From Chryseobacterium gleum (GTDB lineage: Bacteria > Bacteroidota > Bacteroidia > Flavobacteriales_F > PHOS-HE28): 58,746 nt of DNA. The stretch covers positions 1-58,746 of the forward strand of contig CAMCAZ010000017.1 of the NCBI GenBank assembly GCA_945872795.1, given 5' to 3'. The translations under genes and the position numbers were made by a program. The notes below the pieces were generated by a model. It did no database searches. It saw nothing but the letters and a program-made list of their open reading frames with translations, and was not told where the DNA came from. How positions within the stretch are numbered: the first letter of the stretch is position 1; every line of letters begins with the position of its first letter. Positions 1-58,746 of this stretch are shown piece by piece.

Positions 1-157
1 CAGCCCACCACAATGAACAGGTCTCTTGCTCATGCGGCTTTGCGCTCAATGGAATGGGCCGCCGCGAAGGGGCGTTCCTGTTGATGCTCAAGGTCCCCAT
101 CACGCGCAGCAGTTGGGGACGTTCATTGGTAGGTTTGCACCACAAGACCTGTTCCAC

Positions 158-756
158 ATGAAGAAGTTCGTCTTCGTTGTTGTCCTGCTCATCGCAGCAG
201 GTGCCGGTTGGTTCCTTTACAACAAGTACCGGATAGTGCTGCCTCCGGTGAACGTGGACCGCAGTGAGATCGGCTGGGTCGGCAAGAGCATCGATGATGC
301 GCACCGGGGAAAGATCCAGCTCGATTCCGCCAGGGTGGAGGTGCAGGACGGTTCCGTGCGCTCGATCATGGTGGTGGCTGACATGCGCAGCATCAGCGTG
401 GAGGATATCACCGACCCCAGGGAAATCGCGAATTCGTGGATCACATCGCGAACGCCGATTTCTTCGAGGTGGACAAGTACCCCACGGCGCGCTTCGTGTC
501 CACCAGTGTGGAGCGTGCTGCGGACGGCACCTACGCGGTCATCGGCGACCTGATGATCAAGGCGGTCACGCGACCGGTGTCGTTCATAGCCAAGCCCGCT
601 GCGGATGGTGGCTCATTGCAGGCCACGCTGGCCATCGACCGCACCGCCTATGGCATCGTCTATGGGTCACGGGGACAGGTGGGATCCGAAAAGGACTGGT
701 TCATCCATGATGAGTTCACCATCACGGTGAACCTGCTCTACAGCAGCGGCAGTTGA
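158..756 (+). pseudogene. YceI family protein, frameshifted
   Basis: YceI proteins are periplasmic lipocalin-like folds that bind isoprenoid or other amphiphilic ligands. From the ATG at 158 a hydrophobic signal/anchor helix covers about residues 3-20, then the typical N-terminal YceI strands (SEIGWVGKS) run in one frame to about 418. The conserved second half, with HIANADFFEVDKYPTARF and the final strands, is in a different frame and runs to the TGA at 754-756. One missing base near the run CCCCAGGGAAA (about 415-425) would explain the break and would give a 199-residue protein of normal family length. It may be a real pseudogene or a sequencing/assembly indel. The 157 bases before it show no gene. 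Confidence 0.75.
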
Positions 757-779
757 GGCCTTGGTACGCTTGCCGCCAC

Positions 780-1853
780 CTACTGCTTCACCACCCGCGC
801 GCTACGGCCGCTGCCATCAAGCAGGCGCACTAGGTAGGTGCCGGAGGCAAGCCCTTCGAGCTGGAGCAGCGCGCGTTCACCGTTCAGGCGACCTGTGAGC
901 ACCGTGCGGCCCATTGCATCAGCAAGCAGGAAGGACGATGGCGCGGTCAGACCCTCGAGCACCACGCTCTCCGCAGCAGGCACGGGCCAGGCGGTAAGCC
1001 TTGCCGGTGCGCGCTCGGCCACGTCTGTGCTGATATCGCCACAGGTGAATTGCTGGAAAAAAGCCCAGATGATATTCGTGGCACTGAAGGTGGCACCCAC
1101 GGGCCACGTGTGGCCGCCGCCGTCGATCTTGTAGTGTGCTACCACAGATCCTTCAATGCAAGGCTCATAGAGTTGCAGTTCCACCGAGCTCGAGTACGGT
1201 GTCACCACGGGCGGAGTGGCACAATCCAGGTTGCCGGTCCACAGGTCCAGCACCGCCTGTACGCCCAGCCCGCTGAAGACGCTGCCGTTGTAGCTCACGA
1301 TGAAGTCGGAGGTGCCGTGGATCTGCAGCACGCCCGGGGTGTGCTGCGGCGCGCAGCCGGCCACATCGCCGTTGTTGATGGTGCCAGACACCGAGGCGAT
1401 GGCCGCGAAGCACTTGGGGCTTTCGCAGCCCAGCTTGTGGCTCATGTAGCCGCCGGCAGAGAAGCCGGTGGCATAGATGCGCGTGGTGTCGATGCTGAAC
1501 TGGCTGATGAGCGTATCACGCAGGGCGCCGATGTAGCCCACGTCATCGGCCGTGCTGCCGCCTGGGAAGGGCGAGCTGGTGTTCCACCCGTTGTTCACGC
1601 CGTTGGGGTAGGCCACGATGAAGCCCTGATCCTCCGCCAAGGCATTGAAGCCTGTGACGTTCATGATGGCCTCCGCGCTCTGGGTGAAGCCGTGCATCAC
1701 GAACACCAGCGGCACCGTGGTCCCCGGCACGTAGCTCGTGGGCACATAGGTGATGTGGTTGCGGGTGAGGCCGTCGTGTGTGATGGTGCCGTTCACCTGG
1801 GCGATGGCGGGCAGGGCGAGGAAGAGTACAGCGGGCAGGGTCGAGAGGCGCAT
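780..1853 (-). CDS. Secreted PHB-depolymerase/feruloyl-esterase-like hydrolase with T9SS sorting domain
   Basis: Predicted extracellular alpha/beta-hydrolase of the polyhydroxybutyrate depolymerase/LpqC/feruloyl esterase group. A signal peptide spans about residues 1-19 (ends ALPAIAQ). The nucleophile elbow GFSAGGYM places the serine at S132; D183 (HGTSDF) and H248 (GGGHTWP) are plausible triad partners. Four cysteine-bearing segments suggest an exported, disulphide-containing enzyme. The last ~75 residues are a type IX secretion type-A sorting domain (LTAWPVP...GTYLVRLLDGSG...VVKQ), so the protein is probably carried across the outer membrane. The true substrate cannot be read from sequence; a polymer or phenolic ester is likely. 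Confidence 0.85.
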   Translation of the reverse strand: MRLSTLPAVLFLALPAIAQVNGTITHDGLTRNHITYVPTSYVPGTTVPLVFVMHGFTQSAEAIMNVTGFNALAEDQGFIVAYPNGVNNGWNTSSPFPGGSTADDVGYIGALRDTLISQFSIDTTRIYATGFSAGGYMSHKLGCESPKCFAAIASVSGTINNGDVAGCAPQHTPGVLQIHGTSDFIVSYNGSVFSGLGVQAVLDLWTGNLDCATPPVVTPYSSSVELQLYEPCIEGSVVAHYKIDGGGHTWPVGATFSATNIIWAFFQQFTCGDISTDVAERAPARLTAWPVPAAESVVLEGLTAPSSFLLADAMGRTVLTGRLNGERALLQLEGLASGTYLVRLLDGSGRSARVVKQ

Positions 1854-1903
1854 GGTTCAGGCTTGGAAGGCCAAGTTAGGCGTCTGGCGATCAATACGAC
1901 ACT

Positions 1904-3520
1904 TCATATCCGTGCTGCCAGCCGCTTCAAGGCCTCCAACGTGTCGGCGTCCTCCGCCTTCTTGTCCCGCCGCCAGCGCACAATGCGCGGGAAGCGCACG
2001 GCCACACCGCTCTTGTGCCGGCTGCTGGCGCTGATGCCCTCGAAGGCGATCTCGAACACCAGTTTTGGTTCCACTTGCCGCACCGGACCGAAGCGCTCCA
2101 AGGTGTTCTTCTTCACGAAGGCATCCACCTCCTTCATTTCAGCATCGGTCAAGCCGCTGTAGGCTTTCGCGAAGGTGACGAGCTGGCCGTCCTGCCATAA
2201 CCCGAAGGTGTGGTCGGTGTAGAGATCGGCGCGCCTGCCGTGTCCCTGCATGCTGAAGGTGAGCACGGCATCGATGCTCAGCGGGTCCACCTTCCACTTC
2301 CACCAGTCACCGCGTTTGCGGCCCACCTCGTAGGTGCTGCTCCGGCGTTTCAACATCAGGCCTTCGATGCTGGTGGCCCGTGCGTGTTCGCGGTGTGCGA
2401 CGATCTCCTCCCACGAGCTGAACGATAGGGTGGGTGAGAGCAGGAGCGAAGGATGAGCGGCCGATGCGTGCACGTTCTCGAGGATCCGTCGTCGCTCTTC
2501 CATGGGCGCCTGCCGGATGTCCCTGCCTTCGAACTCCAGGATGTCGTAGGCCATGAAGACCACGGGCACATCGCTCAGGATCTTCTTCCCGACGGTCTTG
2601 CGGCCGATGCGTTTCTGCATCTCGGCGAAGGGCAGGGCAACGCCTTCCTTCCACGCGAGGATCTCCCCATCGAGCACCGTGCCCGGAGGTAGTGCTTCCC
2701 GGAAGGCACGGAATTCCGGGTACTTGTCGGTCACCAGTTCCTCGCCACGGCTCCACACGAAGTGCTCTCCACCGCGCACGATCAACTGCCCGCGGATGCC
2801 GTCCCACTTGTGCTCGGCCTGCCAGTCCTGCGGATCGCCGAGCGGCAGCAGTTCCTCCAGACCGGCACCGCCCGCGCGTCCTTCGGCGCCTTCAATGCCG
2901 TAGGCCAGGTAGAAGGGGTAGGGGCGGGAGGCCTGGTCCGCCAGGTTCTCTGCGAAGAGCAGGTCGTGGAATCTGGTGCTGTGCGGGCTCCAGTCGCCCA
3001 TCAGGCGGTGTGCGATGACGTCCTCCTCCAGTGCCGTGGCCTTGCTCAGGCCCTTCACCATGATCTTCTGGCTCACCCCGATCCGGAATCCTCCGGTGAT
3101 GATCTTGTTGAACACGAAGAGCTCCATGCCTTGCAATCCGGCCCACGCGGCTTTCACACGCAGCGCCTTCTCCGCTTCGTCCTGGTGCTTCAGGTCCTCC
3201 ACATAGTGCACCCATTCCGTGAGGCTCTTGGTGATCGGCCGTTCCAGCTTCGCGATGTGCGTCACCGTCTCCGCGAAGTCGCCCACCACGTGGTAGCTGG
3301 CCTCGAACAGCCAGTCGGGGATGCCGCTCACCTCCGCGGCCCATTGCCGCAGCTGGGTGCTGGTGACCGGACGCTTGGGCCGTCTGCCGCTGAGCAGCGC
3401 GATCACCCACAGCTTGTCCGCATCATCCGCCTCGCGGAAATACGCGGCCAGCGCATCCACCTTGGCGTTTGTGCTGGTGGTGGCGTCGAGCGCGTCGAAG
3501 AGGGCGGCTTCGCGATGCAT
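1904..3520 (-). CDS. ATP-dependent DNA ligase
   Basis: Seals nicked DNA through an AMP-lysine intermediate. At 538 residues it has the archaeal/LigB-like layout: an N-terminal DNA-binding domain (about 1-200), adenylation domain with the KxDGxR motif KWDGIRG (adenylated K238), and a C-terminal OB fold. Downstream motifs DGEIL, EGLMLK and WWKWK are also visible. I chose the ATG at 3520; a TTG at 3526 is in frame but lies in a repeat. It pairs with the ligase-associated exonuclease at 4010-5083. In many bacteria these two are adjacent and belong to a DNA end-repair set; here a small gene sits between them. Confidence 0.92.
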   Translation of the reverse strand: MHREAALFDALDATTSTNAKVDALAAYFREADDADKLWVIALLSGRRPKRPVTSTQLRQWAAEVSGIPDWLFEASYHVVGDFAETVTHIAKLERPITKSLTEWVHYVEDLKHQDEAEKALRVKAAWAGLQGMELFVFNKIITGGFRIGVSQKIMVKGLSKATALEEDVIAHRLMGDWSPHSTRFHDLLFAENLADQASRPYPFYLAYGIEGAEGRAGGAGLEELLPLGDPQDWQAEHKWDGIRGQLIVRGGEHFVWSRGEELVTDKYPEFRAFREALPPGTVLDGEILAWKEGVALPFAEMQKRIGRKTVGKKILSDVPVVFMAYDILEFEGRDIRQAPMEERRRILENVHASAAHPSLLLSPTLSFSSWEEIVAHREHARATSIEGLMLKRRSSTYEVGRKRGDWWKWKVDPLSIDAVLTFSMQGHGRRADLYTDHTFGLWQDGQLVTFAKAYSGLTDAEMKEVDAFVKKNTLERFGPVRQVEPKLVFEIAFEGISASSRHKSGVAVRFPRIVRWRRDKKAEDADTLEALKRLAARI

Positions 3521-3522
3521 GA

Positions 3523-3571
3523 CCAAGATTCAAGACACAAGGCTCAAGATTCAAATGTCAAGGTTGCCATC
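3523..3571 (+). repeat. Heptanucleotide CAAGANN tandem repeat, left copy
   Basis: Five to six imperfect 7-bp units (CAAGATT, CAAGACA, CAAGGCT, CAAGATT, then CAAATGT) lie within 2 bp of the ligase start codon. The same motif recurs on the opposite strand at 4042-4095, so the two arrays form an inverted pair around the four-helix-bundle gene. Confidence 0.75.
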
Positions 3572-3596
3572 GGAGCCAAACTGCTCGTGAACGAGT

Positions 3597-3971
3597 TCAA
3601 GTTCTCGACTGGTTGCGCTTCGCCGTGGATACGATCTTACCGATGATCTTGACGAGTTCCAAGCACTCCTGGGTCAACCAGATGAGGTCGGCATCCGTGG
3701 CGGGCATCAACTCGGATAGGGCTTGTATTCGCAGGTTGGCCCGCGATTCCTTGAGCTCCTTCAGGGCTACTTTGCTCTTGTGGATGAAGTCCGCCGGGGA
3801 TTCCGCAGCTTGCGCCTCGCCGTAGTGAAGCGCGGGAGAGCCACCGCTTCGCAGCAACTGGCCGGCGTAGTACTTGCCGGCGACGCTTGTCGGCATGCGG
3901 TCAACGTACTTCACCACCTTGGCTGCAAAGACGATAAGCCGTTCTTCCAGGTCGTAGATCTTGGGTTCCAT
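3597..3971 (-). CDS. Four helix bundle protein (23S rRNA intervening-sequence protein family)
   Basis: 124 residues, the family's usual size. It matches the TIGR02436/IVP-like pattern: an N-terminal DLEERLIVFA helix, then a hydrophobic segment, a GQLLRSGGSPALHYGEA turn, and KSKVALKELKESRANLRI. Relatives form pentameric four-helix bundles; some sit in rRNA intervening sequences or accompany diversity-generating retroelements, but their job is not established. The gene lies between exonuclease and ligase genes that are usually neighbours, and is flanked by inverted heptad repeats, which suggests it was inserted there. No reverse transcriptase is visible in the window. Confidence 0.85.
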   Translation of the reverse strand: MEPKIYDLEERLIVFAAKVVKYVDRMPTSVAGKYYAGQLLRSGGSPALHYGEAQAAESPADFIHKSKVALKELKESRANLRIQALSELMPATDADLIWLTQECLELVKIIGKIVSTAKRNQSRT

Positions 3972-4009
3972 GGGGCTGGGGTCTGTTTGTCCTGTGGCGG
4001 TCTCATCGG

Positions 4010-5083
4010 TCAGCGATCGGCATCGCGGTTGACCTTGGTTATTGTGTCTTGAGTCTTGTATCTTGAGTCTTCTTCCCGAGCGTCTTGTGTCTTGCCTTCT
4101 TCCTCACCAAACTCCGTCGTCTCCGCTGCCGCGTCCATCCCAACGCTCCGCAGGTACTGGCTGAACACATCGGTATAGCCATGCGTGGCGATGACGCGTT
4201 CCGCGCCGGTCTCCTTCACGGCCAACAGCAGCGCTTCCCAATCGGCATGGTCGCTGAGGACGAAGCCTTTGTCGATGTTGCCGCGTCGCCGCCAGCCGCG
4301 TAGTTGCATCCAGCCGCTGGCCATGGCCGTGCTGTACGGCTTCATCTTGTTGGTCCAGGGCGTGCCGATGGCGCTTCCGGGGGTGATGACCAGCGCGTTG
4401 CGGAAGCGTTCCTTGGGCGTGTCCTTGGTGATCGGCTCCCAGGGCGGGAGTTCCATACCGGTGGCTTCGAGCACGGCGTTCATGTTGGCCACAGCACCGT
4501 GCACCAGGATGGGGCCGATGGATGCGTCCACGCCCTTGATGACACGCTGCGCCTTGCCCAGGCTGTAGGCACTGATGATGCTGCACACGCCGTTCGCGGC
4601 GTTCCCCCGCCACCACGCGTTGATGTCAGCGAAGACCTGCGCGGGATCGGGCCAGCGGTAGATGGGGAGGCCGAAGGTGCACTCAGTGATGAAGGTGTGG
4701 CACTTCACGGCTTCGAAGGCGTCGCTGATGCCATCCGTGTGCCGCTTGTGGTCGCCGCTGGCCACCCAGACCTCGCCCTTGTATTCCACCCGCACTTGGG
4801 CACTGCCGGGGATGTGTCCCGCCGGGTGCAGGCTGAAGCGTACCCCGTGGATGGTGATCGGCTCACCGAAGGCCAGTGAGCCGATCCGCAGGTCCTCGCC
4901 GTAGCGGGCGTGCATCAAGGGTTTGGTGACACGACTGCACAGGTAGTGGGCGCTGCCGCGCCGGGCGTGGTCGGCATGGGCGTGTGTGATGATGGCCCGT
5001 TCCACACCACGCCAGGGGTCGATGTACACGTCGGCAATGGGACAGTGGATGCCGCGCGGGGTGAATGACAACAAAGCTGACAT
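4010..5083 (-). CDS. Ligase-associated DNA exonuclease (metallo-beta-lactamase fold)
   Basis: A beta-CASP/MBL nuclease related to mRNA 3'-end processing factors. The metal-binding motif THAHADHARRG (H34, H36, D38, H39) follows the N-terminal strands, with further motifs SGDHKRHTDG, TECTFGLP and the late LSDHADW histidine/aspartate segment. It probably processes DNA ends for the ATP-dependent ligase encoded downstream on the same strand. The last ~30 residues (GKTQDAREEDSRYKTQDT...) are low-complexity and are encoded by the heptad repeat, so the natural C-terminus was probably altered by repeat insertion. Confidence 0.9.
   Translation of the reverse strand: MSALLSFTPRGIHCPIADVYIDPWRGVERAIITHAHADHARRGSAHYLCSRVTKPLMHARYGEDLRIGSLAFGEPITIHGVRFSLHPAGHIPGSAQVRVEYKGEVWVASGDHKRHTDGISDAFEAVKCHTFITECTFGLPIYRWPDPAQVFADINAWWRGNAANGVCSIISAYSLGKAQRVIKGVDASIGPILVHGAVANMNAVLEATGMELPPWEPITKDTPKERFRNALVITPGSAIGTPWTNKMKPYSTAMASGWMQLRGWRRRGNIDKGFVLSDHADWEALLLAVKETGAERVIATHGYTDVFSQYLRSVGMDAAAETTEFGEEEGKTQDAREEDSRYKTQDTITKVNRDADR
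4042..4095 (-). repeat. Heptanucleotide CAAGANN tandem repeat, right copy
   Basis: On the plus strand it reads TGTCTTG, AGTCTTG, TATCTTG, AGTCTTC, a short interruption, then CGTCTTG and TGTCTTG. It encodes the tail of the exonuclease and is the inverted partner of the array at 3523-3571. Confidence 0.75.
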
Positions 5084-5168
5084 GGAGGCTTAGCCCAAGG
5101 TACTCACTGAGCCTACCGAACACGCGCAGCGCTGGGAAGTTCCCGGAACTGCTCTTATATTTCGTTCC

Positions 5169-5549
5169 ATGAGCTCTGTGGAGACCAAGCAGTGCCTGCA
5201 ATGCGGGGAGAAGATCCTGGGCAGGATGGATAAACGGTTCTGCTCCGATGGCTGCAGGAACATCTTCCATTACAACGCGAACAGCGCGCCCATCAATTAC
5301 GTGCGGAATGTGGTGAACGCGTTAAAGAAGAACCGCCGCGTGCTGGCTGACCTGAACACCGGGCCTGAAGGCAAGACGAAGGTGCACCGCGAGAAATTGC
5401 TGGAGCGCGGCTACAACTTCATCTATCACACCAATACCCATCGCACGAAGATGGGCAACATGTACGTGTTCTGCTTTGAACAGGGCTACCTGGAGATCAG
5501 CGAGAACTGGTACATGCTCGTCCGCAGGGACGAGTACCTGGACCGCTGA
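5169..5549 (+). CDS. Conserved zinc-ribbon protein of unknown function
   Basis: 126 residues. An N-terminal zinc-binding ribbon with cysteines C9, C12, C25 and C29 (CxxC-x12-CxxxC) is followed by a basic helix (NVVNALKKNRRVLADL) and a compact C-terminal domain ending GYLEISENWYMLVRRDEYL. This architecture recurs in Bacteroidota, where it is uncharacterised. Ribbon plus basic helix suggests nucleic-acid binding, but that is inference. A TATATTTC element about 10 bases before the start resembles the Bacteroidota -7 box. It is divergent from the exonuclease gene. Confidence 0.75.
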   Translation: MSSVETKQCLQCGEKILGRMDKRFCSDGCRNIFHYNANSAPINYVRNVVNALKKNRRVLADLNTGPEGKTKVHREKLLERGYNFIYHTNTHRTKMGNMYVFCFEQGYLEISENWYMLVRRDEYLDR

Positions 5550-5569
5550 GGCGGAAGGAGCAGTGCGGC

Positions 5570-5695
5570 CTAGCTGGCTGCCCAGATGAGCAGCACCACA
5601 GTGGCAAGGACGAACAGGGCGACCAGCACTGGTCCTCCGATCTCGTTCTGTTCAGCTTCCTCTGGGAAATGGCCGTCGAAGTGGTGGTCGCTCAT
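5570..5695 (-). CDS. Small single-pass membrane protein
   Basis: 41 residues from the ATG at 5695: an acidic, histidine-rich N-terminus (SDHHFDGHFPEEAEQNE) and one hydrophobic helix (VLVALFVLATVVLLIWA) to the end. It converges with the zinc-ribbon gene. Function is unknown; the His/Glu-rich head could bind metal, which is speculation. Longer in-frame starts upstream have no supporting composition. Confidence 0.5.
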   Translation of the reverse strand: MSDHHFDGHFPEEAEQNEIGGPVLVALFVLATVVLLIWAAS

Positions 5696-5780
5696 GGTGA
5701 AGTCGTGGTGGGGGCAAATATAGATGGCATCGGCTTCACACCAACGGTGCGATGCACGGAGCAGGATGGTCGGTCGACGC

Positions 5781-5948
5781 CTAGTGTCGCAACCCGTAAG
5801 TTCCTTCACCATCTCCGCCCCTCTTTCACCTTCCTGCCGCGTTGGAACATTTCGTCGTAGCGCCCACTACGCCGTACATGTTCCGCCTTGCATGAAGGCG
5901 AAATAGTGGCAGACCTTCAGTTAACCAACTTACGGGTTGCGACACTAG
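5781..5948. mobile_element. MITE-like element bounded by 22-bp perfect inverted repeats
   Basis: The left end 5781-5802 (begins CTAGTGTCGCAACCCGTAAG) is repeated exactly in inverse orientation at 5927-5948, giving a 168-bp unit with no coding capacity. Inside are nested hairpins: GGAACAT/ATGTTCC enclosing CGTAG/CTACG at about 5836-5886, and CGCCTT/AAGGCG near 5884-5900. The overall design resembles a non-autonomous palindromic element or a REP-type structure mobilised in trans. The right end supplies the stop codon of the neighbouring small gene. Confidence 0.6.
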
Positions 5949-6136
5949 TTGAGGCTGAAGGTGGGCTGGCGAAGCACCATCCGGGCGATCACTCCACTTT
6001 CGTTGGACCGCATGCGCCGGATCATGGCCAACACCTGTTCGTCCAACTCGCGATCGCTCAGCTTCGCCAGGTCCTTGTAGACCGGTAGACTGCTCCTGCT
6101 CTTGAGGATGAGGGCTATTTTGTAAGAGCGTGACAT
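5945..6136 (-). CDS. Small hypothetical protein, end formed inside a MITE-like repeat
   Basis: 63 residues from the ATG at 6136 (MSRSYKIALILKSRSSLPVY). The sequence is basic with a likely helix (LSDRELDEQVLAMIRRMRSNE). I do not recognise the family. The TAG stop at 5945-5947 lies within the inverted repeat of the element at 5781-5948, so a longer original reading frame may have been cut short by insertion. Confidence 0.45.
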   Translation of the reverse strand: MSRSYKIALILKSRSSLPVYKDLAKLSDRELDEQVLAMIRRMRSNESGVIARMVLRQPTFSLN

Positions 6137-6291
6137 GGTTCCTGTTCTGAAGACGCGTCCATGGTGGGAAAGGATGCCTGCAAAGCGTCCAGGCAGCCTG
6201 CTTAAGTTAGGAACGGGTCTGTTCCGGTCATGAACGGTCGGTATGGAACAGGAAGGAGGGGGGATGGGTCCGTTGGGAGGCGAAGCCATGC

Positions 6292-6535
6292 CTTTTCTTT
6301 GGGGGGAGGCCTCAGAGCAAAGCCTTGATCGCTGCGGGATGAGGAGATCTCGCTCCACCAACAGGAGGATCGCCCTCCCTTCGGTCGGGCTTTCCTTGGG
6401 GGGAGGCCTCAAACTACAGCCCTGATCGCTGAGTAATGAGGAGATCTCGTTCCAATAAAAAGGAGGATTGCCCTCCCGTTGGTCGGGCTTTCCTTTGGTG
6501 GAGGCCTCAGACCCCAGCCCTGATCGCTACGCTCT
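6292..6535. repeat. 98-bp tandem repeat, about 2.5 copies
   Basis: Unit 1 is 6292-6389, unit 2 is 6390-6487 and a partial third runs from 6488. Shared blocks are a CTTTCCTTGG-type start, GGAGGCCTCA, CCTGATCGCT, ATGAGGAGATCTCG and GCCCTCCC...GGTCGGGC. The last block can form a hairpin in each unit. Reading frames across it carry no protein-like pattern. This and the hairpins after it account for most of the 494-base gene-free stretch 6137-6630; 6137-6291 holds nothing I can identify. Confidence 0.75.
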
Positions 6536-6537
6536 CG

Positions 6538-6623
6538 GGGCTTTTGGCTTCCCGCCCGAGCTCAAGCTGCGCTTGGCTCGGGCGGGAAGCCAAAAGCCCT
6601 TGCAACTTCGTCGCAAGGGCTTT
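6538..6623 (-). terminator. Overlapping hairpins downstream of tRNA-Pro
   Basis: Two hairpins share sequence. One pairs 6593-6603 with 6613-6623 (AAAGCCCTTGC) and, read on the minus strand, is followed by TTTT, so it is a good intrinsic terminator for tRNA-Pro. The other is a 24-bp perfect stem pairing 6538-6561 with 6576-6599. Because 6593-6599 belongs to both, the two structures exclude each other. Confidence 0.7.
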
Positions 6624-6627
6624 GATC

Positions 6628-6704
<77 letters not shown>

Positions 6705-6752
6705 AACTTCCGGGTTTGCACACAGGGATTGTAGCCGCTGTGGGAAGGGCTG

Positions 6753-6760
6753 CAAATATA
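6753..6760 (-). promoter_or_regulatory. Probable -7 element for tRNA-Pro
   Basis: TATATTTG on the minus strand matches the Bacteroidota TAnnTTTG consensus exactly and precedes tRNA-Pro. No convincing -33 TTG was seen at the right spacing. Confidence 0.5.
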
Positions 6761-6785
6761 AGATCTTGGGAAAACCGGACCGGGG

Positions 6786-7484
6786 TCAGGCGTCGAACTT
6801 GTAGCCGATGCCCTTGATGGTCTTGATGCGCTCGTCGCCGATCTTTTCGCGCAGCTTACGGATGTGCACGTCGATGGTGCGGTCGCCCACGAAGAGCTCG
6901 TTGCCCCAGATCTGACTGTAGATCTCGTCGCGCTTGAACACCTTGCCGGGCTTGCTCATCAGCAGCACCAAGAGCTCGAACTCCTTCTTGGGGAGTTGTA
7001 GTTCCTGTTCGCCGATGTAGACCAGCACTTTCTCCAGGTCGATCTTGATACCGTTGGACTCGAGGATGCGGCCGTCCGGTCGCTCGCCACCGCTGCGCTT
7101 CAGCAGGGCCTTGATCTTGCTGACGAAGACCTTGGGGCGGATGGGCTTGGTGATGTAATCATCCGCACCGGCCTCGAAGCCTGCGATCTGGGAGTAATCC
7201 TCACCGCGTGCGGAGAGGAAGGTGATAAGGGTCTGCTTGAACTCGGGCAACTGGCGCAGTTGGTTGCACACCTCCACGCCATCCATGCCGGGCATCATAA
7301 TGTCCAGCACGATCAGGTCCGGCCGGTTGGCCTTTGCAGAGCGGAGGGCATCCCTGCCGTTCAGAGCGGTGGTCACCTGATAACCTTCACGTTCCAGGTT
7401 GTACTTGAGCAACTCCAGGATATCCTGCTCATCATCCACCAACAACACCTTGGGTGCCAATGCTCCGGTCATAAGGTCTTCCAT
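6786..7484 (-). CDS. OmpR/PhoB-family response regulator
   Basis: 232 residues. The N-terminal receiver domain has acidic pair D17/D18, phosphoacceptor D61 (VLDIMMPGMDG) and K113 (ITKPIRP). The C-terminal winged helix ends RTIDVHIRKLREKI...IKGIGYKFDA, typical of DNA-binding OmpR/PhoB regulators. No histidine kinase gene is adjacent, so its partner is encoded elsewhere. In-frame starts at 7484 and 7472 are both possible; the 7472 start gives MTGALAPKVLLVDDE. A perfect TATATTTG box lies about 55 bases upstream. Confidence 0.92.
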   Translation of the reverse strand: MEDLMTGALAPKVLLVDDEQDILELLKYNLEREGYQVTTALNGRDALRSAKANRPDLIVLDIMMPGMDGVEVCNQLRQLPEFKQTLITFLSARGEDYSQIAGFEAGADDYITKPIRPKVFVSKIKALLKRSGGERPDGRILESNGIKIDLEKVLVYIGEQELQLPKKEFELLVLLMSKPGKVFKRDEIYSQIWGNELFVGDRTIDVHIRKLREKIGDERIKTIKGIGYKFDA

Positions 7485-7536
7485 CTGTTGCGTGCAAAGG
7501 TGACCCGGTATGGGTAGGTGGATGTTAAGGCGTGGT

Positions 7537-7544
7537 CAAATATA
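7537..7544 (-). promoter_or_regulatory. Probable -7 element for the response regulator
   Basis: TATATTTG on the minus strand, an exact match to TAnnTTTG, placed 53 bases before the most distal start codon. Confidence 0.5.
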
Positions 7545-7612
7545 GGTTAAGGTCCAAGGGGCTTCTGCGCGCGGAAATATCGCGGACGATCGTGCTAATT
7601 TCGCCCCTGCAA

Positions 7613-7691
7613 GCGGGAGTAGCTCAGTTGGTAGTCCGCCGTAAGGCGGATCCCAAGCTGAACGTCGCGGGTTCGAGTCCCGTTTCCCGCT
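7613..7691 (+). tRNA. tRNA-Gly(CCC)-like gene disrupted by a palindrome
   Basis: The 5' part (GCGGGAGTAGCTCAGTTGGTAG) and the 3' part (TCCCAAGCTGAACGTCGCGG onward, with T-loop TTCGAGT and TTCCCGC acceptor strand) match a bacterial tRNA-Gly with anticodon CCC. The expected ten or so bases between them, the 3' D-stem GAGC and 5' anticodon stem, are missing. In their place is the 16-bp palindrome TCCGCCGTAAGGCGGA. The D-stem and anticodon stem therefore cannot form normally, so this is probably a pseudogene unless the palindrome is an assembly fault. A hairpin terminator still follows. Confidence 0.7.
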
Positions 7692-7699
7692 CCGATCGA

Positions 7700-7727
7700 A
7701 AGGACGGCCTTTGCCGTCCTTCGCATT
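7700..7727 (+). terminator. Intrinsic terminator after the tRNA-Gly-like gene
   Basis: Perfect 9-bp stem AAGGACGGC/GCCGTCCTT with a CTTT loop, followed by a weak T-rich stretch. Confidence 0.6.
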
Positions 7728-7857
7728 TCCCGGAATGGCCGGGCCAAACCTTTCAGGTTTTTCTTCACCAGTGACCCATATTCGGAGCTGGTCCGGAACC
7801 AACGAGCTCCACGAAGTGTTCCTCTCCGCAATGGTGACCAGCAACCTGAATCCGAGC

Positions 7858-8520
7858 ATGTCCGCGATCGCACTAGTCCTTTCCAGCTGGCTCTTCATCG
7901 GATGCCAGACCGCACCCACTCCATCAGACCCCACCTCCACCATGACCGAGCAGCCCAGCACATCCTCCCATGAACCCGTACCCGCCGGTGCGGACACCAT
8001 CACCCTCGGTGCCGGTTGTTTCTGGTGCGTGGAGGCGGTCTTCGTGGAACTGAAAGGCGTGCATTCCGTTACCTCTGGATACATGGGCGGGCAGGTGAAG
8101 AACCCCAGCTACAGGGAGGTGTGCACGGGAAACACCGGCCACGCGGAAGTGGCGCGCCTGATCTTCGACCCAGCCGTGATCACCGTGGATGAGATCCTGG
8201 AAGTGTTCTGGCAGACGCACGACCCCACCACGCTCAACCGCCAGGGGGCTGATGTGGGAACCCAGTACCGATCGGCCATTTTCTACCATTCGCCTGAGCA
8301 ACAGCGCATCGCCGAACACTACAAGGCCGAACTGAACGCCAGCGGCGCGTTCCGGGGCCCCATCGTCACGGAGATCATGCCGGCGGTGACCTTCTACCCG
8401 GCCGAGGACTACCATCAGAACTACTACGCCCAGAACGGCGAGGAGGGCTATTGCCAGATGGTGATCCGCCCCAAGGTTGACAAGTTCCGCAAGGCCTTCG
8501 CCACCAAACTGAAGCCCTGA
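7858..8520 (+). CDS. msrA: Peptide-methionine (S)-S-oxide reductase MsrA, lipoprotein form
   Basis: Reduces methionine-S-sulfoxide in oxidised proteins. The catalytic motif GCFWCVEAVF has C54 as nucleophile; further MsrA blocks are YMGG, GHAEV, FWQTHDPTT, GTQYRSAIFY and AEDYHQNYY. The N-terminus is a lipoprotein signal with lipobox FIGC (C16), so the enzyme probably acts at the periplasmic or outer-membrane side. I took the ATG at 7858; an in-frame ATG at 7831 would add nine residues. A Ser/Thr/Pro-rich linker separates the lipid anchor from the domain. Confidence 0.92.
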   Translation: MSAIALVLSSWLFIGCQTAPTPSDPTSTMTEQPSTSSHEPVPAGADTITLGAGCFWCVEAVFVELKGVHSVTSGYMGGQVKNPSYREVCTGNTGHAEVARLIFDPAVITVDEILEVFWQTHDPTTLNRQGADVGTQYRSAIFYHSPEQQRIAEHYKAELNASGAFRGPIVTEIMPAVTFYPAEDYHQNYYAQNGEEGYCQMVIRPKVDKFRKAFATKLKP

Positions 8521-8580
8521 TAACGAGGGGTGACCTACATCACCGGTCATTCGGTGGTGAGGGTGGTACTTTTGCGCTCC

Positions 8581-9003
8581 ATGTTCGGAAAAGGCACCAA
8601 GCTCTACAGCATCGTCCACTCCAAATGCCCCCACTGCCACGAGGGGGAGTTCTTTCTGGACAACAATCCCTTCAACGTGATGAAGGCGGGTGACCTGCAT
8701 GATCACTGCTCAGTCTGCCAGCGCAAGTACACGCCCGAGCCCGGTTTCTATTACGGCGGCATGTACGTGTCCTATGCCATGGGCGTGGCGCTCTTCGTCA
8801 GCATCTATGTGGCCATCTATGTATTGTTCCCCGAGGCCGGCATGTGGACCTACATCACATCGGTGCTCGTGGGCCTCATGATCATGGGCCCGGTCCTGTA
8901 CATGTACTCGAAGATCACCTGGGCGAACCTTTTCTTCAGCTACAAAGGCGTCGCACTTACGCCCGCCGAGCTGGCCAAGCAGGCCGATCGTAGGAAGGGG
9001 TAA
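8581..9003 (+). CDS. DUF983 family membrane protein
   Basis: 140 residues. Two CxxC pairs (KCPHCHEG, HCSVCQRKY) form a probable zinc ribbon at the N-terminus, then two transmembrane helices (YAMGVALFVSIYVAIYVL and ITSVLVGLMIMGPVLYMY). This is the standard DUF983 layout of Bacteroidota and Alphaproteobacteria; its role is unknown. It follows msrA on the same strand after 60 bases, with a TACTTTTG-like promoter element in the gap. Confidence 0.85.
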   Translation: MFGKGTKLYSIVHSKCPHCHEGEFFLDNNPFNVMKAGDLHDHCSVCQRKYTPEPGFYYGGMYVSYAMGVALFVSIYVAIYVLFPEAGMWTYITSVLVGLMIMGPVLYMYSKITWANLFFSYKGVALTPAELAKQADRRKG

Positions 9004-9019
9004 GCCGTCAGGCCCGTAC

Positions 9020-9700
9020 TTACATTCCCTCGACGCCCTCGAGATCGATGTAGTCCGTGATGATGAAGATCACCTGGTCCGGGATCTTGGCGGAATGGGC
9101 TCCCACATCGCTGTAACCCGTGGTACTGATCATGTCCATGATGTCCTCCACAGAGCGACGCTCGCTGACAGGAGGGCCCATCGGCGTCTGGCGGTTCTGC
9201 CATTCCACCATGTACAGGGGGCGTGGCTCACGCAAGCCTCGGCGCAGTAATTGGAAATAGGTGTCGCGGTCGGCGATGGTCAGGAAACGATGCGCCATGA
9301 AGGCCATGTCAGCCTCCTCGGGACCGATGCCGGGATCGCCCACGGGCACGGTGCGGATCCGCAGTCGATCGTCCGTCAACCCCAGTGCCCGCTTGCGTTC
9401 CTCAATGGCGGCGGCTTTCGCCGGGTCGTTCTCCACTGCGATCACGTTCGCCCCAGCCTCGATCATCTTGAAGGTGAAGTAGCCGTCCTCCGCGAAGAGG
9501 TCGACGATGGTCATCCCGCTGAGGTCGCCGCCCATCAACTGGATCAGCTCACCTGGCTTCTGCCACTCGTCGCGCGCCTTCTCCGCATCAAGGGCGGCAG
9601 GCTTGCTGGTGGTGGCCGTGTCAGGGGTGGAACCTTCCGGGGAAGGCGTTCCGCAGGACCAGAGCAGGCTTAGGGAAAGGAGGGCGACCGATGCTTTCAT
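9020..9700 (-). CDS. Lipoprotein with a degenerate SAM-methyltransferase fold
   Basis: 226 residues. A lipoprotein signal (SLLWSCGT) is followed by a Pro/Thr-rich linker and then a class I Rossmann methyltransferase-like domain: the first motif is IVDLFAEDGYFTFKM rather than the usual DxGxGxG, and the second acidic strand is NVIAVENDPAKA. An exported, lipid-anchored methyltransferase fold would lack access to cytosolic SAM, so the domain may have another role. Export may also be mispredicted. A start at 9757 is possible but puts extra residues before the signal. Confidence 0.75.
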   Translation of the reverse strand: MKASVALLSLSLLWSCGTPSPEGSTPDTATTSKPAALDAEKARDEWQKPGELIQLMGGDLSGMTIVDLFAEDGYFTFKMIEAGANVIAVENDPAKAAAIEERKRALGLTDDRLRIRTVPVGDPGIGPEEADMAFMAHRFLTIADRDTYFQLLRRGLREPRPLYMVEWQNRQTPMGPPVSERRSVEDIMDMISTTGYSDVGAHSAKIPDQVIFIITDYIDLEGVEGM

Positions 9701-9767
9701 GGGTGAGGATGGGTCAAAATTATCGCAATGCAGCCAGAGGACTTGGTGCAAGGGCACTAAAGATATA

Positions 9768-9777
9768 TTCCATGGAA
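9768..9777. promoter_or_regulatory. Palindromic operator candidate upstream of marR
   Basis: TTCCATGGAA, a perfect 10-bp palindrome, lies 27 bases before the MarR start and between two divergent genes. MarR proteins commonly autoregulate from such sites. Confidence 0.4.
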
Positions 9778-9803
9778 CTATTTACAGGCAGTACATTTGC
9801 TGA

Positions 9804-10253
9804 ATGCCCCGTATCGAAGAAGAGCTGCAGACCAGTTTTGAGAGCGAGCAGCAGAAGGCCATGTTGAACGTGATGTTCACCGCCAACTGGCTGCGCAGCC
9901 GCCAGACCTCCGTGTTCAAGCCATACGGTATCAGCCCTCAGCAGTACAACATCCTGCGGATCCTGCGCGGTGCGAAGGGGCGGATGAACATGCACTCGGT
10001 CAAGGAACGCATGATCGATCGGGCACCGAACGCCACGCGGCTGACGGACAAGCTGATCGCCAAAGGCCTGGTGGAGCGCGAGCGCTGTGAGGAGGACCGC
10101 CGGATCGTGTACGTGCGCATCAGCGAGAAGGGACTGGAGCTGCTGAAGCAGATCGACAAGCAGAACAAGGACGACATGGCCGACCTCACCGTGCGGATCC
10201 CCAGCGAGGAGGCGGCCTTGGTGAACAGCGTGCTGGACCGGATGCGCGGATGA
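9804..10253 (+). CDS. MarR family transcriptional regulator
   Basis: 149 residues with a winged helix: GISPQQYNILRILRGA, then the recognition region APNATRLTDKLIAKGLVERE and the wing CEEDRRIVYVRISEKG (DxR motif). Long helices at both ends would form the dimer. It is divergent from the lipoprotein gene and 64 bases ahead of the nitroreductase gene, which it may control. Its ligand is unknown. In relatives, MarR genes of this type often neighbour YceI, which here is 9 kb away. Confidence 0.9.
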   Translation: MPRIEEELQTSFESEQQKAMLNVMFTANWLRSRQTSVFKPYGISPQQYNILRILRGAKGRMNMHSVKERMIDRAPNATRLTDKLIAKGLVERERCEEDRRIVYVRISEKGLELLKQIDKQNKDDMADLTVRIPSEEAALVNSVLDRMRG

Positions 10254-10317
10254 ACCCTTGGGCGGATCGCGTGTTACCCTGCGTCTACAGTAAACCGGAC
10301 CTTTCGGTCCACCGACC

Positions 10318-10902
10318 ATGAGCATGAGCACCAAGCGCAGTGAGCTTTCGCTGCACCCCATCCTGAACGGCCGTTTCAGCCCGCGCGCCTTCACTGAACG
10401 CGATGTCACGGCTGCCGAGCTGGAGCTCGTCATCGAAGCGGCCCGCTGGGCGCCCAGCAGCATGAACGAACAGCCCTGGCGTTTCATGGCCACCCGCCGC
10501 GGAGGTGAAGGGCATGCCGAACTGCTTGCCACACTGGCCCCCAGCAATGCCATCTGGGCCGACAAGGCGCCCGTGCTGATCCTGGCCATGGTGAAGCGCA
10601 CCTTCACCCGGAACGGCCAGGAGAACAACCACGCCCGCCATGACCTGGGACTCGCCATCGGCCAGCTGACGGCGCAGGCCACGGCTCTTGGCATGGGGCT
10701 GCACCAGTTGGGGGGATTCTCTCCCGATGCCGCACGCACGGCCTTCGGTCTCGATGCCGACCTGGACCTGGTGAGCGTGCTGGTGCTAGGATTTCCGGGC
10801 GACCCCAACGACCTGCCGGACAACCTCCGCGAACGGGAATTGACCCGGAGTGCCCGCAGACCGCTGTCGGAGATCCTGCACCTCGGGCGCTTCCGATCGT
10901 AA
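10318..10902 (+). CDS. Nitroreductase family protein
   Basis: 194 residues. FMN-dependent NAD(P)H oxidoreductase fold: FSPRAFTERDVT, RWAPSSMNEQPWRFM (FMN-binding), a central HARHDLGLAIGQLTAQATALGMG helix and the closing LGFPGDPN strand. Probable oxidoreductase of nitro, quinone or similar compounds, cytosolic and dimeric by family. Located just after MarR on the same strand, so the pair is probably co-regulated. A small GGACC/GGTCC hairpin lies 8 bases before the start. Confidence 0.88.
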   Translation: MSMSTKRSELSLHPILNGRFSPRAFTERDVTAAELELVIEAARWAPSSMNEQPWRFMATRRGGEGHAELLATLAPSNAIWADKAPVLILAMVKRTFTRNGQENNHARHDLGLAIGQLTAQATALGMGLHQLGGFSPDAARTAFGLDADLDLVSVLVLGFPGDPNDLPDNLRERELTRSARRPLSEILHLGRFRS

Positions 10903-10907
10903 AGCGA

Positions 10908-12215
10908 TCACGGCCGCTTGGGCTGGTCCACGGAGCGCTCCCATAGGACCTTGCCTTGCGCGTCATGTGCACGTATGGTCATCACCCGTGACCCTTTCGG
11001 ACCGGCAAAGGACAGTGTTGCGAAGCTGTGCTGCGACAGCAGTGTACCGGGCACCCTCAGTGCGTTCTCTTCCTTCGGGGTGTAGGTGCCGGAGGTGAGG
11101 GGAGAAGAGGTGAGGTCCCACACATGGATACCGTTGCCCAGCGTCATCTCGCTCAGTTCGGTGAAATGCCGGTCGCCGGTGAGGAACACGACGCCTGTGA
11201 TGCCTTCCTGTTCGAGCCTCTGCAGCAGTTCCCTGCGCTCATCAGGCATGGTCGCGAAGTTCTCATAGACCGCACCCGTATTCAGCACCTGACTTCCGAC
11301 CGCCACCAGTTTGAAGGAGGCATCGCTGTACTTCAGGGCCTGCACCAACCAGTCCATCTGGGCCTTGCCGAAGAGCTGGGGCTGGGCGGTGCTCATACCG
11401 GCGGGTACGCGGAAGGTCCGATCATCCATCAGGAAGACATCCACATCCAGGTAGGAGAAGGAGGAGGTGATGCCTTCCACACCCAGCACCCCGTTGGTGG
11501 GGTTGGGCCAGAACAGGTCGAACACCTCGCGGGCCATGGAGCTGTTCACAAAGCTGCCGTCCGCATCGTTGGGCCCGAAATCGTGATCATCCCAGGTGGC
11601 GTAGTGGACCGTGCTGCGCAGCAGGCGCTGCAGCTCCGGTGTTGATCGGGTGTGCGTGTAACGGTGGAGGAAGCCGCTGCGGGTGCCCCAGTCCGGCTCG
11701 CGGAGGTAGACGTTGTCGCCAAGCCACAGCATGAGGTCCGGGTCCACATCGGCGATGGCGTCGAAGATCGCGTAGCTGTTCCCATATGGACGCCCCGGAC
11801 GGTCATAGGCCGGCTCATTGATGTACGCACAACTGCCCATGGCCAAGGTGAAGGGCGGCGGGTCGCTGCGGTGCTTCCACAGGGGCTGCGTGCTGAACTG
11901 GAGAGGGCCCATGTCGGTCTGTGGTTCACCGTCCAGCACCACCCGGTAGGCATAGGTGGTCCCCGGGACCAGTGGCCCCAGCACATGGTCCATGGCGTGT
12001 GCCTGTCGAGCCTCCGATACGAGCTCGGCCGTGCTGGTCACCTCGCTCGTATCGGCGAGTGGCCAGTAGTCGATGCGGGCCTTGCAGGGCCCCTTGCACT
12101 GCATCCACACGGTGGCTTCCATCAGGTCGCAGTGACCGACCATCGGTCCGTTGACCCGGTTCTGTGCCCACAGGGCAAAAGGCATCAGGAGGAGGAGGAG
12201 ACCCGAACGTCGCAT
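10908..12215 (-). CDS. PhoD-like alkaline phosphatase / metallophosphatase
   Basis: 435 residues with a signal peptide (LLLLLMPFALWAQ). An N-terminal fibronectin-like PhoD domain (about 25-125, VPGTTYAYRV) precedes the metallophosphatase domain with motifs GSCAYINEP, WLGDNVYLREPDW, TWDDHDFGPND and LTGDRHFTEL, all carrying PhoD metal ligands. It probably hydrolyses phosphodiesters or monoesters outside the cytoplasm. I used the ATG at 12215, immediately ahead of the signal peptide. It converges with the nitroreductase gene, leaving 5 bases between stops. Confidence 0.9.
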   Translation of the reverse strand: MRRSGLLLLLMPFALWAQNRVNGPMVGHCDLMEATVWMQCKGPCKARIDYWPLADTSEVTSTAELVSEARQAHAMDHVLGPLVPGTTYAYRVVLDGEPQTDMGPLQFSTQPLWKHRSDPPPFTLAMGSCAYINEPAYDRPGRPYGNSYAIFDAIADVDPDLMLWLGDNVYLREPDWGTRSGFLHRYTHTRSTPELQRLLRSTVHYATWDDHDFGPNDADGSFVNSSMAREVFDLFWPNPTNGVLGVEGITSSFSYLDVDVFLMDDRTFRVPAGMSTAQPQLFGKAQMDWLVQALKYSDASFKLVAVGSQVLNTGAVYENFATMPDERRELLQRLEQEGITGVVFLTGDRHFTELSEMTLGNGIHVWDLTSSPLTSGTYTPKEENALRVPGTLLSQHSFATLSFAGPKGSRVMTIRAHDAQGKVLWERSVDQPKRP

Positions 12216-12318
12216 GCCGCAAAGATGGCCAGCCCGGGCTTGGTTTGGGATAAGCCTGCCCAGGGGGTAGTTTTGTCCCGCCGGAATTCCCCGCTCCATA
12301 ACCCACCGGCACGACCGC

Positions 12319-13308
12319 ATGGATTTCAACCTCGTACAGGCTTGGCTCGACCTCAAGGCCCAGCTTCCTGAACTCGCCATCGAAGGCATCGGCATCAAGT
12401 ACATCTACCCGATCTTCCTGGTGCTCATCCTGCTGGAGTACCTCAACGCCAAGCACCTGTATGACCTGAAGGAGAGCTTATCCGGTTTCGTGATCGGGGT
12501 GGGTGCCACCATCATCCGGGTGGTCACCAACGTGTTCGAGATCTCCCTGTACATGTTCCTGTTCTGGTGGGCCGCCGACCTTCGGGAGGAGTACCTGGGC
12601 TACGTGAGCCTTGGCTTCGCATGGTACATCTGGGTGATCGCGGTCATCGCGGACGACCACAACTTCTACTGGCACCACAGGCTGGCCCACAACGTGCGCC
12701 TGCTCTGGGCCGCGCACCTGCCGCACCACAGCGGTCGCATGTTCAACCTCACGATCAGCATCCGCAACGGCTGGTTCATCACCTTCGTGAAGCCGATCTA
12801 CTGGCTTTGGATGCCCCTGCTGGGCTTCGAGCCCATCATGATCGCCACCTGCCTGATCGCGAACGCGTTCTACCAGTTCACCCTGCATTCGCAGTTGATG
12901 CCGTCCTACGGCTGGCTGGAGAAGATCTTCAACTCGTCCTACGTGCACGTGGTGCACCACAGCAGCAACGTGGAGTACCTGGACCGTAACCACGGTGGCA
13001 TCTTCACCTTCTGGGACCGTATCTACGGCACTTGGCAGGAGCCGATCAAGGGCATCGAGCCGAAATTCGGCATCAGCCATGACCCGGACACGAACAACCC
13101 GATCACCCACAACCTGTTCGAGTTCCAGGAGATCTGGCGCGATGTGAAACAGGCACCCGGGTGGAGGAACAAGTTGATGTACATCTTCGGCCCACCGGGC
13201 TGGCGCCATGATGGCACCGGAAAGACGAGCCATCAATTGCAAGATGAACTGCGGGCCAGTGGCCGGTTCGGCAAGCAACCTGCCGAACCGCTGGCGATGC
13301 GGGCCTGA
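12319..13308 (+). CDS. Sterol desaturase / fatty-acid hydroxylase family protein
   Basis: 329 residues. A di-iron integral membrane oxygenase with the histidine boxes DDHNFYWHHRLAHN, HLPHHSGRMFN and HVVHHSSNVEYLDRNHGG, and about four membrane helices before and between them. The C-terminal soluble part (GIEPKFGISHDPDTN) matches the longer bacterial subgroup. The substrate may be a lipid or carotenoid and cannot be told from sequence. Divergent from the PhoD gene; a bidirectional terminator follows. Confidence 0.88.
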   Translation: MDFNLVQAWLDLKAQLPELAIEGIGIKYIYPIFLVLILLEYLNAKHLYDLKESLSGFVIGVGATIIRVVTNVFEISLYMFLFWWAADLREEYLGYVSLGFAWYIWVIAVIADDHNFYWHHRLAHNVRLLWAAHLPHHSGRMFNLTISIRNGWFITFVKPIYWLWMPLLGFEPIMIATCLIANAFYQFTLHSQLMPSYGWLEKIFNSSYVHVVHHSSNVEYLDRNHGGIFTFWDRIYGTWQEPIKGIEPKFGISHDPDTNNPITHNLFEFQEIWRDVKQAPGWRNKLMYIFGPPGWRHDGTGKTSHQLQDELRASGRFGKQPAEPLAMRA

Positions 13309-13311
13309 GAC

Positions 13312-13344
13312 ACAAAAAAAGCCGGGGCGACCCGGCTTTTTTGT
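13312..13344. terminator. Bidirectional intrinsic terminator
   Basis: AAAAAAAGCCGGG and its complement CCCGGCTTTTTT form a G/C stem with A-run and T-run on either side, between convergent genes. Confidence 0.9.
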
Positions 13345-13360
13345 GCGATGTGATCTGGGT

Positions 13361-15028
13361 TCAGCGCTTGAACAGGCGACCCAGACCAAAGCCTTTGCTC
13401 TTCTTTTCGGTCTGCTCCTGCTTGGCGGTGGAGGTCGACTCCTCGCCGAAGAGCTCCTTCGTCAATGCGGCATAGTCGGTCTTGCCATCGGCGGCACGCT
13501 GTTCCTGCGGTGCGCGCTCGTTGCGCTGGCGGTCACGGCCATCACGGGGCTGGGCGGGCCGGTCGTTGCGCTGCGACTGCTGCTGCTGTGGACGGTCGCC
13601 ACGGGGAGCGGCCGGACGGTCGCCACGAGGGGCGGAGGGACGGTCCTGGCGGGGCTGCTGCGGACGATCACCGCGGGCCTGTTGCGGGCGCTGTTCACGT
13701 GGCTGGCGATCGCGGTTGCCCTCACGGCCACTGCCTTCGCGCGGTGCACGGGGGGCGCTGTTCCGCTCACCATCCCGACGTTGGCCCGATGCGGGGCGCT
13801 GTCCTTGCGTGCGCTGCTGGCCTCCTCGGCCGGGGCCGCGGGGCTGGCGGGGTTCGCGTACTTCGGGCTCGGCCTTCTTGGGGCCACCGGTCATCACGAA
13901 GGGATGATCTTTCACCTCCGGGATATCGCGCTTGATGAGGCGGGTGATGTCGCGCAGGAAGGCCTTCTCCTCGTGGTCGCAGAAGCTCAGCGCCCGACCT
14001 GATGCACCGGCGCGGCCGGTACGACCGATGCGGTGAACGTAGGTCTCGGGGATGTTCGGGATGTCGAAGTTGATCACGTGCGTGAGGCCGTCGATGTCGA
14101 TGCCACGGGCAGCGATATCGGTGGCGACCAGCGCGCGGATCTTGCCCTCCTTGAAGTTCTTCAGCGCGTTCTGGCGGGCCGTCTGGCTCTTGTTGCCGTG
14201 GATGGCCTCGGCACCGATGCCGGCCTGTTCCAGGACCTTGACCACCTTGTTGGCGCCGTGCTTGGTGCGGGTGAAGATCAACGCTTCACGGATGGCATCG
14301 CCTTGCAGCAGGTGCACCAGGAGCTTGTTCTTGTCCGTGCGGTCCACATAGAACAGGTGCTGGTCGATGGTATCGGCCGTGCTGCTCACGGGTGCCACCT
14401 CCACCTTGATGGGATCGGTGAGGATGCTGTTCGCCAGGCGGGCGATCTCCGTGGGCATCGTGGCACTGAAGAAGAGGGTCTGGCGCTTCGCGGGCAGCTT
14501 GGCGATCACCTTCTTCACGTCGTGGATGAAGCCCATGTCCAGCATGCGGTCGGCCTCATCGAGCACGAAGATCTCCAGGCCGTTGAGGTGCACGAAGCCT
14601 TGCTGCATCAGGTCGAGCAGGCGGCCGGGGGTGGCCACCACGATGTCGACGCCACGATGAAGGGCATCGGTCTGTGGCTTCTGGCCCACACCACCGAAGA
14701 TCACCGTGTGGCGGATCTCCAGGTTGCGGCCATAGGCGGCGAAGCTTTCCCCGATCTGGATGGCCAGTTCACGGGTGGGCGTGAGGATCAGCGTGCGGAT
14801 GGCGCGCTTGGTCTGCGGGCCCTTGGCATGCAGTTCCTGCAGGATGGGTATGGCAAAGGCGGCCGTCTTGCCGGTGCCGGTCTGTGCGCAACCCAGCAGG
14901 TCGCGGCCCTTCACCAGATGGGGGATGGCCTGTGCCTGGATGGGGGTGGGGTGGGTGTAGCCTTCTTCTTGAAGGGCTTTGAGGATGGGCTCGATGAGCC
15001 CGAGGTCGTTGAACGTGGTACGTTCCAT
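13361..15028 (-). CDS. DEAD-box RNA helicase, RhlE-like
   Basis: 555 residues. RecA-like domains with AQTGTGKT (motif I), PTRELA, DEAD, SAT, and HRIGRTGR (motif VI); Q motif in [12 protein letters not shown]. Residues from about 390 are a long basic, Gln/Arg/Pro-rich disordered tail with repeats such as PRGDRP, common in Bacteroidota RhlE proteins and likely RNA binding. It ends [13 protein letters not shown]. The ATG at 15028 gives the canonical N-terminus ([11 protein letters not shown]). The 450-base upstream gap to 15479 holds no gene, only a 10-bp-unit repeat at 15358-15388. Confidence 0.93.
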
Positions 15029-15357
15029 GGTCGGGACACAGGTCTCCCTGTGCAGTGTGTGTGGTGGTGGGTCCAGGCCATTGTCCCTGAACACACCGTG
15101 AAAGGTGGTTGATGAAGCCCCTTCGATCGGGTCCGGCGTGCAATGATCCGCTGGGGATTGCGCCTGGATCGTGGTACGCAGAGGTGCTCTTCAGGAGACC
15201 ACTGGGTGCAAAAGCTGGGCGCTCGGGGCTGCTCGCGTTTCCGGGAGCGGCGCGAAGATACGTGGAAAGATCGGGAAGGTTCGGAGCGGGTGTTCCGCTG
15301 GTCGGGCCATCGCGGCTTCTTCTCAACGCCTGTCGGCGTTTCGTGCAGTATGCGTTG

Positions 15358-15388
15358 AACCACGGATGCACACCGATGGACACGGATG
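15358..15388 (+). repeat. CACGGATGNA decanucleotide repeat, copy A
   Basis: Three 10-bp units (CACGGATGCA, CACCGATGGA, CACGGATG) preceded by AAC. It matches the copy at 58577-58607 at 29 of 31 positions and lies in the gene-free stretch upstream of the helicase gene. No GxxExxY gene is next to this copy. Confidence 0.8.
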
Positions 15389-15479
15389 AGATCCGGTACC
15401 ATTTCCCCTATCAGAGCTCAGATCGGGGGATCATGGACCGACCACCCCCGGATGCAATGGCATGGTCGAGTGTCTCTCG

Positions 15480-16277
15480 TCAATACTGCCTGCCCGACAG
15501 GGACGGGTCCTTCAGATCGATCCAATAGATGTGGAGAGGTTCCGCATCGTCGCGTTTCCCGTTCCGGTCTGCATCCAGCGCGGCGAAGACGGTCATGCGG
15601 TCGTTCGCGGGATCGTACTCCGAACTGAGGACGGAGCAGTGGTCCGGGACAGGGTCCTTTTGCCGGACCCCGTTCACATCGAAGAGGTGCATGCGTCTCA
15701 GGTCCTTCGGATCGATGTAGCCGTCCTTGTTCGTGTCCTCATCATACAGGGTGACGAAGAAGTGGGTCCTCATCACCGGAACATGTTGGAGCGTGTCTCT
15801 GGAGAAGCTGGGGTAGTAGAGTGTCTTGATCAGCACGGGTCGTTCGTAGAGGAGCTTCTGCTGGGACGACGTGATGTCGAAATGCGAGATGTTCACGAGA
15901 TTGTATCCGTACACCGCCTCGAAGCCGGGCATCAGGTGGCCGTTCCAATTGTTGCCCGGACCGGCGTTCTCCTCCGCGTAGCTGTAGTGGAAGTTGTTCG
16001 ATCCGATGAACAGCGAACTGTCGTCCTTCCGGTGGTTCACCTTGTAGATCGTGGCAAGCCGGACGTGCTGGACCCCGGTGAGCAGCACATTGCTCGGGCG
16101 GGTGTCGAAACCCAGGGAATCCCTGTTCAAGCCGCTGGCCTGCGCAGATCCGTGCGGATCGCCCACCGGGCCGACCTGGAAGCCCTTCTCATCAAGGCCT
16201 GCTTCCGAGCAGGCGGAGAGGATCCCAGTGACGAACAGGAACAGGATGGAAGTGGAGATGGGTATGCGGGCGGACAT
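15480..16277 (-). CDS. Lipoprotein with EF-hand-like calcium-binding loops
   Basis: 265 residues. Lipoprotein signal peptide with lipobox ILSAC at C23. The middle (about 60-190) is a beta-rich domain I do not recognise. Two acidic loops, DEDTNKDGYIDPKDL and DADRNGKRDDAE, fit calcium-binding EF-hand/dockerin-type loops. Probably a surface or periplasmic lipoprotein; role unknown. It lies between the SPFH and helicase genes, each apparently separately transcribed. Confidence 0.75.
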   Translation of the reverse strand: MSARIPISTSILFLFVTGILSACSEAGLDEKGFQVGPVGDPHGSAQASGLNRDSLGFDTRPSNVLLTGVQHVRLATIYKVNHRKDDSSLFIGSNNFHYSYAEENAGPGNNWNGHLMPGFEAVYGYNLVNISHFDITSSQQKLLYERPVLIKTLYYPSFSRDTLQHVPVMRTHFFVTLYDEDTNKDGYIDPKDLRRMHLFDVNGVRQKDPVPDHCSVLSSEYDPANDRMTVFAALDADRNGKRDDAEPLHIYWIDLKDPSLSGRQY

Positions 16278-16303
16278 GGCCGTAAGATAGAACGGTACAT
16301 GCA

Positions 16304-16332
16304 GAAGCCCCGATGGGTCGCATCGGGGCTTC
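16304..16332 (-). terminator. Intrinsic terminator after the SPFH gene
   Basis: 12-bp perfect stem GAAGCCCCGATG/CATCGGGGCTTC with a 5-base loop, 22 bases beyond the stop codon of the minus-strand gene at 16355. Confidence 0.7.
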
Positions 16333-16354
16333 GTTGGATGAGTGGTGTGTGCGA

Positions 16355-17353
16355 TCAGCTCTTGAGCATCTTGCCGGCGTCCAGCATCTCCTTGATGCCG
16401 CCCACGCTACTGAGCACTCCGGTGGCCTCGTAGGGGATGTAGATCACCTTGTTGTTCTGGCCGCTGGTCATCTCCTTCAGCGTTTCCAGGTACTTCATGG
16501 CGATGAGGTAGTTCGCGGGGTTGGCATGGGTGCCTTTGATGGCCTCGGTCACCAGTCGGATGGCCTCGGCTTCACCCTGGGCCCTGCGGATGCGGCTCTG
16601 GGCATCACCTTCGGCCTCCAGGATCTGCGCCTGCTTCTGGCCTTCGGCGGTGGTGATCTCCGACTGCTGCACGCCCTCGGCCTGCAGCACGGCGGCACGC
16701 TTGCTGCCCTCGGCATCAATGATCTGGGCACGCTTGTCCCGCTCGGCACGCATCTGCTTCTCCATCGCCTCGCGGATGTCGCGCGGGGGGTTGATGTCCT
16801 GCAATTCCACGCGGTTCACCTTCACACCCCACTTGTTGCTGGCCTCGTCCAGAATGGTGCGCAGCTTCATGTTGATGGTGTCGCGACTGGTAAGGGTCTC
16901 GTCCAGGTCCAGTTCGCCGATGACGTTCCGCAGGGTGGTCTGCGTAAGCTTTTCGATGGCCAGGGGCAGGTTCTCGATCTCGTACATCGCCTTCACGGGG
17001 TCCATCACCTGGAAGTAGAGCAACGCGTTGATCTCCGTCATCACGTTGTCCTTGGTGATCACGTTCTGGCGCGGGAAATCATAGACGGTCTCCCGCAGGT
17101 CGATGCGCTCCTTCTTCACGAACTGCACATACTTGTTGCCATCGGGTAGATCGCGGGTGAAGCGGAACACGATCTCCCTCGGCTTGTCGAAGATGGGGAT
17201 GATGATGTTGAAGCCTGCGGTGAGCGTGGTGCGGTACTTGCCAAGGCGCTCGATGACCATGGCCTCGCTCTGCTGCACGATGCGCACGCCCTTGACGACG
17301 ATGAACACGATGAAGAGCGCGAAGAGCAGGAGTACGATAGTTCCGGATGTCAT
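16355..17353 (-). CDS. SPFH/Band 7 (stomatin-like) membrane protein
   Basis: 332 residues. One N-terminal membrane helix (IVLLLFALFIVFIVVKGV), the SPFH domain (VQQSEAMVIERLGKYRTTL through about 180), then a long coiled coil rich in Ala/Glu/Arg/Gln (AEGSKRAAVLQAEG and similar heptads), as in QmcA and stomatin homologues. Such proteins form membrane microdomain scaffolds. The NfeD partner gene lies immediately upstream on the same strand, the usual pairing, so the two are likely an operon. Confidence 0.93.
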   Translation of the reverse strand: MTSGTIVLLLFALFIVFIVVKGVRIVQQSEAMVIERLGKYRTTLTAGFNIIIPIFDKPREIVFRFTRDLPDGNKYVQFVKKERIDLRETVYDFPRQNVITKDNVMTEINALLYFQVMDPVKAMYEIENLPLAIEKLTQTTLRNVIGELDLDETLTSRDTINMKLRTILDEASNKWGVKVNRVELQDINPPRDIREAMEKQMRAERDKRAQIIDAEGSKRAAVLQAEGVQQSEITTAEGQKQAQILEAEGDAQSRIRRAQGEAEAIRLVTEAIKGTHANPANYLIAMKYLETLKEMTSGQNNKVIYIPYEATGVLSSVGGIKEMLDAGKMLKS

Positions 17354-17400
17354 GGATGGAGGGGATTGAGGGATTTAACGGTGATCGGAAGGAACTGTGG

Positions 17401-17853
17401 TCAGGCCATTTCGACCGGTTTCACGATGAGCGTATTGCTTTCCACGCGGACCACCTCGATGAGGTCGCCCACGCGCAGCGCCCGGTCGTTCACCGATTCG
17501 GCGCGCCAGTCATCACCGGCGGCGGCCACGCGTCCGAGGCGAAGTCCGGGATCGAAGTCCTGCGTCACCTTGCCGCGCTGACCGACGAGGGCCTCCACGT
17601 TGGTGCGCACCTCGGGGGTGTTCCACATGCGCTTCATCAGCAGCGGGCGGATGGTGAAGAAGGCGATCAGGCTGAAGGCCGAGAAAGCGATGAGCTGACC
17701 GGGGGCGCCGAGGCCCACGGCATCGGCCACGCTGGCTCCCGCGGCACCGATCCCCAGACAGAGCAGAAAGAAGCCAGGGACGAAGATCTCCGCGATCATC
17801 AGCAGGATCGCGAGACCTGCCCACCAGTGCCATTGAAAGAATTCCATGGTCAT
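17401..17853 (-). CDS. NfeD family protein
   Basis: 150 residues (start 17853 or 17847). Three or four membrane helices (WAGLAILLMIAEIFVPGFFLLCLGIGA, LIAFSAFSLIAFFTI) and a C-terminal OB-fold domain (GQRGKVTQDFDPGLRLGRV...DLIEVVRVESNTLIVKP). This is the short NfeD form that partners with SPFH proteins. It lies 47 bases ahead of the SPFH gene. Confidence 0.9.
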   Translation of the reverse strand: MTMEFFQWHWWAGLAILLMIAEIFVPGFFLLCLGIGAAGASVADAVGLGAPGQLIAFSAFSLIAFFTIRPLLMKRMWNTPEVRTNVEALVGQRGKVTQDFDPGLRLGRVAAAGDDWRAESVNDRALRVGDLIEVVRVESNTLIVKPVEMA

Positions 17854-18095
17854 GTTGCGTTCGTTGGGTCCGAAGATAGACGGGGCGGAAAAAGGGAACG
17901 GGGGCTGAATGATGAGCGGAATACCGGGCGGGCCGAACGGTCCATTGAAGCCGGAGCGCCATGCCCCGGACCATGGCCCGACGGAAGGGCGGCAAGATAG
18001 GTCCCACGCCCTTCGGTGGAGCGGTAAGGTCCCATGAACGGCGGGAACTTCCATCTTTGCCCTTCGCCATCACCTTTGGGTGGGCATCTCGCAGT

Positions 18096-19193
18096 ATGCT
18101 CAAGGGAAAGACCGTCGCCGTAGTGGTGCCTTGCTACAATGAAGAGACCCAGATCGGATTTGTGGTGGAGACCATGCCCGATTTCGTGGACCGCATCGTG
18201 ATCGTCAACGACTGCAGCCCTGACCGTACCGCTGAGGTCGTGAAGGAGCTGATCGCCAGGGACCGCGCCAAGGGCGCCTCCCTGCGCATCCCACCGCACA
18301 AGGTGGTGCGCACCCGTTGGAACGAGGCCGAGATCGTGATGGAGGAGGAGAGCGCACGCCAGATGGCGAAATACGTGCCCAGTGAGGTGGTGAACGAACA
18401 GGCGGAGACCGACCGCATCATCCTGATCAACAACCTGAAGAACGGCGGCGTGGGTGCCGGCATCGCGCGCGGCTACAAGTGGTGCCAGGACCACGCCATC
18501 GACTGCACGGCCGTCATGGCCGGCGATGGCCAGATGGACCCGGGTGAATTGGAGAGCATCTGCATGCCCGTGATCGAGGAAGGCATCGACTACGTGAAGG
18601 GCAACCGCCTGATCCACCGGAGCGCCTGGCTGGTGATCCCCCGCGTGCGTTTCTTCGGCAACAGCATCCTCAGCATCCTCACCAAGCTCGCCAGCGGATA
18701 TTGGCGTGTGAGCGATACCCAGACGGGCTACACCGCCATCGCCTTGCGCGCCATGCAGGCCATCAAACTGCACAACATCTACCGCAGCTATGGCATGCCC
18801 AACGACATGCTGGTGAAGCTGAACATCGCCCAATGCACCCTGCGCGAGGTGGAGATCAAGCCCATCTACCGCGTGGGTGAGCAGAGCAAGATGAAGGTGG
18901 GCAAGGTGATCCCGCGCGTGAGCCGCCTGCTGATCAAGAGCTTCTTCATCCGCCTGTGGCGCAAGTACCTCTTCAAGGATTTCCACCCCCTCTTCATCTT
19001 CTACAACTACGCCTTCCTGGCCATCCTCATCTCACTGCCCTATGCGTGGAAGATCGGCAAGGCCTTCGCCACCGGAACCGTACTGAACACCGAGCCTCTG
19101 ATCGCCTTCCTCTTCCTCGCCACCAGTGGTTTCCAAGCGCTGATCTTCGCCATGTGGATGGACATGCAGGACAATGAACGCTTGTATAAGTGA
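18096..19193 (+). CDS. Family 2 glycosyltransferase
   Basis: 365 residues. GT-A fold with VAVVVPCYNEE at the N-terminus, IVNDCSPDRTAEV and the metal-binding acidic motif GDGQMDP; the acceptor loop TQTGYTAIALRAMQAI follows. Two membrane helices near the C-terminus (FIFYNYAFLAILISLPYAWK and the 335-350 region) suggest a lipid-linked acceptor, as in dolichol/undecaprenyl-phosphate glycosyltransferases. First gene of the polysaccharide operon and divergent from nfeD. Confidence 0.88.
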   Translation: MLKGKTVAVVVPCYNEETQIGFVVETMPDFVDRIVIVNDCSPDRTAEVVKELIARDRAKGASLRIPPHKVVRTRWNEAEIVMEEESARQMAKYVPSEVVNEQAETDRIILINNLKNGGVGAGIARGYKWCQDHAIDCTAVMAGDGQMDPGELESICMPVIEEGIDYVKGNRLIHRSAWLVIPRVRFFGNSILSILTKLASGYWRVSDTQTGYTAIALRAMQAIKLHNIYRSYGMPNDMLVKLNIAQCTLREVEIKPIYRVGEQSKMKVGKVIPRVSRLLIKSFFIRLWRKYLFKDFHPLFIFYNYAFLAILISLPYAWKIGKAFATGTVLNTEPLIAFLFLATSGFQALIFAMWMDMQDNERLYK

Positions 19194-19261
19194 TACCCCC
19201 GTCATCGGTCGGTGTTGGTGCCTGAACTCCAGCTGCTGAAGCCCGGATATCTTTACCGCCC

Positions 19262-21298
19262 ATGTGCGGCATCTTCGGAATCATCGCCAAAGCGGAAGCG
19301 GGGATAACCCTTCCACAGGCAGAGAGCGTCATTCGTGAGCTCTTCATCCTGAGTGAAACGCGGGGCAAGGAGAGCAGTGGGATCGCCGTGCGCAGCAGCG
19401 CGGACAGCACGCTCCATGTGACCAAGGACGATATGCCGGCCAGTGAGCTCATCGCTTCCAAGGCCTACCGGGACTTTCTGGACAAGGCCCTGAAGCCGGC
19501 GTTCGTCGGCGCCCAGCAGGAGCTGGCGGTGATCGCGCACAGCCGTCTGGTGACCAACGGCACCCAGGAGCACAACTTCAACAACCAGCCCTGCATCAAG
19601 GATGGCATCGTGATGGTGCACAACGGCATCGTCACCAATGTGGATGCGCTGTGGGCAAAGTACGCGGGTCGCATCGAGCGCAAGTACGAAGTGGATACCG
19701 AGGTGCTCGCAGCGCTCTTCCGCCTGTTCCTGAAGGAAGGTCTCGGTCCGGTGGAGGCCATACGCCGCGTGTTCCTGGAGATGGAGGGAGCGGCAAGCGT
19801 GGCCTTGCTCATCAACGATACCCGCCAGGTCCTCCTGGCCACCAACACGGGTTCGATGTATTTCGTGAAGGATGGTGCAGGCACCCTGGTCTTCGCCAGC
19901 GAGGAGTACATCACCCGCACCTTCACCCAGCGCGATGGCGTGAAGGAGCGTTATGCCGGTCAAGCGGTGCAATGGCTGCAACCCTTCACGGGGAAGCTCA
20001 TCGATCTGGAAAGCTGGTCCGTGTCCGACTTCGATCTGAAGGGAGTAACCCAAGGTCCCGCTCTGAAGACCATCGAGCCCTTCGCGATCACGGACCATTC
20101 CAAGGGTACGGGGCAGAAGGAGTCACCGGCCACGTCCACCAGCGACGAAGGCCGCCTGCGCAAGCTGATCGTATTCCCCGAGGAGGTTATGCGGAGCATC
20201 CGGCGATGCGCCAAATGCCTGCTTCCGGAAACCTTCCCCTATATCCACTACGATGTAGCCGGCGTGTGCAACTACTGCCACAGCTACCAGCCCAAGGGCC
20301 TCACGATGGATAAGCGCCCCCAGTTCGAAGAGGTGCTGAAAAAGTACCGGCGGAACGATGGCAAACAGGACTGCATCGTGGCCTTTAGCGGTGGTCGTGA
20401 CAGTAGCTACGGGCTGCACCTGTTGGTGAAGGAGTTCGGTATGACCCCGCTGACCTTTACCTACGACTGGGGCTTGGTGACGGACCTGGCGCGGCGCAAC
20501 ATCGCGCGGATGACCGGCAAACTGGGGGTGGAGAACATCCTCGTGAGCGCGGACATCAAGATGAAGCGCCGTAACGTGCGCCTGAACATGGAGGCATGGC
20601 TGAAAAGCCCGCGCCTGGGGATGATCCCCTTGTTCATGGCGGGTGACAAGCACTTCTTCGTCCACGTGAACAACATCCGACGGCAGACCGGCATCCACTG
20701 CGATATCTGGATGGAGAACAAGTTGGAGAACACCGACTTCAAGGCCGGTTTCGCGGGCATCAGGCCCAACTTCGAGAAGGAGCGTATCGATAAGCAGAGC
20801 ACCCTGGCCAAGTTCCAGATGCCGCTCTACTACATGCGCAACTTCCTGGCGAATCCAGGCTATCTCAACGTCAGCCTGCCGGATACCTACAGTGCCTTCA
20901 AGGCCTACTACACGGAGCCGCGTGAGGTGTACCTATTGCTCTTCGACTATATCCCGTGGAACGAGGAGAGCCTCGACCGGACCTTGAAGGACGAGTACAA
21001 TTGGGAGATCTCGCCCGATACCACCAGCACCTGGCGCATCGGTGATGGCACGGCGGCCTTCTACAACTACGTGTACGGCCTGGTGGCCGGGTTCACCGAG
21101 TTCGACACCTTCCGCAGCAACCAGATCAGGGAGGGGATGATCACCCGCGAGGAGGGCCTGGCCCATGTGCTGCGGGAGAACCGCCCGCGCTTTGAGAGCA
21201 TGCTATGGTACTTCGAGACCATCGGCGTGGACATGGAGCGTGCCTTGAAGGTGATCAATGCCATGCCGCGGCTATACCACCAAGGGAACAAGGCGTGA
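19262..21298 (+). CDS. Class II glutaminase fused to N-acetyl sugar amidotransferase
   Basis: 678 residues. Residues 1 to about 290 form a class II glutamine amidotransferase domain (Cys2 after Met, MCGIFGIIAK; NGTQEHNFNNQP; HNGIVTNVDAL). From about 312 comes a PseA/WbpG-type N-acetyl sugar amidotransferase with a CxxC...CxxC zinc site (CAKC, CNYC) and the ATP-pyrophosphatase loop SGGRDSS at about 375. The parts would release ammonia from glutamine and use ATP to turn an N-acetyl group into an acetamidino group. WbpG normally needs separate HisH/HisF-type partners, so the fusion is unusual. The stop overlaps the next start (ATGA). Confidence 0.85.
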   Translation: MCGIFGIIAKAEAGITLPQAESVIRELFILSETRGKESSGIAVRSSADSTLHVTKDDMPASELIASKAYRDFLDKALKPAFVGAQQELAVIAHSRLVTNGTQEHNFNNQPCIKDGIVMVHNGIVTNVDALWAKYAGRIERKYEVDTEVLAALFRLFLKEGLGPVEAIRRVFLEMEGAASVALLINDTRQVLLATNTGSMYFVKDGAGTLVFASEEYITRTFTQRDGVKERYAGQAVQWLQPFTGKLIDLESWSVSDFDLKGVTQGPALKTIEPFAITDHSKGTGQKESPATSTSDEGRLRKLIVFPEEVMRSIRRCAKCLLPETFPYIHYDVAGVCNYCHSYQPKGLTMDKRPQFEEVLKKYRRNDGKQDCIVAFSGGRDSSYGLHLLVKEFGMTPLTFTYDWGLVTDLARRNIARMTGKLGVENILVSADIKMKRRNVRLNMEAWLKSPRLGMIPLFMAGDKHFFVHVNNIRRQTGIHCDIWMENKLENTDFKAGFAGIRPNFEKERIDKQSTLAKFQMPLYYMRNFLANPGYLNVSLPDTYSAFKAYYTEPREVYLLLFDYIPWNEESLDRTLKDEYNWEISPDTTSTWRIGDGTAAFYNYVYGLVAGFTEFDTFRSNQIREGMITREEGLAHVLRENRPRFESMLWYFETIGVDMERALKVINAMPRLYHQGNKA

Positions 21299-22347
21299 TG
21301 GAACTGTTGCACTTCGCTGGGCTTTTCGTGCTGACGAACCTGTGCTTCGGTGGGGTGGTGGCCGCTTTTCTGTTGGGCCGGAATGACCGACTGCAACTGC
21401 CGGCGTGGCCCTTGATCCTGATCGGTTTGGGCTTGGGGCCATTTCTCACCACGGTGGTCCTGTACTATGCCCTGGTGTTCTGGCACGGGATACCTCCGGT
21501 ACTGCTGCTCCTGTTGCCCGTTCTCTTCTTCGTCGGCCTGTCCATGAGCGCGCGTGATGGATGGCTCAAGCTGAAACAAGCCATGTTGGACATACCCCGG
21601 GCCTTGCGCGACCGGAGCCTCTGGCTCTTCCTACTGGGCTCGGCCTTCATCCTGTTCATCGCGGTCATCTTCCTGGTCAACAAATCCTTGGTGGACCATG
21701 ATGTGCTGGAGTATGGCGTACAGGGCAAGATCTTTCTCCGTGACCTGGCGATCGTTTACCAGCAGCATCACTTCGATCCGGCCTCCGGTTTCTACTATGT
21801 CGGGTTGCATGGTTTCTCCTTTCCCCTGCTCTTCACGTGGGAGGGGCTCACGGCCAGCTTCGTGGATATCCGGAGCGACCTGTGGGTGCGCAGCATGACC
21901 ATGTGGTACGGCTGGCTGCTCATCGCCTTCCTGTGGAGCATCGTCCGGCGCATCGACCGCTGGATGGCTGTGGCCAGTTCCATCGCCGTCGCCGTCCCGG
22001 TGGGCTTCCTGTTCCTGGTCACCATCTATCACCTGGACAGCTATCGGATCTTCTTCTTCACCGTGGCCCTCGCTGGTTTTGTCGCATTGCTTCAGGCCCC
22101 CTCATGGGAGCGGTTGATCCTGTTCTCGGTGCTGTGCGGGGCACAGGCCTTCATCCATTCCGTGGGGGCGATCCTTGCAGGAACCCTCTTTCTGGTGCTG
22201 TTGCTCTTTCTGCCCTTCAGGTGGGGAAAGCGGGCAGCCTGGGTGCTCTGCGGTGCGGCGGTGATGCTTGCAGTGGGTGCCGTTCACTACGTAGCCGATG
22301 TGTTCCTGGGCACAGGCTGGATCTTCCAGGACATCATCTGGTACTGA
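21298..22347 (+). CDS. Multi-spanning membrane protein, probable N-terminal half of a glycosyltransferase
   Basis: 349 residues with about nine membrane helices. A loop containing SLVDHDVLEYGVQGK after the third or fourth helix resembles the acidic catalytic loop of GT39/GT83-type polyprenyl-phosphate sugar transferases. The ORF ends at TGA 22345-22347, and the next reading frame resumes in the same frame after one codon. The next gene has the helices and soluble domain this one lacks, so I suspect a single gene broken by this stop. Confidence 0.7.
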   Translation: MELLHFAGLFVLTNLCFGGVVAAFLLGRNDRLQLPAWPLILIGLGLGPFLTTVVLYYALVFWHGIPPVLLLLLPVLFFVGLSMSARDGWLKLKQAMLDIPRALRDRSLWLFLLGSAFILFIAVIFLVNKSLVDHDVLEYGVQGKIFLRDLAIVYQQHHFDPASGFYYVGLHGFSFPLLFTWEGLTASFVDIRSDLWVRSMTMWYGWLLIAFLWSIVRRIDRWMAVASSIAVAVPVGFLFLVTIYHLDSYRIFFFTVALAGFVALLQAPSWERLILFSVLCGAQAFIHSVGAILAGTLFLVLLLFLPFRWGKRAAWVLCGAAVMLAVGAVHYVADVFLGTGWIFQDIIWY

Positions 22348-22350
22348 GCC

Positions 22351-23274
22351 ATGGAACGCAAGAGTTACGGCATATGGGCTTGGGCACTGCTGGCCGTGAT
22401 GGCGGTGTTGAGCGTGCTCTACTACCAGGTGCTGATGCCGGTCAGTTCCGCTGGCATGGACCCGGACGACTTCACCCGGGGCATCGGTACGCCACTGCTT
22501 GTGTGGATCAACGGCTACCTGGGCGTGTTCTTCAACCTGCGTTACCTGGGCCCCGTGGCGGGGCTCGGGCTGCCAGTGATCGTTATCGGCCTGTTCCGCT
22601 GGAAGCAGTTGCAACGCTGGGAACGCGCTCTGCTGGTGTTCGTGCTGCTGGCCGCAGCCATCATCGGTGGGGCAGGAGGATTCAACTACCGCTATGCGCT
22701 CACCTTGCAGCCCTTGTTGGTGTTGGCGGTCTTCGCCTCGGTCCGCTCGCTGGTGCACGGGAGCCAGCACACCCGGTTCATGGTGGGCCTCGTCGTCCTC
22801 AGCCTGTTCAACACCGTGCTGTCCTTGGATCATCGGCAGCGCATCAAGCAAGCCTCACCGGGTTTCAGTTCGCCGGATACCCGTTCAGGCAGTCTCCAGG
22901 AACGGCTGGACACCAGCCCGCGCGACTTGGAGGGTATGCTCACCACGCATGGGGTGAAAGCGAGCGACACGGTCCTGGTGAACAACCTGCCCTATTGGTA
23001 CTATACCACCGACAGGCCCGGCATCTACTACTGGTGCGGCAGTGACCAGCTCTTCCTGGCCACGGGGAAGCCCTTCCTGTTCAATGGGCGGGATGATGAA
23101 CAGGTGATGCGTTACCTGGTGGACACGCTGCACTGCCGCCATGTGTTCTCCACCGAGGAGTACAACCGGTACGATCCGCGTTTCCTGGCCTTCCTGGAGA
23201 AGCACGCCGAGCTGCTCGAGCAGGATGACCGGGGGCACACGCTGCATCGACTGAAGGATACCTTTGGCCGCTGA
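22351..23274 (+). CDS. Membrane protein with C-terminal soluble domain, probable second half of a glycosyltransferase
   Basis: 307 residues. Four membrane helices (WAWALLAVMAVLSVLYYQ, YLGPVAGLGLPVIVIGLF, LLVFVLLAAAIIGGA, LQPLLVLAVFASV) and a ~170-residue C-terminal domain with a DTVLVNNLPYWYYTTDRPG segment, typical of the extracytoplasmic tail of GT39-like enzymes. It is in the same frame as the gene before it, separated by a TGA and one codon. Alone it lacks the catalytic acidic loop. Confidence 0.7.
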   Translation: MERKSYGIWAWALLAVMAVLSVLYYQVLMPVSSAGMDPDDFTRGIGTPLLVWINGYLGVFFNLRYLGPVAGLGLPVIVIGLFRWKQLQRWERALLVFVLLAAAIIGGAGGFNYRYALTLQPLLVLAVFASVRSLVHGSQHTRFMVGLVVLSLFNTVLSLDHRQRIKQASPGFSSPDTRSGSLQERLDTSPRDLEGMLTTHGVKASDTVLVNNLPYWYYTTDRPGIYYWCGSDQLFLATGKPFLFNGRDDEQVMRYLVDTLHCRHVFSTEEYNRYDPRFLAFLEKHAELLEQDDRGHTLHRLKDTFGR

Positions 23275-23276
23275 CC

Positions 23277-24542
23277 ATGCGGGCGCCCAAGGGCAAATTC
23301 AAACAGGACATCACCTGGAACGCCGGGGCTTTCGCCCTCAGTGCGCTCTTCGGGGTGCTCGTGAACCTGTTGATCATCCGCTTCTACGATGCTTCGGCAT
23401 TGGGTGTGTTCAACCTGGTCTATGCCATCTTCATCCTGCTCAGCCAGCTGGCGGTGGGTGGCGTGCACCTGGCCGTGCAGGCCTTTGTTCCCCGCGAGCT
23501 GGCCGCCGGGCGCCCCCCCGACCCGCAGGTGAGCGCATCGCTGGTGTTGGCCACCCTCAGCTCCGTGGCGGTGATGGTGGTGGCCTGGCTGGGCCGCGAC
23601 CTGCCGGGTCAATGGTTCCAGAGCGCTGGCGTGTCGGTGGCCTTTCCCCTGGTCGTGCCGGGGCTGCTGTTCTTCAGCTGGAACAAGGTGCTGCTGAGCT
23701 TTCACAACGGTGCGCGCCGGATGCGCCTCTTTGCCGTGTTCCAGTTGGTGCGTTTCGGCCTGCTCTTCTCGGGCGTGCTCTGGCTGGCCCTGCAGGAAGC
23801 ACCGCCGGAGCGTCTGCCCATCGTTCTCTTCTGGACCGAGGCCCTCCTCGCCGTCATCCTGCTGCCGATCTCCCTGCGTTTCTGGAGCCCCTGGAAGGGC
23901 GGTGGTTTCGCTCCCGCCCTGCGCGAGAACTTCCGCTTCGGCAATCGGGCGTTGGCAGGCAACCTGCTGCTGGATGTGAACACGCGGGTGGATGTCTTCA
24001 TGCTGGGGATCTTTATGACCGATGCTTCCGTGGGCCTGTACAGTTTCGCAGCCACCGTGGCCGAAGGAGTGCTCCAGCTCCCGGTGATCTTCCGCAACAC
24101 CATCAACCCCATCCTGACGCGGGCCTGGCACAAGGGCGGGGCAGCGCTCTTGGGTAAGGTGATGGACCGCAACCGCAAGGCCTTCTTCCGGCTGCTGGCA
24201 CCGGTGGTGCTCGTGACCATTCCCCTTTTCCCGCTGGCACTGTGGATCCTCGGCATGAAGAATGAACCGCTGACCGTGTGGGCCGTGTATGCCATCCTGG
24301 CGCTGGGTATCGCGCTCACCAGCGGTCACCAGCCCTTCCTGATGCTCTTCAGCCAGCTCGGCCATCCGTGGACACAGACCCTGTTCATCGGCGGGGCTTT
24401 CCTCAGCAACGTCCTGCTCAACCTGCTGCTGATCCCGCTTTGGGGCATCCACGGAGCGGCCCTGGCCACCGCGCTCTCGTACTTCGCCATGGTCGTCCTG
24501 TTGCGCTCGTTGGCGGCCCGCACCTTCCACCTTCACCAATGA
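23277..24542 (+). CDS. Polysaccharide flippase (Wzx/MATE-like), first copy
   Basis: 421 residues with about 12 membrane helices and the N-terminal pattern of oligosaccharide flippases (DITWNAGAFALSALFGVLVNLLIIRFYDASALGVFN). Probably moves a lipid-linked glycan from the inner to outer leaflet. It starts 2 bases after the preceding stop. A second flippase of the same length follows directly. Confidence 0.88.
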   Translation: MRAPKGKFKQDITWNAGAFALSALFGVLVNLLIIRFYDASALGVFNLVYAIFILLSQLAVGGVHLAVQAFVPRELAAGRPPDPQVSASLVLATLSSVAVMVVAWLGRDLPGQWFQSAGVSVAFPLVVPGLLFFSWNKVLLSFHNGARRMRLFAVFQLVRFGLLFSGVLWLALQEAPPERLPIVLFWTEALLAVILLPISLRFWSPWKGGGFAPALRENFRFGNRALAGNLLLDVNTRVDVFMLGIFMTDASVGLYSFAATVAEGVLQLPVIFRNTINPILTRAWHKGGAALLGKVMDRNRKAFFRLLAPVVLVTIPLFPLALWILGMKNEPLTVWAVYAILALGIALTSGHQPFLMLFSQLGHPWTQTLFIGGAFLSNVLLNLLLIPLWGIHGAALATALSYFAMVVLLRSLAARTFHLHQ

Positions 24543-24549
24543 GCCTGTG

Positions 24550-25812
24550 ATGACCAGTGGTGCCGGGGCCTCCTTCACGCGGAACATGCTCACGCTGCTC
24601 AGCGGCACGGCCATCGCGCAGCTCATCCCGCTGCTGGCCACACCCGTCCTCACCCGCATCTACACACCCGAGCAGTTCGGTGCACTGGCGATCCTGCTCG
24701 CCGTGGCCAATCCGCTAAGCCTACTGGTCTGCGGCCGCTACGATCTCACCGTGGTGCTGCCGCGTGACGACGAACGGGCCAACGTGCTGGCGCGACTGGC
24801 CTTGTTGCTGGCCATGGTGGTCTCGCTGTTGCTGGGCGGCCTCTTGTGGTCCTTCCGCGAGCCTCTTTCCGGACTGATGGGGGGAGAGGTGGCGCTGCCC
24901 CCGGTGCTGCTGGCCCCACTGCTGTTCCTGCTGATGGGCTTCTTCCAGCCGCTGAACAATTGGCTGATCCGAAAGCAGGCCTTCAGGGCCATGAGCGTGA
25001 ACAAGATGGTACAGACCACCGGCATTACGCTGGTGTCCCTGGGCTTGGGTTGGTGGGCCTTTGAGCATGGCCTGATGGTGGGCTATGTGGCGGGCTGGGC
25101 CCTGTACGTGGCCTTCGGCGCGATGCAGGTGCGGTGGAAGGGCTTTCGCTTCAGGCCCCTGCAGTTCGCAGCGATGCGCGAAGCCGCCATGGCGTACCGG
25201 AGCTTTCCGCTCTACAACGCCCTCCCGGCGGTGATGAACACCGCCACGTTGAGCATACCCGTGTTCCTGCTGACCCGGGTGTTTGACGAGCAGGTCACGG
25301 GCCAGTTCAACCTCTGCCGCCAGACCATCTTCCTGCCCGTCACCTTCTTCGCCACCAGCTTCATGCAGGTGTACATGCAGCGCGCCAGCAGTACGGTGGC
25401 CGCAGGCGGGGCTGTGCTGCCATCCCTGCGACGCAGTGTGCAGTTGCTGGGTGGGTTGGCCCTTGCCTTGGTGCTGGTACTGCTCACCGCCGGACCTTTC
25501 CTCTTCGGCCTGGTGTTCGGCGCACAGTGGACCGAAGCAGGCACCTATGCCCGCATCCTGGCCCTGCCCATCGCGCTTCAGTTCGTGGTGGTGCCCTTGA
25601 CGCCGCTGCTGCCCGCGTTGGGCCACATACGGGCCTACAGCATCTGGCAGGTGCTCTACTTCGCCTCGGTACTGCTCCTGGGCTTCGTGGCATTTGCCTT
25701 GCCCTCTGACTACCTACTTGCACTGGCGGCGGTGGAATCGCTATGTTTCCTGGTGCTCGGCCTGTTCATCCTGAGGTCCGCTTCGCGGCACGATGCGCAA
25801 CTTGCATCCTGA
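24550..25812 (+). CDS. Polysaccharide flippase (Wzx-like), second copy
   Basis: 420 residues (ATG 24550; a GTG at 24547 is in frame). Twelve or so membrane helices, with LLATPVLTRIYTPEQFGALAIL near the N-terminus, the classic LPS-biosynthesis flippase signature. It shares no obvious close identity with the flippase before it, so the two are probably distinct transporters rather than a recent duplication. Overlaps or abuts the next gene by about 1-20 bases depending on its start. Confidence 0.88.
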   Translation: MTSGAGASFTRNMLTLLSGTAIAQLIPLLATPVLTRIYTPEQFGALAILLAVANPLSLLVCGRYDLTVVLPRDDERANVLARLALLLAMVVSLLLGGLLWSFREPLSGLMGGEVALPPVLLAPLLFLLMGFFQPLNNWLIRKQAFRAMSVNKMVQTTGITLVSLGLGWWAFEHGLMVGYVAGWALYVAFGAMQVRWKGFRFRPLQFAAMREAAMAYRSFPLYNALPAVMNTATLSIPVFLLTRVFDEQVTGQFNLCRQTIFLPVTFFATSFMQVYMQRASSTVAAGGAVLPSLRRSVQLLGGLALALVLVLLTAGPFLFGLVFGAQWTEAGTYARILALPIALQFVVVPLTPLLPALGHIRAYSIWQVLYFASVLLLGFVAFALPSDYLLALAAVESLCFLVLGLFILRSASRHDAQLAS

Positions 25813-25813
25813 G

Positions 25814-27082
25814 ATGGGGGCCATGACCATTCACCCGACACTGGAGCGCTTGCGTACCGTGCTGTTGGGCACCGTGATGGTGCTGATGCCCCTTTGGCCT
25901 GATGCCCTCCCGATACCGATCGGCCTGTTGCTGCTGTCCATGTTGCCCTGGCGGGAAGGATGGCGGGGGTGGACCACGCCCGGATGGAGCGACCCCCTGT
26001 GGTGGATGGCACCCTGGTATCTATGGCACGCCGTGGGCCTCTTCTGGAGCGACAACCAACCCCATGGACTGTTCGACCTGGAGGTGAAGCTGATGGCTCT
26101 GTTGGTGCCCCTACTGGTGGCCTGGAACAGTGCTGCATGGGGGCGGAACAGGGCCTTGATCATCCGCGTGTTCATCCTGGCCACCGCTGCCACGCTGCTC
26201 CTGTTCATGCTGCGCTCATCCTGGCTGTTCGTGGCGGAACTGCAGCAGCGGGCTGCGGGTGAGGTCCCTCCGGGGCTGCCGTACACCAACATCTTCTTCT
26301 CCAGTTACTATTCGCCCTGGTTGCACCCCAGCTATCTGGCGATGTACGGTGTGTTCGCCCTGGCGCTGCACGTCCTGATGCCCGCTGGGGGTGAACGCAG
26401 TTCACCGGGCCGGATGGCATTACGGTCCATGATACCCGTGACACTGGTGTTGGGCGTTCTGCTTTGCGCGAGCAAGACCGGCTGGCTGGGCCTCTTGATG
26501 GTGCTGGTGCAGGTGTTGGTCTTGCGTTGGAAGGAACCCGCCATGCGCCGGGCGGTGCTGCGCGTGGCATTGTTCGGAGCCCTTGTCTTCGCCTCGCTGG
26601 TCGTGTCGTTCGGTACGGTGCGGGGCAAGATCACCGATATGTGGAGCGCGATGCGGTCCACCGAGGCGAATGCCGGCGACAGCAGCAGTGCGCGCATGTT
26701 GGTGTGGAGGGCGGCCAACGCCTTGATCGTGGAGCAGCCCGTATTGGGTACAGGCACGGGCGACGTGAAGGATGAACTGATGCGGGTCTACACCGAGCGG
26801 GGATACACCTATCCCTTGGAAAAACGCCTCAATGCACACTCGCAGTTCCTGCAGACGGCCGTGGCCCTGGGTGTTCCCGCGGCGATCTGGCTACTGCTGA
26901 TGCTGCTGGTCCCTTTGTGGTATGCGGTGCGGACCGGGCGGCAGGAGCTGATCGCCATCCTGATCCTTGCATTCTTGAACTGGAGCGTGGAATCCATGCT
27001 GGAGGTGCAGGCCGGTGTGGTGTTCTTCGTGCTGTTCGCGGCCATTTTCAGCGACCCGCCCAGTGATCGATACCCCACATGA
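25814..27082 (+). CDS. O-antigen ligase / polymerase (Wzy_C domain)
   Basis: About 422 residues and eleven membrane helices. The large loop with SSYYSPWLHPSYLAMYG followed by helices, and a late periplasmic segment VLGTGTGDVKDELMRVYTE with KRLNAHSQFLQ, matches the Wzy_C/WaaL superfamily (the NAHSQFLQ histidine is a conserved feature). It joins or polymerises the exported glycan. Starts at 25793, 25814 and 25823 are all in frame; 25814 avoids overlap. Confidence 0.85.
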   Translation: MGAMTIHPTLERLRTVLLGTVMVLMPLWPDALPIPIGLLLLSMLPWREGWRGWTTPGWSDPLWWMAPWYLWHAVGLFWSDNQPHGLFDLEVKLMALLVPLLVAWNSAAWGRNRALIIRVFILATAATLLLFMLRSSWLFVAELQQRAAGEVPPGLPYTNIFFSSYYSPWLHPSYLAMYGVFALALHVLMPAGGERSSPGRMALRSMIPVTLVLGVLLCASKTGWLGLLMVLVQVLVLRWKEPAMRRAVLRVALFGALVFASLVVSFGTVRGKITDMWSAMRSTEANAGDSSSARMLVWRAANALIVEQPVLGTGTGDVKDELMRVYTERGYTYPLEKRLNAHSQFLQTAVALGVPAAIWLLLMLLVPLWYAVRTGRQELIAILILAFLNWSVESMLEVQAGVVFFVLFAAIFSDPPSDRYPT

Positions 27083-28332
27083 GGATCATTCTGCTCACCC
27101 AATATTTTCCGCCCGAGGTGGGAGCCCCACAGAACCGCTTGTTCGCCATGGCGAAAGGCCTGCGTTCCAAAGGCGCGGAGCTCACCGTCCTCACGGCCAT
27201 GCCCAATTATCCGGACATGCGCATCCATCCGGAGTACCGGGGTCGTTTCTCCATGCGGGAGCAGATGGACGGGCTGGACGTGCACCGCGTATGGCTCTTC
27301 GTCTCCAAAGGCAGGGGGCTCTTCACGCGGCTGCTGAACTACTTCTCCTTCGTGTTCACCACGCTGGTCTACGGCCTGGTGAAGCTGCGCCGCGCCGATG
27401 TGCTGCTCGTGGAATCGCCGCCGCTGTTCCTGGGGATCACAGCCATGTGGCTCGCACGGGCCAAGGGTGCCAGGCTGGTGTTCAACGTCAGCGACCTGTG
27501 GCCCGAAAGCGCTGTGCAGCTGGGACTGGTGACGAACCGCACCGCCATCGCCCTTAGTGAAGGGCTGGAGATGCGTTGCTACAGGAGCTCGGCGCTCATC
27601 ACGGGCCAGACCCGGGGCATCGTGGACAACATCAAGGGCCGCTGTCCGGACAAGGAGGTGCTGTGGATCCCTAATGGCGTGGACCTTGACCTGATCGAGG
27701 AGGCCGGCACGGTAGGCGATGTGCGCGTGCGGCACGGCATACCACAGGAGGCCTTCGTGTTGGCCTACACCGGCATCATCGGCCATGCACAGGGGCTGGA
27801 GGTGGTGTTGCGCGCCGCCGAAAAGCTGCAGGACCGGAAGGAACTGCTGTTCCTGTTGGTCGGTGATGGGCCGGAGCGCGCAATGTTGATCACCACGGCC
27901 CGGCAGATGGGCCTTGGTAACGTGCGTTTCATCAACCCCATGCCACGCCGCGATGCCTTGGCGCTGGTGGCCGCCTGCGATGGGGTGGTGGTACCGCTGC
28001 GCCGCAACAAGCTCTTCGAAGGCGCCATCCCCAGCAAGATCTTCGAGGCACTGGCATTGGGCAAGCCCCTGTTGCTGGGCGTGGAAGGGGAGGCCGAACT
28101 GCTGTTCATCCAGGAAGGACAGGCGGGGTTGCCCTTCGTGCCCGAGGATGCCGCGGACCTGGAACGCGCTGTGCGCCGCTATTTGGACGACCCGGAGCTG
28201 TGCAGCCTGCATGGCCGCAACGGCGCCCGCTATGTCCGCGAAAGCTTCGACCGTCGCAGGATCACCGAGCAGCTTTGGCAGGGTCTACAGGCGATCACAG
28301 GCAACAGTGAAGAACCTGATGGTCGTCCTTGA
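27079..28332 (+). CDS. WbuB-like family 4 glycosyltransferase
   Basis: 417 residues. GT-B fold: N-terminal ILLTQYFPPEVGAPQNRLFAMAK, the family landmark VFNVSDLWPESAVQLG, and a C-terminal nucleotide-sugar-binding EX7E-type stretch around KIFEALALGKPLLLGVEGEAE. WbuB homologues transfer N-acetyl-L-fucosamine in O-antigen synthesis; the true sugar here is unknown. Overlaps the ligase gene by 4 bases. Confidence 0.88.
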   Translation: MRIILLTQYFPPEVGAPQNRLFAMAKGLRSKGAELTVLTAMPNYPDMRIHPEYRGRFSMREQMDGLDVHRVWLFVSKGRGLFTRLLNYFSFVFTTLVYGLVKLRRADVLLVESPPLFLGITAMWLARAKGARLVFNVSDLWPESAVQLGLVTNRTAIALSEGLEMRCYRSSALITGQTRGIVDNIKGRCPDKEVLWIPNGVDLDLIEEAGTVGDVRVRHGIPQEAFVLAYTGIIGHAQGLEVVLRAAEKLQDRKELLFLLVGDGPERAMLITTARQMGLGNVRFINPMPRRDALALVAACDGVVVPLRRNKLFEGAIPSKIFEALALGKPLLLGVEGEAELLFIQEGQAGLPFVPEDAADLERAVRRYLDDPELCSLHGRNGARYVRESFDRRRITEQLWQGLQAITGNSEEPDGRP

Positions 28333-28404
28333 ACGACGCCGTTCCCGCGCAGTGCAACGCCCCTTGAAGCCTGCCATTTGCGCAGCCGGTATCTTCGGCC
28401 ATCC

Positions 28405-29646
28405 ATGATACCATTCTCGCCACCCCGCATCGATGACCGCACCGTGAAGGCCGTGGAGGAGGCCTTGCGCAGCGGTTGGATCACCACCGGCCCACGCACC
28501 AAGGAGTTCGAGCGGCGGCTGGCGGACTACTGCGGTGTGGACCGCGTGATCGCCCTGAACAGCTGGACGAACGCCTGCGAACTGGTGCTGCGTTGGTTCG
28601 GTGTGGGGCCCGGTGATGAGGTGATCGTTCCCGCCTACACCTATTGCGCCACCGCCAACATCGTGATGCACGTGGGCGCCCGTCCGGTGCTGGTGGATGT
28701 GCTGGACGACTTCACCATGGACCCGAAGGCCCTGCGCAAGGCCATCACACCACGCACCAAGTGCATCATTCCGGTGGACATCGGTGGGCTTCCCGCACAG
28801 ATCGGTGAGATCATGCGCATCGCCGAGGAGTCCTGTGCGCTGTTCACACCAGCGGTGAATCTGCGCGTGGCGGGCAGCAACCCACAAATGCGGCTGGGGC
28901 GGGTACTGGTGATGAGCGATGCGGCACACTCCTTCGGAGCCCGTATCGACGCACGGCCCGTGGGCGCCCAGGCCGACATCACCGGCTTCAGCTTCCATGC
29001 CGTGAAGAACCTGACCACCGCCGAGGGCGGTGCGCTGGCCTTCCACCTGCCCGAGCCATTCGACCATGCCGAGCTCTACGCCTACTTCAACACCATGAGC
29101 CTGCATGGCCAGAGCAAGGACGCCCTTGCCAAGACCCAGCCCGGCGCCTGGCGCTACGACGTGAGCTTCCCAGGATGGAAGTGCAACATGACCGACCTGC
29201 AGGCCGCCATCGGACTGGTGGAACTGGACCGCTACGAGAGCGAGACGCTGCCCCGGCGCAAGGCCATCTGCGAACGATACTCCGCTGCATTGGGCGCCGA
29301 CCCGCGCTTCGTGCTGCCCACTTTTGAGGACCATGAGGAAGGACGCCCTTCCCGGACCTCGAGCTACCACCTGTACATGCTGCGGATCGCATCGGCCACC
29401 GAGCAGCAGCGCGATGCCATCATCACCGCCATCGCCGCACGGGAAGTGAGCGTCAATGTGCACTTCATCCCGCTGCCCATGCTCAGCTTCTACAGGGAGG
29501 CGGGTCACAGGATCGTGGACCACCCGAACGCTTACGCGCAATACAGCCGCGAGATCAGCCTGCCCGTTTACTACGACCTGAGCGATGCGCAGGTGGATGA
29601 GGTGGTCCGGGCCGTGATCGCTGCGGTGGACGAGGTGATGGTGTGA
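28405..29646 (+). CDS. DegT/DnrJ/EryC1/StrS family sugar aminotransferase
   Basis: 413 residues. PLP-dependent fold type I aminotransferase. The PLP-anchoring lysine is K201 in SFHAVKNLTTAEGG; the SDAAHS motif and GWITTGPRTKEFE are also present. It would aminate a 4-keto sugar such as the product of the 4,6-dehydratase at 33549-35429. An insertion of about 25 residues near 141-165 precedes the SDAAHS strand. Next gene overlaps by 4 bases if GTG 29643 is used. Confidence 0.92.
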   Translation: MIPFSPPRIDDRTVKAVEEALRSGWITTGPRTKEFERRLADYCGVDRVIALNSWTNACELVLRWFGVGPGDEVIVPAYTYCATANIVMHVGARPVLVDVLDDFTMDPKALRKAITPRTKCIIPVDIGGLPAQIGEIMRIAEESCALFTPAVNLRVAGSNPQMRLGRVLVMSDAAHSFGARIDARPVGAQADITGFSFHAVKNLTTAEGGALAFHLPEPFDHAELYAYFNTMSLHGQSKDALAKTQPGAWRYDVSFPGWKCNMTDLQAAIGLVELDRYESETLPRRKAICERYSAALGADPRFVLPTFEDHEEGRPSRTSSYHLYMLRIASATEQQRDAIITAIAAREVSVNVHFIPLPMLSFYREAGHRIVDHPNAYAQYSREISLPVYYDLSDAQVDEVVRAVIAAVDEVMV

Positions 29647-29660
29647 TAGGCGCAGGGGCC

Positions 29661-30254
29661 ATGGCGAAGCGTCTGTTCGATATCCTGGGTTCGTTGCTGG
29701 CCGTGCTGCTGTTGTCGCCGGTCCTGGTGGTGATCATCATCGCGGTCTCCTCCGGTTCCCCGGGCGGCCCCTTCTTCCGGCAGGTGCGCGTGGGGCGGGA
29801 GGGACGGCACTTCCGCCTGCTGAAGTTCCGCACCATGCGGCCCGGAAGCGAATCGCAGGGACAGATCACGGTGGGAGCGCGCGACCCGCGGATCACCGGG
29901 GTCGGCCATGTGCTTCGGCGCAGCAAGCTGGATGAGCTCCCGCAACTGCTGAACATCCTGTGGGGCGACATGAGCATCGTGGGGCCGCGGCCGGAGGTCC
30001 CCAAGTACGTGGCCTTGTACACCAACGAACAGAGGGCCGTGCTGGACGTGCGTCCAGGACTGAGCAGCCTGGCCAGCATCGCCTACATCAACGAGAATGA
30101 GATCCTGGGCCGAAGCAGTGATCCGGAACGCACCTACATCGAGGAGTTGATGCCCGCGAAGTTGGCGCTGGACCTCAGGTATGTCCGGGAAAAGAGCCTG
30201 TTGATGGACCTCGCGATCATCGCTGCTACCGTGCGACGGATCCTGGTCGGCTGA
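29661..30254 (+). CDS. Initiating sugar phosphotransferase (PglC/WcaJ family)
   Basis: 197 residues from ATG 29661; GTG 29643 is possible. One N-terminal membrane hairpin (LGSLLAVLLLSPVLVVIIIAV), then GGPFFRQVRVGREGRHFRLLKFRTM and the catalytic block RRSKLDELPQLLNILWGDMSIVGPRPE. It transfers a sugar-1-phosphate to undecaprenyl phosphate, starting the glycan. Its small size is PglC-like. Last gene of the polysaccharide run. Confidence 0.93.
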   Translation: MAKRLFDILGSLLAVLLLSPVLVVIIIAVSSGSPGGPFFRQVRVGREGRHFRLLKFRTMRPGSESQGQITVGARDPRITGVGHVLRRSKLDELPQLLNILWGDMSIVGPRPEVPKYVALYTNEQRAVLDVRPGLSSLASIAYINENEILGRSSDPERTYIEELMPAKLALDLRYVREKSLLMDLAIIAATVRRILVG

Positions 30255-30305
30255 TCGATGGCGAAGGACGGAAGGGGAGGGATGATCGCCTACTACGCCT
30301 GACGC

Positions 30306-31208
30306 TCAGGGCTGGTCATCCGGACTTTCGGCACTGCCGAGCAGGGCCCGCAGTCCTTCCAGGTCCGCTGCGCGTTCGCTGTCGCCCTGCTTCTCGTAGC
30401 TGTTCGCCAGGTTGTTCAATTGCCTCCGCACGATCTCCAGGTTGGTGCAGGGCGCGAAGAACGAGGGCCGTGGATCGATCTTCAACTTCTCCAGGAACTC
30501 GATGATCTCATTTCGACCGAGTATATCGCCGGCGCTGAAGGCGTTCACGTAGAACAGCACATTGTCCGCCGCTCCATCACCATGCTCCGAACCGCCCATG
30601 CTGTCCTCATCGAGGTAGGCCAGCACGAAGTGGTTCGGCAGGTTCACGCCGTGGAGCGGCAATCCCAGGTCCTCGGCGATCACCTGGTAGATGATGGCCA
30701 GCGACAGGGGATTGCCCTTGCGCGTATCGAGAACCTCGTTGATGTAGCTGTTCTGTGGCGCGTGATAACTGCGCTTGTTGCCGTGGAAGCCATGCACCTG
30801 GAAGAAGATGTGGTTGAACACCCGCACCTTCTCGAACGCGGTGAGATGGTCGTTCAGCTCCAGCCAGATATCCTGACGGATGGCGGCCAGCCGGGCCTTC
30901 ACCTTCAGCTCATCCATCTCGGGATAACGGTACCGGCTGATGATGAGCGCCCCCTCCAGCAGGTCCTCACATCCACCTTCCCGCCAGGCGATCAGGCGGT
31001 CGCGAACAGAGGCCAGATGAATGGTGTGCAGGATATCCTCGATGCGGTCGCGGAACAGGTCACCGAGGTCATCCACCTCCCACGCCTGCTCCAGCACGGG
31101 CACCACGGGCACACCCAGCGCCACGATGCGGTTACGCACATGCAGGTAGATCCCTTCGTCGGGATCATCGATCAAGGTGATGAGGGCACGGATCTCGGTC
31201 TCGCTCAT
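30306..31208 (-). CDS. SirB1/transglutaminase-like protein
   Basis: 300 residues. HEAT-like helices at the N-terminus (IDDPDEGIYLHVRNRIVALG) precede a SirB1/transglutaminase-like domain with GNPLSLAIIYQVIAEDLGLPLHGVNLPNHFVLAY and a C-terminal TPR-like helical pair (LEIVRRQLNNLANSYEKQGD). The catalytic Cys of true transglutaminases is not evident in this segment. The role is unknown; cytosolic. Converges with the glycan operon. Confidence 0.78.
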   Translation of the reverse strand: MSETEIRALITLIDDPDEGIYLHVRNRIVALGVPVVPVLEQAWEVDDLGDLFRDRIEDILHTIHLASVRDRLIAWREGGCEDLLEGALIISRYRYPEMDELKVKARLAAIRQDIWLELNDHLTAFEKVRVFNHIFFQVHGFHGNKRSYHAPQNSYINEVLDTRKGNPLSLAIIYQVIAEDLGLPLHGVNLPNHFVLAYLDEDSMGGSEHGDGAADNVLFYVNAFSAGDILGRNEIIEFLEKLKIDPRPSFFAPCTNLEIVRRQLNNLANSYEKQGDSERAADLEGLRALLGSAESPDDQP

Positions 31209-31471
31209 GGCCTGAACTTCCTCATGGGTGCAGCATGATGGCGAAACTAGACCGGCGCGGAGGGGAAGCCCGGCGCCCCTCGGCCGATGTTTCCACCATC
31301 GGCCTGTTGAAGGTACGCAGCGGACGGGGCTGGTCGACGATCGATCTGCGCAGCATCCACACCGCCAGCTGGAACGAGAGCATCAGTACCGTTGAACGGG
31401 AGGGACGTACGCCTGCTGTTGGCAGCATCCCCGTGAAGCAGTCCGACCCGAAGGCCAGGTGAGCACGGCTC

Positions 31472-32371
31472 TTAGAGCGTGGCCCGCTCCAGCACTTCCG
31501 CGATCATGCGGTCTATGTCACCCTCATGGTCCTTGTGGTATTCCTTACGGAGGCGGTTGGCCACGACGAGGCAGACGGAGGCGGTGCGGTGGCCGAGCAT
31601 ACCACCGAGACCGAATAGCGCGCTGGTCTCCATCTCGTAGTTGGTGATGCGCAGCCCTTCGTGCGAAAAGGCCGTAAAGCGTTCGTTGAGTCCGTCGACG
31701 GCGGGCACCAGGCGCAGTTGGCGGCCTTGTGGGCCGTAGAAGCCACCGGCCGTTAGCGTGATGCCCACGGTGTTGTCATGCCCAAGCAGTTCCAACAACG
31801 CTTTGTCGCCCTGGGCCACATAGGGCAACGGCAGGTTATCGGGCCATTCGGTCTGTTCAAGCAGGTCGTTCAGCATACGGTTCTCACGGTCGGTAGGCTC
31901 GCAGGCATAGTAGTGCATCACGTTGTCCAGGCCCACGGCGAAGGCGCTTACCACCACACTACCCACTTGGATATCCTCCTGCATGGCGCCGCAGGTGCCC
32001 AAACGAATGATGCGCAGCGGCCGTTGCTCTTTGCGCGGTGTGCGGGCCACCAGGTCGATGTTGGCCAGGGCATCCAGTTCGCTCAGGACGATGTCGATAT
32101 TATCCGTGCCAATGCCCGTGCTTAGTGCGGTGACATGGGTGCCATTGTACACACCGGTGTGGGCAATGAACTCGCGGTTCTGGGTCCGGTGTTCGATGCG
32201 CTCGAAGTTGCGGCTCACGCGTTCCACACGACCGGGGTCGCCCACCACAAAGACAACATCGCCCAGTTGTTCGGGACGCATGGCTAGGTGGTAGATGGAC
32301 CCATCCGGATTGATGACCAATTCACTGGTATCGAGGAAGGTGCCGGGTTCGGTGAGGATGATGGGGTTCAT
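31472..32371 (-). CDS. Nucleoside phosphorylase (uridine-phosphorylase-like)
   Basis: 299 residues. Phosphorylase fold with GDPGRVERV (phosphate binding), TGIGTDN, RLGTCGAMQ, and the nucleoside site TNYEMETSALFGLGGMLGH. It probably performs phosphorolysis of a pyrimidine nucleoside for salvage. The 263 bases upstream of it to 31209 hold no convincing gene. Downstream of its start is the 72-bp repeat at 32383. Confidence 0.88.
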   Translation of the reverse strand: MNPIILTEPGTFLDTSELVINPDGSIYHLAMRPEQLGDVVFVVGDPGRVERVSRNFERIEHRTQNREFIAHTGVYNGTHVTALSTGIGTDNIDIVLSELDALANIDLVARTPRKEQRPLRIIRLGTCGAMQEDIQVGSVVVSAFAVGLDNVMHYYACEPTDRENRMLNDLLEQTEWPDNLPLPYVAQGDKALLELLGHDNTVGITLTAGGFYGPQGRQLRLVPAVDGLNERFTAFSHEGLRITNYEMETSALFGLGGMLGHRTASVCLVVANRLRKEYHKDHEGDIDRMIAEVLERATL

Positions 32372-32382
32372 GGGTGCAAAGG

Positions 32383-32526
32383 AAAGCGCTGCTGGCCTAT
32401 TGCTTTGCCTGCTGGCCAGTTGTTCTGGGCCTCGGCGTGGCGTTTGGTCCAGGGAAAGGGCTGCTGGCCTATTTCCTTTGGCTGCTGGCCAGTTGTACTA
32501 GCCTTCGGTGTGGCGCTGGGTCCAAC
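32383..32526. repeat. 72-bp direct repeat, two copies
   Basis: Unit 1 is 32383-32454 and unit 2 is 32455-32526; they share GCTGCTGGCCTATT, GCTGGCCAGTTGT, CTCGGCGTGGC/CTTCGGTGTGGC and TGGTCCA/GGGTCCA blocks. The next bases restart AAAGG. The unit length is a multiple of three, so frames run through it, but none is protein-like. It lies between the phosphorylase and the 32-residue lipoprotein gene. Confidence 0.75.
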
Positions 32527-32533
32527 AAAGGAA

Positions 32534-32632
32534 CTACTGTTGTGCGAAGACCTTTTGTAGAATGGACTGCAGTTCCTGGGGTGAACAGGCTGTGAAGAGC
32601 ACGAGAACGACAAGAAGGTGCAGGTGCTTCAT
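32534..32632 (-). CDS. Very short lipoprotein, probably truncated
   Basis: 32 residues: signal peptide with lipobox LFTAC (MKHLHLLVVLVLFTAC) and a short tail SPQELQSILQKVFAQQ. The ATG overlaps the stop of the thioesterase gene (ATGA), implying translational coupling. The stop is only 7 bases from the 72-bp repeat, so a longer lipoprotein may have been cut by repeat insertion. It is too short to be found by many gene callers. Confidence 0.5.
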   Translation of the reverse strand: MKHLHLLVVLVLFTACSPQELQSILQKVFAQQ

Positions 32633-33045
32633 GCGGGCAGCAGCAGCTGTTCCAGCGCCGAGCGCCAGGGTTCGGGGAGGGGTACGGAGCAGGCTTTCCG
32701 GTAATTGAAGCACACCATCACACTGCGTCCTTCGGCACAGACCACGGCGCTGCCACCGTCAATACGCCGGATCGCATAACGCAGATCGAAGCTCTTGGTC
32801 CCGATCGCACTGCACCACGCGTCCGCCTCGAGGGCATCGTGCAGCCTCACCGGAACACGGTAGTCCACTTCATTGCGGGCCAGGATCAGGCCTTGTTCGG
32901 TCCAATCGTGGCCCCGGGGAATGAAGCGATCATGAAAGGCCATGCGGGCCAGTTCGAACCAATGCAGGTAGACCCCATTGTGCACGTGGTGGGCCATGTC
33001 CACATCGGCAAAACGGATCTGAATGGGAATGGTGATGGACTTCAT
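32629..33045 (-). CDS. Acyl-CoA thioesterase (hotdog fold)
   Basis: 138 residues. 4HBT/YbgC-type hotdog thioesterase with FADVDMAHHVHNGVYLHWFE (active-site Asp in DVD and following His). Hydrolyses an acyl-CoA or acyl-ACP; substrate unknown. A stable hairpin at 33066-33100 precedes it. Translationally coupled to the small lipoprotein gene downstream. Confidence 0.88.
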   Translation of the reverse strand: MKSITIPIQIRFADVDMAHHVHNGVYLHWFELARMAFHDRFIPRGHDWTEQGLILARNEVDYRVPVRLHDALEADAWCSAIGTKSFDLRYAIRRIDGGSAVVCAEGRSVMVCFNYRKACSVPLPEPWRSALEQLLLPA

Positions 33046-33065
33046 GAGTCGGTAATGCCTATGCA

Positions 33066-33100
33066 ACTGTATAGTCGACCCACCGGGTCGACGGTACAGT
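33066..33100. other. Stable hairpin between two minus-strand genes
   Basis: ACTGTA/TACAGT outer stem and GTCGACCC/GGGTCGAC inner 8-bp stem around ACC, with a two-base internal mismatch. No T-run follows on the minus strand, so it may be a leader structure or a weak terminator. Confidence 0.45.
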
Positions 33101-33118
33101 ACCATAAATGATGGTCTA

Positions 33119-33520
33119 CTATGTAATGGGGTTCAGCATCACACTGAACACGGTGATGCTGTTGGGGTCGCGGTCGTAGAACAACTTGTCCAAGGCCTCC
33201 AGCACGTTCTTGGCGCGGAAGTAGGATGTCTGGAGGTTGTTGTCGCCCCGGGCACTCCACTGGATGGTGTAGCTACTGGTGCGCTCCTTGTAGGTCTTCA
33301 CATACTCCAGCATGCTGCGCAAGGCCTCCAATTTGTCCACGCCTTCGGTGGCATGGAAGAGGAAGCTCTGGTTGTGCCGCGGATTGAGGGTGATGATGTA
33401 GAGCTTGGTTCGCTGCCCATCCTCATCGAAATTGAACATCAGGCTGTCCTGGCCCATGCCGATGTAAGCCCCGATCTCCTTCTGCAGGCGGGCGATCTCC
33501 AGATTCCTGTCCTTGGTCAT
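33119..33520 (-). CDS. Conserved hypothetical protein
   Basis: 133 residues from ATG 33520 (MTKDRNLEIARLQKEIGAY). Mixed alpha/beta sequence with KLYIITLNPRHNQSFLFHATE and SARGDNNLQTSYFRAKN; no known catalytic motif, signal or membrane helix. Probably cytosolic. A similar gene occurs in Bacteroidota, but I cannot assign a function. Upstream is the dehydratase gene on the same strand, 28 bases away. Confidence 0.6.
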   Translation of the reverse strand: MTKDRNLEIARLQKEIGAYIGMGQDSLMFNFDEDGQRTKLYIITLNPRHNQSFLFHATEGVDKLEALRSMLEYVKTYKERTSSYTIQWSARGDNNLQTSYFRAKNVLEALDKLFYDRDPNSITVFSVMLNPIT

Positions 33521-33548
33521 GTGCGCTGATCCCCGCCAGAGCCCCGCT

Positions 33549-35429
33549 TCAAGGCTTTCCGGAGGGAGGGTCAAAGCTACTGAACACCGAATTATGGCTC
33601 CGGTATTCGGGCACCAGCTGTTTCATGCGGTGCACCAGTGCGGTCTCATCCGCGCCGGCCAATTCCTGTTCCACCTGCGCGGTGAACCGCTGCACCTCCT
33701 CGCGGGAGGCCGAGCGCACCTGGCCGATGAGTATCCGCGGATGGTGCGTGGGCAGGGTGTTCTCGCTGGTCGCCAGCAGTTCCTCGTAGAGCTTTTCACC
33801 AGGGCGCAAGCCCGTGTAGGTGATGGCGATGTCCTTCCCGGGTTCGAGGCCGCTGAGCCGGATCATCTTCTCGGCGAGGTCCGCGATGCGCACCGGTGCC
33901 CCCATGTTGAACACGTAGATCTCTCCGCCGTTGCCCATGGCGGCCGCTTCCAACACTAGGCGGCAGGCCTCCGGGATGGTCATGAAGAAACGCGTCACCT
34001 CCGGATGCGTCACGGTCACCGGTCCACCGGCCTCGATCTGCCTGCGGAACAGGGGGATCACCGACCCACTGGAGCCGAGCACGTTGCCGAAGCGTGTGGT
34101 GATGAACTGGGTCCTGCAACTGCTGTCCGTGGTGCTCACGACCATCTCTGCGATGCGCTTCGATGCGCCCATCACGCTGGTGGGGTTCACGGCCTTGTCC
34201 GTGCTGATCAGGATGAACTTCTCGACCCCTGCGGCGCAGGCCAGCTCGGCCATGTTGCGCGTGCCCAGCACGTTGGTGGCGATGGCCTCGCACGGCTGCG
34301 CCTCCATCATCGGCACATGTTTGTAGGCGGCCGCGTGCAGGATCACCTCGGGCCGGTGGGTGCCGATCAGCCGTTCCATGACAGTGCGGTCGCGCACATC
34401 GCCCAGAGCCACGACCAGTCCGGTGGTCGGACCTTTCGAGCGAAGCTCCATCTCCACATCGTACAGGCCGGATTCCGCCACATCCACCAGCACCAGCGAA
34501 CGCGTGCCCAGCGCGGACAGTTGGCGCACCAGTTCACTGCCGATGGAACCGGCGGCACCGGTCACCATCACGCGCTTGTCGGCGAAAAGCCCCCGCACCG
34601 CTGCGGCATCCAGGTGGATCACCGGGCGGCCCAGCAGGTCCTCGATGCGCACCTCCTGGATCTGACCTGCGCTGAGCTGGCCATTGATCCAATCCTGCAC
34701 CGGTGGGATGGTAAGCACCTTCACCTGGGCCGCCATGCAGGCATCGACCACGCGACGCCGGTTCTCCGGATCGGGGTTGGCGATGGCGATGATCACCTGG
34801 TCGATGGCCCCGGCGGCTAGCAGCGTGGGCAACCGGTCGGTGTGGTGCACCACGGCACCTTCAAGGCTCCGTCCGGCTCGCCGGACATCATCGTCCAAGA
34901 AGGCGACCACATCGTACTTCACGTCACCCGCTCGCTCCAGCGTGCGTTTGGTGATCAAGCCCGCCTCACCGGCACCGTGGATCAGCACGCGCACCACGTC
35001 CTTGCCCGAGCCGCGCTGCCTCAGATAGCGCAGCTTGAAGGCGATGCGCACCGCGATCAACAGCATGGCGGTGGTGAGGAAATCGATGATGATGACCGCC
35101 CGGGGCAGCACGTAGAGACCGTCCACGAAATAGAAGCGCAGCGCGCTGGCCACCCCCAGGGCCACCGAGCCGCCCAGCGCGGTCAGGAACAGCAGCCGGG
35201 CATCATCGGTGTTGGTGTGCCGCACCATCACGCGGTGAGTACCGGTGATCAGGAAGGAGGCGAGACGGATGGCCAGAAAGAGCGGCAGAACGGGCAGCAG
35301 CAGGTCCACCTCGTGCTGCGGCACCTGGAAGTTGAAGCGCAGCAGGTATGCCACCGCAAGTGCCGCAAGACAGAGCAGCAGATCGATGAGAAGCACACCC
35401 CAGCGGGGGAACAGACCTTGGCCGACCAT
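33549..35429 (-). CDS. Membrane-bound nucleotide-sugar 4,6-dehydratase (CapD/WbpM/PglF-like)
   Basis: 626 residues. Four N-terminal membrane helices (residues 1-130), a first Rossmann-like region (VLIHGAGEAGLITKRTL), then the catalytic SDR domain with NAD motif VTGAAGSIGSELVRQL, the catalytic segment STDKAVNPTSVMGASKRIAEM (modified YxxxK, Met in place of Tyr as in FlaA1/WbpM) and FGNVLGSSGSVIPLF. It makes a 4-keto-6-deoxy sugar, the likely substrate of the DegT enzyme. ATG 35429 was preferred over 35438. Confidence 0.93.
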   Translation of the reverse strand: MVGQGLFPRWGVLLIDLLLCLAALAVAYLLRFNFQVPQHEVDLLLPVLPLFLAIRLASFLITGTHRVMVRHTNTDDARLLFLTALGGSVALGVASALRFYFVDGLYVLPRAVIIIDFLTTAMLLIAVRIAFKLRYLRQRGSGKDVVRVLIHGAGEAGLITKRTLERAGDVKYDVVAFLDDDVRRAGRSLEGAVVHHTDRLPTLLAAGAIDQVIIAIANPDPENRRRVVDACMAAQVKVLTIPPVQDWINGQLSAGQIQEVRIEDLLGRPVIHLDAAAVRGLFADKRVMVTGAAGSIGSELVRQLSALGTRSLVLVDVAESGLYDVEMELRSKGPTTGLVVALGDVRDRTVMERLIGTHRPEVILHAAAYKHVPMMEAQPCEAIATNVLGTRNMAELACAAGVEKFILISTDKAVNPTSVMGASKRIAEMVVSTTDSSCRTQFITTRFGNVLGSSGSVIPLFRRQIEAGGPVTVTHPEVTRFFMTIPEACRLVLEAAAMGNGGEIYVFNMGAPVRIADLAEKMIRLSGLEPGKDIAITYTGLRPGEKLYEELLATSENTLPTHHPRILIGQVRSASREEVQRFTAQVEQELAGADETALVHRMKQLVPEYRSHNSVFSSFDPPSGKP

Positions 35430-35685
35430 GTGGGGCAAAGGTGTGAACTAAGAAGCGCCGGTGAACATGCCAATGCCGCAGAGTGGCATCATGATGTGTT
35501 GAATGCCTCGACCTGTGGATCGGCCACCGGTACTCCTGATGCATGATCGGAATGCTGCAGGAATGAAGAGGTCCGACCCCGAATACGCCTCCGATGAACG
35601 AAAGGAGGGCCCATCGTTGGCACTTCCGGGCATCCTTTTCGGATCACCCGCGTCTTCTTTCGCATCTTCGCCCCAACTTCAGACC

Positions 35686-36684
35686 ATGCCTACTTCTCTC
35701 GTCACAGGCGGTGCCGGCTTCATCGGAGCGCATCTCGTCAAGGAGCTTCTGGACATGGGCCACACCGTGGTGGCCCTGGACGACCTGAGCGGTGGCTTTG
35801 CGGACCAGGTGGACCCGCGCGCCACCTTCGTGCAAGGGTCGATCAATGACCATGAGCTGGTGGACCGCCTCTTTGACACGCATCGCTTCACCTATGTGTA
35901 TCACCTGGCCGCATACGCTGCGGAAGGGCTCAGCCATTTCATCCGGCGCTTCAATTACCAGAACAACCTCATCGGCAGCATCAACCTGATCAATGCCTCG
36001 GTGAGGCATGAGGTGAAGTGTTTCGTGTTCACCAGTTCCATCGCCACCTATGGCTCGCTGACACCGCCCATGCGTGAGGACATGCGTCCCGTTCCCGAGG
36101 ACCCATACGGAGTGGCCAAACTTGCGGTGGAGATGGACCTGCATGCCGCACGTCACATGTTCGGATTGAACTATGTGGTCTTCCGTCCGCACAATGTCTA
36201 TGGCGAATACCAGAACCTGGGTGACCGCTACCGCAATGTGGTCGGCATCTTCATGAACCAGTTGATGCAGGGACTTCCGCTCACCGTGTTCGGTGATGGT
36301 GAACAGCAGCGTGCATTCACCTATGTGGGGGACATCACCCCGATCCTTGCCCGGTCGGCGAGCACCCCTGAAGCCTATGGCGAGGTGTTCAATGTGGGTG
36401 CCGATCGCCCGTACTCGGTCAATGAACTGGCCGTGGCGGTACAGTCGGCCATGGGGATCACCGGAGAGCTGAAGCACCTCGAGGCGCGCAACGAAGTCGT
36501 GTTCGCCTTCAGCGACCACAGCAAGGTGGCCCGTGTTTTCGGTGAACAGCGCGAGACCACCCTGGAGGAGGGGCTGGCGCGCATGACGCCCTGGGCCCTT
36601 GCCACCGGTGCCCGTGCGAGCACGGCGTTCGGCAACATCGAGATCGAACGGGGACTGCCCAAGAGCTGGAAGCAGGAGGCATGA
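35686..36684 (+). CDS. NAD-dependent epimerase (GalE-like)
   Basis: 332 residues. Extended SDR with TGGAGFIGAHLVKELLD for NAD and the YxxxK motif in DPYGVAKLAVEMDL; FTSSIATYG supplies the catalytic Ser/Thr. Probably epimerises or reduces a UDP- or dTDP-sugar. The ATG at 35686 gives the canonical start. The 256 bases before it hold no gene. Overlaps the methyltransferase gene (ATGA). Confidence 0.9.
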   Translation: MPTSLVTGGAGFIGAHLVKELLDMGHTVVALDDLSGGFADQVDPRATFVQGSINDHELVDRLFDTHRFTYVYHLAAYAAEGLSHFIRRFNYQNNLIGSINLINASVRHEVKCFVFTSSIATYGSLTPPMREDMRPVPEDPYGVAKLAVEMDLHAARHMFGLNYVVFRPHNVYGEYQNLGDRYRNVVGIFMNQLMQGLPLTVFGDGEQQRAFTYVGDITPILARSASTPEAYGEVFNVGADRPYSVNELAVAVQSAMGITGELKHLEARNEVVFAFSDHSKVARVFGEQRETTLEEGLARMTPWALATGARASTAFGNIEIERGLPKSWKQEA

Positions 36685-37592
36685 GCGGCATCCCCTCGTT
36701 CACGGACAGCCCCACGCGGGTGATCATGGTGGGGCCACGCGCCGTGCATTGTTTTGACCAGGCAGGGGAACATCGCGATGAGGCCACCATCCGGTCCTTC
36801 GGTGAGGAATGGGGAAAGTTCAACTCCTTCGATGCGGAAGAGATCGAGCTCGCCGGCAATGAGTATTTCGACATCGTCCCATCGGCCATCCTGGGCCCTG
36901 AGGTGGTTGCGATGGACCTGGGCTGTGGCAGTGGCCGATGGACGCGGTACCTGAGCGAACGCGTGGGACGCATCGAGGCGATCGACCCCAGCGAGGCCGT
37001 CATCCATGCCGCACGAACGCACGGTGACCTTGAACATGTGCGTTGGATACAGGCCGGAGTGGACAATATCCCCTTTGCCGATGGCAGCTTCGACCTGCTG
37101 GTCTGCCTGGGCGTCCTGCATCATGTGCCCGATACGCCAGGTGCGGTGCGCAAAGCGGCGACCAAGCTGCGTCCTGGTGGACACATGCTTCTGTACCTGT
37201 ACTATGCCCTCGACGGCAGGGGTTGGCTGTACCGCACGCTGTTCCGGGCGAGCGACCTTCTACGCCGGATCATCCATGGCCTGCCCGGGCCGGTGAAGCG
37301 CCTGGTCTGCGACCTCATCGCCTTGTTCGTTTACTGGCCCCTGCGCACGCTGGCGCGCCTTGCCAGGTCCATTTCAGGGAATGGCACCTGGTGGGTCCGT
37401 TTGCCCCTCAGCCATTACCATGACAAGAGCATGACGGTGATGCGCAATGACGCCTTGGACCGCTTCGGCACCCCCTTGGAGCAACGGTTCACCAAGGAAG
37501 AGATCCGGTCCATGATGACGGACGCAGGCCTGGAGGATATCCGCTTCTCGGCGAAGAGCCCGTTCTGGCACGCCATCGGACGCAAGATCTGA
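36681..37592 (+). CDS. SAM-dependent methyltransferase
   Basis: 303 residues. Class I methyltransferase with VVAMDLGCGSGRWTRYLSE as the SAM-binding loop and CLGVLHHVPDTPGAVRKA typical of small-molecule enzymes. The C-terminal part includes hydrophobic stretches (LIALFVYWPLRTLARLA). Context suggests sugar or lipid-linked glycan methylation. Overlaps the epimerase stop by 4 bases. Confidence 0.85.
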   Translation: MSGIPSFTDSPTRVIMVGPRAVHCFDQAGEHRDEATIRSFGEEWGKFNSFDAEEIELAGNEYFDIVPSAILGPEVVAMDLGCGSGRWTRYLSERVGRIEAIDPSEAVIHAARTHGDLEHVRWIQAGVDNIPFADGSFDLLVCLGVLHHVPDTPGAVRKAATKLRPGGHMLLYLYYALDGRGWLYRTLFRASDLLRRIIHGLPGPVKRLVCDLIALFVYWPLRTLARLARSISGNGTWWVRLPLSHYHDKSMTVMRNDALDRFGTPLEQRFTKEEIRSMMTDAGLEDIRFSAKSPFWHAIGRKI

Positions 37593-37636
37593 CCGGGAAC
37601 AGAACGTGTAAATTCGCCGTCACTCCGCTCGCCATC

Positions 37637-38773
37637 ATGCCACGTATCCTGTTCATTGCCAGTCACCGTCCAGGTCGTGCCCCGGGGCAGCGGTTCCGCT
37701 TTGAGCAGTACATGGAATACCTGGAACAACATGGGTTCCACTGCGAACTGAGCCATCTGGTGAGTGAGCGGGATGACCAGGTGCTTTACCGCCGTGGGCA
37801 TTATCTGGACAAGCTCCGCTTCGTACGGCGGGGCATCGCCAAACGCATCGCCGACCTGCGAAGGGTCGATGAGTTCGATATCATCTTCATCTTCCGGGAG
37901 GCCCTGATGACGCGCTCCACGCGTTTCGAACGCGCGTTCAAGCGCTCGAAGGCGAAGATCATCTTTGACTTTGACGATTCCATCTGGCTCCAGAACGTCA
38001 GCGAAGCCAACCGCTACTGGGCGTGGGTGAAGGACCCCGGAAAGACCTCCAAGATCATCGCGATCGCCGACCTTGTCTTCGCGGGCAATGCCTATCTGGC
38101 GGACTATGCAGGCAGGTTCAATCCGAACGTGACCGTCGTACCCACCACGATCGACACCTCCGAGTACCAGCCGCCCCCCTTCCGCAGTGAGGGCCCGATC
38201 TGCATCGGCTGGAGCGGAAGCATCACCACCATCCAGCATTTCAAGTACGCCATACCGGCGCTTCAGATCCTGAAGGCCAAATACGGGGACCGCATCCATA
38301 TCCGTGTCATCGGGGACAGCAGCTACGCGGAACCGTCGCTGGATGTCGTGGGATTGCCGTGGCGCAAAGAGACCGAACTGGCCGACCTGGCAGCGATGGA
38401 CATCGGCATCATGCCACTGCCCGACGATGAATGGTCCCGGGGCAAATGTGGTCTGAAAGGCTTGCAGTACATGGGCATCGGTCTGCCCGCGGTGATGAGC
38501 CCGGTGGGGGTGAACAGCGATATCATCGAGGACGGCCGGAACGGCTTTCTCGCATCCACCACGGACGAATGGGTGGACAAGCTCTCCCTGTTGATCGACA
38601 ACGCCGACCTCCGCAGGAAGATGGGCATCGAGGCCCGTCGCACCGTGGAGGAACGATACTCCGTCAATATCTGGAAGGAACGCTATCTCAGGCACTTCCA
38701 ACACCTGCTTCAACTCCCCCTATCGAACGATCATGTCAGACCTGAAGAGAACCGCGCTCACGCACATCCATGA
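37637..38773 (+). CDS. GT-B family glycosyltransferase
   Basis: 378 residues. N-terminal LFIASHRPGRAPGQRFRFEQYMEYL; central GWSGSITTIQHF (donor domain entry) and a C-terminal EX7E-like region around CGLKGLQYMGIGLPAVMSPVGVNSD. The layout matches GT4-type enzymes of capsule and O-antigen clusters. Its last 41 bases overlap the gcvT coding region, with the two genes in different frames. Confidence 0.87.
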   Translation: MPRILFIASHRPGRAPGQRFRFEQYMEYLEQHGFHCELSHLVSERDDQVLYRRGHYLDKLRFVRRGIAKRIADLRRVDEFDIIFIFREALMTRSTRFERAFKRSKAKIIFDFDDSIWLQNVSEANRYWAWVKDPGKTSKIIAIADLVFAGNAYLADYAGRFNPNVTVVPTTIDTSEYQPPPFRSEGPICIGWSGSITTIQHFKYAIPALQILKAKYGDRIHIRVIGDSSYAEPSLDVVGLPWRKETELADLAAMDIGIMPLPDDEWSRGKCGLKGLQYMGIGLPAVMSPVGVNSDIIEDGRNGFLASTTDEWVDKLSLLIDNADLRRKMGIEARRTVEERYSVNIWKERYLRHFQHLLQLPLSNDHVRPEENRAHAHP

Positions 38774-39836
38774 ATCCCTCGGCGCCAAGATGGTGCCCTT
38801 CGCCGGCTATATGATGCCCGTACAGTACACCGGCATCAATGACGAGCACCATGCCGTGCGCAACAGTGTGGGCGTGTTCGATGTGAGCCACATGGGAGAG
38901 TTCATCGTGCGCGGTCCCGGTGCCTTGGACCTCATCCAGAAGGTCACCAGCAACGATGCATCGAAGCTCACCGTGGGAAAGGTGCAGTACAGCTGCCTGC
39001 CCAACGGAAAGGGTGGCATCGTGGACGACCTGCTCGTCTACCGCATGGAACGGGGTGCCGACCATCATTACGTGCTGGTGGTGAACGCCTCGAACATCGA
39101 CAAGGACTGGGCCTGGATCAATGCCCAGAACTCCTTCGATGCCCAGTTGGAGAACGTCAGTGACCACATGAGCCTGTTGGCCGTGCAAGGGCCCAATGCG
39201 GTGCACACATTGAAGGGACTGTTCACCGAGGATATCGCGGCGATGCCCTATTACACAGCCATGTACGCCGAGATGAAGGGCGTGGGGCTGGTGCTGATCT
39301 CCACCACGGGATACACAGGAGCAGGCGGGTACGAAGTGTACGTCCCCAACTCGCTGGCCGAGAAGGCCTGGCACGCGGTGATGGAGGCGGGAGCTCCTTA
39401 CGGCATCAAGCCGGCCGGCCTGGCCTGTCGGGATACGCTGCGACTGGAGATGGGCTTCTGCCTCTACGGCAATGACATCGATGACAGCACCTCGCCCATC
39501 GAGGCGGGTCTGGGGTGGATCACCAAGTTCACCAAGGAATTCGTAGATTCATCCGTGCTGAAAGCGCAAAAGGACAACGGTACGGACCGGCGACTGGTCG
39601 GTTTTGAACTGCTCGAGCGGGGCATTCCCCGTCATGACCATCCCGTGCTGGATGCACAGGGAAAGGTGGTGGGCAAGGTCACCTCCGGTACCCAGAGCCC
39701 AACGCTGCAGAAGCCCATCGGCATGGCCTACGTGCCCACCGCCATGGCCGCCGAAGGTTCGGAACTGTGGATCGACATCCGTGGAAAGGCATTGAAAGGC
39801 AAAGTGGTGAAACTGCCCTTCCTGAAGCAGTCGTGA
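38733..39836 (+). CDS. gcvT: Glycine cleavage T-protein (aminomethyltransferase)
   Basis: 367 residues. Transfers the aminomethyl carbon from lipoyl-H protein to tetrahydrofolate. Recognised by the N-terminal MVPFAGYMMPVQY, FDVSHMGEF, DDLLVYR, TGYTGAGGYEVYVP, and GLACRDTLRLEMG. Full family length. The stop overlaps the comB start (TGATG). The other glycine-cleavage genes are not in the window. Confidence 0.96.
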   Translation: MSDLKRTALTHIHESLGAKMVPFAGYMMPVQYTGINDEHHAVRNSVGVFDVSHMGEFIVRGPGALDLIQKVTSNDASKLTVGKVQYSCLPNGKGGIVDDLLVYRMERGADHHYVLVVNASNIDKDWAWINAQNSFDAQLENVSDHMSLLAVQGPNAVHTLKGLFTEDIAAMPYYTAMYAEMKGVGLVLISTTGYTGAGGYEVYVPNSLAEKAWHAVMEAGAPYGIKPAGLACRDTLRLEMGFCLYGNDIDDSTSPIEAGLGWITKFTKEFVDSSVLKAQKDNGTDRRLVGFELLERGIPRHDHPVLDAQGKVVGKVTSGTQSPTLQKPIGMAYVPTAMAAEGSELWIDIRGKALKGKVVKLPFLKQS

Positions 39837-40585
39837 TGGAGCAGATCGTACGCAACAACGATTATCCCTACCGGGTGGAGGTCTGCTTCATGCCGGGCCA
39901 GTACCCCTTGTACGCCCAGGACATGGGGATCGTGGTGGTGATCGATGTCCTGCGGGCCACATCGGCCATGGTGGCGGCCTTTGAGAACGGTGTGGACCGG
40001 ATCATCCCGGTCTCCACCATCGAGGAGGCGCGCCAGTACATCGGCCGTGAAGGATTCATCGCCGCCGCCGAGCGGAACGGCGAGGTGGTGGACGGTTTCG
40101 CTTACGGCAATTCGCCGCTCGCCTACGTGGGCCAGGACCTGCGGGGCCAGACCATCGTGATGACCACCACGAACGGTACCAAGGCGATCAACCTGGCCAA
40201 GGACGCCCGGAAATTGGTGATCGGCTCGTTCCTGAACCTTACTGCATTGAGCGATTGGCTGGTGAAGCAGGATGACAACATCCTCCTGCTCTGTTCCGGC
40301 TGGAAGGACAAATTCAACCTGGAGGACAGTGTCTTCGCCGGAGCCGTCATGGAGCGCCTGCTGGATAGCGGCCGCTTCGGGGTGGAGGAGGATTCATCCA
40401 TCGCGGCGAAGTACATGTACATGGCCGCCCGGGATAATTTCATGAGCATCCTCAAGGCGGCCCCACGTCGCCGGCGCATCCAGCAACTTCAACTGCTTCC
40501 GGATGTGAAGTACTGCCTGACCCCCGATCAGAGCACGGCCATTCCCATCCTGGTGGATGGGGAACTGGTACGTATGTCCGTTTAG
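39836..40585 (+). CDS. comB: 2-phosphosulfolactate phosphatase (ComB family)
   Basis: 249 residues. ComB hydrolyses 2-phospho-3-sulfolactate to 3-sulfolactate. Seen are CFMPGQYPLYAQ, VIDVLRATSAMVAAFENG, ERNG...FAYGNSPLAY, TTTNGTKAI and GWKDKFNLEDSVFAGAV, all ComB signatures. Coenzyme M synthesis is not expected in this group, so in Bacteroidota the product may feed cysteate or sulfonolipid metabolism; that is inference. Coupled to gcvT. Confidence 0.88.
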   Translation: MEQIVRNNDYPYRVEVCFMPGQYPLYAQDMGIVVVIDVLRATSAMVAAFENGVDRIIPVSTIEEARQYIGREGFIAAAERNGEVVDGFAYGNSPLAYVGQDLRGQTIVMTTTNGTKAINLAKDARKLVIGSFLNLTALSDWLVKQDDNILLLCSGWKDKFNLEDSVFAGAVMERLLDSGRFGVEEDSSIAAKYMYMAARDNFMSILKAAPRRRRIQQLQLLPDVKYCLTPDQSTAIPILVDGELVRMSV

Positions 40586-40596
40586 GACCCGCTGCC

Positions 40597-41601
40597 ATGC
40601 TGCGCCGTACCCTGATCCTCCTGTTGCTGCTGGCCATGGTACCCTTGTGCTGGCCCGAGCGCACCGTCGAACCGGCGCTCGCTTGGGGATTCTACGGTCA
40701 CAAACGGATCAACCGGATGGCCAGCTTCACCCTGCCTCCGGAGATGTTCCCCTTCTACAAGCGGCACATCGACTTCATCTCCGACCATGCCGTGGACCCC
40801 GATCGCAGACGGTATGCCGTGGAGGGCGAGGCCCAGCGGCACTACATCGACATCGACCACTACGCGCATGCCGGAGTGGACGTGTTCGACGTGATGCCCC
40901 GCAAATGGGAGGATGCCATCATCAAGTACTCCGAGGACACCCTGCAGGCTTACGGGATCGTGCCCTGGCACATCGAGGTGATGTTCGCACGCCTGGTCCG
41001 TGCGTTCCAGCGTGGCGATGTGGACCGTATCCTGTCCAATTCTGCAGATATCGGCCACTACATCGGCGATGCCCACGTTCCATTGCACACCACCAAGAAC
41101 TACAACGGTCAGCTCACCGGCCAGCACGGCATCCACGCGTTCTGGGAATCGCGCATCGTAGAGCTCTCGGCAGAGGGATATGATCACCTTGTGGGCCGTG
41201 CCCGCTACGTGGACCGCCCGCTGGACGAGGCCTGGGAGGCCGTGCGGGCCAGCAATCTGCTTGTGGATTCCGTGCTGGGAATCGAACGACGCCTGAGCAC
41301 GGAATATCCGGAGGACCGCAAGTATGTGTTCGAGGACCGGGGCAGGGGAGGCATGCGCACCTACTCCCGGGAGTTCTCCAAGGCGTATGAGGATGCCATG
41401 CAGGGCATGGTGGAGGAGCGCATGAACGCGTCCATCGTCGCTGTGGGAAGCTTTTGGTTCAGCGCCTGGGTGAACGCCGGACAACCGGACCTCAACCGAT
41501 TGGAGCAGAAGGATGTCAGTGACAGCCTCAAGGCGGTTATCAAGGCGGAGGACGAGCTATGGCGTGCGAACCGGAAGGGATTCGGAAGGGACCACGAGTA
41601 G
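40597..41601 (+). CDS. Zinc-dependent phospholipase C / S1-P1 nuclease-like protein
   Basis: 334 residues with a signal sequence (TLILLLLLAMVPL). Zinc ligands spread as in the superfamily: WGFYGHKRINRMA, HYIDIDHYAH, DIGHYIGDAHVPLHTTKNY and GIHAFWES. Probably an exported hydrolase of phospholipids or nucleic acids. It is 11 bases after comB, so possibly cotranscribed. Confidence 0.85.
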   Translation: MLRRTLILLLLLAMVPLCWPERTVEPALAWGFYGHKRINRMASFTLPPEMFPFYKRHIDFISDHAVDPDRRRYAVEGEAQRHYIDIDHYAHAGVDVFDVMPRKWEDAIIKYSEDTLQAYGIVPWHIEVMFARLVRAFQRGDVDRILSNSADIGHYIGDAHVPLHTTKNYNGQLTGQHGIHAFWESRIVELSAEGYDHLVGRARYVDRPLDEAWEAVRASNLLVDSVLGIERRLSTEYPEDRKYVFEDRGRGGMRTYSREFSKAYEDAMQGMVEERMNASIVAVGSFWFSAWVNAGQPDLNRLEQKDVSDSLKAVIKAEDELWRANRKGFGRDHE

Positions 41602-41619
41602 TCCGCTCACCCTACCTAA

Positions 41620-42252
41620 TCAGGCCTTGCTGGCAACCTTTTTCCGCGGATCCACCGGCATGGTGTCGAAGATGTGGTCCCAAAGCGGAGAACTGACACC
41701 GAAGGCACCGCTGTCACCCACGTAATGGTGCAGATTGTGGTGCTTCCAAAGCACACCGAAGATGTTCTTGGGCGGGTTCATGGTGTGTACGGCATAGTGC
41801 ACCATCAGGTAGGTGGCATAGCCGGTCATGAATCCTCCACCGAAGGCAATGCCGCTATCGCCGAGCACCAAGTAGAACAGTCCCATGAACAGCGAGGCCA
41901 GCACCACGGAGACGACCGGCGGCAGGGCGAGGCGCTTCTTGTCGCGCGGATGGTCGTGATGCACCCCGTGCATCACATACTGCATGCGCACCTTTCGCGG
42001 GCTGCCGGCAGTTCCCATGTGGTAAAGTTTCCGGTGTGCCGTGTACTCAATGAACGTGAAGAACAACGCACCGGCCAGATACAGCGAAAGGGTGGCGACC
42101 AGATGAAGCTGAAGGATGTGCACCGCCACATAGCCGGAGGCGGCACCGATACCATAGAAGATCACCAACGGCACCGCGATATGCGTCTTCGTCAGAGCCT
42201 CGAGGACAGGACTCTGGAAGATCCGGCCGCTTTCGGGTTTGGCAGTGGACAT
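41620..42252 (-). CDS. Fatty-acid hydroxylase / sterol desaturase family protein
   Basis: 210 residues. Four or so membrane helices and histidine boxes EYTAHRKLYH, HGVHHDHPRDKKR, HYAVH and HNLHHYVGD. The HGVHHDHP pattern is close to fatty-acid 2-hydroxylases (FA2H/Scs7-type). It could hydroxylate the acyl chain of sphingo- or sulfonolipids typical of this phylum; this is not shown by sequence. Converges with the zinc hydrolase gene. Confidence 0.85.
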   Translation of the reverse strand: MSTAKPESGRIFQSPVLEALTKTHIAVPLVIFYGIGAASGYVAVHILQLHLVATLSLYLAGALFFTFIEYTAHRKLYHMGTAGSPRKVRMQYVMHGVHHDHPRDKKRLALPPVVSVVLASLFMGLFYLVLGDSGIAFGGGFMTGYATYLMVHYAVHTMNPPKNIFGVLWKHHNLHHYVGDSGAFGVSSPLWDHIFDTMPVDPRKKVASKA

Positions 42253-42493
42253 GGTCTTATTTGTGCCGCCAAAGATAAGCCGCGGGATCTCGGGCACGAG
42301 ATGAGCCTTATCAGTCGACCGGACCACATGACGGTGGGTCGGCTTGCGCAAGGCCTTTGAAACCGATCAGCGCCGAATGAACCTGGAGCGAGCTGAGACG
42401 TGCTGAATGACCATGCCCCGTGATGTGGCAACGGGCGCACGACAGACGGCAGCTGAATTTGAAGGGCAGGCCCCACCATGTCGCCCGCTTCGC

Positions 42494-42501
42494 TATTTTT
42501 G
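42494..42501 (+). promoter_or_regulatory. Probable -7 element for tRNA-Val
   Basis: TATTTTTG fits TAnnTTTG and lies 20 bases before the tRNA. The 240 bases between the hydroxylase gene and this box hold nothing else I can recognise. Confidence 0.55.
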
Positions 42502-42521
42502 CAGCCGCTTCCGAAAGGAAC

Positions 42522-42596
42522 GGGCAATTAGCTCAGCTGGTTCAGAGCACTACCTCGACAAGGTAGGGGTCACTGGTTCGAATCCAGTATTGCCCA
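42522..42596 (+). tRNA. tRNA-Val (GAC)
   Basis: 75 nt with acceptor GGGCAAT/ATTGCCC, D-arm GCTC/GAGC, anticodon stem CTACC/GGTAG around TCGACAA (anticodon GAC) and T-loop TTCGAAT. Position 33 is C instead of the nearly universal U, which may be real or a base-call error. CCA is not encoded. Confidence 0.92.
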
Positions 42597-42599
42597 CAA

Positions 42600-42633
42600 G
42601 CCCGCCTCGCACACGCCAGGCGGGCTTTTCTTT
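42600..42633 (+). terminator. Intrinsic terminator after tRNA-Val
   Basis: 8-bp stem GCCCGCCT/AGGCGGGC followed by TTTTCTTTT. The following ~215 bases up to the MscS gene show no gene. Confidence 0.85.
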
Positions 42634-42849
42634 TGTGGAAGCCGGGTAGGGCGCCGGCGATGGCAGCCCGGACCGTCGGGCTCCTGAAAGGTCAGGACGA
42701 AGCACTGATCGCGCCGGTGCAAGATCTTTCGAGATAGGCCTGACCCAAGCGTTGGTCGCTGACCTGAACACGCTTCACAATGGACCGACAAGGGAGTTGC
42801 ATTATTCTCTTTCATTTGCAGGTGCGTTCACCCAAACACCCGATGCCAC

Positions 42850-43680
42850 ATGAATGATGAGATCACTCAACTGCAACGCTGGAGCGACCACGCCATGGAA
42901 CTGGCGATGGAGCTCGCCCCGAAGGTCCTGACAGCCCTGTTGGTCCTGTGGATCGGCTCGTTGTTGATCCGTGGCCTGGCCAAGGTGCTGAACAAAGTCC
43001 TCGATCGCCGCGGCGTGGAACCCACCCTGAAGCGCTTCCTGCACAGCCTGGTCACCATTTCTCTGCGCATCCTGCTGCTCATCACGGCCATCGGCATGGT
43101 GGGCATCCAGACCACCAGCTTTGTGGCCATCATCGGTGCGGCCGGTCTCGCCATCGGTCTGGCCCTGCAGGGCACGTTGTCCAATTTCGCGGGCGGCACG
43201 TTGATCCTGCTCTTCAAGCCCTACAAGGTGGGCGACCTGATCGACGCCCAGGGTGTGCTGGGGAACGTGAAGGAGATCCAGATCTTCACCACGGTGCTGA
43301 CCACGCCCGAGAACAAGACCGCCATCATCCCCAATGGGGCCATGGCCAACGGCAACATCATCAACTACACCGGCGAGGGACGGATGCGGGTGGACCTGAC
43401 CTTCGGCCTCGGCTATGGCAGTTCCATCGCCCAAGCAAGGGAGGTCCTCTTGAAGGTGATGACCGACCATCCCCAGGTCCTGAAAGATCCCGCACCTGCC
43501 GTCACGGTCTCCAAACTCAACCTGGAGGGCCTGGAACTCGCCGTGCGCCCGTGGTGCGACCCCAAGGACTATTGGGACGTCTACTTCGGCGTCTACGAAG
43601 CAGGTCTCATCGCCCTCCAACAAGCTGGTGTGCAAGGCCCACAGCCCTCCATGCGCATCCATTCCGACGTCCGTTCCTGA
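42850..43680 (+). CDS. Small-conductance mechanosensitive channel (MscS family)
   Basis: 276 residues. Three membrane helices; the pore helix region is AIIGAAGLAIGLALQGTLSNFAGG (Gly/Ala packing pattern), then the beta domain GTLILLFKPYKVGDLIDAQG and the cytosolic vestibule. Releases solutes during osmotic downshock. ATG 42850 gives a short N-terminal amphipathic helix typical of MscS. Confidence 0.93.
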   Translation: MNDEITQLQRWSDHAMELAMELAPKVLTALLVLWIGSLLIRGLAKVLNKVLDRRGVEPTLKRFLHSLVTISLRILLLITAIGMVGIQTTSFVAIIGAAGLAIGLALQGTLSNFAGGTLILLFKPYKVGDLIDAQGVLGNVKEIQIFTTVLTTPENKTAIIPNGAMANGNIINYTGEGRMRVDLTFGLGYGSSIAQAREVLLKVMTDHPQVLKDPAPAVTVSKLNLEGLELAVRPWCDPKDYWDVYFGVYEAGLIALQQAGVQGPQPSMRIHSDVRS

Positions 43681-43697
43681 ACAACCCACCAACCACT

Positions 43698-44654
43698 ATG
43701 AAGTATCTCACCACGCTAATTCTGTCCACCGCGACGGTCGTCCCCGCCCTCGCGCAGAACGACATCGATGCAAAGGCCCGGGAGGCCGCCGCCGCACAGG
43801 TCCAAGCCCGCCACATCAGTGATTCCCTGGATGGGAAATGGGTCACGTCCGGCGTCTTCAACGTCAATATGACCCAGGTGAACCTGTCCAATTGGGCCGC
43901 CGGCGGTTTCAGTTCTGTGAGCGGCATGGGCATGTTCAACGGTACCGCGAACTGGAAGAAGGGTAAAAAGGCTTGGGATAACAGCTTGATCCTGGCCTTC
44001 GGTGGACAGCACATCCACGATGGTTCCGAACCGCGGAAGACGGATGACCGCATTGAATTGAACACGAAGTACGGCTACGAACTGAACAAGGCCTGGTACC
44101 TCGCGACCGTGGCCCAGTTCAAGACCCAGTTCACCGAGGGTTTCAACGAGAACGGCACCCGCATCTCCAACCTGATGGCCCCCGGATATGCCTTGGTGGG
44201 TCTGGGTTTCGACTACAAGCCGAACGAGAAGTTCAACGTCTTCTTCTCTCCGGCGACCGCACGTCTCGTCATCGTGACCGACGAGACCCTCTGGGGGGGA
44301 AGCCTCGACCCGGAACAGCGCGTGTTCGGTGTGAAGAACGGCAACACCACGGAGCTGGAGTTCGGAGGATACATCCGCTTACAATACCAGACGGAACTGG
44401 CACAGAACATCACCTTCATGACCCGGGGCGACGTGTTCAGCAACTACCTGCGCGATCCGGGCAACATGGATGTGACCTGGGAGACGCTTTGGACCTTCAA
44501 GGTGAACAACTGGTTCGCAGCCACCCTGAACACCGTTCTCCTGTATGATGACGATACCGACATTGCACGGATCGACGATGCCGGAACGGCCTACCTGGGG
44601 CCTGCCACCCAGTTCAAACAATCCCTGGGCATCGGTCTGACGTTCAAGCTCTGA
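43698..44654 (+). CDS. DUF3078 family outer-membrane protein
   Basis: 318 residues. Signal peptide ending VPALAQ, then WVTSGVFNVNMTQVNLSNWAAGG near residues 45-70, the DUF3078 hallmark, followed by aromatic alternating strands to a terminal FKL, as in beta-barrels of Bacteroidota. Function is unknown. It is 17 bases after mscS and may be cotranscribed. Confidence 0.85.
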   Translation: MKYLTTLILSTATVVPALAQNDIDAKAREAAAAQVQARHISDSLDGKWVTSGVFNVNMTQVNLSNWAAGGFSSVSGMGMFNGTANWKKGKKAWDNSLILAFGGQHIHDGSEPRKTDDRIELNTKYGYELNKAWYLATVAQFKTQFTEGFNENGTRISNLMAPGYALVGLGFDYKPNEKFNVFFSPATARLVIVTDETLWGGSLDPEQRVFGVKNGNTTELEFGGYIRLQYQTELAQNITFMTRGDVFSNYLRDPGNMDVTWETLWTFKVNNWFAATLNTVLLYDDDTDIARIDDAGTAYLGPATQFKQSLGIGLTFKL

Positions 44655-44677
44655 TCAACGGGACCATATGAATGAAG

Positions 44678-44700
44678 GGGTCGCTTCGGCGACCCTTTCT
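44678..44700 (+). terminator. Intrinsic terminator after DUF3078 gene
   Basis: GGGTCGC/GCGACCC 7-bp stem with a TTCG tetraloop, then TTTCTTCATTT. It sits between convergent genes. Confidence 0.75.
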
Positions 44701-46695
44701 TCATTTCATGGGGAACTTCCCCAGCCCCTCAAAGGGCTCCACCACACCAAAGCGCACCGGATCGGGGTCGCGCAGGAACACCCGTACCCGGGCCACCCGC
44801 AAGGGCTGCTTGTCCCGGTTGTACACATAGGTCTTCAACACCACCGGGCCGTTGACCTTGCCGGCGTCACCCAAGCAGGTGCCCACCACCAAGGTGGCCG
44901 CCCTGCCACCGGGAAGCATGTTGCCCACCTCACCGCCCCGATAGAACACTGTGCTGTCACCCACCGTCAGGTGCGCCACGAAACTGGCGTTGGTCACTGC
45001 GCTGTCGGACCAGACCTCCACCTCGATCTCCACCGGCTGCTGCGGGTGTTCCACCAGGCTGTCCAGCACACATTCAAAGGCGATCCCGAACTCCCGACCG
45101 CTCAGGTCCCACGCAGGAAAAGAGTCGACGCCGCTGGGAAGTACGGGGAGGTCCGATGCGATATCCCAAGGCTTTGGAGTTTGGTCTTTGGGGTCGGCGG
45201 AGGCCACTTGCCAGCGATCGAACAGCACCGCGTGGCCTGGCGACCGCGAGAACAGGAACCATTGACCCTCGGACAGGTCGCGCCGCTCGAGCAGGTAGGG
45301 GAAGTGCCGCTGGATGCGGATCACGCGTTCTACCGGGGCACCGTTGCTCTGGCCAAAGAAGACCGTGCCTTGGGGCAGACCACGCAACAGCTCGTTCAGC
45401 GCATCATCCGTGAAGCGGTCCTGGAGTTGGACATACGGAAAGCTGTCGGGCGGAACAGCGAGGTGTTCCGTGTAGAAGCGGATCATATGGTCCGGCGCAT
45501 CGATCAGCACCGCCACCTCATCCAAGCCGCGCTCCATCACGGTCTGCAGTCCCTCAGTCACGAAAGCCTCGTACTTCGAATGGTACAGCAAGGTGTAATG
45601 CGCGCGGTCATCCACCAAGGTCTTCACACCAGCGAAGGCCACCACCGCACTCAGCGCCAAAGCAGCGTTGCGCGAGAGATGCCGTAGCCCGGCCACGAGC
45701 GCCAGCACCAGGTAGGGGAAGGAGAACAGGAGCACGGAATGCTGGATCACCGGTGCACGCCAGATGGAATAGCCCAGCCCGATCGCCAGGGGCAGCAGTC
45801 CCCATAGCGGAAGGAACCACGCGGAGGGGTTGCCGGTGCCCCCCAAGCGCAGGCGTAGCACCAGGGCCCAGCCCACGGAGAGCAGCAGGAGGGAGGCCAT
45901 TACCCACGAGCCATGGGCCACCCACCACAGGTGACGCGGCACCCAGTCGATGCCCGGCTTCGCCAGCCATTCCGCCAGCCCGCCCAGCCCCAGCTGCTTG
46001 AGGAAGATGGGCACGTTGGGCAGGTACAGCAGCGCCGCAGCGAGGCACATGATCAGAAAGGCCCTGCGTTGGTCCGCGCGCAGCAGGAAGAAGCTCGTCA
46101 GCACCATCAGTCCGGCGAGGAGCAGGGCGAAGTGGTGGGTGTAGGCGCTCAGCACCGCCGCAATACCCGCGCCCCACAGGGCACGGCGACCGTTGAAGGC
46201 GAGGTAGCGCGTGAGCTGATCGGCGAGCAGGGCGGTGGTGAAGAGCCCCGCGGCATAGGGCCGCGCCAGCTGGCTGTAGAGCACGCTGAACTGCAGGGTG
46301 GCCATCAATGCCGTCAGGAACAGGGCCGCACCGGCACCCGTCCACGCCAGCGCAAAACGATAGAGCAGGCCGATCGCCGCAAGCCCCATCAGGATGAAGG
46401 GCAGCTTCACGTCCGCCTCGTTGGTGCTGAACAGGGTGGTCCAGATCCACTCGAAGACCTGCACCCCGGGCGGATGGGTGTCCAAGGCCACCACGCCGGT
46501 GCGGATGGTCTCGCCCAGCGTCGGATAGATCCGCACCAGGGCGCTCAGTTCGTCGTGCGTGTAGGCCAGGTGGGGCAGGTCCCAGAAGCGGAGCACAGCG
46601 GCCAGCGCCCACAGCGTCAGGAAAACCGCGCGCATCCAGCGTTCACCCGGCACCAGGGCCGTTCCGTAGCGGCCGATGTACGAACGCCACTCCAT
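44701..46695 (-). CDS. GT39-like polytopic glycosyltransferase
   Basis: 664 residues. Ten or so membrane helices, with the acidic loop YTHDELSALVR after the first helix and DTHPPGVQVFEW, both typical of PMT/GT39-family dolichyl- or undecaprenyl-phosphate sugar transferases. A C-terminal extracytoplasmic domain (about 500-664) contains beta-rich sequence. It shares this plan with the split protein at 21298-23274. smpB lies 3 bases upstream on the same strand. Confidence 0.82.
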   Translation of the reverse strand: MEWRSYIGRYGTALVPGERWMRAVFLTLWALAAVLRFWDLPHLAYTHDELSALVRIYPTLGETIRTGVVALDTHPPGVQVFEWIWTTLFSTNEADVKLPFILMGLAAIGLLYRFALAWTGAGAALFLTALMATLQFSVLYSQLARPYAAGLFTTALLADQLTRYLAFNGRRALWGAGIAAVLSAYTHHFALLLAGLMVLTSFFLLRADQRRAFLIMCLAAALLYLPNVPIFLKQLGLGGLAEWLAKPGIDWVPRHLWWVAHGSWVMASLLLLSVGWALVLRLRLGGTGNPSAWFLPLWGLLPLAIGLGYSIWRAPVIQHSVLLFSFPYLVLALVAGLRHLSRNAALALSAVVAFAGVKTLVDDRAHYTLLYHSKYEAFVTEGLQTVMERGLDEVAVLIDAPDHMIRFYTEHLAVPPDSFPYVQLQDRFTDDALNELLRGLPQGTVFFGQSNGAPVERVIRIQRHFPYLLERRDLSEGQWFLFSRSPGHAVLFDRWQVASADPKDQTPKPWDIASDLPVLPSGVDSFPAWDLSGREFGIAFECVLDSLVEHPQQPVEIEVEVWSDSAVTNASFVAHLTVGDSTVFYRGGEVGNMLPGGRAATLVVGTCLGDAGKVNGPVVLKTYVYNRDKQPLRVARVRVFLRDPDPVRFGVVEPFEGLGKFPMK

Positions 46696-46698
46696 GCT

Positions 46699-47145
46699 TT
46701 AGCGTTCGCGGTCCATATCGCGTTGAAGGTCTTTCTCCTTCAGGCTGTCGCGCTTGTCGAAGGTCTTCTTGCCCTTCGCCAGCGAGATCTCCATCTTGGC
46801 GAAACCGTTGGCGGCGAAGAAGAGGCGGACGGGCACGATGGTCATGCCCTGGTCCTTGAGCTTGCGTTTCAGCTTCTCCAGCTCCCGGTGATGCAGCAGC
46901 AGCTTGCGGTCGCGCTTGGGTTCGTGCACGTAATGCACGTTGGTGCCGTAGGGGTTGATCTGCATGTTGCGGATCACCAGTTCATCGCCCACGAAAGCGC
47001 AGAAAGCCTCGCCGATGCTGGCCCCACCGGCCCGGATGCTCTTGATCTCGGATCCCATGAGCACCATGCCGCACTCGTAGCTGTCGAGCAAATGATACTC
47101 GAAGCTGGCGCGCTTGTTCTTGACCTCTATGGGTGCCTTGGCCAT
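46699..47145 (-). CDS. smpB: SsrA-binding protein SmpB
   Basis: 148 residues. Binds tmRNA for trans-translation. KNKRASFEYHLLDSYECGMVLMGSEIKS, RAGGASIGEAF and the basic tail after KGKKTFDKRD are diagnostic. ATG 47145 gives the family's usual start. The gene's upstream region carries a 53-bp remnant of the zupT 3' end (47189-47241), marking an island boundary. Confidence 0.95.
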   Translation of the reverse strand: MAKAPIEVKNKRASFEYHLLDSYECGMVLMGSEIKSIRAGGASIGEAFCAFVGDELVIRNMQINPYGTNVHYVHEPKRDRKLLLHHRELEKLKRKLKDQGMTIVPVRLFFAANGFAKMEISLAKGKKTFDKRDSLKEKDLQRDMDRER

Positions 47146-47188
47146 GGGCCGCGAAGCTACGGCCAATGCGCTCGTGCAATGGGTAGGA

Positions 47189-47241
47189 AGGGTCACCCCA
47201 GCCCCACATCCGGCACCATCATCACGATGAAGCCACCGATG
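47189..47241. repeat. Left 53-bp direct repeat: remnant of zupT 3' end
   Basis: Matches 53598-53650 at 51 of 53 positions, in the same orientation. The right copy is the last codons and stop of the ZIP transporter gene. The left copy differs by one silent and one missense change (Leu to Pro), as expected of a decaying, noncoding duplicate. Confidence 0.9.
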
Positions 47242-47417
47242 TTGCTGTAACACAAGTTGTTCAACGCACTCCTATCATCATGGGTGTTATGCCTATCTTC
47301 GCATGGGACTTCCGCTCAGGTTAACGACAAGACACATCGTGCCGTGCAACAGCGGGAATTTATTTCGAAAAAAATGATGTATGCGTTCGATACGCCGCTT
47401 TTTTAATTAACGATACC

Positions 47418-48767
47418 ATGAAGATCAGGTATATCAAATCATCGACGGTTTTGGTTGAATCAAAGGGCGTAAAGATCCTCACCGATCCTTGGCTCATAGA
47501 TGGAGAATACTATGGCGCATGGTACCATTATCCTGAGTTATATTTTGACAGATTACTTTTGGACGAAGTTGACTATATATACGTTAGCCATATACATCCA
47601 GATCATTTCAGCAAGAAGACCTTTGAAAAATTAAAGAAAAGTATTCCTGTTCTGATACATAGATATGAGAGTAAATTTCTTAAGACAAATATTGAAAGAC
47701 TTGGATTCAGTGTCATTGAGTTAGGGCACAATGAAAGAAACATTTTAAAGAACGGGGTGAGTATAACTATTCTGGCAGCCGATAATTGCAATCCGGAATT
47801 ATGCGGGAGATTTTTCGGATGCGGAATAGTTGAGGCTAAATATGGATCGACGCAAATTGATACTGTTAGTGTCATCACCGATGGTGAATTTGTCGTGGTT
47901 AACACGAACGACTGTCCCTTCGAACTAACACGAGGAACGCTGCAGGTCATAAAAAATGAGTATCCGAAAATCGACCTTCTTTTGGTCGGTTATGGTGGAG
48001 CAGGGCCATATCCGCAGTGTTTTAAATTAGACGATATGACCAAAAAAAATGCTTCAGATAAAAAGAGAGTTCAGTTCTTGGATTATGGAGTCAATTATAT
48101 AAATGAGCTTCAACCTGAAAATGCTTTGCCATTTGCTGGAACATATGTTCTTGGTGGGAAGTTGGCAAAGTTGCAGGATGACCGCGGAGTGCCAGAAATT
48201 GAAGATGCGGCGGCGTACTTTAGAGAGCATACACAATCTAAGATTGTGTTGTTGAACAGTTATGAATACATCGATTTGAAGACGGGTAATTGTTCTAAAC
48301 CTTACAAGGAAACAGACTTAGAGGCCAAAAGAGCATACATTGAAAATGTTCTATCAAAGAAGAAATTGGACTATTGTCAAGAGGGTGAGAATGAGGAGAC
48401 ATATTTTAAAGCACATAGTACAGAGATTTTGGCCTTGCTCGAAAGTGCTTACAATAGATTTGAAAGGAAAAGAAAAGAGATAAATTTCATATCAGACACA
48501 TCAACTCTTCTCTATATTAATAATAACTTCTGGTGTAAGATTTCGAATAATGGGTTAGGGTTTGAATTCGTTGATGAATTAGAAAAATCAAAGCTCACTC
48601 GATTCGTTTCATACAAACTTGATATTCGTCTTTTGCACCAGATATTGCTTGGTCCGCGATATGCCCATTGGAACAATGCTGAAATCGGCAGCCACATCGA
48701 ATTCGAACGCGTGCCCAATATCTTTGAACGCGGTTTGCATCACTCTATGAACTTTTTCCATAGTTGA
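47418..48767 (+). CDS. CMAH/UlaG-like metallo-beta-lactamase-fold hydrolase
   Basis: 449 residues. The metal motif VSHIHPDHFS gives H58, H60, D62 and H63; LTDPWLIDGEYYGAW near residues 21-35 resembles the MBL part of CMP-N-acetylneuraminate hydroxylase-like proteins, but the Rieske domain is absent. The C-terminal ~120 residues (LLGPRYAHWNNAEIGSHIEFERVPNIF) are also shared by that group. Such genes occur in polysaccharide loci with unproven function. AT-rich island gene; transcribed alone before an IS element. Confidence 0.72.
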   Translation: MKIRYIKSSTVLVESKGVKILTDPWLIDGEYYGAWYHYPELYFDRLLLDEVDYIYVSHIHPDHFSKKTFEKLKKSIPVLIHRYESKFLKTNIERLGFSVIELGHNERNILKNGVSITILAADNCNPELCGRFFGCGIVEAKYGSTQIDTVSVITDGEFVVVNTNDCPFELTRGTLQVIKNEYPKIDLLLVGYGGAGPYPQCFKLDDMTKKNASDKKRVQFLDYGVNYINELQPENALPFAGTYVLGGKLAKLQDDRGVPEIEDAAAYFREHTQSKIVLLNSYEYIDLKTGNCSKPYKETDLEAKRAYIENVLSKKKLDYCQEGENEETYFKAHSTEILALLESAYNRFERKRKEINFISDTSTLLYINNNFWCKISNNGLGFEFVDELEKSKLTRFVSYKLDIRLLHQILLGPRYAHWNNAEIGSHIEFERVPNIFERGLHHSMNFFHS

Positions 48768-48817
48768 CTACCCGCTTCCCTGTAAGATGTTGAGGTGGTC
48801 TATGTAAGCCTCCCCTT

Positions 48818-49753
48818 TTAGGGCGCAGTGTTTTGTATACTGTAAGCTCCCCCTGTTCGGGTGCGCAAGTTCCTAAAAATCACCACTTCTGTGGATTTGT
48901 GGTGATCGTCCTGTTGGAATGTGGGGAAGTCCGCGCGTGATCCTGTGTAGTGGGCAGGGAGTTGTCCACATTTCAACAGGAACTCGCGCGGTGTGTTGTT
49001 CATGAGCGCATGGTGTGGCCGCTCATGGTTGTAGCTCCAGATTAACTCGATGGTCAACTCGCGCAGCTGGTCGAGGGTCTCGAATAGGTAAGCGTCCAGG
49101 ACTTCCTCTCGCCAGGTGCGGTTGAAACGTTCGATCAGCGCGTTCTGCATGGGCTTTCCCTTCTCGATGTAGGTTAGTGCGATATCGTTGCGCTCGGCCC
49201 ACAACTCCAACTCCTGGGCGATGAACTCCGGTCCGTTGTCCACGCGCAACCGCTCAGGCTTGCCACGCCACTCGATCAGCTTGTCCAGTTCTCGAGTCAC
49301 GCAATGCGCGCGGATGGAGGTGTCGATGGTGATGTTCAGGGCCTCGCGGCCGAAGTCGTCGATCACATTGAAGGTGCGCAGCTTGTTGCCATTCAGAAGC
49401 CGGTCGACCATAAAATCCATGCTCCAGGTGATGTTCGGGCCGATGGGCAGTACGATAGGGTCTTTGACCCGCTCAGGCACACGGCGTTTGGTCCTCCTGC
49501 GCAGATGCAACTTGGCCTCCCGGTATAGCCGACGTACGCCCTTGTGATTGGCCGTGGTACCCTCTTCGACCTTCCGGTCGTAGGTCAGGTCAAAGCCCCT
49601 GGTCGGGTTCCTATCCACCACACGCATCATGTGGTCGATCACTTCCGCATCGTTCTTCGTTTTAGGCACATAGCGATGAACGCTTGCGCTTAAGTTCAAC
49701 AGCTTGAAGGTCCGGCGTTCGCTGTACTGGCGCTGTTCGACCAGACGGCGCAC
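48818..49753 (-). CDS. IS3 transposase OrfB (DDE integrase core)
   Basis: 311 residues from the internal ATG; in the -1 frame it extends back to about 49789 as an OrfAB fusion. Catalytic residues are D in WSMDFMVD, D in RVDNGPEF and E in ALIERFNRTWREE. The helical HTH_21 region lies at the N-terminus (VHRYVPKTKNDAEVIDHMM). Intact. Confidence 0.92.
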   Translation of the reverse strand: MRRLVEQRQYSERRTFKLLNLSASVHRYVPKTKNDAEVIDHMMRVVDRNPTRGFDLTYDRKVEEGTTANHKGVRRLYREAKLHLRRRTKRRVPERVKDPIVLPIGPNITWSMDFMVDRLLNGNKLRTFNVIDDFGREALNITIDTSIRAHCVTRELDKLIEWRGKPERLRVDNGPEFIAQELELWAERNDIALTYIEKGKPMQNALIERFNRTWREEVLDAYLFETLDQLRELTIELIWSYNHERPHHALMNNTPREFLLKCGQLPAHYTGSRADFPTFQQDDHHKSTEVVIFRNLRTRTGGAYSIQNTAP

Positions 49754-49776
49754 GATCTGTCGCTTATCGTCCGGGC

Positions 49777-50043
49777 CTATAACTTTCCCTCAATGATCTC
49801 CTTGAGCACCTGGCGGTCCATCTGCGCCTCGGTGTACATCTTCTCAAGGCGGGCATACTTCGTCCTCAGCTCCTTGAACTCCTTGAGCTGGTTGGCGTCA
49901 AGGCCGCTGTACTTGGCCTTCCACTGGTAGAACGTGGGCTGGCTTACGCCATGCTCCCGGCACAGGTCGGTCACTTTTTTGCCCGCCTCATGCTCGCGCA
50001 GTATCGCTACGATCTGCGGCTCGGTGAATCTGCTCTTCTTCAT
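49777..50043 (-). CDS. IS3 transposase OrfA (HTH)
   Basis: 88 residues from ATG 50043. HTH_8 domain (FTEPQIVAILREHEAGKKV, LCREHGVSQPTFYQW) plus a C-terminal leucine-zipper helix (LRTKYARLEKMYTEAQMDRQVL). Ends in IIEGKL at the frameshift site. Confidence 0.92.
   Translation of the reverse strand: MKKSRFTEPQIVAILREHEAGKKVTDLCREHGVSQPTFYQWKAKYSGLDANQLKEFKELRTKYARLEKMYTEAQMDRQVLKEIIEGKL
49783..49789 (-). other. Candidate -1 programmed frameshift site (G GGA AAG)
   Basis: The heptamer GGGAAAG lies in phase as X XXY YYZ at codons GAG-GGA-AAG of orfA, four codons from its stop. A -1 slip joins OrfA to a frame that reads GKVIGPDDKRQIVRR into OrfB, as in IS3 transposase fusions. Confidence 0.6.
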
Positions 50044-50103
50044 CCTGATCAAGGTTAGGTGTTTCTTCGTTCACCTGCACCTGTTTCAGGGGGGGGGCTT
50101 ACA

Positions 50104-50195
50104 GATGACGTAGGCGCTGTCGCCCATGTTGATGCCGCCGGCCGCTGGCGAGACGGCTGCTGCGAGCTCAGCCTCCAGGAATGAGTAGCCGAACT
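50104..50195 (-). pseudogene. GC-rich coding remnant next to the IS element
   Basis: One minus-strand frame reads KFGYSFLEAELAAAVSPAA and then GGINMGDSAYVIC up to the IS end, with no start or stop of its own gene. The high-GC pocket contrasts with the AT-rich island. Possibly a fragment of a gene cut by the IS; identity unknown. The rest of the gap, 50196-50704, holds no supportable gene. Confidence 0.3.
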
Positions 50196-50704
50196 TTAGA
50201 GAAGCTTGCACATGGCATTACGGCATATCGTCAGTAATTCTTACTTTCGCACCGAGACCATCCCAGAATGAGCACCGGCGCTCAGTTCTGTCCCCCCGTC
50301 TGGGGTAAGATGGTCTCTAAGAAGATCTTGCCATGCTTAGGAAATGGTCATGTGACATATGCGGATTGAGCGCATTGCTCGGAACCGTGTCAAGGGTGAC
50401 CCGAAGTGATGATACTGGAAAGAAATTTCCGAGGGAGGGGCAACGAAATATGGCCGGACGAGAGCAAGTGCAAATTGAAAGCACCACTGCCTCCATCTCC
50501 GCGGGAGCATGGTTCCTCGATGTACCCTCTAACCTGTATGCCATACGATTGAAAACTAATTAATGTTCAGCGTGAAAAGGATATCATCTTCCCAAAGCAA
50601 CGTTTCAATTAGTGCTGCGGAGAATTGCGCAATAGACCAAGGCATTAGGGGGACTAATTTCGACCTTTTCCTGCTGAAGAACAGAAGCTGATTCATATAT
50701 AGTT

Positions 50705-50722
50705 CGAGCTAATCATAGCTCG
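50705..50722. promoter_or_regulatory. Perfect hairpin in the PIG-L gene leader
   Basis: CGAGCTA-ATCA-TAGCTCG, a 7-bp perfect stem 20 bases before the start codon of the deacetylase gene. It could be an operator or a leader RNA structure. Confidence 0.4.
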
Positions 50723-50742
50723 GAAAAAGAAATACAATCCAA

Positions 50743-51372
50743 ATGAAGTTCAAACGAGTCCTTATATTGGCACCGCATACGGATGACGGCGAGTTTGGAT
50801 GTGGTGGCACAATCAACAAGCTGATCGAGGAAGGGTCTGAAATCTATTATGCTGCATTTTCAGCCTGTGAACAATCAGTGCTGAAAGAATTTCCAGCGGA
50901 CATCCTCATAACAGAAGTTAAAAAAGCGACAGAAATATTAGGGATAAAAAAGTCTAATCTTATTTTGTATAATTACAAAGTACGGACATTCAACTATCAT
51001 CGTCAGCAAATTCTAGATGACATGATAAAATTAAGGGCATCCATAAATCCGGAATTGGTTTTAATGCCGTGCGAAAATGATGTTCATCAAGACCATGAAA
51101 CAATTTACAGAGAAGGAATTCGCGCGTTTAAATTCGCTTCAATTATATGCTACGAATTACCTTGGAACAATTTTAGCATGAATACGAGTTTGTTCGTGAA
51201 ACTAGGTACTAAGAATGTTAACGCAAAAATCGAAGCATTGAACGCATATCAATCTCAAGCCCATCGTCCCTACGCTAACAAAGAATTCATACGCTCTCTG
51301 GCAATCATCCGAGGCACGCAGATTCAAGCTGAATTTGCTGAAGCCTTTGAGATCAAAAGGATTGTATACTAA
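50743..51372 (+). CDS. PIG-L/LmbE family deacetylase
   Basis: 209 residues. Zinc-dependent N-acetyl hydrolase: motif APHTDDGEFGCGGT (His and Asp ligands) and the later HQDHETIYREGIRAF. These enzymes remove acetyl from N-acetylglucosamine-type amino sugars. AT-rich; first gene of a three-gene set with LpxD-like and glycosyltransferase genes on the same strand, spaced by 11 and 1 bases. Confidence 0.88.
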   Translation: MKFKRVLILAPHTDDGEFGCGGTINKLIEEGSEIYYAAFSACEQSVLKEFPADILITEVKKATEILGIKKSNLILYNYKVRTFNYHRQQILDDMIKLRASINPELVLMPCENDVHQDHETIYREGIRAFKFASIICYELPWNNFSMNTSLFVKLGTKNVNAKIEALNAYQSQAHRPYANKEFIRSLAIIRGTQIQAEFAEAFEIKRIVY

Positions 51373-51383
51373 AATTTACGAGC

Positions 51384-52322
51384 ATGGAAAGAAAATTATC
51401 GTTCCTTCATTTGAAGGAGATCCTTAGTGATGATTGTGTCTTTATTGGGAATGATAAATTGGAATTCACTGGTATCCAATCGGTATATGAGTCCCAACTT
51501 GGAGATGTCACATGGATCAAGCCAGGCGTTAGGGACGAAAAGACACTGATAAATCAAACGGATGCTTCGTGTATCCTATGCACTAAGGATTCATTCGAAC
51601 ACTTCCAAGGAAGTCTTGACCAAAAATTATTTGTTCTCCATGAAGACCCCAAAATACTTTACCTGTGTGTCACGAAATTCTTCTCGGGAGCCGAGTCCAG
51701 GTGGAGCGAACCAACATACATCCATGAAACCGCTATTATAGACGCGAAGTGTAAAATAGGAGAGAATGTCAAGATAGGTGCATACTCAGTAATAGGAGCG
51801 TGTGAGATAGGAAATGGAACCATCGTCGGCGAATCGGTTCGTATATTTTCCAACGTTAAAATAGGTAATTATTGCGAGATACGTGAGTTTTCATCAATTG
51901 GAGGTAAAGGATTAGGATATTACAAAAAGGCAGATGGAACATTGGAGCATATTCCTCATCTTGGAAGCGTTGTAATCGAGGACAACGTGCACATTTATCC
52001 TTTTGTGAACATTGATCAGGGTACTCTAGGGACTACACGCATTGGTAAAGGATCGGCGATTGACCATCATGTTCACATTGGGCATAATGCCAGCGTAGGC
52101 ATGAATTCCATATTGGTCTGCGGAACGGTTATGGCTGGCGGATCAAAGGTATTGAATGATTGCTTTATCGGAGGAAACACGCAGATAAGACAAAAATGCA
52201 TTATTGGAAATAGAGTAATTACAGGAATGGGGTCTGTGGTGGTTAAGGATATACCTGACAACGAGGTGTGGGCTGGAAATCCTGCCAGTTTTATGAAAAA
52301 AACGCCAAATCAAATGTTCTGA
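51384..52322 (+). CDS. LpxD-like N-acyltransferase (left-handed beta-helix)
   Basis: 312 residues. A LpxD-type N-terminal domain (1-100) precedes hexapeptide repeats (IGENVKIGAYSVIGACEIG and others), with the catalytic-histidine-like DHHVHIGHNASVG and the capping VWAGNPASFMKK. LpxD adds a 3-hydroxyacyl chain to a UDP-glucosamine amine. Next to a deacetylase it could re-acylate the freed amine. The housekeeping lpxD is not in this window, so this may be a paralogue. Confidence 0.85.
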   Translation: MERKLSFLHLKEILSDDCVFIGNDKLEFTGIQSVYESQLGDVTWIKPGVRDEKTLINQTDASCILCTKDSFEHFQGSLDQKLFVLHEDPKILYLCVTKFFSGAESRWSEPTYIHETAIIDAKCKIGENVKIGAYSVIGACEIGNGTIVGESVRIFSNVKIGNYCEIREFSSIGGKGLGYYKKADGTLEHIPHLGSVVIEDNVHIYPFVNIDQGTLGTTRIGKGSAIDHHVHIGHNASVGMNSILVCGTVMAGGSKVLNDCFIGGNTQIRQKCIIGNRVITGMGSVVVKDIPDNEVWAGNPASFMKKTPNQMF

Positions 52323-52323
52323 T

Positions 52324-53508
52324 ATGAAAATTCTTTACATATATCCCTATGCCGCCTCTCAAGATTCATCTGTCCGTAAGAAAATTGAGTGTCAAATTAA
52401 AAGCCTGAATAAGACTGGAGCCCAATGTCATGGGGCTTTTTTAAGCGTACAATTTAATCGAACTGAATCGAAAGATTTGTACATAACCCATTATCCTGTA
52501 AAATATAAAAAAATAAATTTTCTCTCACAGCTATTCCGGCGAAGTAATATGGATGATGCTATTCGCGATCTCGTGAGCAAGGAATTCGGAAATTATGATT
52601 ATTTCTATATTAGGAGGCAGAGTGCTTCCCGAGGGCTTTACCGATTGGTGAAAAAGTTCGGTAATAAGATTGTCATGGAGCATCAATCGAAGGAGCTCGA
52701 TGAAATCAAATCGTATTTCGAAAAACATAGATTTGGGCTACGGCCTACCCTTGCTATTGACTGGTGGCTGAATGCATTTTCCCCACTTCTTCGCGAGAAA
52801 ATCTATGGACCGAGAATCAATCGATACCTCAGGGCAAGTATTTCGGTCACAAATGAGATATCAATTTATCAAAATAATCTGGGGAGTCGGAATTCATTTG
52901 TAGTGTCCAACGGAGTTGCGACTGATAGCTTTGCACTGAAGAAAAAGAATCCTTTTAATAATGAGCTTAATCTGCTTTTTCTGAAAGGTTCTTCGGGGTA
53001 TTCTCCATGGAATGGTTTTGATCGACTAATTAGTTCCATTGATGATTATTACAATAGAAATCCTAATGGAATAAAAATAAATTTACATGTATATGGGCAC
53101 TTCGTGGATGGGGAAATTGCTTCGCGTCCCTATATTTTTGAAGGAGGATTTATTCGCGGTGAGGAACTCGATAGAGTCGTTGATATGATGCATGTAGGTG
53201 TCTCGGGGCTTTCGGTATACAAGAAGAATTTCAACGAGGGTGCGAGCTTGAAAGTACGGGAATACGTGGCTCGGGGTTTGCCTTTCTTTTACGCTTACAC
53301 AGACCCTGATATCAATGCAGATGCTGATTTTTTCGCTCTTAAATTCCCGAACGATGATTCCTTAATTGATATGCATAAAGTAATCGCATTTGCCAGGGAC
53401 GTTCTTTCGGACGATTTATTGCCACAAAAAATGCGTGAATTTGCACGGCTAAATTTGGATTACGATGCAAAAATGATAGCATTAGTGAAAATTATAAGTA
53501 ATTTTTGA
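52324..53508 (+). CDS. Family 4-like glycosyltransferase
   Basis: 394 residues. N-terminal ILYIYPYAASQDSSVRKKIE, a basic acceptor domain, and a C-terminal donor domain around GFIRGEELDRVVDMMHVGVSGLSVYKKNFNEGASLKVREYVARG with the EGxSLKxxE pattern seen in GT4 enzymes. AT-rich, with different codon use from the main operon. Last gene of the island. Confidence 0.82.
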   Translation: MKILYIYPYAASQDSSVRKKIECQIKSLNKTGAQCHGAFLSVQFNRTESKDLYITHYPVKYKKINFLSQLFRRSNMDDAIRDLVSKEFGNYDYFYIRRQSASRGLYRLVKKFGNKIVMEHQSKELDEIKSYFEKHRFGLRPTLAIDWWLNAFSPLLREKIYGPRINRYLRASISVTNEISIYQNNLGSRNSFVVSNGVATDSFALKKKNPFNNELNLLFLKGSSGYSPWNGFDRLISSIDDYYNRNPNGIKINLHVYGHFVDGEIASRPYIFEGGFIRGEELDRVVDMMHVGVSGLSVYKKNFNEGASLKVREYVARGLPFFYAYTDPDINADADFFALKFPNDDSLIDMHKVIAFARDVLSDDLLPQKMREFARLNLDYDAKMIALVKIISNF

Positions 53509-53597
53509 TGTATTTCGATAAATATCTACTAAGTTACCAATGCGAGACTAGACCTTGTGTAATCTCCTTATTCCACCCCTTGTAGGTAAGGGAGACT

Positions 53598-53650
53598 AGG
53601 GTCACCCCAGCCCCACATCCAGCACCATCATCACGATGAAGCCGCCGATG
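53598..53650. repeat. Right 53-bp direct repeat: zupT 3' end
   Basis: Contains the TGA of the ZIP transporter gene (53602-53604) and its last ~15 codons. Pairs with 47189-47241. Confidence 0.9.
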
Positions 53651-54423
53651 AAGCCCAGGATGGGGATGTCCGAGTGTCCGTCCACCTGGGTTTCGGGGAT
53701 CACCTCCTCGATGACCACGTAGATCATTGCCCCGGCGGCAAAGGCCAGGGCGTAGGGTAGGACAGGTTGCATCCACAGCACCGCGACGGCGCCGATCACA
53801 CCGGCGATGGGTTCCACGATGGCGCTGAGCTGGCCGTAGAAGAAGCTGCGCCGGCGGGAGAGCCCGAGGCGACGCAGCGGCATGCTCACCGCGATGCCTT
53901 CGGGGAAATTCTGCAGACCGATGCCCAGGGCGAGTGCAACGGCACCGCCGATAGTGGCCTCGGGAATGCCGGCCGCCACACCACCGAAGAGCACACCCAC
54001 GGCCAGCCCTTCCGGGATGTTGTGCAGGGTGATCGCCAGGATCAGCAGGGTGGTGCGTCGCCACTGGGTCTTGGGTCCTTCACTGGCCGAGGGATCGAAG
54101 TTGATGTGCAGGTGGGGCACGTACTTGTCCAGCACGAAGAGGAAGAGCGCGCCCAGCGCGAAGCCCACAGCCGGAGGCAGCCAGGGGATCATGCCCATGC
54201 GCTCGCTCATCTCGATGCTCGGTGCCAGCAGGCTCCAGTAGCTGGCGGCGATCATCACGCCACCGGTGAAGCCCAGCATACCGTCCAGCCAGCGACGGCT
54301 GAGGGTCTTGAAGAAGAACACGACCGAGGCCCCGGCAGCCGTCACGCCCCAGGTGAACATCGTGGCCAGGAATGCGGCCAGGATAGGGTCGATGCTCTCG
54401 AAGTACTGGATGATGGTCTCCAT
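53602..54423 (-). CDS. zupT: ZIP family metal transporter
   Basis: 273 residues (ATG 54423; GTG 54429 in frame). Eight membrane helices with HNIPEGLAVGVLFGG (metal-site helix IV) and NFPEGIAVSMPL (helix V), the ZIP signature. It imports zinc, manganese or iron. Two bases after the stop of mntR, so the two form one operon. Its 3' end is duplicated across the island. Confidence 0.92.
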   Translation of the reverse strand: METIIQYFESIDPILAAFLATMFTWGVTAAGASVVFFFKTLSRRWLDGMLGFTGGVMIAASYWSLLAPSIEMSERMGMIPWLPPAVGFALGALFLFVLDKYVPHLHINFDPSASEGPKTQWRRTTLLILAITLHNIPEGLAVGVLFGGVAAGIPEATIGGAVALALGIGLQNFPEGIAVSMPLRRLGLSRRRSFFYGQLSAIVEPIAGVIGAVAVLWMQPVLPYALAFAAGAMIYVVIEEVIPETQVDGHSDIPILGFIGGFIVMMVLDVGLG

Positions 54424-54425
54424 GC

Positions 54426-55088
54426 TCACAGCGCTTTCACGGTCAGGTTCAGGCTCACTTGCTCATTCAGCAGCAATCCGCTCCGGAAGCGGCTGCTCAC
54501 CTCCACCGAGTTGTCGTACTCGAAACGCCGGTTCACCGTAAGCTGCGTGCCCAACTTCAGGCCGAGCCCGTCCAGCAGCTTCAGGAAGGCGGGCGAGGAG
54601 TCCTTCACACCCACGATATGCACCAACGTATCCTTCGGGACTTCGGAAAGGGGCTGCGCTCCGGCCATGTCCACCATGCGTCCGTCGCGATCGGGAATGG
54701 GGTCACCGTGCGGATCGAACTTGGGGTGGTCCATGAACTTGTCCAGCCGGTCGTGGAGGTCGACCGAATCGATGTGCTCCAGCTGTTCGGCCAGGTCGTG
54801 CACCTCGTCCCACCGGTAGTTCAGGTGGTTCACCAGGAAGGTCTCCCACAGGCGGTGCTTCCGCACGATCAGCGTCGCGACCTGGGTGCCGGTGTCCGTC
54901 AGCGACACGCCGTAATAGGGGCGATGGTCCACCAGACCTTTCTCGTTCAGTCGCTTTACCATGTCCGTGACGGAGGAGGCCTTGGTCCTCAAATGCGCCG
55001 AAATGGCAGTTGTACTGGCCCCTTTGCCGCTCTGTTCAGCCAGACTGAAGATGGCCTTGAGGTAATTCTCCTCCGCGCTGGTTCTCAT
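54426..55088 (-). CDS. mntR: DtxR/MntR family metal-dependent regulator
   Basis: 220 residues. Winged-helix HTH (ENYLKAIFSLAEQSGKGASTTAISAHL), dimerisation domain with VRKHRLWETFLVNHL, DEVHDLAEQLEHI and HPKFDPHGDPIP metal ligands, and a C-terminal FeoA/SH3-like domain. Represses metal uptake when the metal is plentiful. It is divergent from the TonB receptor; a palindrome lies in the intergenic gap. Confidence 0.93.
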   Translation of the reverse strand: MRTSAEENYLKAIFSLAEQSGKGASTTAISAHLRTKASSVTDMVKRLNEKGLVDHRPYYGVSLTDTGTQVATLIVRKHRLWETFLVNHLNYRWDEVHDLAEQLEHIDSVDLHDRLDKFMDHPKFDPHGDPIPDRDGRMVDMAGAQPLSEVPKDTLVHIVGVKDSSPAFLKLLDGLGLKLGTQLTVNRRFEYDNSVEVSSRFRSGLLLNEQVSLNLTVKAL

Positions 55089-55128
55089 GGGCGTTCGCTG
55101 CGTTGATGCGGCGAAGGTAAGATTAAAT

Positions 55129-55142
55129 TTAGACCAGTCTAA
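55129..55142. promoter_or_regulatory. Candidate DtxR/MntR operator
   Basis: TTAGACCAGTCTAA, a 6-2-6 palindrome, nested in an outer GATTA/TAATC pair. It lies between mntR (divergent) and the receptor, 40 bases and 33 bases from the two start codons, and resembles TTTAG-type boxes of the DtxR family. Confidence 0.6.
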
Positions 55143-55175
55143 TCTATGATCTACATTTGTCGCCCGTTCGAAACC

Positions 55176-57428
55176 ATGAAGCCCATCAAGCTAACCCTCA
55201 GTATACTATGCATCCTGTTGGGCGGTGATGCCTTGGCGGGCCCGGGTTCCATCCGCGGGACGGTGACCGGAGCCGGGGGAGCGCTGATCAGTGCCAATGT
55301 GGCATTGGAAGGGACCACGCTCGGGAGCAGCACGGACCTTCAGGGGCGCTTCCTGATCAGCGCCGTGGAGCCTGGGAACTACACCCTCGGCGTCAGCTAT
55401 CTCGGTCACCTTCCGCTGCGCCGATCGGTTCGGGTCGTGGCCGACGAATTGCTCGATCTGGGCACCCTGATCATGGAGCCTACGGCCAATGATCTGGGCG
55501 AGGTGGTGGTCACGGGCACCATGAAGGAGATGTCGCGGGCGGACAGTCCGATACCCGTGGAAGTGATCACGCCTGCGCTCTTCCGCCGCAACCCGGAGCC
55601 CACCCTGATCGGCTCGGTGGGCATGGTGAACGGCGTGCGCCCCCAGATCAATTGCAGCGTGTGCAACACCGGCGACATCCACATCAACGGGATGGAAGGC
55701 CCTTACACGATGGTACTGATCGACGGCATGCCGATCGTGAGCGGGCTGAGCACCGTGTACGGCCTGAGCGGCATCCCCACCAGCCTCGTGGAACGGGTGG
55801 AGGTGGTGAAAGGGCCGGGCTCAGCGCTGTACGGGAGCGAGGCCATGGGCGGCATCATCAACGTCATCACCAAGGACCCCGCACTGGCGCCGCGCGTGTC
55901 GGTGGATGTGATGGGCTCCACCTGGGAGGAGTACAATGCCGACCTGGGGGCCACGGTCCGCCGCGGCAAGGTGAGCAACCTCACGGGGATCAACGTCTTC
56001 GCCTATGATGCCCCGCGTGACAACAACGGCGATGGCTTCACCGACATGACCCTGCAGAAGCGGGTCTCCATCTTCAACAAGATCAGCTACCGTAGACCCG
56101 ACCGCAAGGCCGCCAGTCTTGCTGCGCGTTATGTCCAGGAGGACCGTTGGGGTGGGGAGGTGGATTGGACACCGGCCTTCGCGGGCAGCGATCTCCGCTA
56201 TGGCGAGACGATCGCCACGCGGCGTTGGGAGCTCATCGGGCAGTACCAGCTCCCCGTCCCGGGCACCGTGATGGCGCAGGTCTCCATGAACGGCCACCAC
56301 CAGGAAAGCTGGTACGGCACCACGCCCTTTGATGCGGTGCAGCAGGTCTTCTTCGGCCAGCTGTTCTGGAACCGGCGTTGGGGTGCTCGGCACGATGTGC
56401 TGGCCGGGTTGGCGTATCGCTTCACGGCCTACAACGACAACACGCCCGCCACTTCCAGCGGCAATGAGCCCTACACCACCGACCGTCCGCAGCGCAAGCC
56501 GATGCCCGGGCTCTTCGTGCAGGATGAATGGTCGTTGACCGAGGTGCACAAGCTCCTGCTCGGTTATCGCCTGGACCACGATGTGGACCACGGCCTGGTG
56601 CATGCTCCGCGCGTGGCCTACAAGTACGCGGCCAGTGGTCGCTGGACGGTCCGCGCCAGCTTCGGCACCGGCTACAGGGTGGTGAACCTCTTTACCGAGG
56701 ACCACGCCGCGCTCACCGGCTCCAGAACGGTGGTGATCACCGAGGAACTGCGCCCCGAACGTTCCTGGAACGGCACCTTGAACGTGGTGCGCAAATGGGT
56801 GGGAGAGAAGCGCTTCTTCGCACTGGACGGCTCGCTGTTCCACACCCGCTTCAGCAACCGGATCCTTCCGGATTATGACACCGACCCGGACCTCATCCTC
56901 TACGCGAACCTGGACGGTGAGGGCATCGCACAAGGCGTGAGCCTGAACGCCGAGGCGCGTGTGGGCAAGCCCCTGCGCATCATGGCGGGCGCGACGTACA
57001 TGGATGTCGCCACCGTGAGCAATGGGGTGCGGGAACAACAGCTTTTCGCACCGGCCTGGTCCGGCACGTTCACGGCGGGGATCGACCTCACGCCCGGAAC
57101 CAGCATGGACCTTACCGGCCAGTGGTATGGCCCGATGCGCCTGCCCGTCCAGCCCAATGACTTCCGTCCCGCCTACTCCCCGTGGTATGCATTGCTGAAC
57201 GTGCAGCTCAAGCACCGCATCAGCGAGCGGGTGGAATGTTACGGGGGCGTCAAGAACCTGCTGGACTTCGTGCCGGACGACCCGCTCATGCGCCCCTTCG
57301 ACCCCTTCGACCGCGAAGTGAACGAGCCTATTTCGAACCCCAACGGATACAGCTTCGACACGAGCTACATGTATGCGCCCATGCAAGGTGCGCGCGGCTT
57401 TCTGGGGATCCGATTCACGCTGATGTGA
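55176..57428 (+). CDS. TonB-dependent receptor
   Basis: 750 residues. Signal peptide (LSILCILLGGDALA), an N-terminal carboxypeptidase-regulatory-like domain (SIRGTVTGAGGALISANV), plug domain with GEVVVTGTM, a CxxC in INCSVCNTGDIHINGMEG, and a barrel ending GFLGIRFTLM. The plug motif GPYTMVLIDGMPIVSG and the MntR operator suggest metal uptake, probably manganese or iron chelates. Full length. The ATG at 55176 puts the signal peptide first; an upstream start at 55146 is in frame. Confidence 0.92.
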   Translation: MKPIKLTLSILCILLGGDALAGPGSIRGTVTGAGGALISANVALEGTTLGSSTDLQGRFLISAVEPGNYTLGVSYLGHLPLRRSVRVVADELLDLGTLIMEPTANDLGEVVVTGTMKEMSRADSPIPVEVITPALFRRNPEPTLIGSVGMVNGVRPQINCSVCNTGDIHINGMEGPYTMVLIDGMPIVSGLSTVYGLSGIPTSLVERVEVVKGPGSALYGSEAMGGIINVITKDPALAPRVSVDVMGSTWEEYNADLGATVRRGKVSNLTGINVFAYDAPRDNNGDGFTDMTLQKRVSIFNKISYRRPDRKAASLAARYVQEDRWGGEVDWTPAFAGSDLRYGETIATRRWELIGQYQLPVPGTVMAQVSMNGHHQESWYGTTPFDAVQQVFFGQLFWNRRWGARHDVLAGLAYRFTAYNDNTPATSSGNEPYTTDRPQRKPMPGLFVQDEWSLTEVHKLLLGYRLDHDVDHGLVHAPRVAYKYAASGRWTVRASFGTGYRVVNLFTEDHAALTGSRTVVITEELRPERSWNGTLNVVRKWVGEKRFFALDGSLFHTRFSNRILPDYDTDPDLILYANLDGEGIAQGVSLNAEARVGKPLRIMAGATYMDVATVSNGVREQQLFAPAWSGTFTAGIDLTPGTSMDLTGQWYGPMRLPVQPNDFRPAYSPWYALLNVQLKHRISERVECYGGVKNLLDFVPDDPLMRPFDPFDREVNEPISNPNGYSFDTSYMYAPMQGARGFLGIRFTLM

Positions 57429-57516
57429 GGCCAGGAACAGCGCGCACGACACGGTGACACATGGGCAGGATGGGACCATGGAGGTGCTCCGCCTGTGCTG
57501 TCTAGCTTTGCCGCGC

Positions 57517-58578
57517 ATGTACACCCTCATCCGCCCCCTGTTGTTCCGACTGTCCCCGGAGCGGGCGCATCACCTCACCTTCAGCTTGCTGGAACTGGCG
57601 TCCAAGGTCCCCGGTCTGCTGGCCTTGGTAGGCGGGGAACGCCCACCGGCCAAGGCATGGGTCACGGTCATGGGATTGCGCTTCCCGTCGCCCGTGGGCC
57701 TCGCCGCCGGCATGGACAAGGATGCGAAACATGTCAACGCCCTGTCGGCCCTGGGCTTCGGCTTCATCGAGGTCGGCACGCTCACGCCCTTGCCCCAGCC
57801 GGGCAATGAAGCACCCCGACTGTTCCGACTGCCTGCCGATCATGCGCTCATCAACCGCATGGGTTTCAACAACGGCGGGGTATTGGAGGCCGTGGAACGC
57901 CTGCGCAAGCGGACCCCGGGCATCATCGTCGGAGGCAACATCGGCAAGAACAAGGTGACGCCCAACGAAGCTGCGGTAGACGATTACGTGAAGTGCTTCG
58001 AGGCCCTGTACCCCGTGGTGGACTATTTCGTGGTGAACGTGAGCAGTCCGAACACCCCCGGTCTGCGAGCGCTACAGGAGAAGGGACCACTTCTTGAAAT
58101 TCTGGGAAGGTTGAAGGAACTGGGGGATCAGAAGATCAGAGGATCAGAGGATCAGAAAATGATATCCAAACCCCTCCTCCTCAAGATCGCTCCCGACCTG
58201 ACGGATGCCCAGCTTGACGATGTCTGTTCGGTGGTGAAGGAGAGCGGAATTGCCGGGGTCATCGCCACCAACACCACCATCTCGCGCGAAGCATTGAAAA
58301 CGCCCAAAGCCGAAGTGGAGGCCATGGGCATGGGCGGCGTGAGCGGTGCACCGGTGCGTGCGCGGAGCACCGAGGTGGTCCGTTACCTGCGCCTACGCCT
58401 TCCACGTCCGTTCGTGATCATCGGCGTAGGCGGCATCGACAGTGCCGAAGCTGCCCTGGAGAAACTGGATGCCGGCGCCGACCTGGTGCAGGTTTACACC
58501 GGGTTGATCTATGAAGGACCCGCGCTCGTGAAGCGGATCAATCGGGCATTCGCCGGGCGAGGCATTAAGAGTGTATAA
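57517..58578 (+). CDS. pyrD: Dihydroorotate dehydrogenase, quinone type
   Basis: 353 residues. Class 2 enzyme of pyrimidine synthesis: N-terminal membrane-associating helices (MYTLIRPLLFRLSPERAHH), GLAAGMDKDAKH, NRMGFNNGG, the catalytic Ser loop NVSSPNTPGLR and the FMN site GVGGIDSAEAALEKL. A short GDQKIRGSEDQKM insertion near residue 205 is coded by an 8-bp repeat and replaces part of a surface loop. I chose ATG 57517. Confidence 0.93.
   Translation: MYTLIRPLLFRLSPERAHHLTFSLLELASKVPGLLALVGGERPPAKAWVTVMGLRFPSPVGLAAGMDKDAKHVNALSALGFGFIEVGTLTPLPQPGNEAPRLFRLPADHALINRMGFNNGGVLEAVERLRKRTPGIIVGGNIGKNKVTPNEAAVDDYVKCFEALYPVVDYFVVNVSSPNTPGLRALQEKGPLLEILGRLKELGDQKIRGSEDQKMISKPLLLKIAPDLTDAQLDDVCSVVKESGIAGVIATNTTISREALKTPKAEVEAMGMGGVSGAPVRARSTEVVRYLRLRLPRPFVIIGVGGIDSAEAALEKLDAGADLVQVYTGLIYEGPALVKRINRAFAGRGIKSV
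58126..58157 (+). repeat. GATCAGAR octanucleotide repeat inside pyrD
   Basis: Four tandem 8-bp units (GATCAGAA, GATCAGAG, GATCAGAG, GATCAGAA). 32 bases is not a multiple of three, so a single unit gained or lost would shift the frame of pyrD. Confidence 0.8.
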
Positions 58579-58607
58579 CCACGGATGCACACGGGTGGAC
58601 ACGGATG
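58577..58607 (+). repeat. CACGGATGNA decanucleotide repeat, copy B
   Basis: Units CACGGATGCA, CACGGGTGGA, CACGGATG. It begins at the end of pyrD (overlapping its stop) and stands 17 to 23 bases before the GxxExxY start codon. It matches copy A (15358) at 29 of 31 positions. Confidence 0.8.
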
Positions 58608-58623
58608 TCTGAACCAAGCATGG

Positions 58624-58746
58624 ATGGGCATGGAGACAAGCAAACTTCTATTCGCCGCAGAGACCGAGGAGATCATCGGCGCTTCGATGGAAGTGATCAA
58701 TGTGCTGGGACATGGGCTCTTGGAGAAGCCCTATGAGAATGCGCTT
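58624..58746 (+). CDS. GxxExxY protein, partial (runs off the window)
   Basis: The first 41 codons, from ATG 58624 or 58630, read FAAETEEIIGASMEVINVLG then HGLLEKPYENAL, with the family's GxxExxY pattern in GLLEKPY. Members are ~130 residues with an unknown role, often scattered as many paralogues. The rest lies beyond the window. Confidence 0.85.
   Translation, partial: MGMETSKLLFAAETEEIIGASMEVINVLGHGLLEKPYENAL

Follow-up and report, generated by a model that had tools for sequence, protein, structure and literature searches.

A close described parallel to the locus presented here is the IVS in the 23S rRNA of Coxiella burnetii, which contains an S23 ORF, is closed by a 28-bp terminal stem and is cut by RNase III at the first tandem heptamer (PMC4990558). 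These heptamers, GACAGAT, lie 5′ of the ORF and their copy number varies by strain. The Coxiella S23 protein is considered not to be produced in vivo, and the S23 protein of Xanthomonas is a homopentamer (PMC4990558). Heptamers are also known from a separate literature. Intergenic heptamer arrays of unknown cause, TAACTGA for example, have been described in Beggiatoaceae, Cyanobacteria and Bacteroidetes, and in many bacteria, as cited there, no long simple repeat is commoner than the heptamer (PMC4679880). GGGAATC arrays are found in Xanthomonas and Nostoc, with about 186 arrays in Xanthomonas, of which about 70 form convergent pairs (PMC4692102). Searching the text of these two papers on arrays for S23 and four-helix terms gave no link between such a gene and the arrays, and no earlier report of a general association between S23 genes and such arrays was found in the openly licensed literature.

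The locus lies in a 58.7-kb window, the whole stretch of DNA that was analysed, which is contig 17 of a 3.3-Mb genome. A gene for an S23-type four-helix-bundle protein sits there between a DNA ligase gene and an exonuclease gene and is bracketed in mirror image by two CAAGANN heptad arrays (Table 1). All three genes are on the minus strand, so that the S23 ORF is read in the sense of the host transcript. The plus-strand array stops 4 nt short of the ligase ATG (at 3520, minus strand), whilst at the other end the exonuclease reads into the repeat: its match to the TIGR04122 profile stops at 4100, and the last 29 residues, EGKTQDAREEDSRYKTQDTITKVNRDADR, fall outside the match and are array-encoded. 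Alignment of the 25-nt core of the 5′ arm to the reverse-complemented 3′ arm gives 22 identities in 25 positions. An Rfam scan of positions 1800–7000 returned tRNA only; the cassette is not inside 23S rRNA and lies between protein genes.

Table 1. Coordinates of the cassette, its host genes and a solo array in the window
Feature	Position	Strand	Basis
S23/IVP four-helix-bundle gene (TIGR02436), 124 aa	3597..3971	-	Profile search and AF2 model
CAAGANN heptad array CAAGATTCAAGACACAAGGCTCAAGATTCAAATGTCAAG, 3′ arm in gene sense	3524..3562	+	Pattern search, score about 20-21
CAAGANN heptad array, 5′ arm in gene sense, encoding part of the exonuclease tail	4034..4071	-	Score 25
5′ arm, outer partial repeat GCAAGACACAAGACGC	4080..4097	-	RNA fold, predicted to pair with the outermost 3′ arm
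Exonuclease C-terminal 29 aa, coded by array and cassette sequence	4013..4099	-	Profile and relatives
Ligase-associated DNA damage response exonuclease, upstream host gene	4010..5083	-	TIGR04122, 455 bits
Cisplatin damage response ATP-dependent DNA ligase, downstream host gene	1904..3520	-	TIGR04120, 607.9 bits
Cassette as transcribed, arms paired in predicted RNA with the ORF enclosed	3523..4095	-	MFE -207 kcal/mol, z -3.66
Solo octad array GATCAGAN x4, in-frame in pyrD coding sequence	58126..58157	+	Repeat search

The two arrays are the sole period-7 segments of such strength in the window. No CAAGANN array with a score of at least 12 was found in 20 dinucleotide shuffles of the whole window, against observed scores of 20 and 25, and a period-7 segment of any sequence arose in only 1/20 such shuffles. 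Since shuffles almost never reproduce them, the window arrays are not due to chance. Across the whole genome the CAAGANN pattern gives 20 matches, against none for a reversed control, and these fall at five sites: the window gene, a second four-helix gene (C6, locus L005) and three sites without a gene. The gene at L005 has the same heptad and the same bracketing as the window gene. In this genome, CAAGANN arrays thus bracket four-helix genes at two of the five sites and are also present where there is no gene.

The protein encoded between the arrays is a member of TIGR02436, scoring 57.9 bits against a cut-off of 24; its score against PF05635, 32.3 bits, is narrowly under the cut-off of 33.8. 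The AF2 model of the protein (pLDDT 93) has four helices, and the closest solved folds are the S23 proteins 2rld, which has five chains, and 2gsc, followed by Avd (4dwl). The model also matches Avd within a reverse-transcriptase ribonucleoprotein (8ub7). The likeness to Avd is one of fold, with four helices in both and a TM of about 0.7, at a sequence identity of about 15%. Avd is a subunit of the DGR reverse transcriptase ribonucleoprotein, whereas the neighbours of the window gene show no such partner, neither a DGR reverse transcriptase nor a template repeat being present among the neighbour genes read. By profiles and model, the window protein consists of the four-helix domain alone and carries no nuclease or transposase motif.

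Comparison with relatives shows that the gene and its arrays behave as a unit. The ligase–exonuclease locus was sought in 45 genomes of the genus, and 18 loci were complete enough to judge. Four are filled (the window, L122, L129 and L131), with the four-helix gene and arrays on both sides, and the other 14 are unfilled, with neither the gene nor any period-7 array. Because four loci have both and 14 have neither, the S23 gene and its arms are present or absent as one. Twelve of the unfilled loci were read in detail, and in these the ligase frame overlaps the exonuclease end; in relatives without the cassette the exonuclease tail is an unrelated sequence. The original prediction had held that inverted CAAGANN arrays bracket the four-helix gene, that the ligase and exonuclease genes normally adjoin, that the exonuclease gains a repeat-coded tail, and that the whole looks like an inserted cassette with repeat ends. 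The first three points are borne out and the interpretation as a whole is supported in part; the comparison of the locus in relatives that it called for found neither gene nor arrays at any of the unfilled loci.

For the best filled and empty pair, L131 and L132, the alignment runs as far as the exonuclease domain extends and resumes at about ligase codon 13. The short segment between the aligned parts is replaced and the first ligase codons differ too; no target-site duplication is recognisable at the junction in this comparison. Since the junction is replaced and the ligase codons differ, homologous exchange could explain this pair, and on the alignment an exchange carrying the cassette is as possible as a fresh insertion. 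Most empty loci hold a palindrome, GTCGACCC...GGGTCGAC, where the filled loci carry the cassette; it was seen in the exonuclease tail of L115, L117, L118, L121, L124, L126 and L132.

It is conceivable that the cassette entered the ligase–exonuclease site once, in an ancestor, and has since passed on by inheritance or homologous exchange, the family being no longer mobile in the genus. The four filled loci share the same gap and their proteins are related, those of L129 and L131 being 67% and 89% identical to the window protein. The arms of L129 have drifted from CAAGANN to CAATNNN with their complementarity kept and, as the new heptad is present in both, the arms have changed together. The family is also very rare among plasmid records (26 of 72,556) and among phages (2 of 50,697), which points the same way; a search of viral contigs with the window protein gave no match. 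A fixed relic does not readily account for L005, where the genome has another cassette built on the CAAGANN heptad, or for the number of family genes in the genomes of relatives, which ranges from 0 to 11. Such a history is rather unlikely as a description of the family in this genus, and would in any case be compatible with the origin favoured below, an IVS-type cassette.

The bracketing seen in the window was also sought at large. Self-similarity at period p, for p of 4–20, was scored around every four-helix gene fetched, with thresholds set by the author and with start codons that are approximate in the automated analysis. In the genus, a period-7 segment lies within 350 bp of 53/80 genes and at 500 bp or more from 2/80, and a period-8 segment lies near seven of the genes. 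In a global set of 80 genes, taken from one genome per species, a period-7 segment lies within 350 bp of 73/80, compared with 10/80 at 1000–1350 bp, and periods that are not multiples of 7 reach at most 6/80; the loci are partly related and phylogenetically non-independent, several being Prevotella serC/serA copies, for example. This set covers at least nine phyla, with members from Cyanobacteria, Bacteroidota, Clostridia, Proteobacteria, Desulfobacterota, Campylobacterota, Verrucomicrobiota, Calditrichota, Ignavibacteria and Spirochaetes. All 12 of the plasmid copies retrieved, from Cyanobacteriota, Chloroflexota, Spirochaetota and Bacteroidota, have a period-7 array within 350 bp. The distance profile is sharp, with 135 segments within the first 250 bp and about 8 per bin farther out. 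At the threshold used, about one third of the genus genes and 9% of the global genes are without an array. The mirror-image bracketing of the window S23 gene is thus confirmed as real and general.

A mere coincidence of slippage-prone intergenic repeats with a common orphan gene, with no functional link between them, would be in keeping with the existence of heptad arrays that have no gene and with the abundance of heptamers as simple repeats (PMC4679880). It sits badly with the frequency of arrays across phyla and on plasmids, with the distance profile and with the period-7 controls, in which arrays were found at 0/22 GxxExxY genes and at 1/25 exonuclease-family loci searched over their whole length. 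It also leaves unexplained why heptads are alike within the arms of a locus and not between loci. As the main explanation, coincidence is already refuted, short of a bias of the array detector in favour of these genes, and very little weight is left to it.

The constant feature of the family is period 7 with inverted arms, not CAAGANN. Heptads vary by locus (GTAATTC, ATTGACC, GAAAGCG, CAACTGA, CCATTCA and others) and are sometimes replaced by octads. CAAGANN as a family-specific signal was rejected, the heptad differing per locus and CAAG arrays often standing without a gene. The enrichment of four-helix genes beside arrays that had been predicted therefore holds for heptad arrays in general and is not specific to CAAGANN. 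When the left flank of a gene is compared with the right, an inverted match beats a direct one by 72:4 in the global set and by 62:14 in the genus, and the two arms of one locus are more alike than 95% of cross-locus pairs in 66/78, 10/12 and 52/77 cases. Likeness between heptads tracks protein identity, with a cosine of 0.65–0.80 for proteins at least 80% identical and a value near background below 50%. In predicted RNA, more than half of the 5′ arm is paired with the 3′ arm in 103 of 113 elements, these being the ones with alignable arms and so selected for inverted arms. The fold predicted for the window cassette, whose z of -3.66 is relative to shuffles, has a terminal stem around the ORF.

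Arrays that abut the ORF on both sides are also what might be expected of an autoregulatory gene instead of a selfish element. Its product, a pentamer, would bind five heptads of the leader and trailer of its own RNA, much as TRAP does, in order to control its own expression or the stability of the operon mRNA. Alignable arms mostly measure 28–35 nt, or some four to five units; the sense strand of the 5′ arm is rich in purines; and the solved relatives are pentamers (PMC4990558). An exact match of five units to a pentamer was tried and rejected: gene-distant arrays also peak at 28–35 nt, so the correspondence is only suggestive. Nor did the units show a fixed recognition core, since the positions of conserved letters are no more contiguous than in shuffled units. 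Autoregulation would moreover not predict solo arrays far from the gene, some inside coding sequence, or the joint absence of gene and arms from an otherwise intact operon, and it is quite improbable as the purpose of the arrangement.

The cassettes are oriented with respect to transcription of their surroundings. In the global set both neighbours are co-oriented with the four-helix gene in 47 cases and opposite in 4 (p 2e-10); the bias is weaker in the genus (28 vs 8) and absent at some loci, as at cas2/cas1, where the gene is antisense. Annotated insertion sites are cas2/cas1, helicase/DNA methylase and DUF1156/Swt1, whilst the serC/serA and nfeD/flotillin sites were named by the author from flanking reading frames. 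On cyanobacterial plasmids (L187, L189 and L185), cassettes lie between cas2 and cas1, or between csx2 and cas1. Cassettes of cyanobacteria that share the GTAATTC heptad, and whose gene DNA is 77–87% identical, lie in several settings unrelated to one another. A recent move of a 94%-identical Nostoc cassette (L196/L202) was considered and rejected, the XisI flank being homologous as well.

Arrays without a gene occur, frequently in the form of inverted pairs separated by a few tens of bases. A search of the window's genome for the octad GATCAGAN gives 43 matches, against none for the reversed control; at two sites it flanks a four-helix gene on both sides (L003 and L004), and the remaining sites inspected are solo, including one within pyrD (Table 1). 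Among relatives, this pyrD loop carries octads in some, a GAGTGGC/GCCACTC heptad hairpin or CAACTGA heptads in others, and no array in most. CAAG arrays are commoner in genomes with a CAAG-flanked gene (median 28 vs 6.5, p 0.017), a weak effect, and many solo arrays are found in genomes without a matching gene.

In REPIN/RAYT and MITE systems, a genome contains a few copies that bear a gene and, scattered through it, short hairpins with the same ends. The cassette could likewise be a mobile element at the DNA level, its arms being recognised as DNA hairpins and its four-helix protein being accessory to an unknown recombinase; solo arrays would then be non-autonomous copies and the RNA stem would be incidental. 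The solo octad hairpins do share arm sequence with gene-bearing cassettes, several of them as inverted pairs, and three different array families are found in the one pyrD loop across relatives, most of which have no arrays there. The convergent GGGAATC pairs of Xanthomonas (PMC4692102), the species from which the S23p Xcc0516 (2gsc) comes, also fit such an element. The protein, however, is a plain four-helix fold without a nuclease or transposase motif, no target-site duplication is recognisable at the junction compared, and a sense bias towards both neighbours (47:4) is unexpected for an element acting as DNA only. A DNA-level element is accordingly considered unlikely.

Some further repeats were observed in the course of this work. 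GxxExxY genes were rejected as a neutral control: they are clean at period 7, but bear arms of their own. In the genus these orphan genes (TIGR04256; L307–L336) are bracketed by inverted arrays, CACAGAGGCACAGAGG and CACAGATGACACAGATG, with units of about 9–10 nt, and 21/22 loci exceed their distant flanks. In the window this design was noted at 58580–58607 and from 58635 onward. A solo CACGGATG array with a 10-nt unit at 15361–15388 resembles the array before the GxxExxY gene at 58580, and has no GxxExxY gene beside it. The window also contains an inverted repeat, GTGTCGCAACCCGTAAGT...ACTTACGGGTTGCGACAC, at 5780–5950, its two parts separated by about 120 bp that contain no long gene, and a 98-bp tandem repeat at 6292–6528 (2.4 copies, 82% matches).

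The best reading of the window feature, and one that is reasonably probable, is an IVS-type selfish cassette outside rRNA. Such a cassette would consist of an S23 ORF of about 120 codons between inverted arms of about four to five units, mostly of 7 nt and sometimes of 8 nt, and would have entered, in sense orientation, an operon already in place. Upon transcription of that operon the arms would pair into a stem enclosing the ORF and, by analogy with the 23S IVS, this stem may let RNase III excise the ORF or may insulate it from the host mRNA. The four-helix protein, with its pentameric solved relatives, most likely binds the repeats of its own arms, and this binding would help to maintain or disseminate the cassette. 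Solo hairpin arrays would derive from cassettes but lack the gene. The data show the architecture, with like heptads in the two arms of a locus, its generality, the joint absence of gene and arms, and the sense bias. Processing by RNase III, arm binding by the protein and the mechanism of mobility are steps that we infer, and no transposition or excision was seen.

Relatives in at least nine phyla are packaged alike, and the rRNA IVS therefore appears to be one case of a widespread cassette, a class that is probably mobile. A broader and more tentative proposal is that mobile elements with arms set by repeat period and inverted pairing, and not by sequence, form a large class across phyla, and that the S23/four-helix proteins are the dedicated nucleic-acid-binding proteins of this class. 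The heptanucleotide arrays of cyanobacteria, Xanthomonas and Bacteroidota might then be its gene-less offspring, the 23S IVS would be one member, and the GxxExxY genes may follow the same design with 9–10-nt units. The proposal joins three puzzles: the origin of the 23S IVS and the role of its S23 protein, the heptanucleotide arrays, and the orphan four-helix genes found in unrelated operons. It predicts a pairing of protein with repeat, and offers annotators a rule, that a ‘four helix bundle protein’ is a reason to look for inverted heptad arrays alongside.

The description of the cassette as a new kind of element, made in the original prediction, needs qualifying, because the Coxiella 23S IVS already has an S23 ORF, terminal inverted repeats and heptamers (PMC4990558). 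Like the 23S IVS, the cassette has a single S23-family ORF in sense to the host transcript, terminal inverted repeats that can form a stem, heptamers in tandem and of variable copy number beside the ORF, and a size of about 430–510 nt. Unlike the 23S IVS, its host is a protein operon, with cassettes occurring among many kinds of gene in many phyla, and both of its arms are heptad arrays with a heptad particular to the locus; processing by RNase III, established for Coxiella, would here be by analogy. The cassettes resemble REPIN/RAYT and MITE systems in having gene-less dispersed copies that share ends, as in the octad family and the pyrD loop, but their gene encodes a four-helix domain only and not a transposase (RAYT, Y1-Tnp), and their arms are locus-specific tandem arrays of short units rather than a fixed palindrome. 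With the published heptanucleotide arrays they share an intergenic position, several 7-nt units and a frequent occurrence as convergent pairs, and they differ from these in that the gene-bearing form is seen here.
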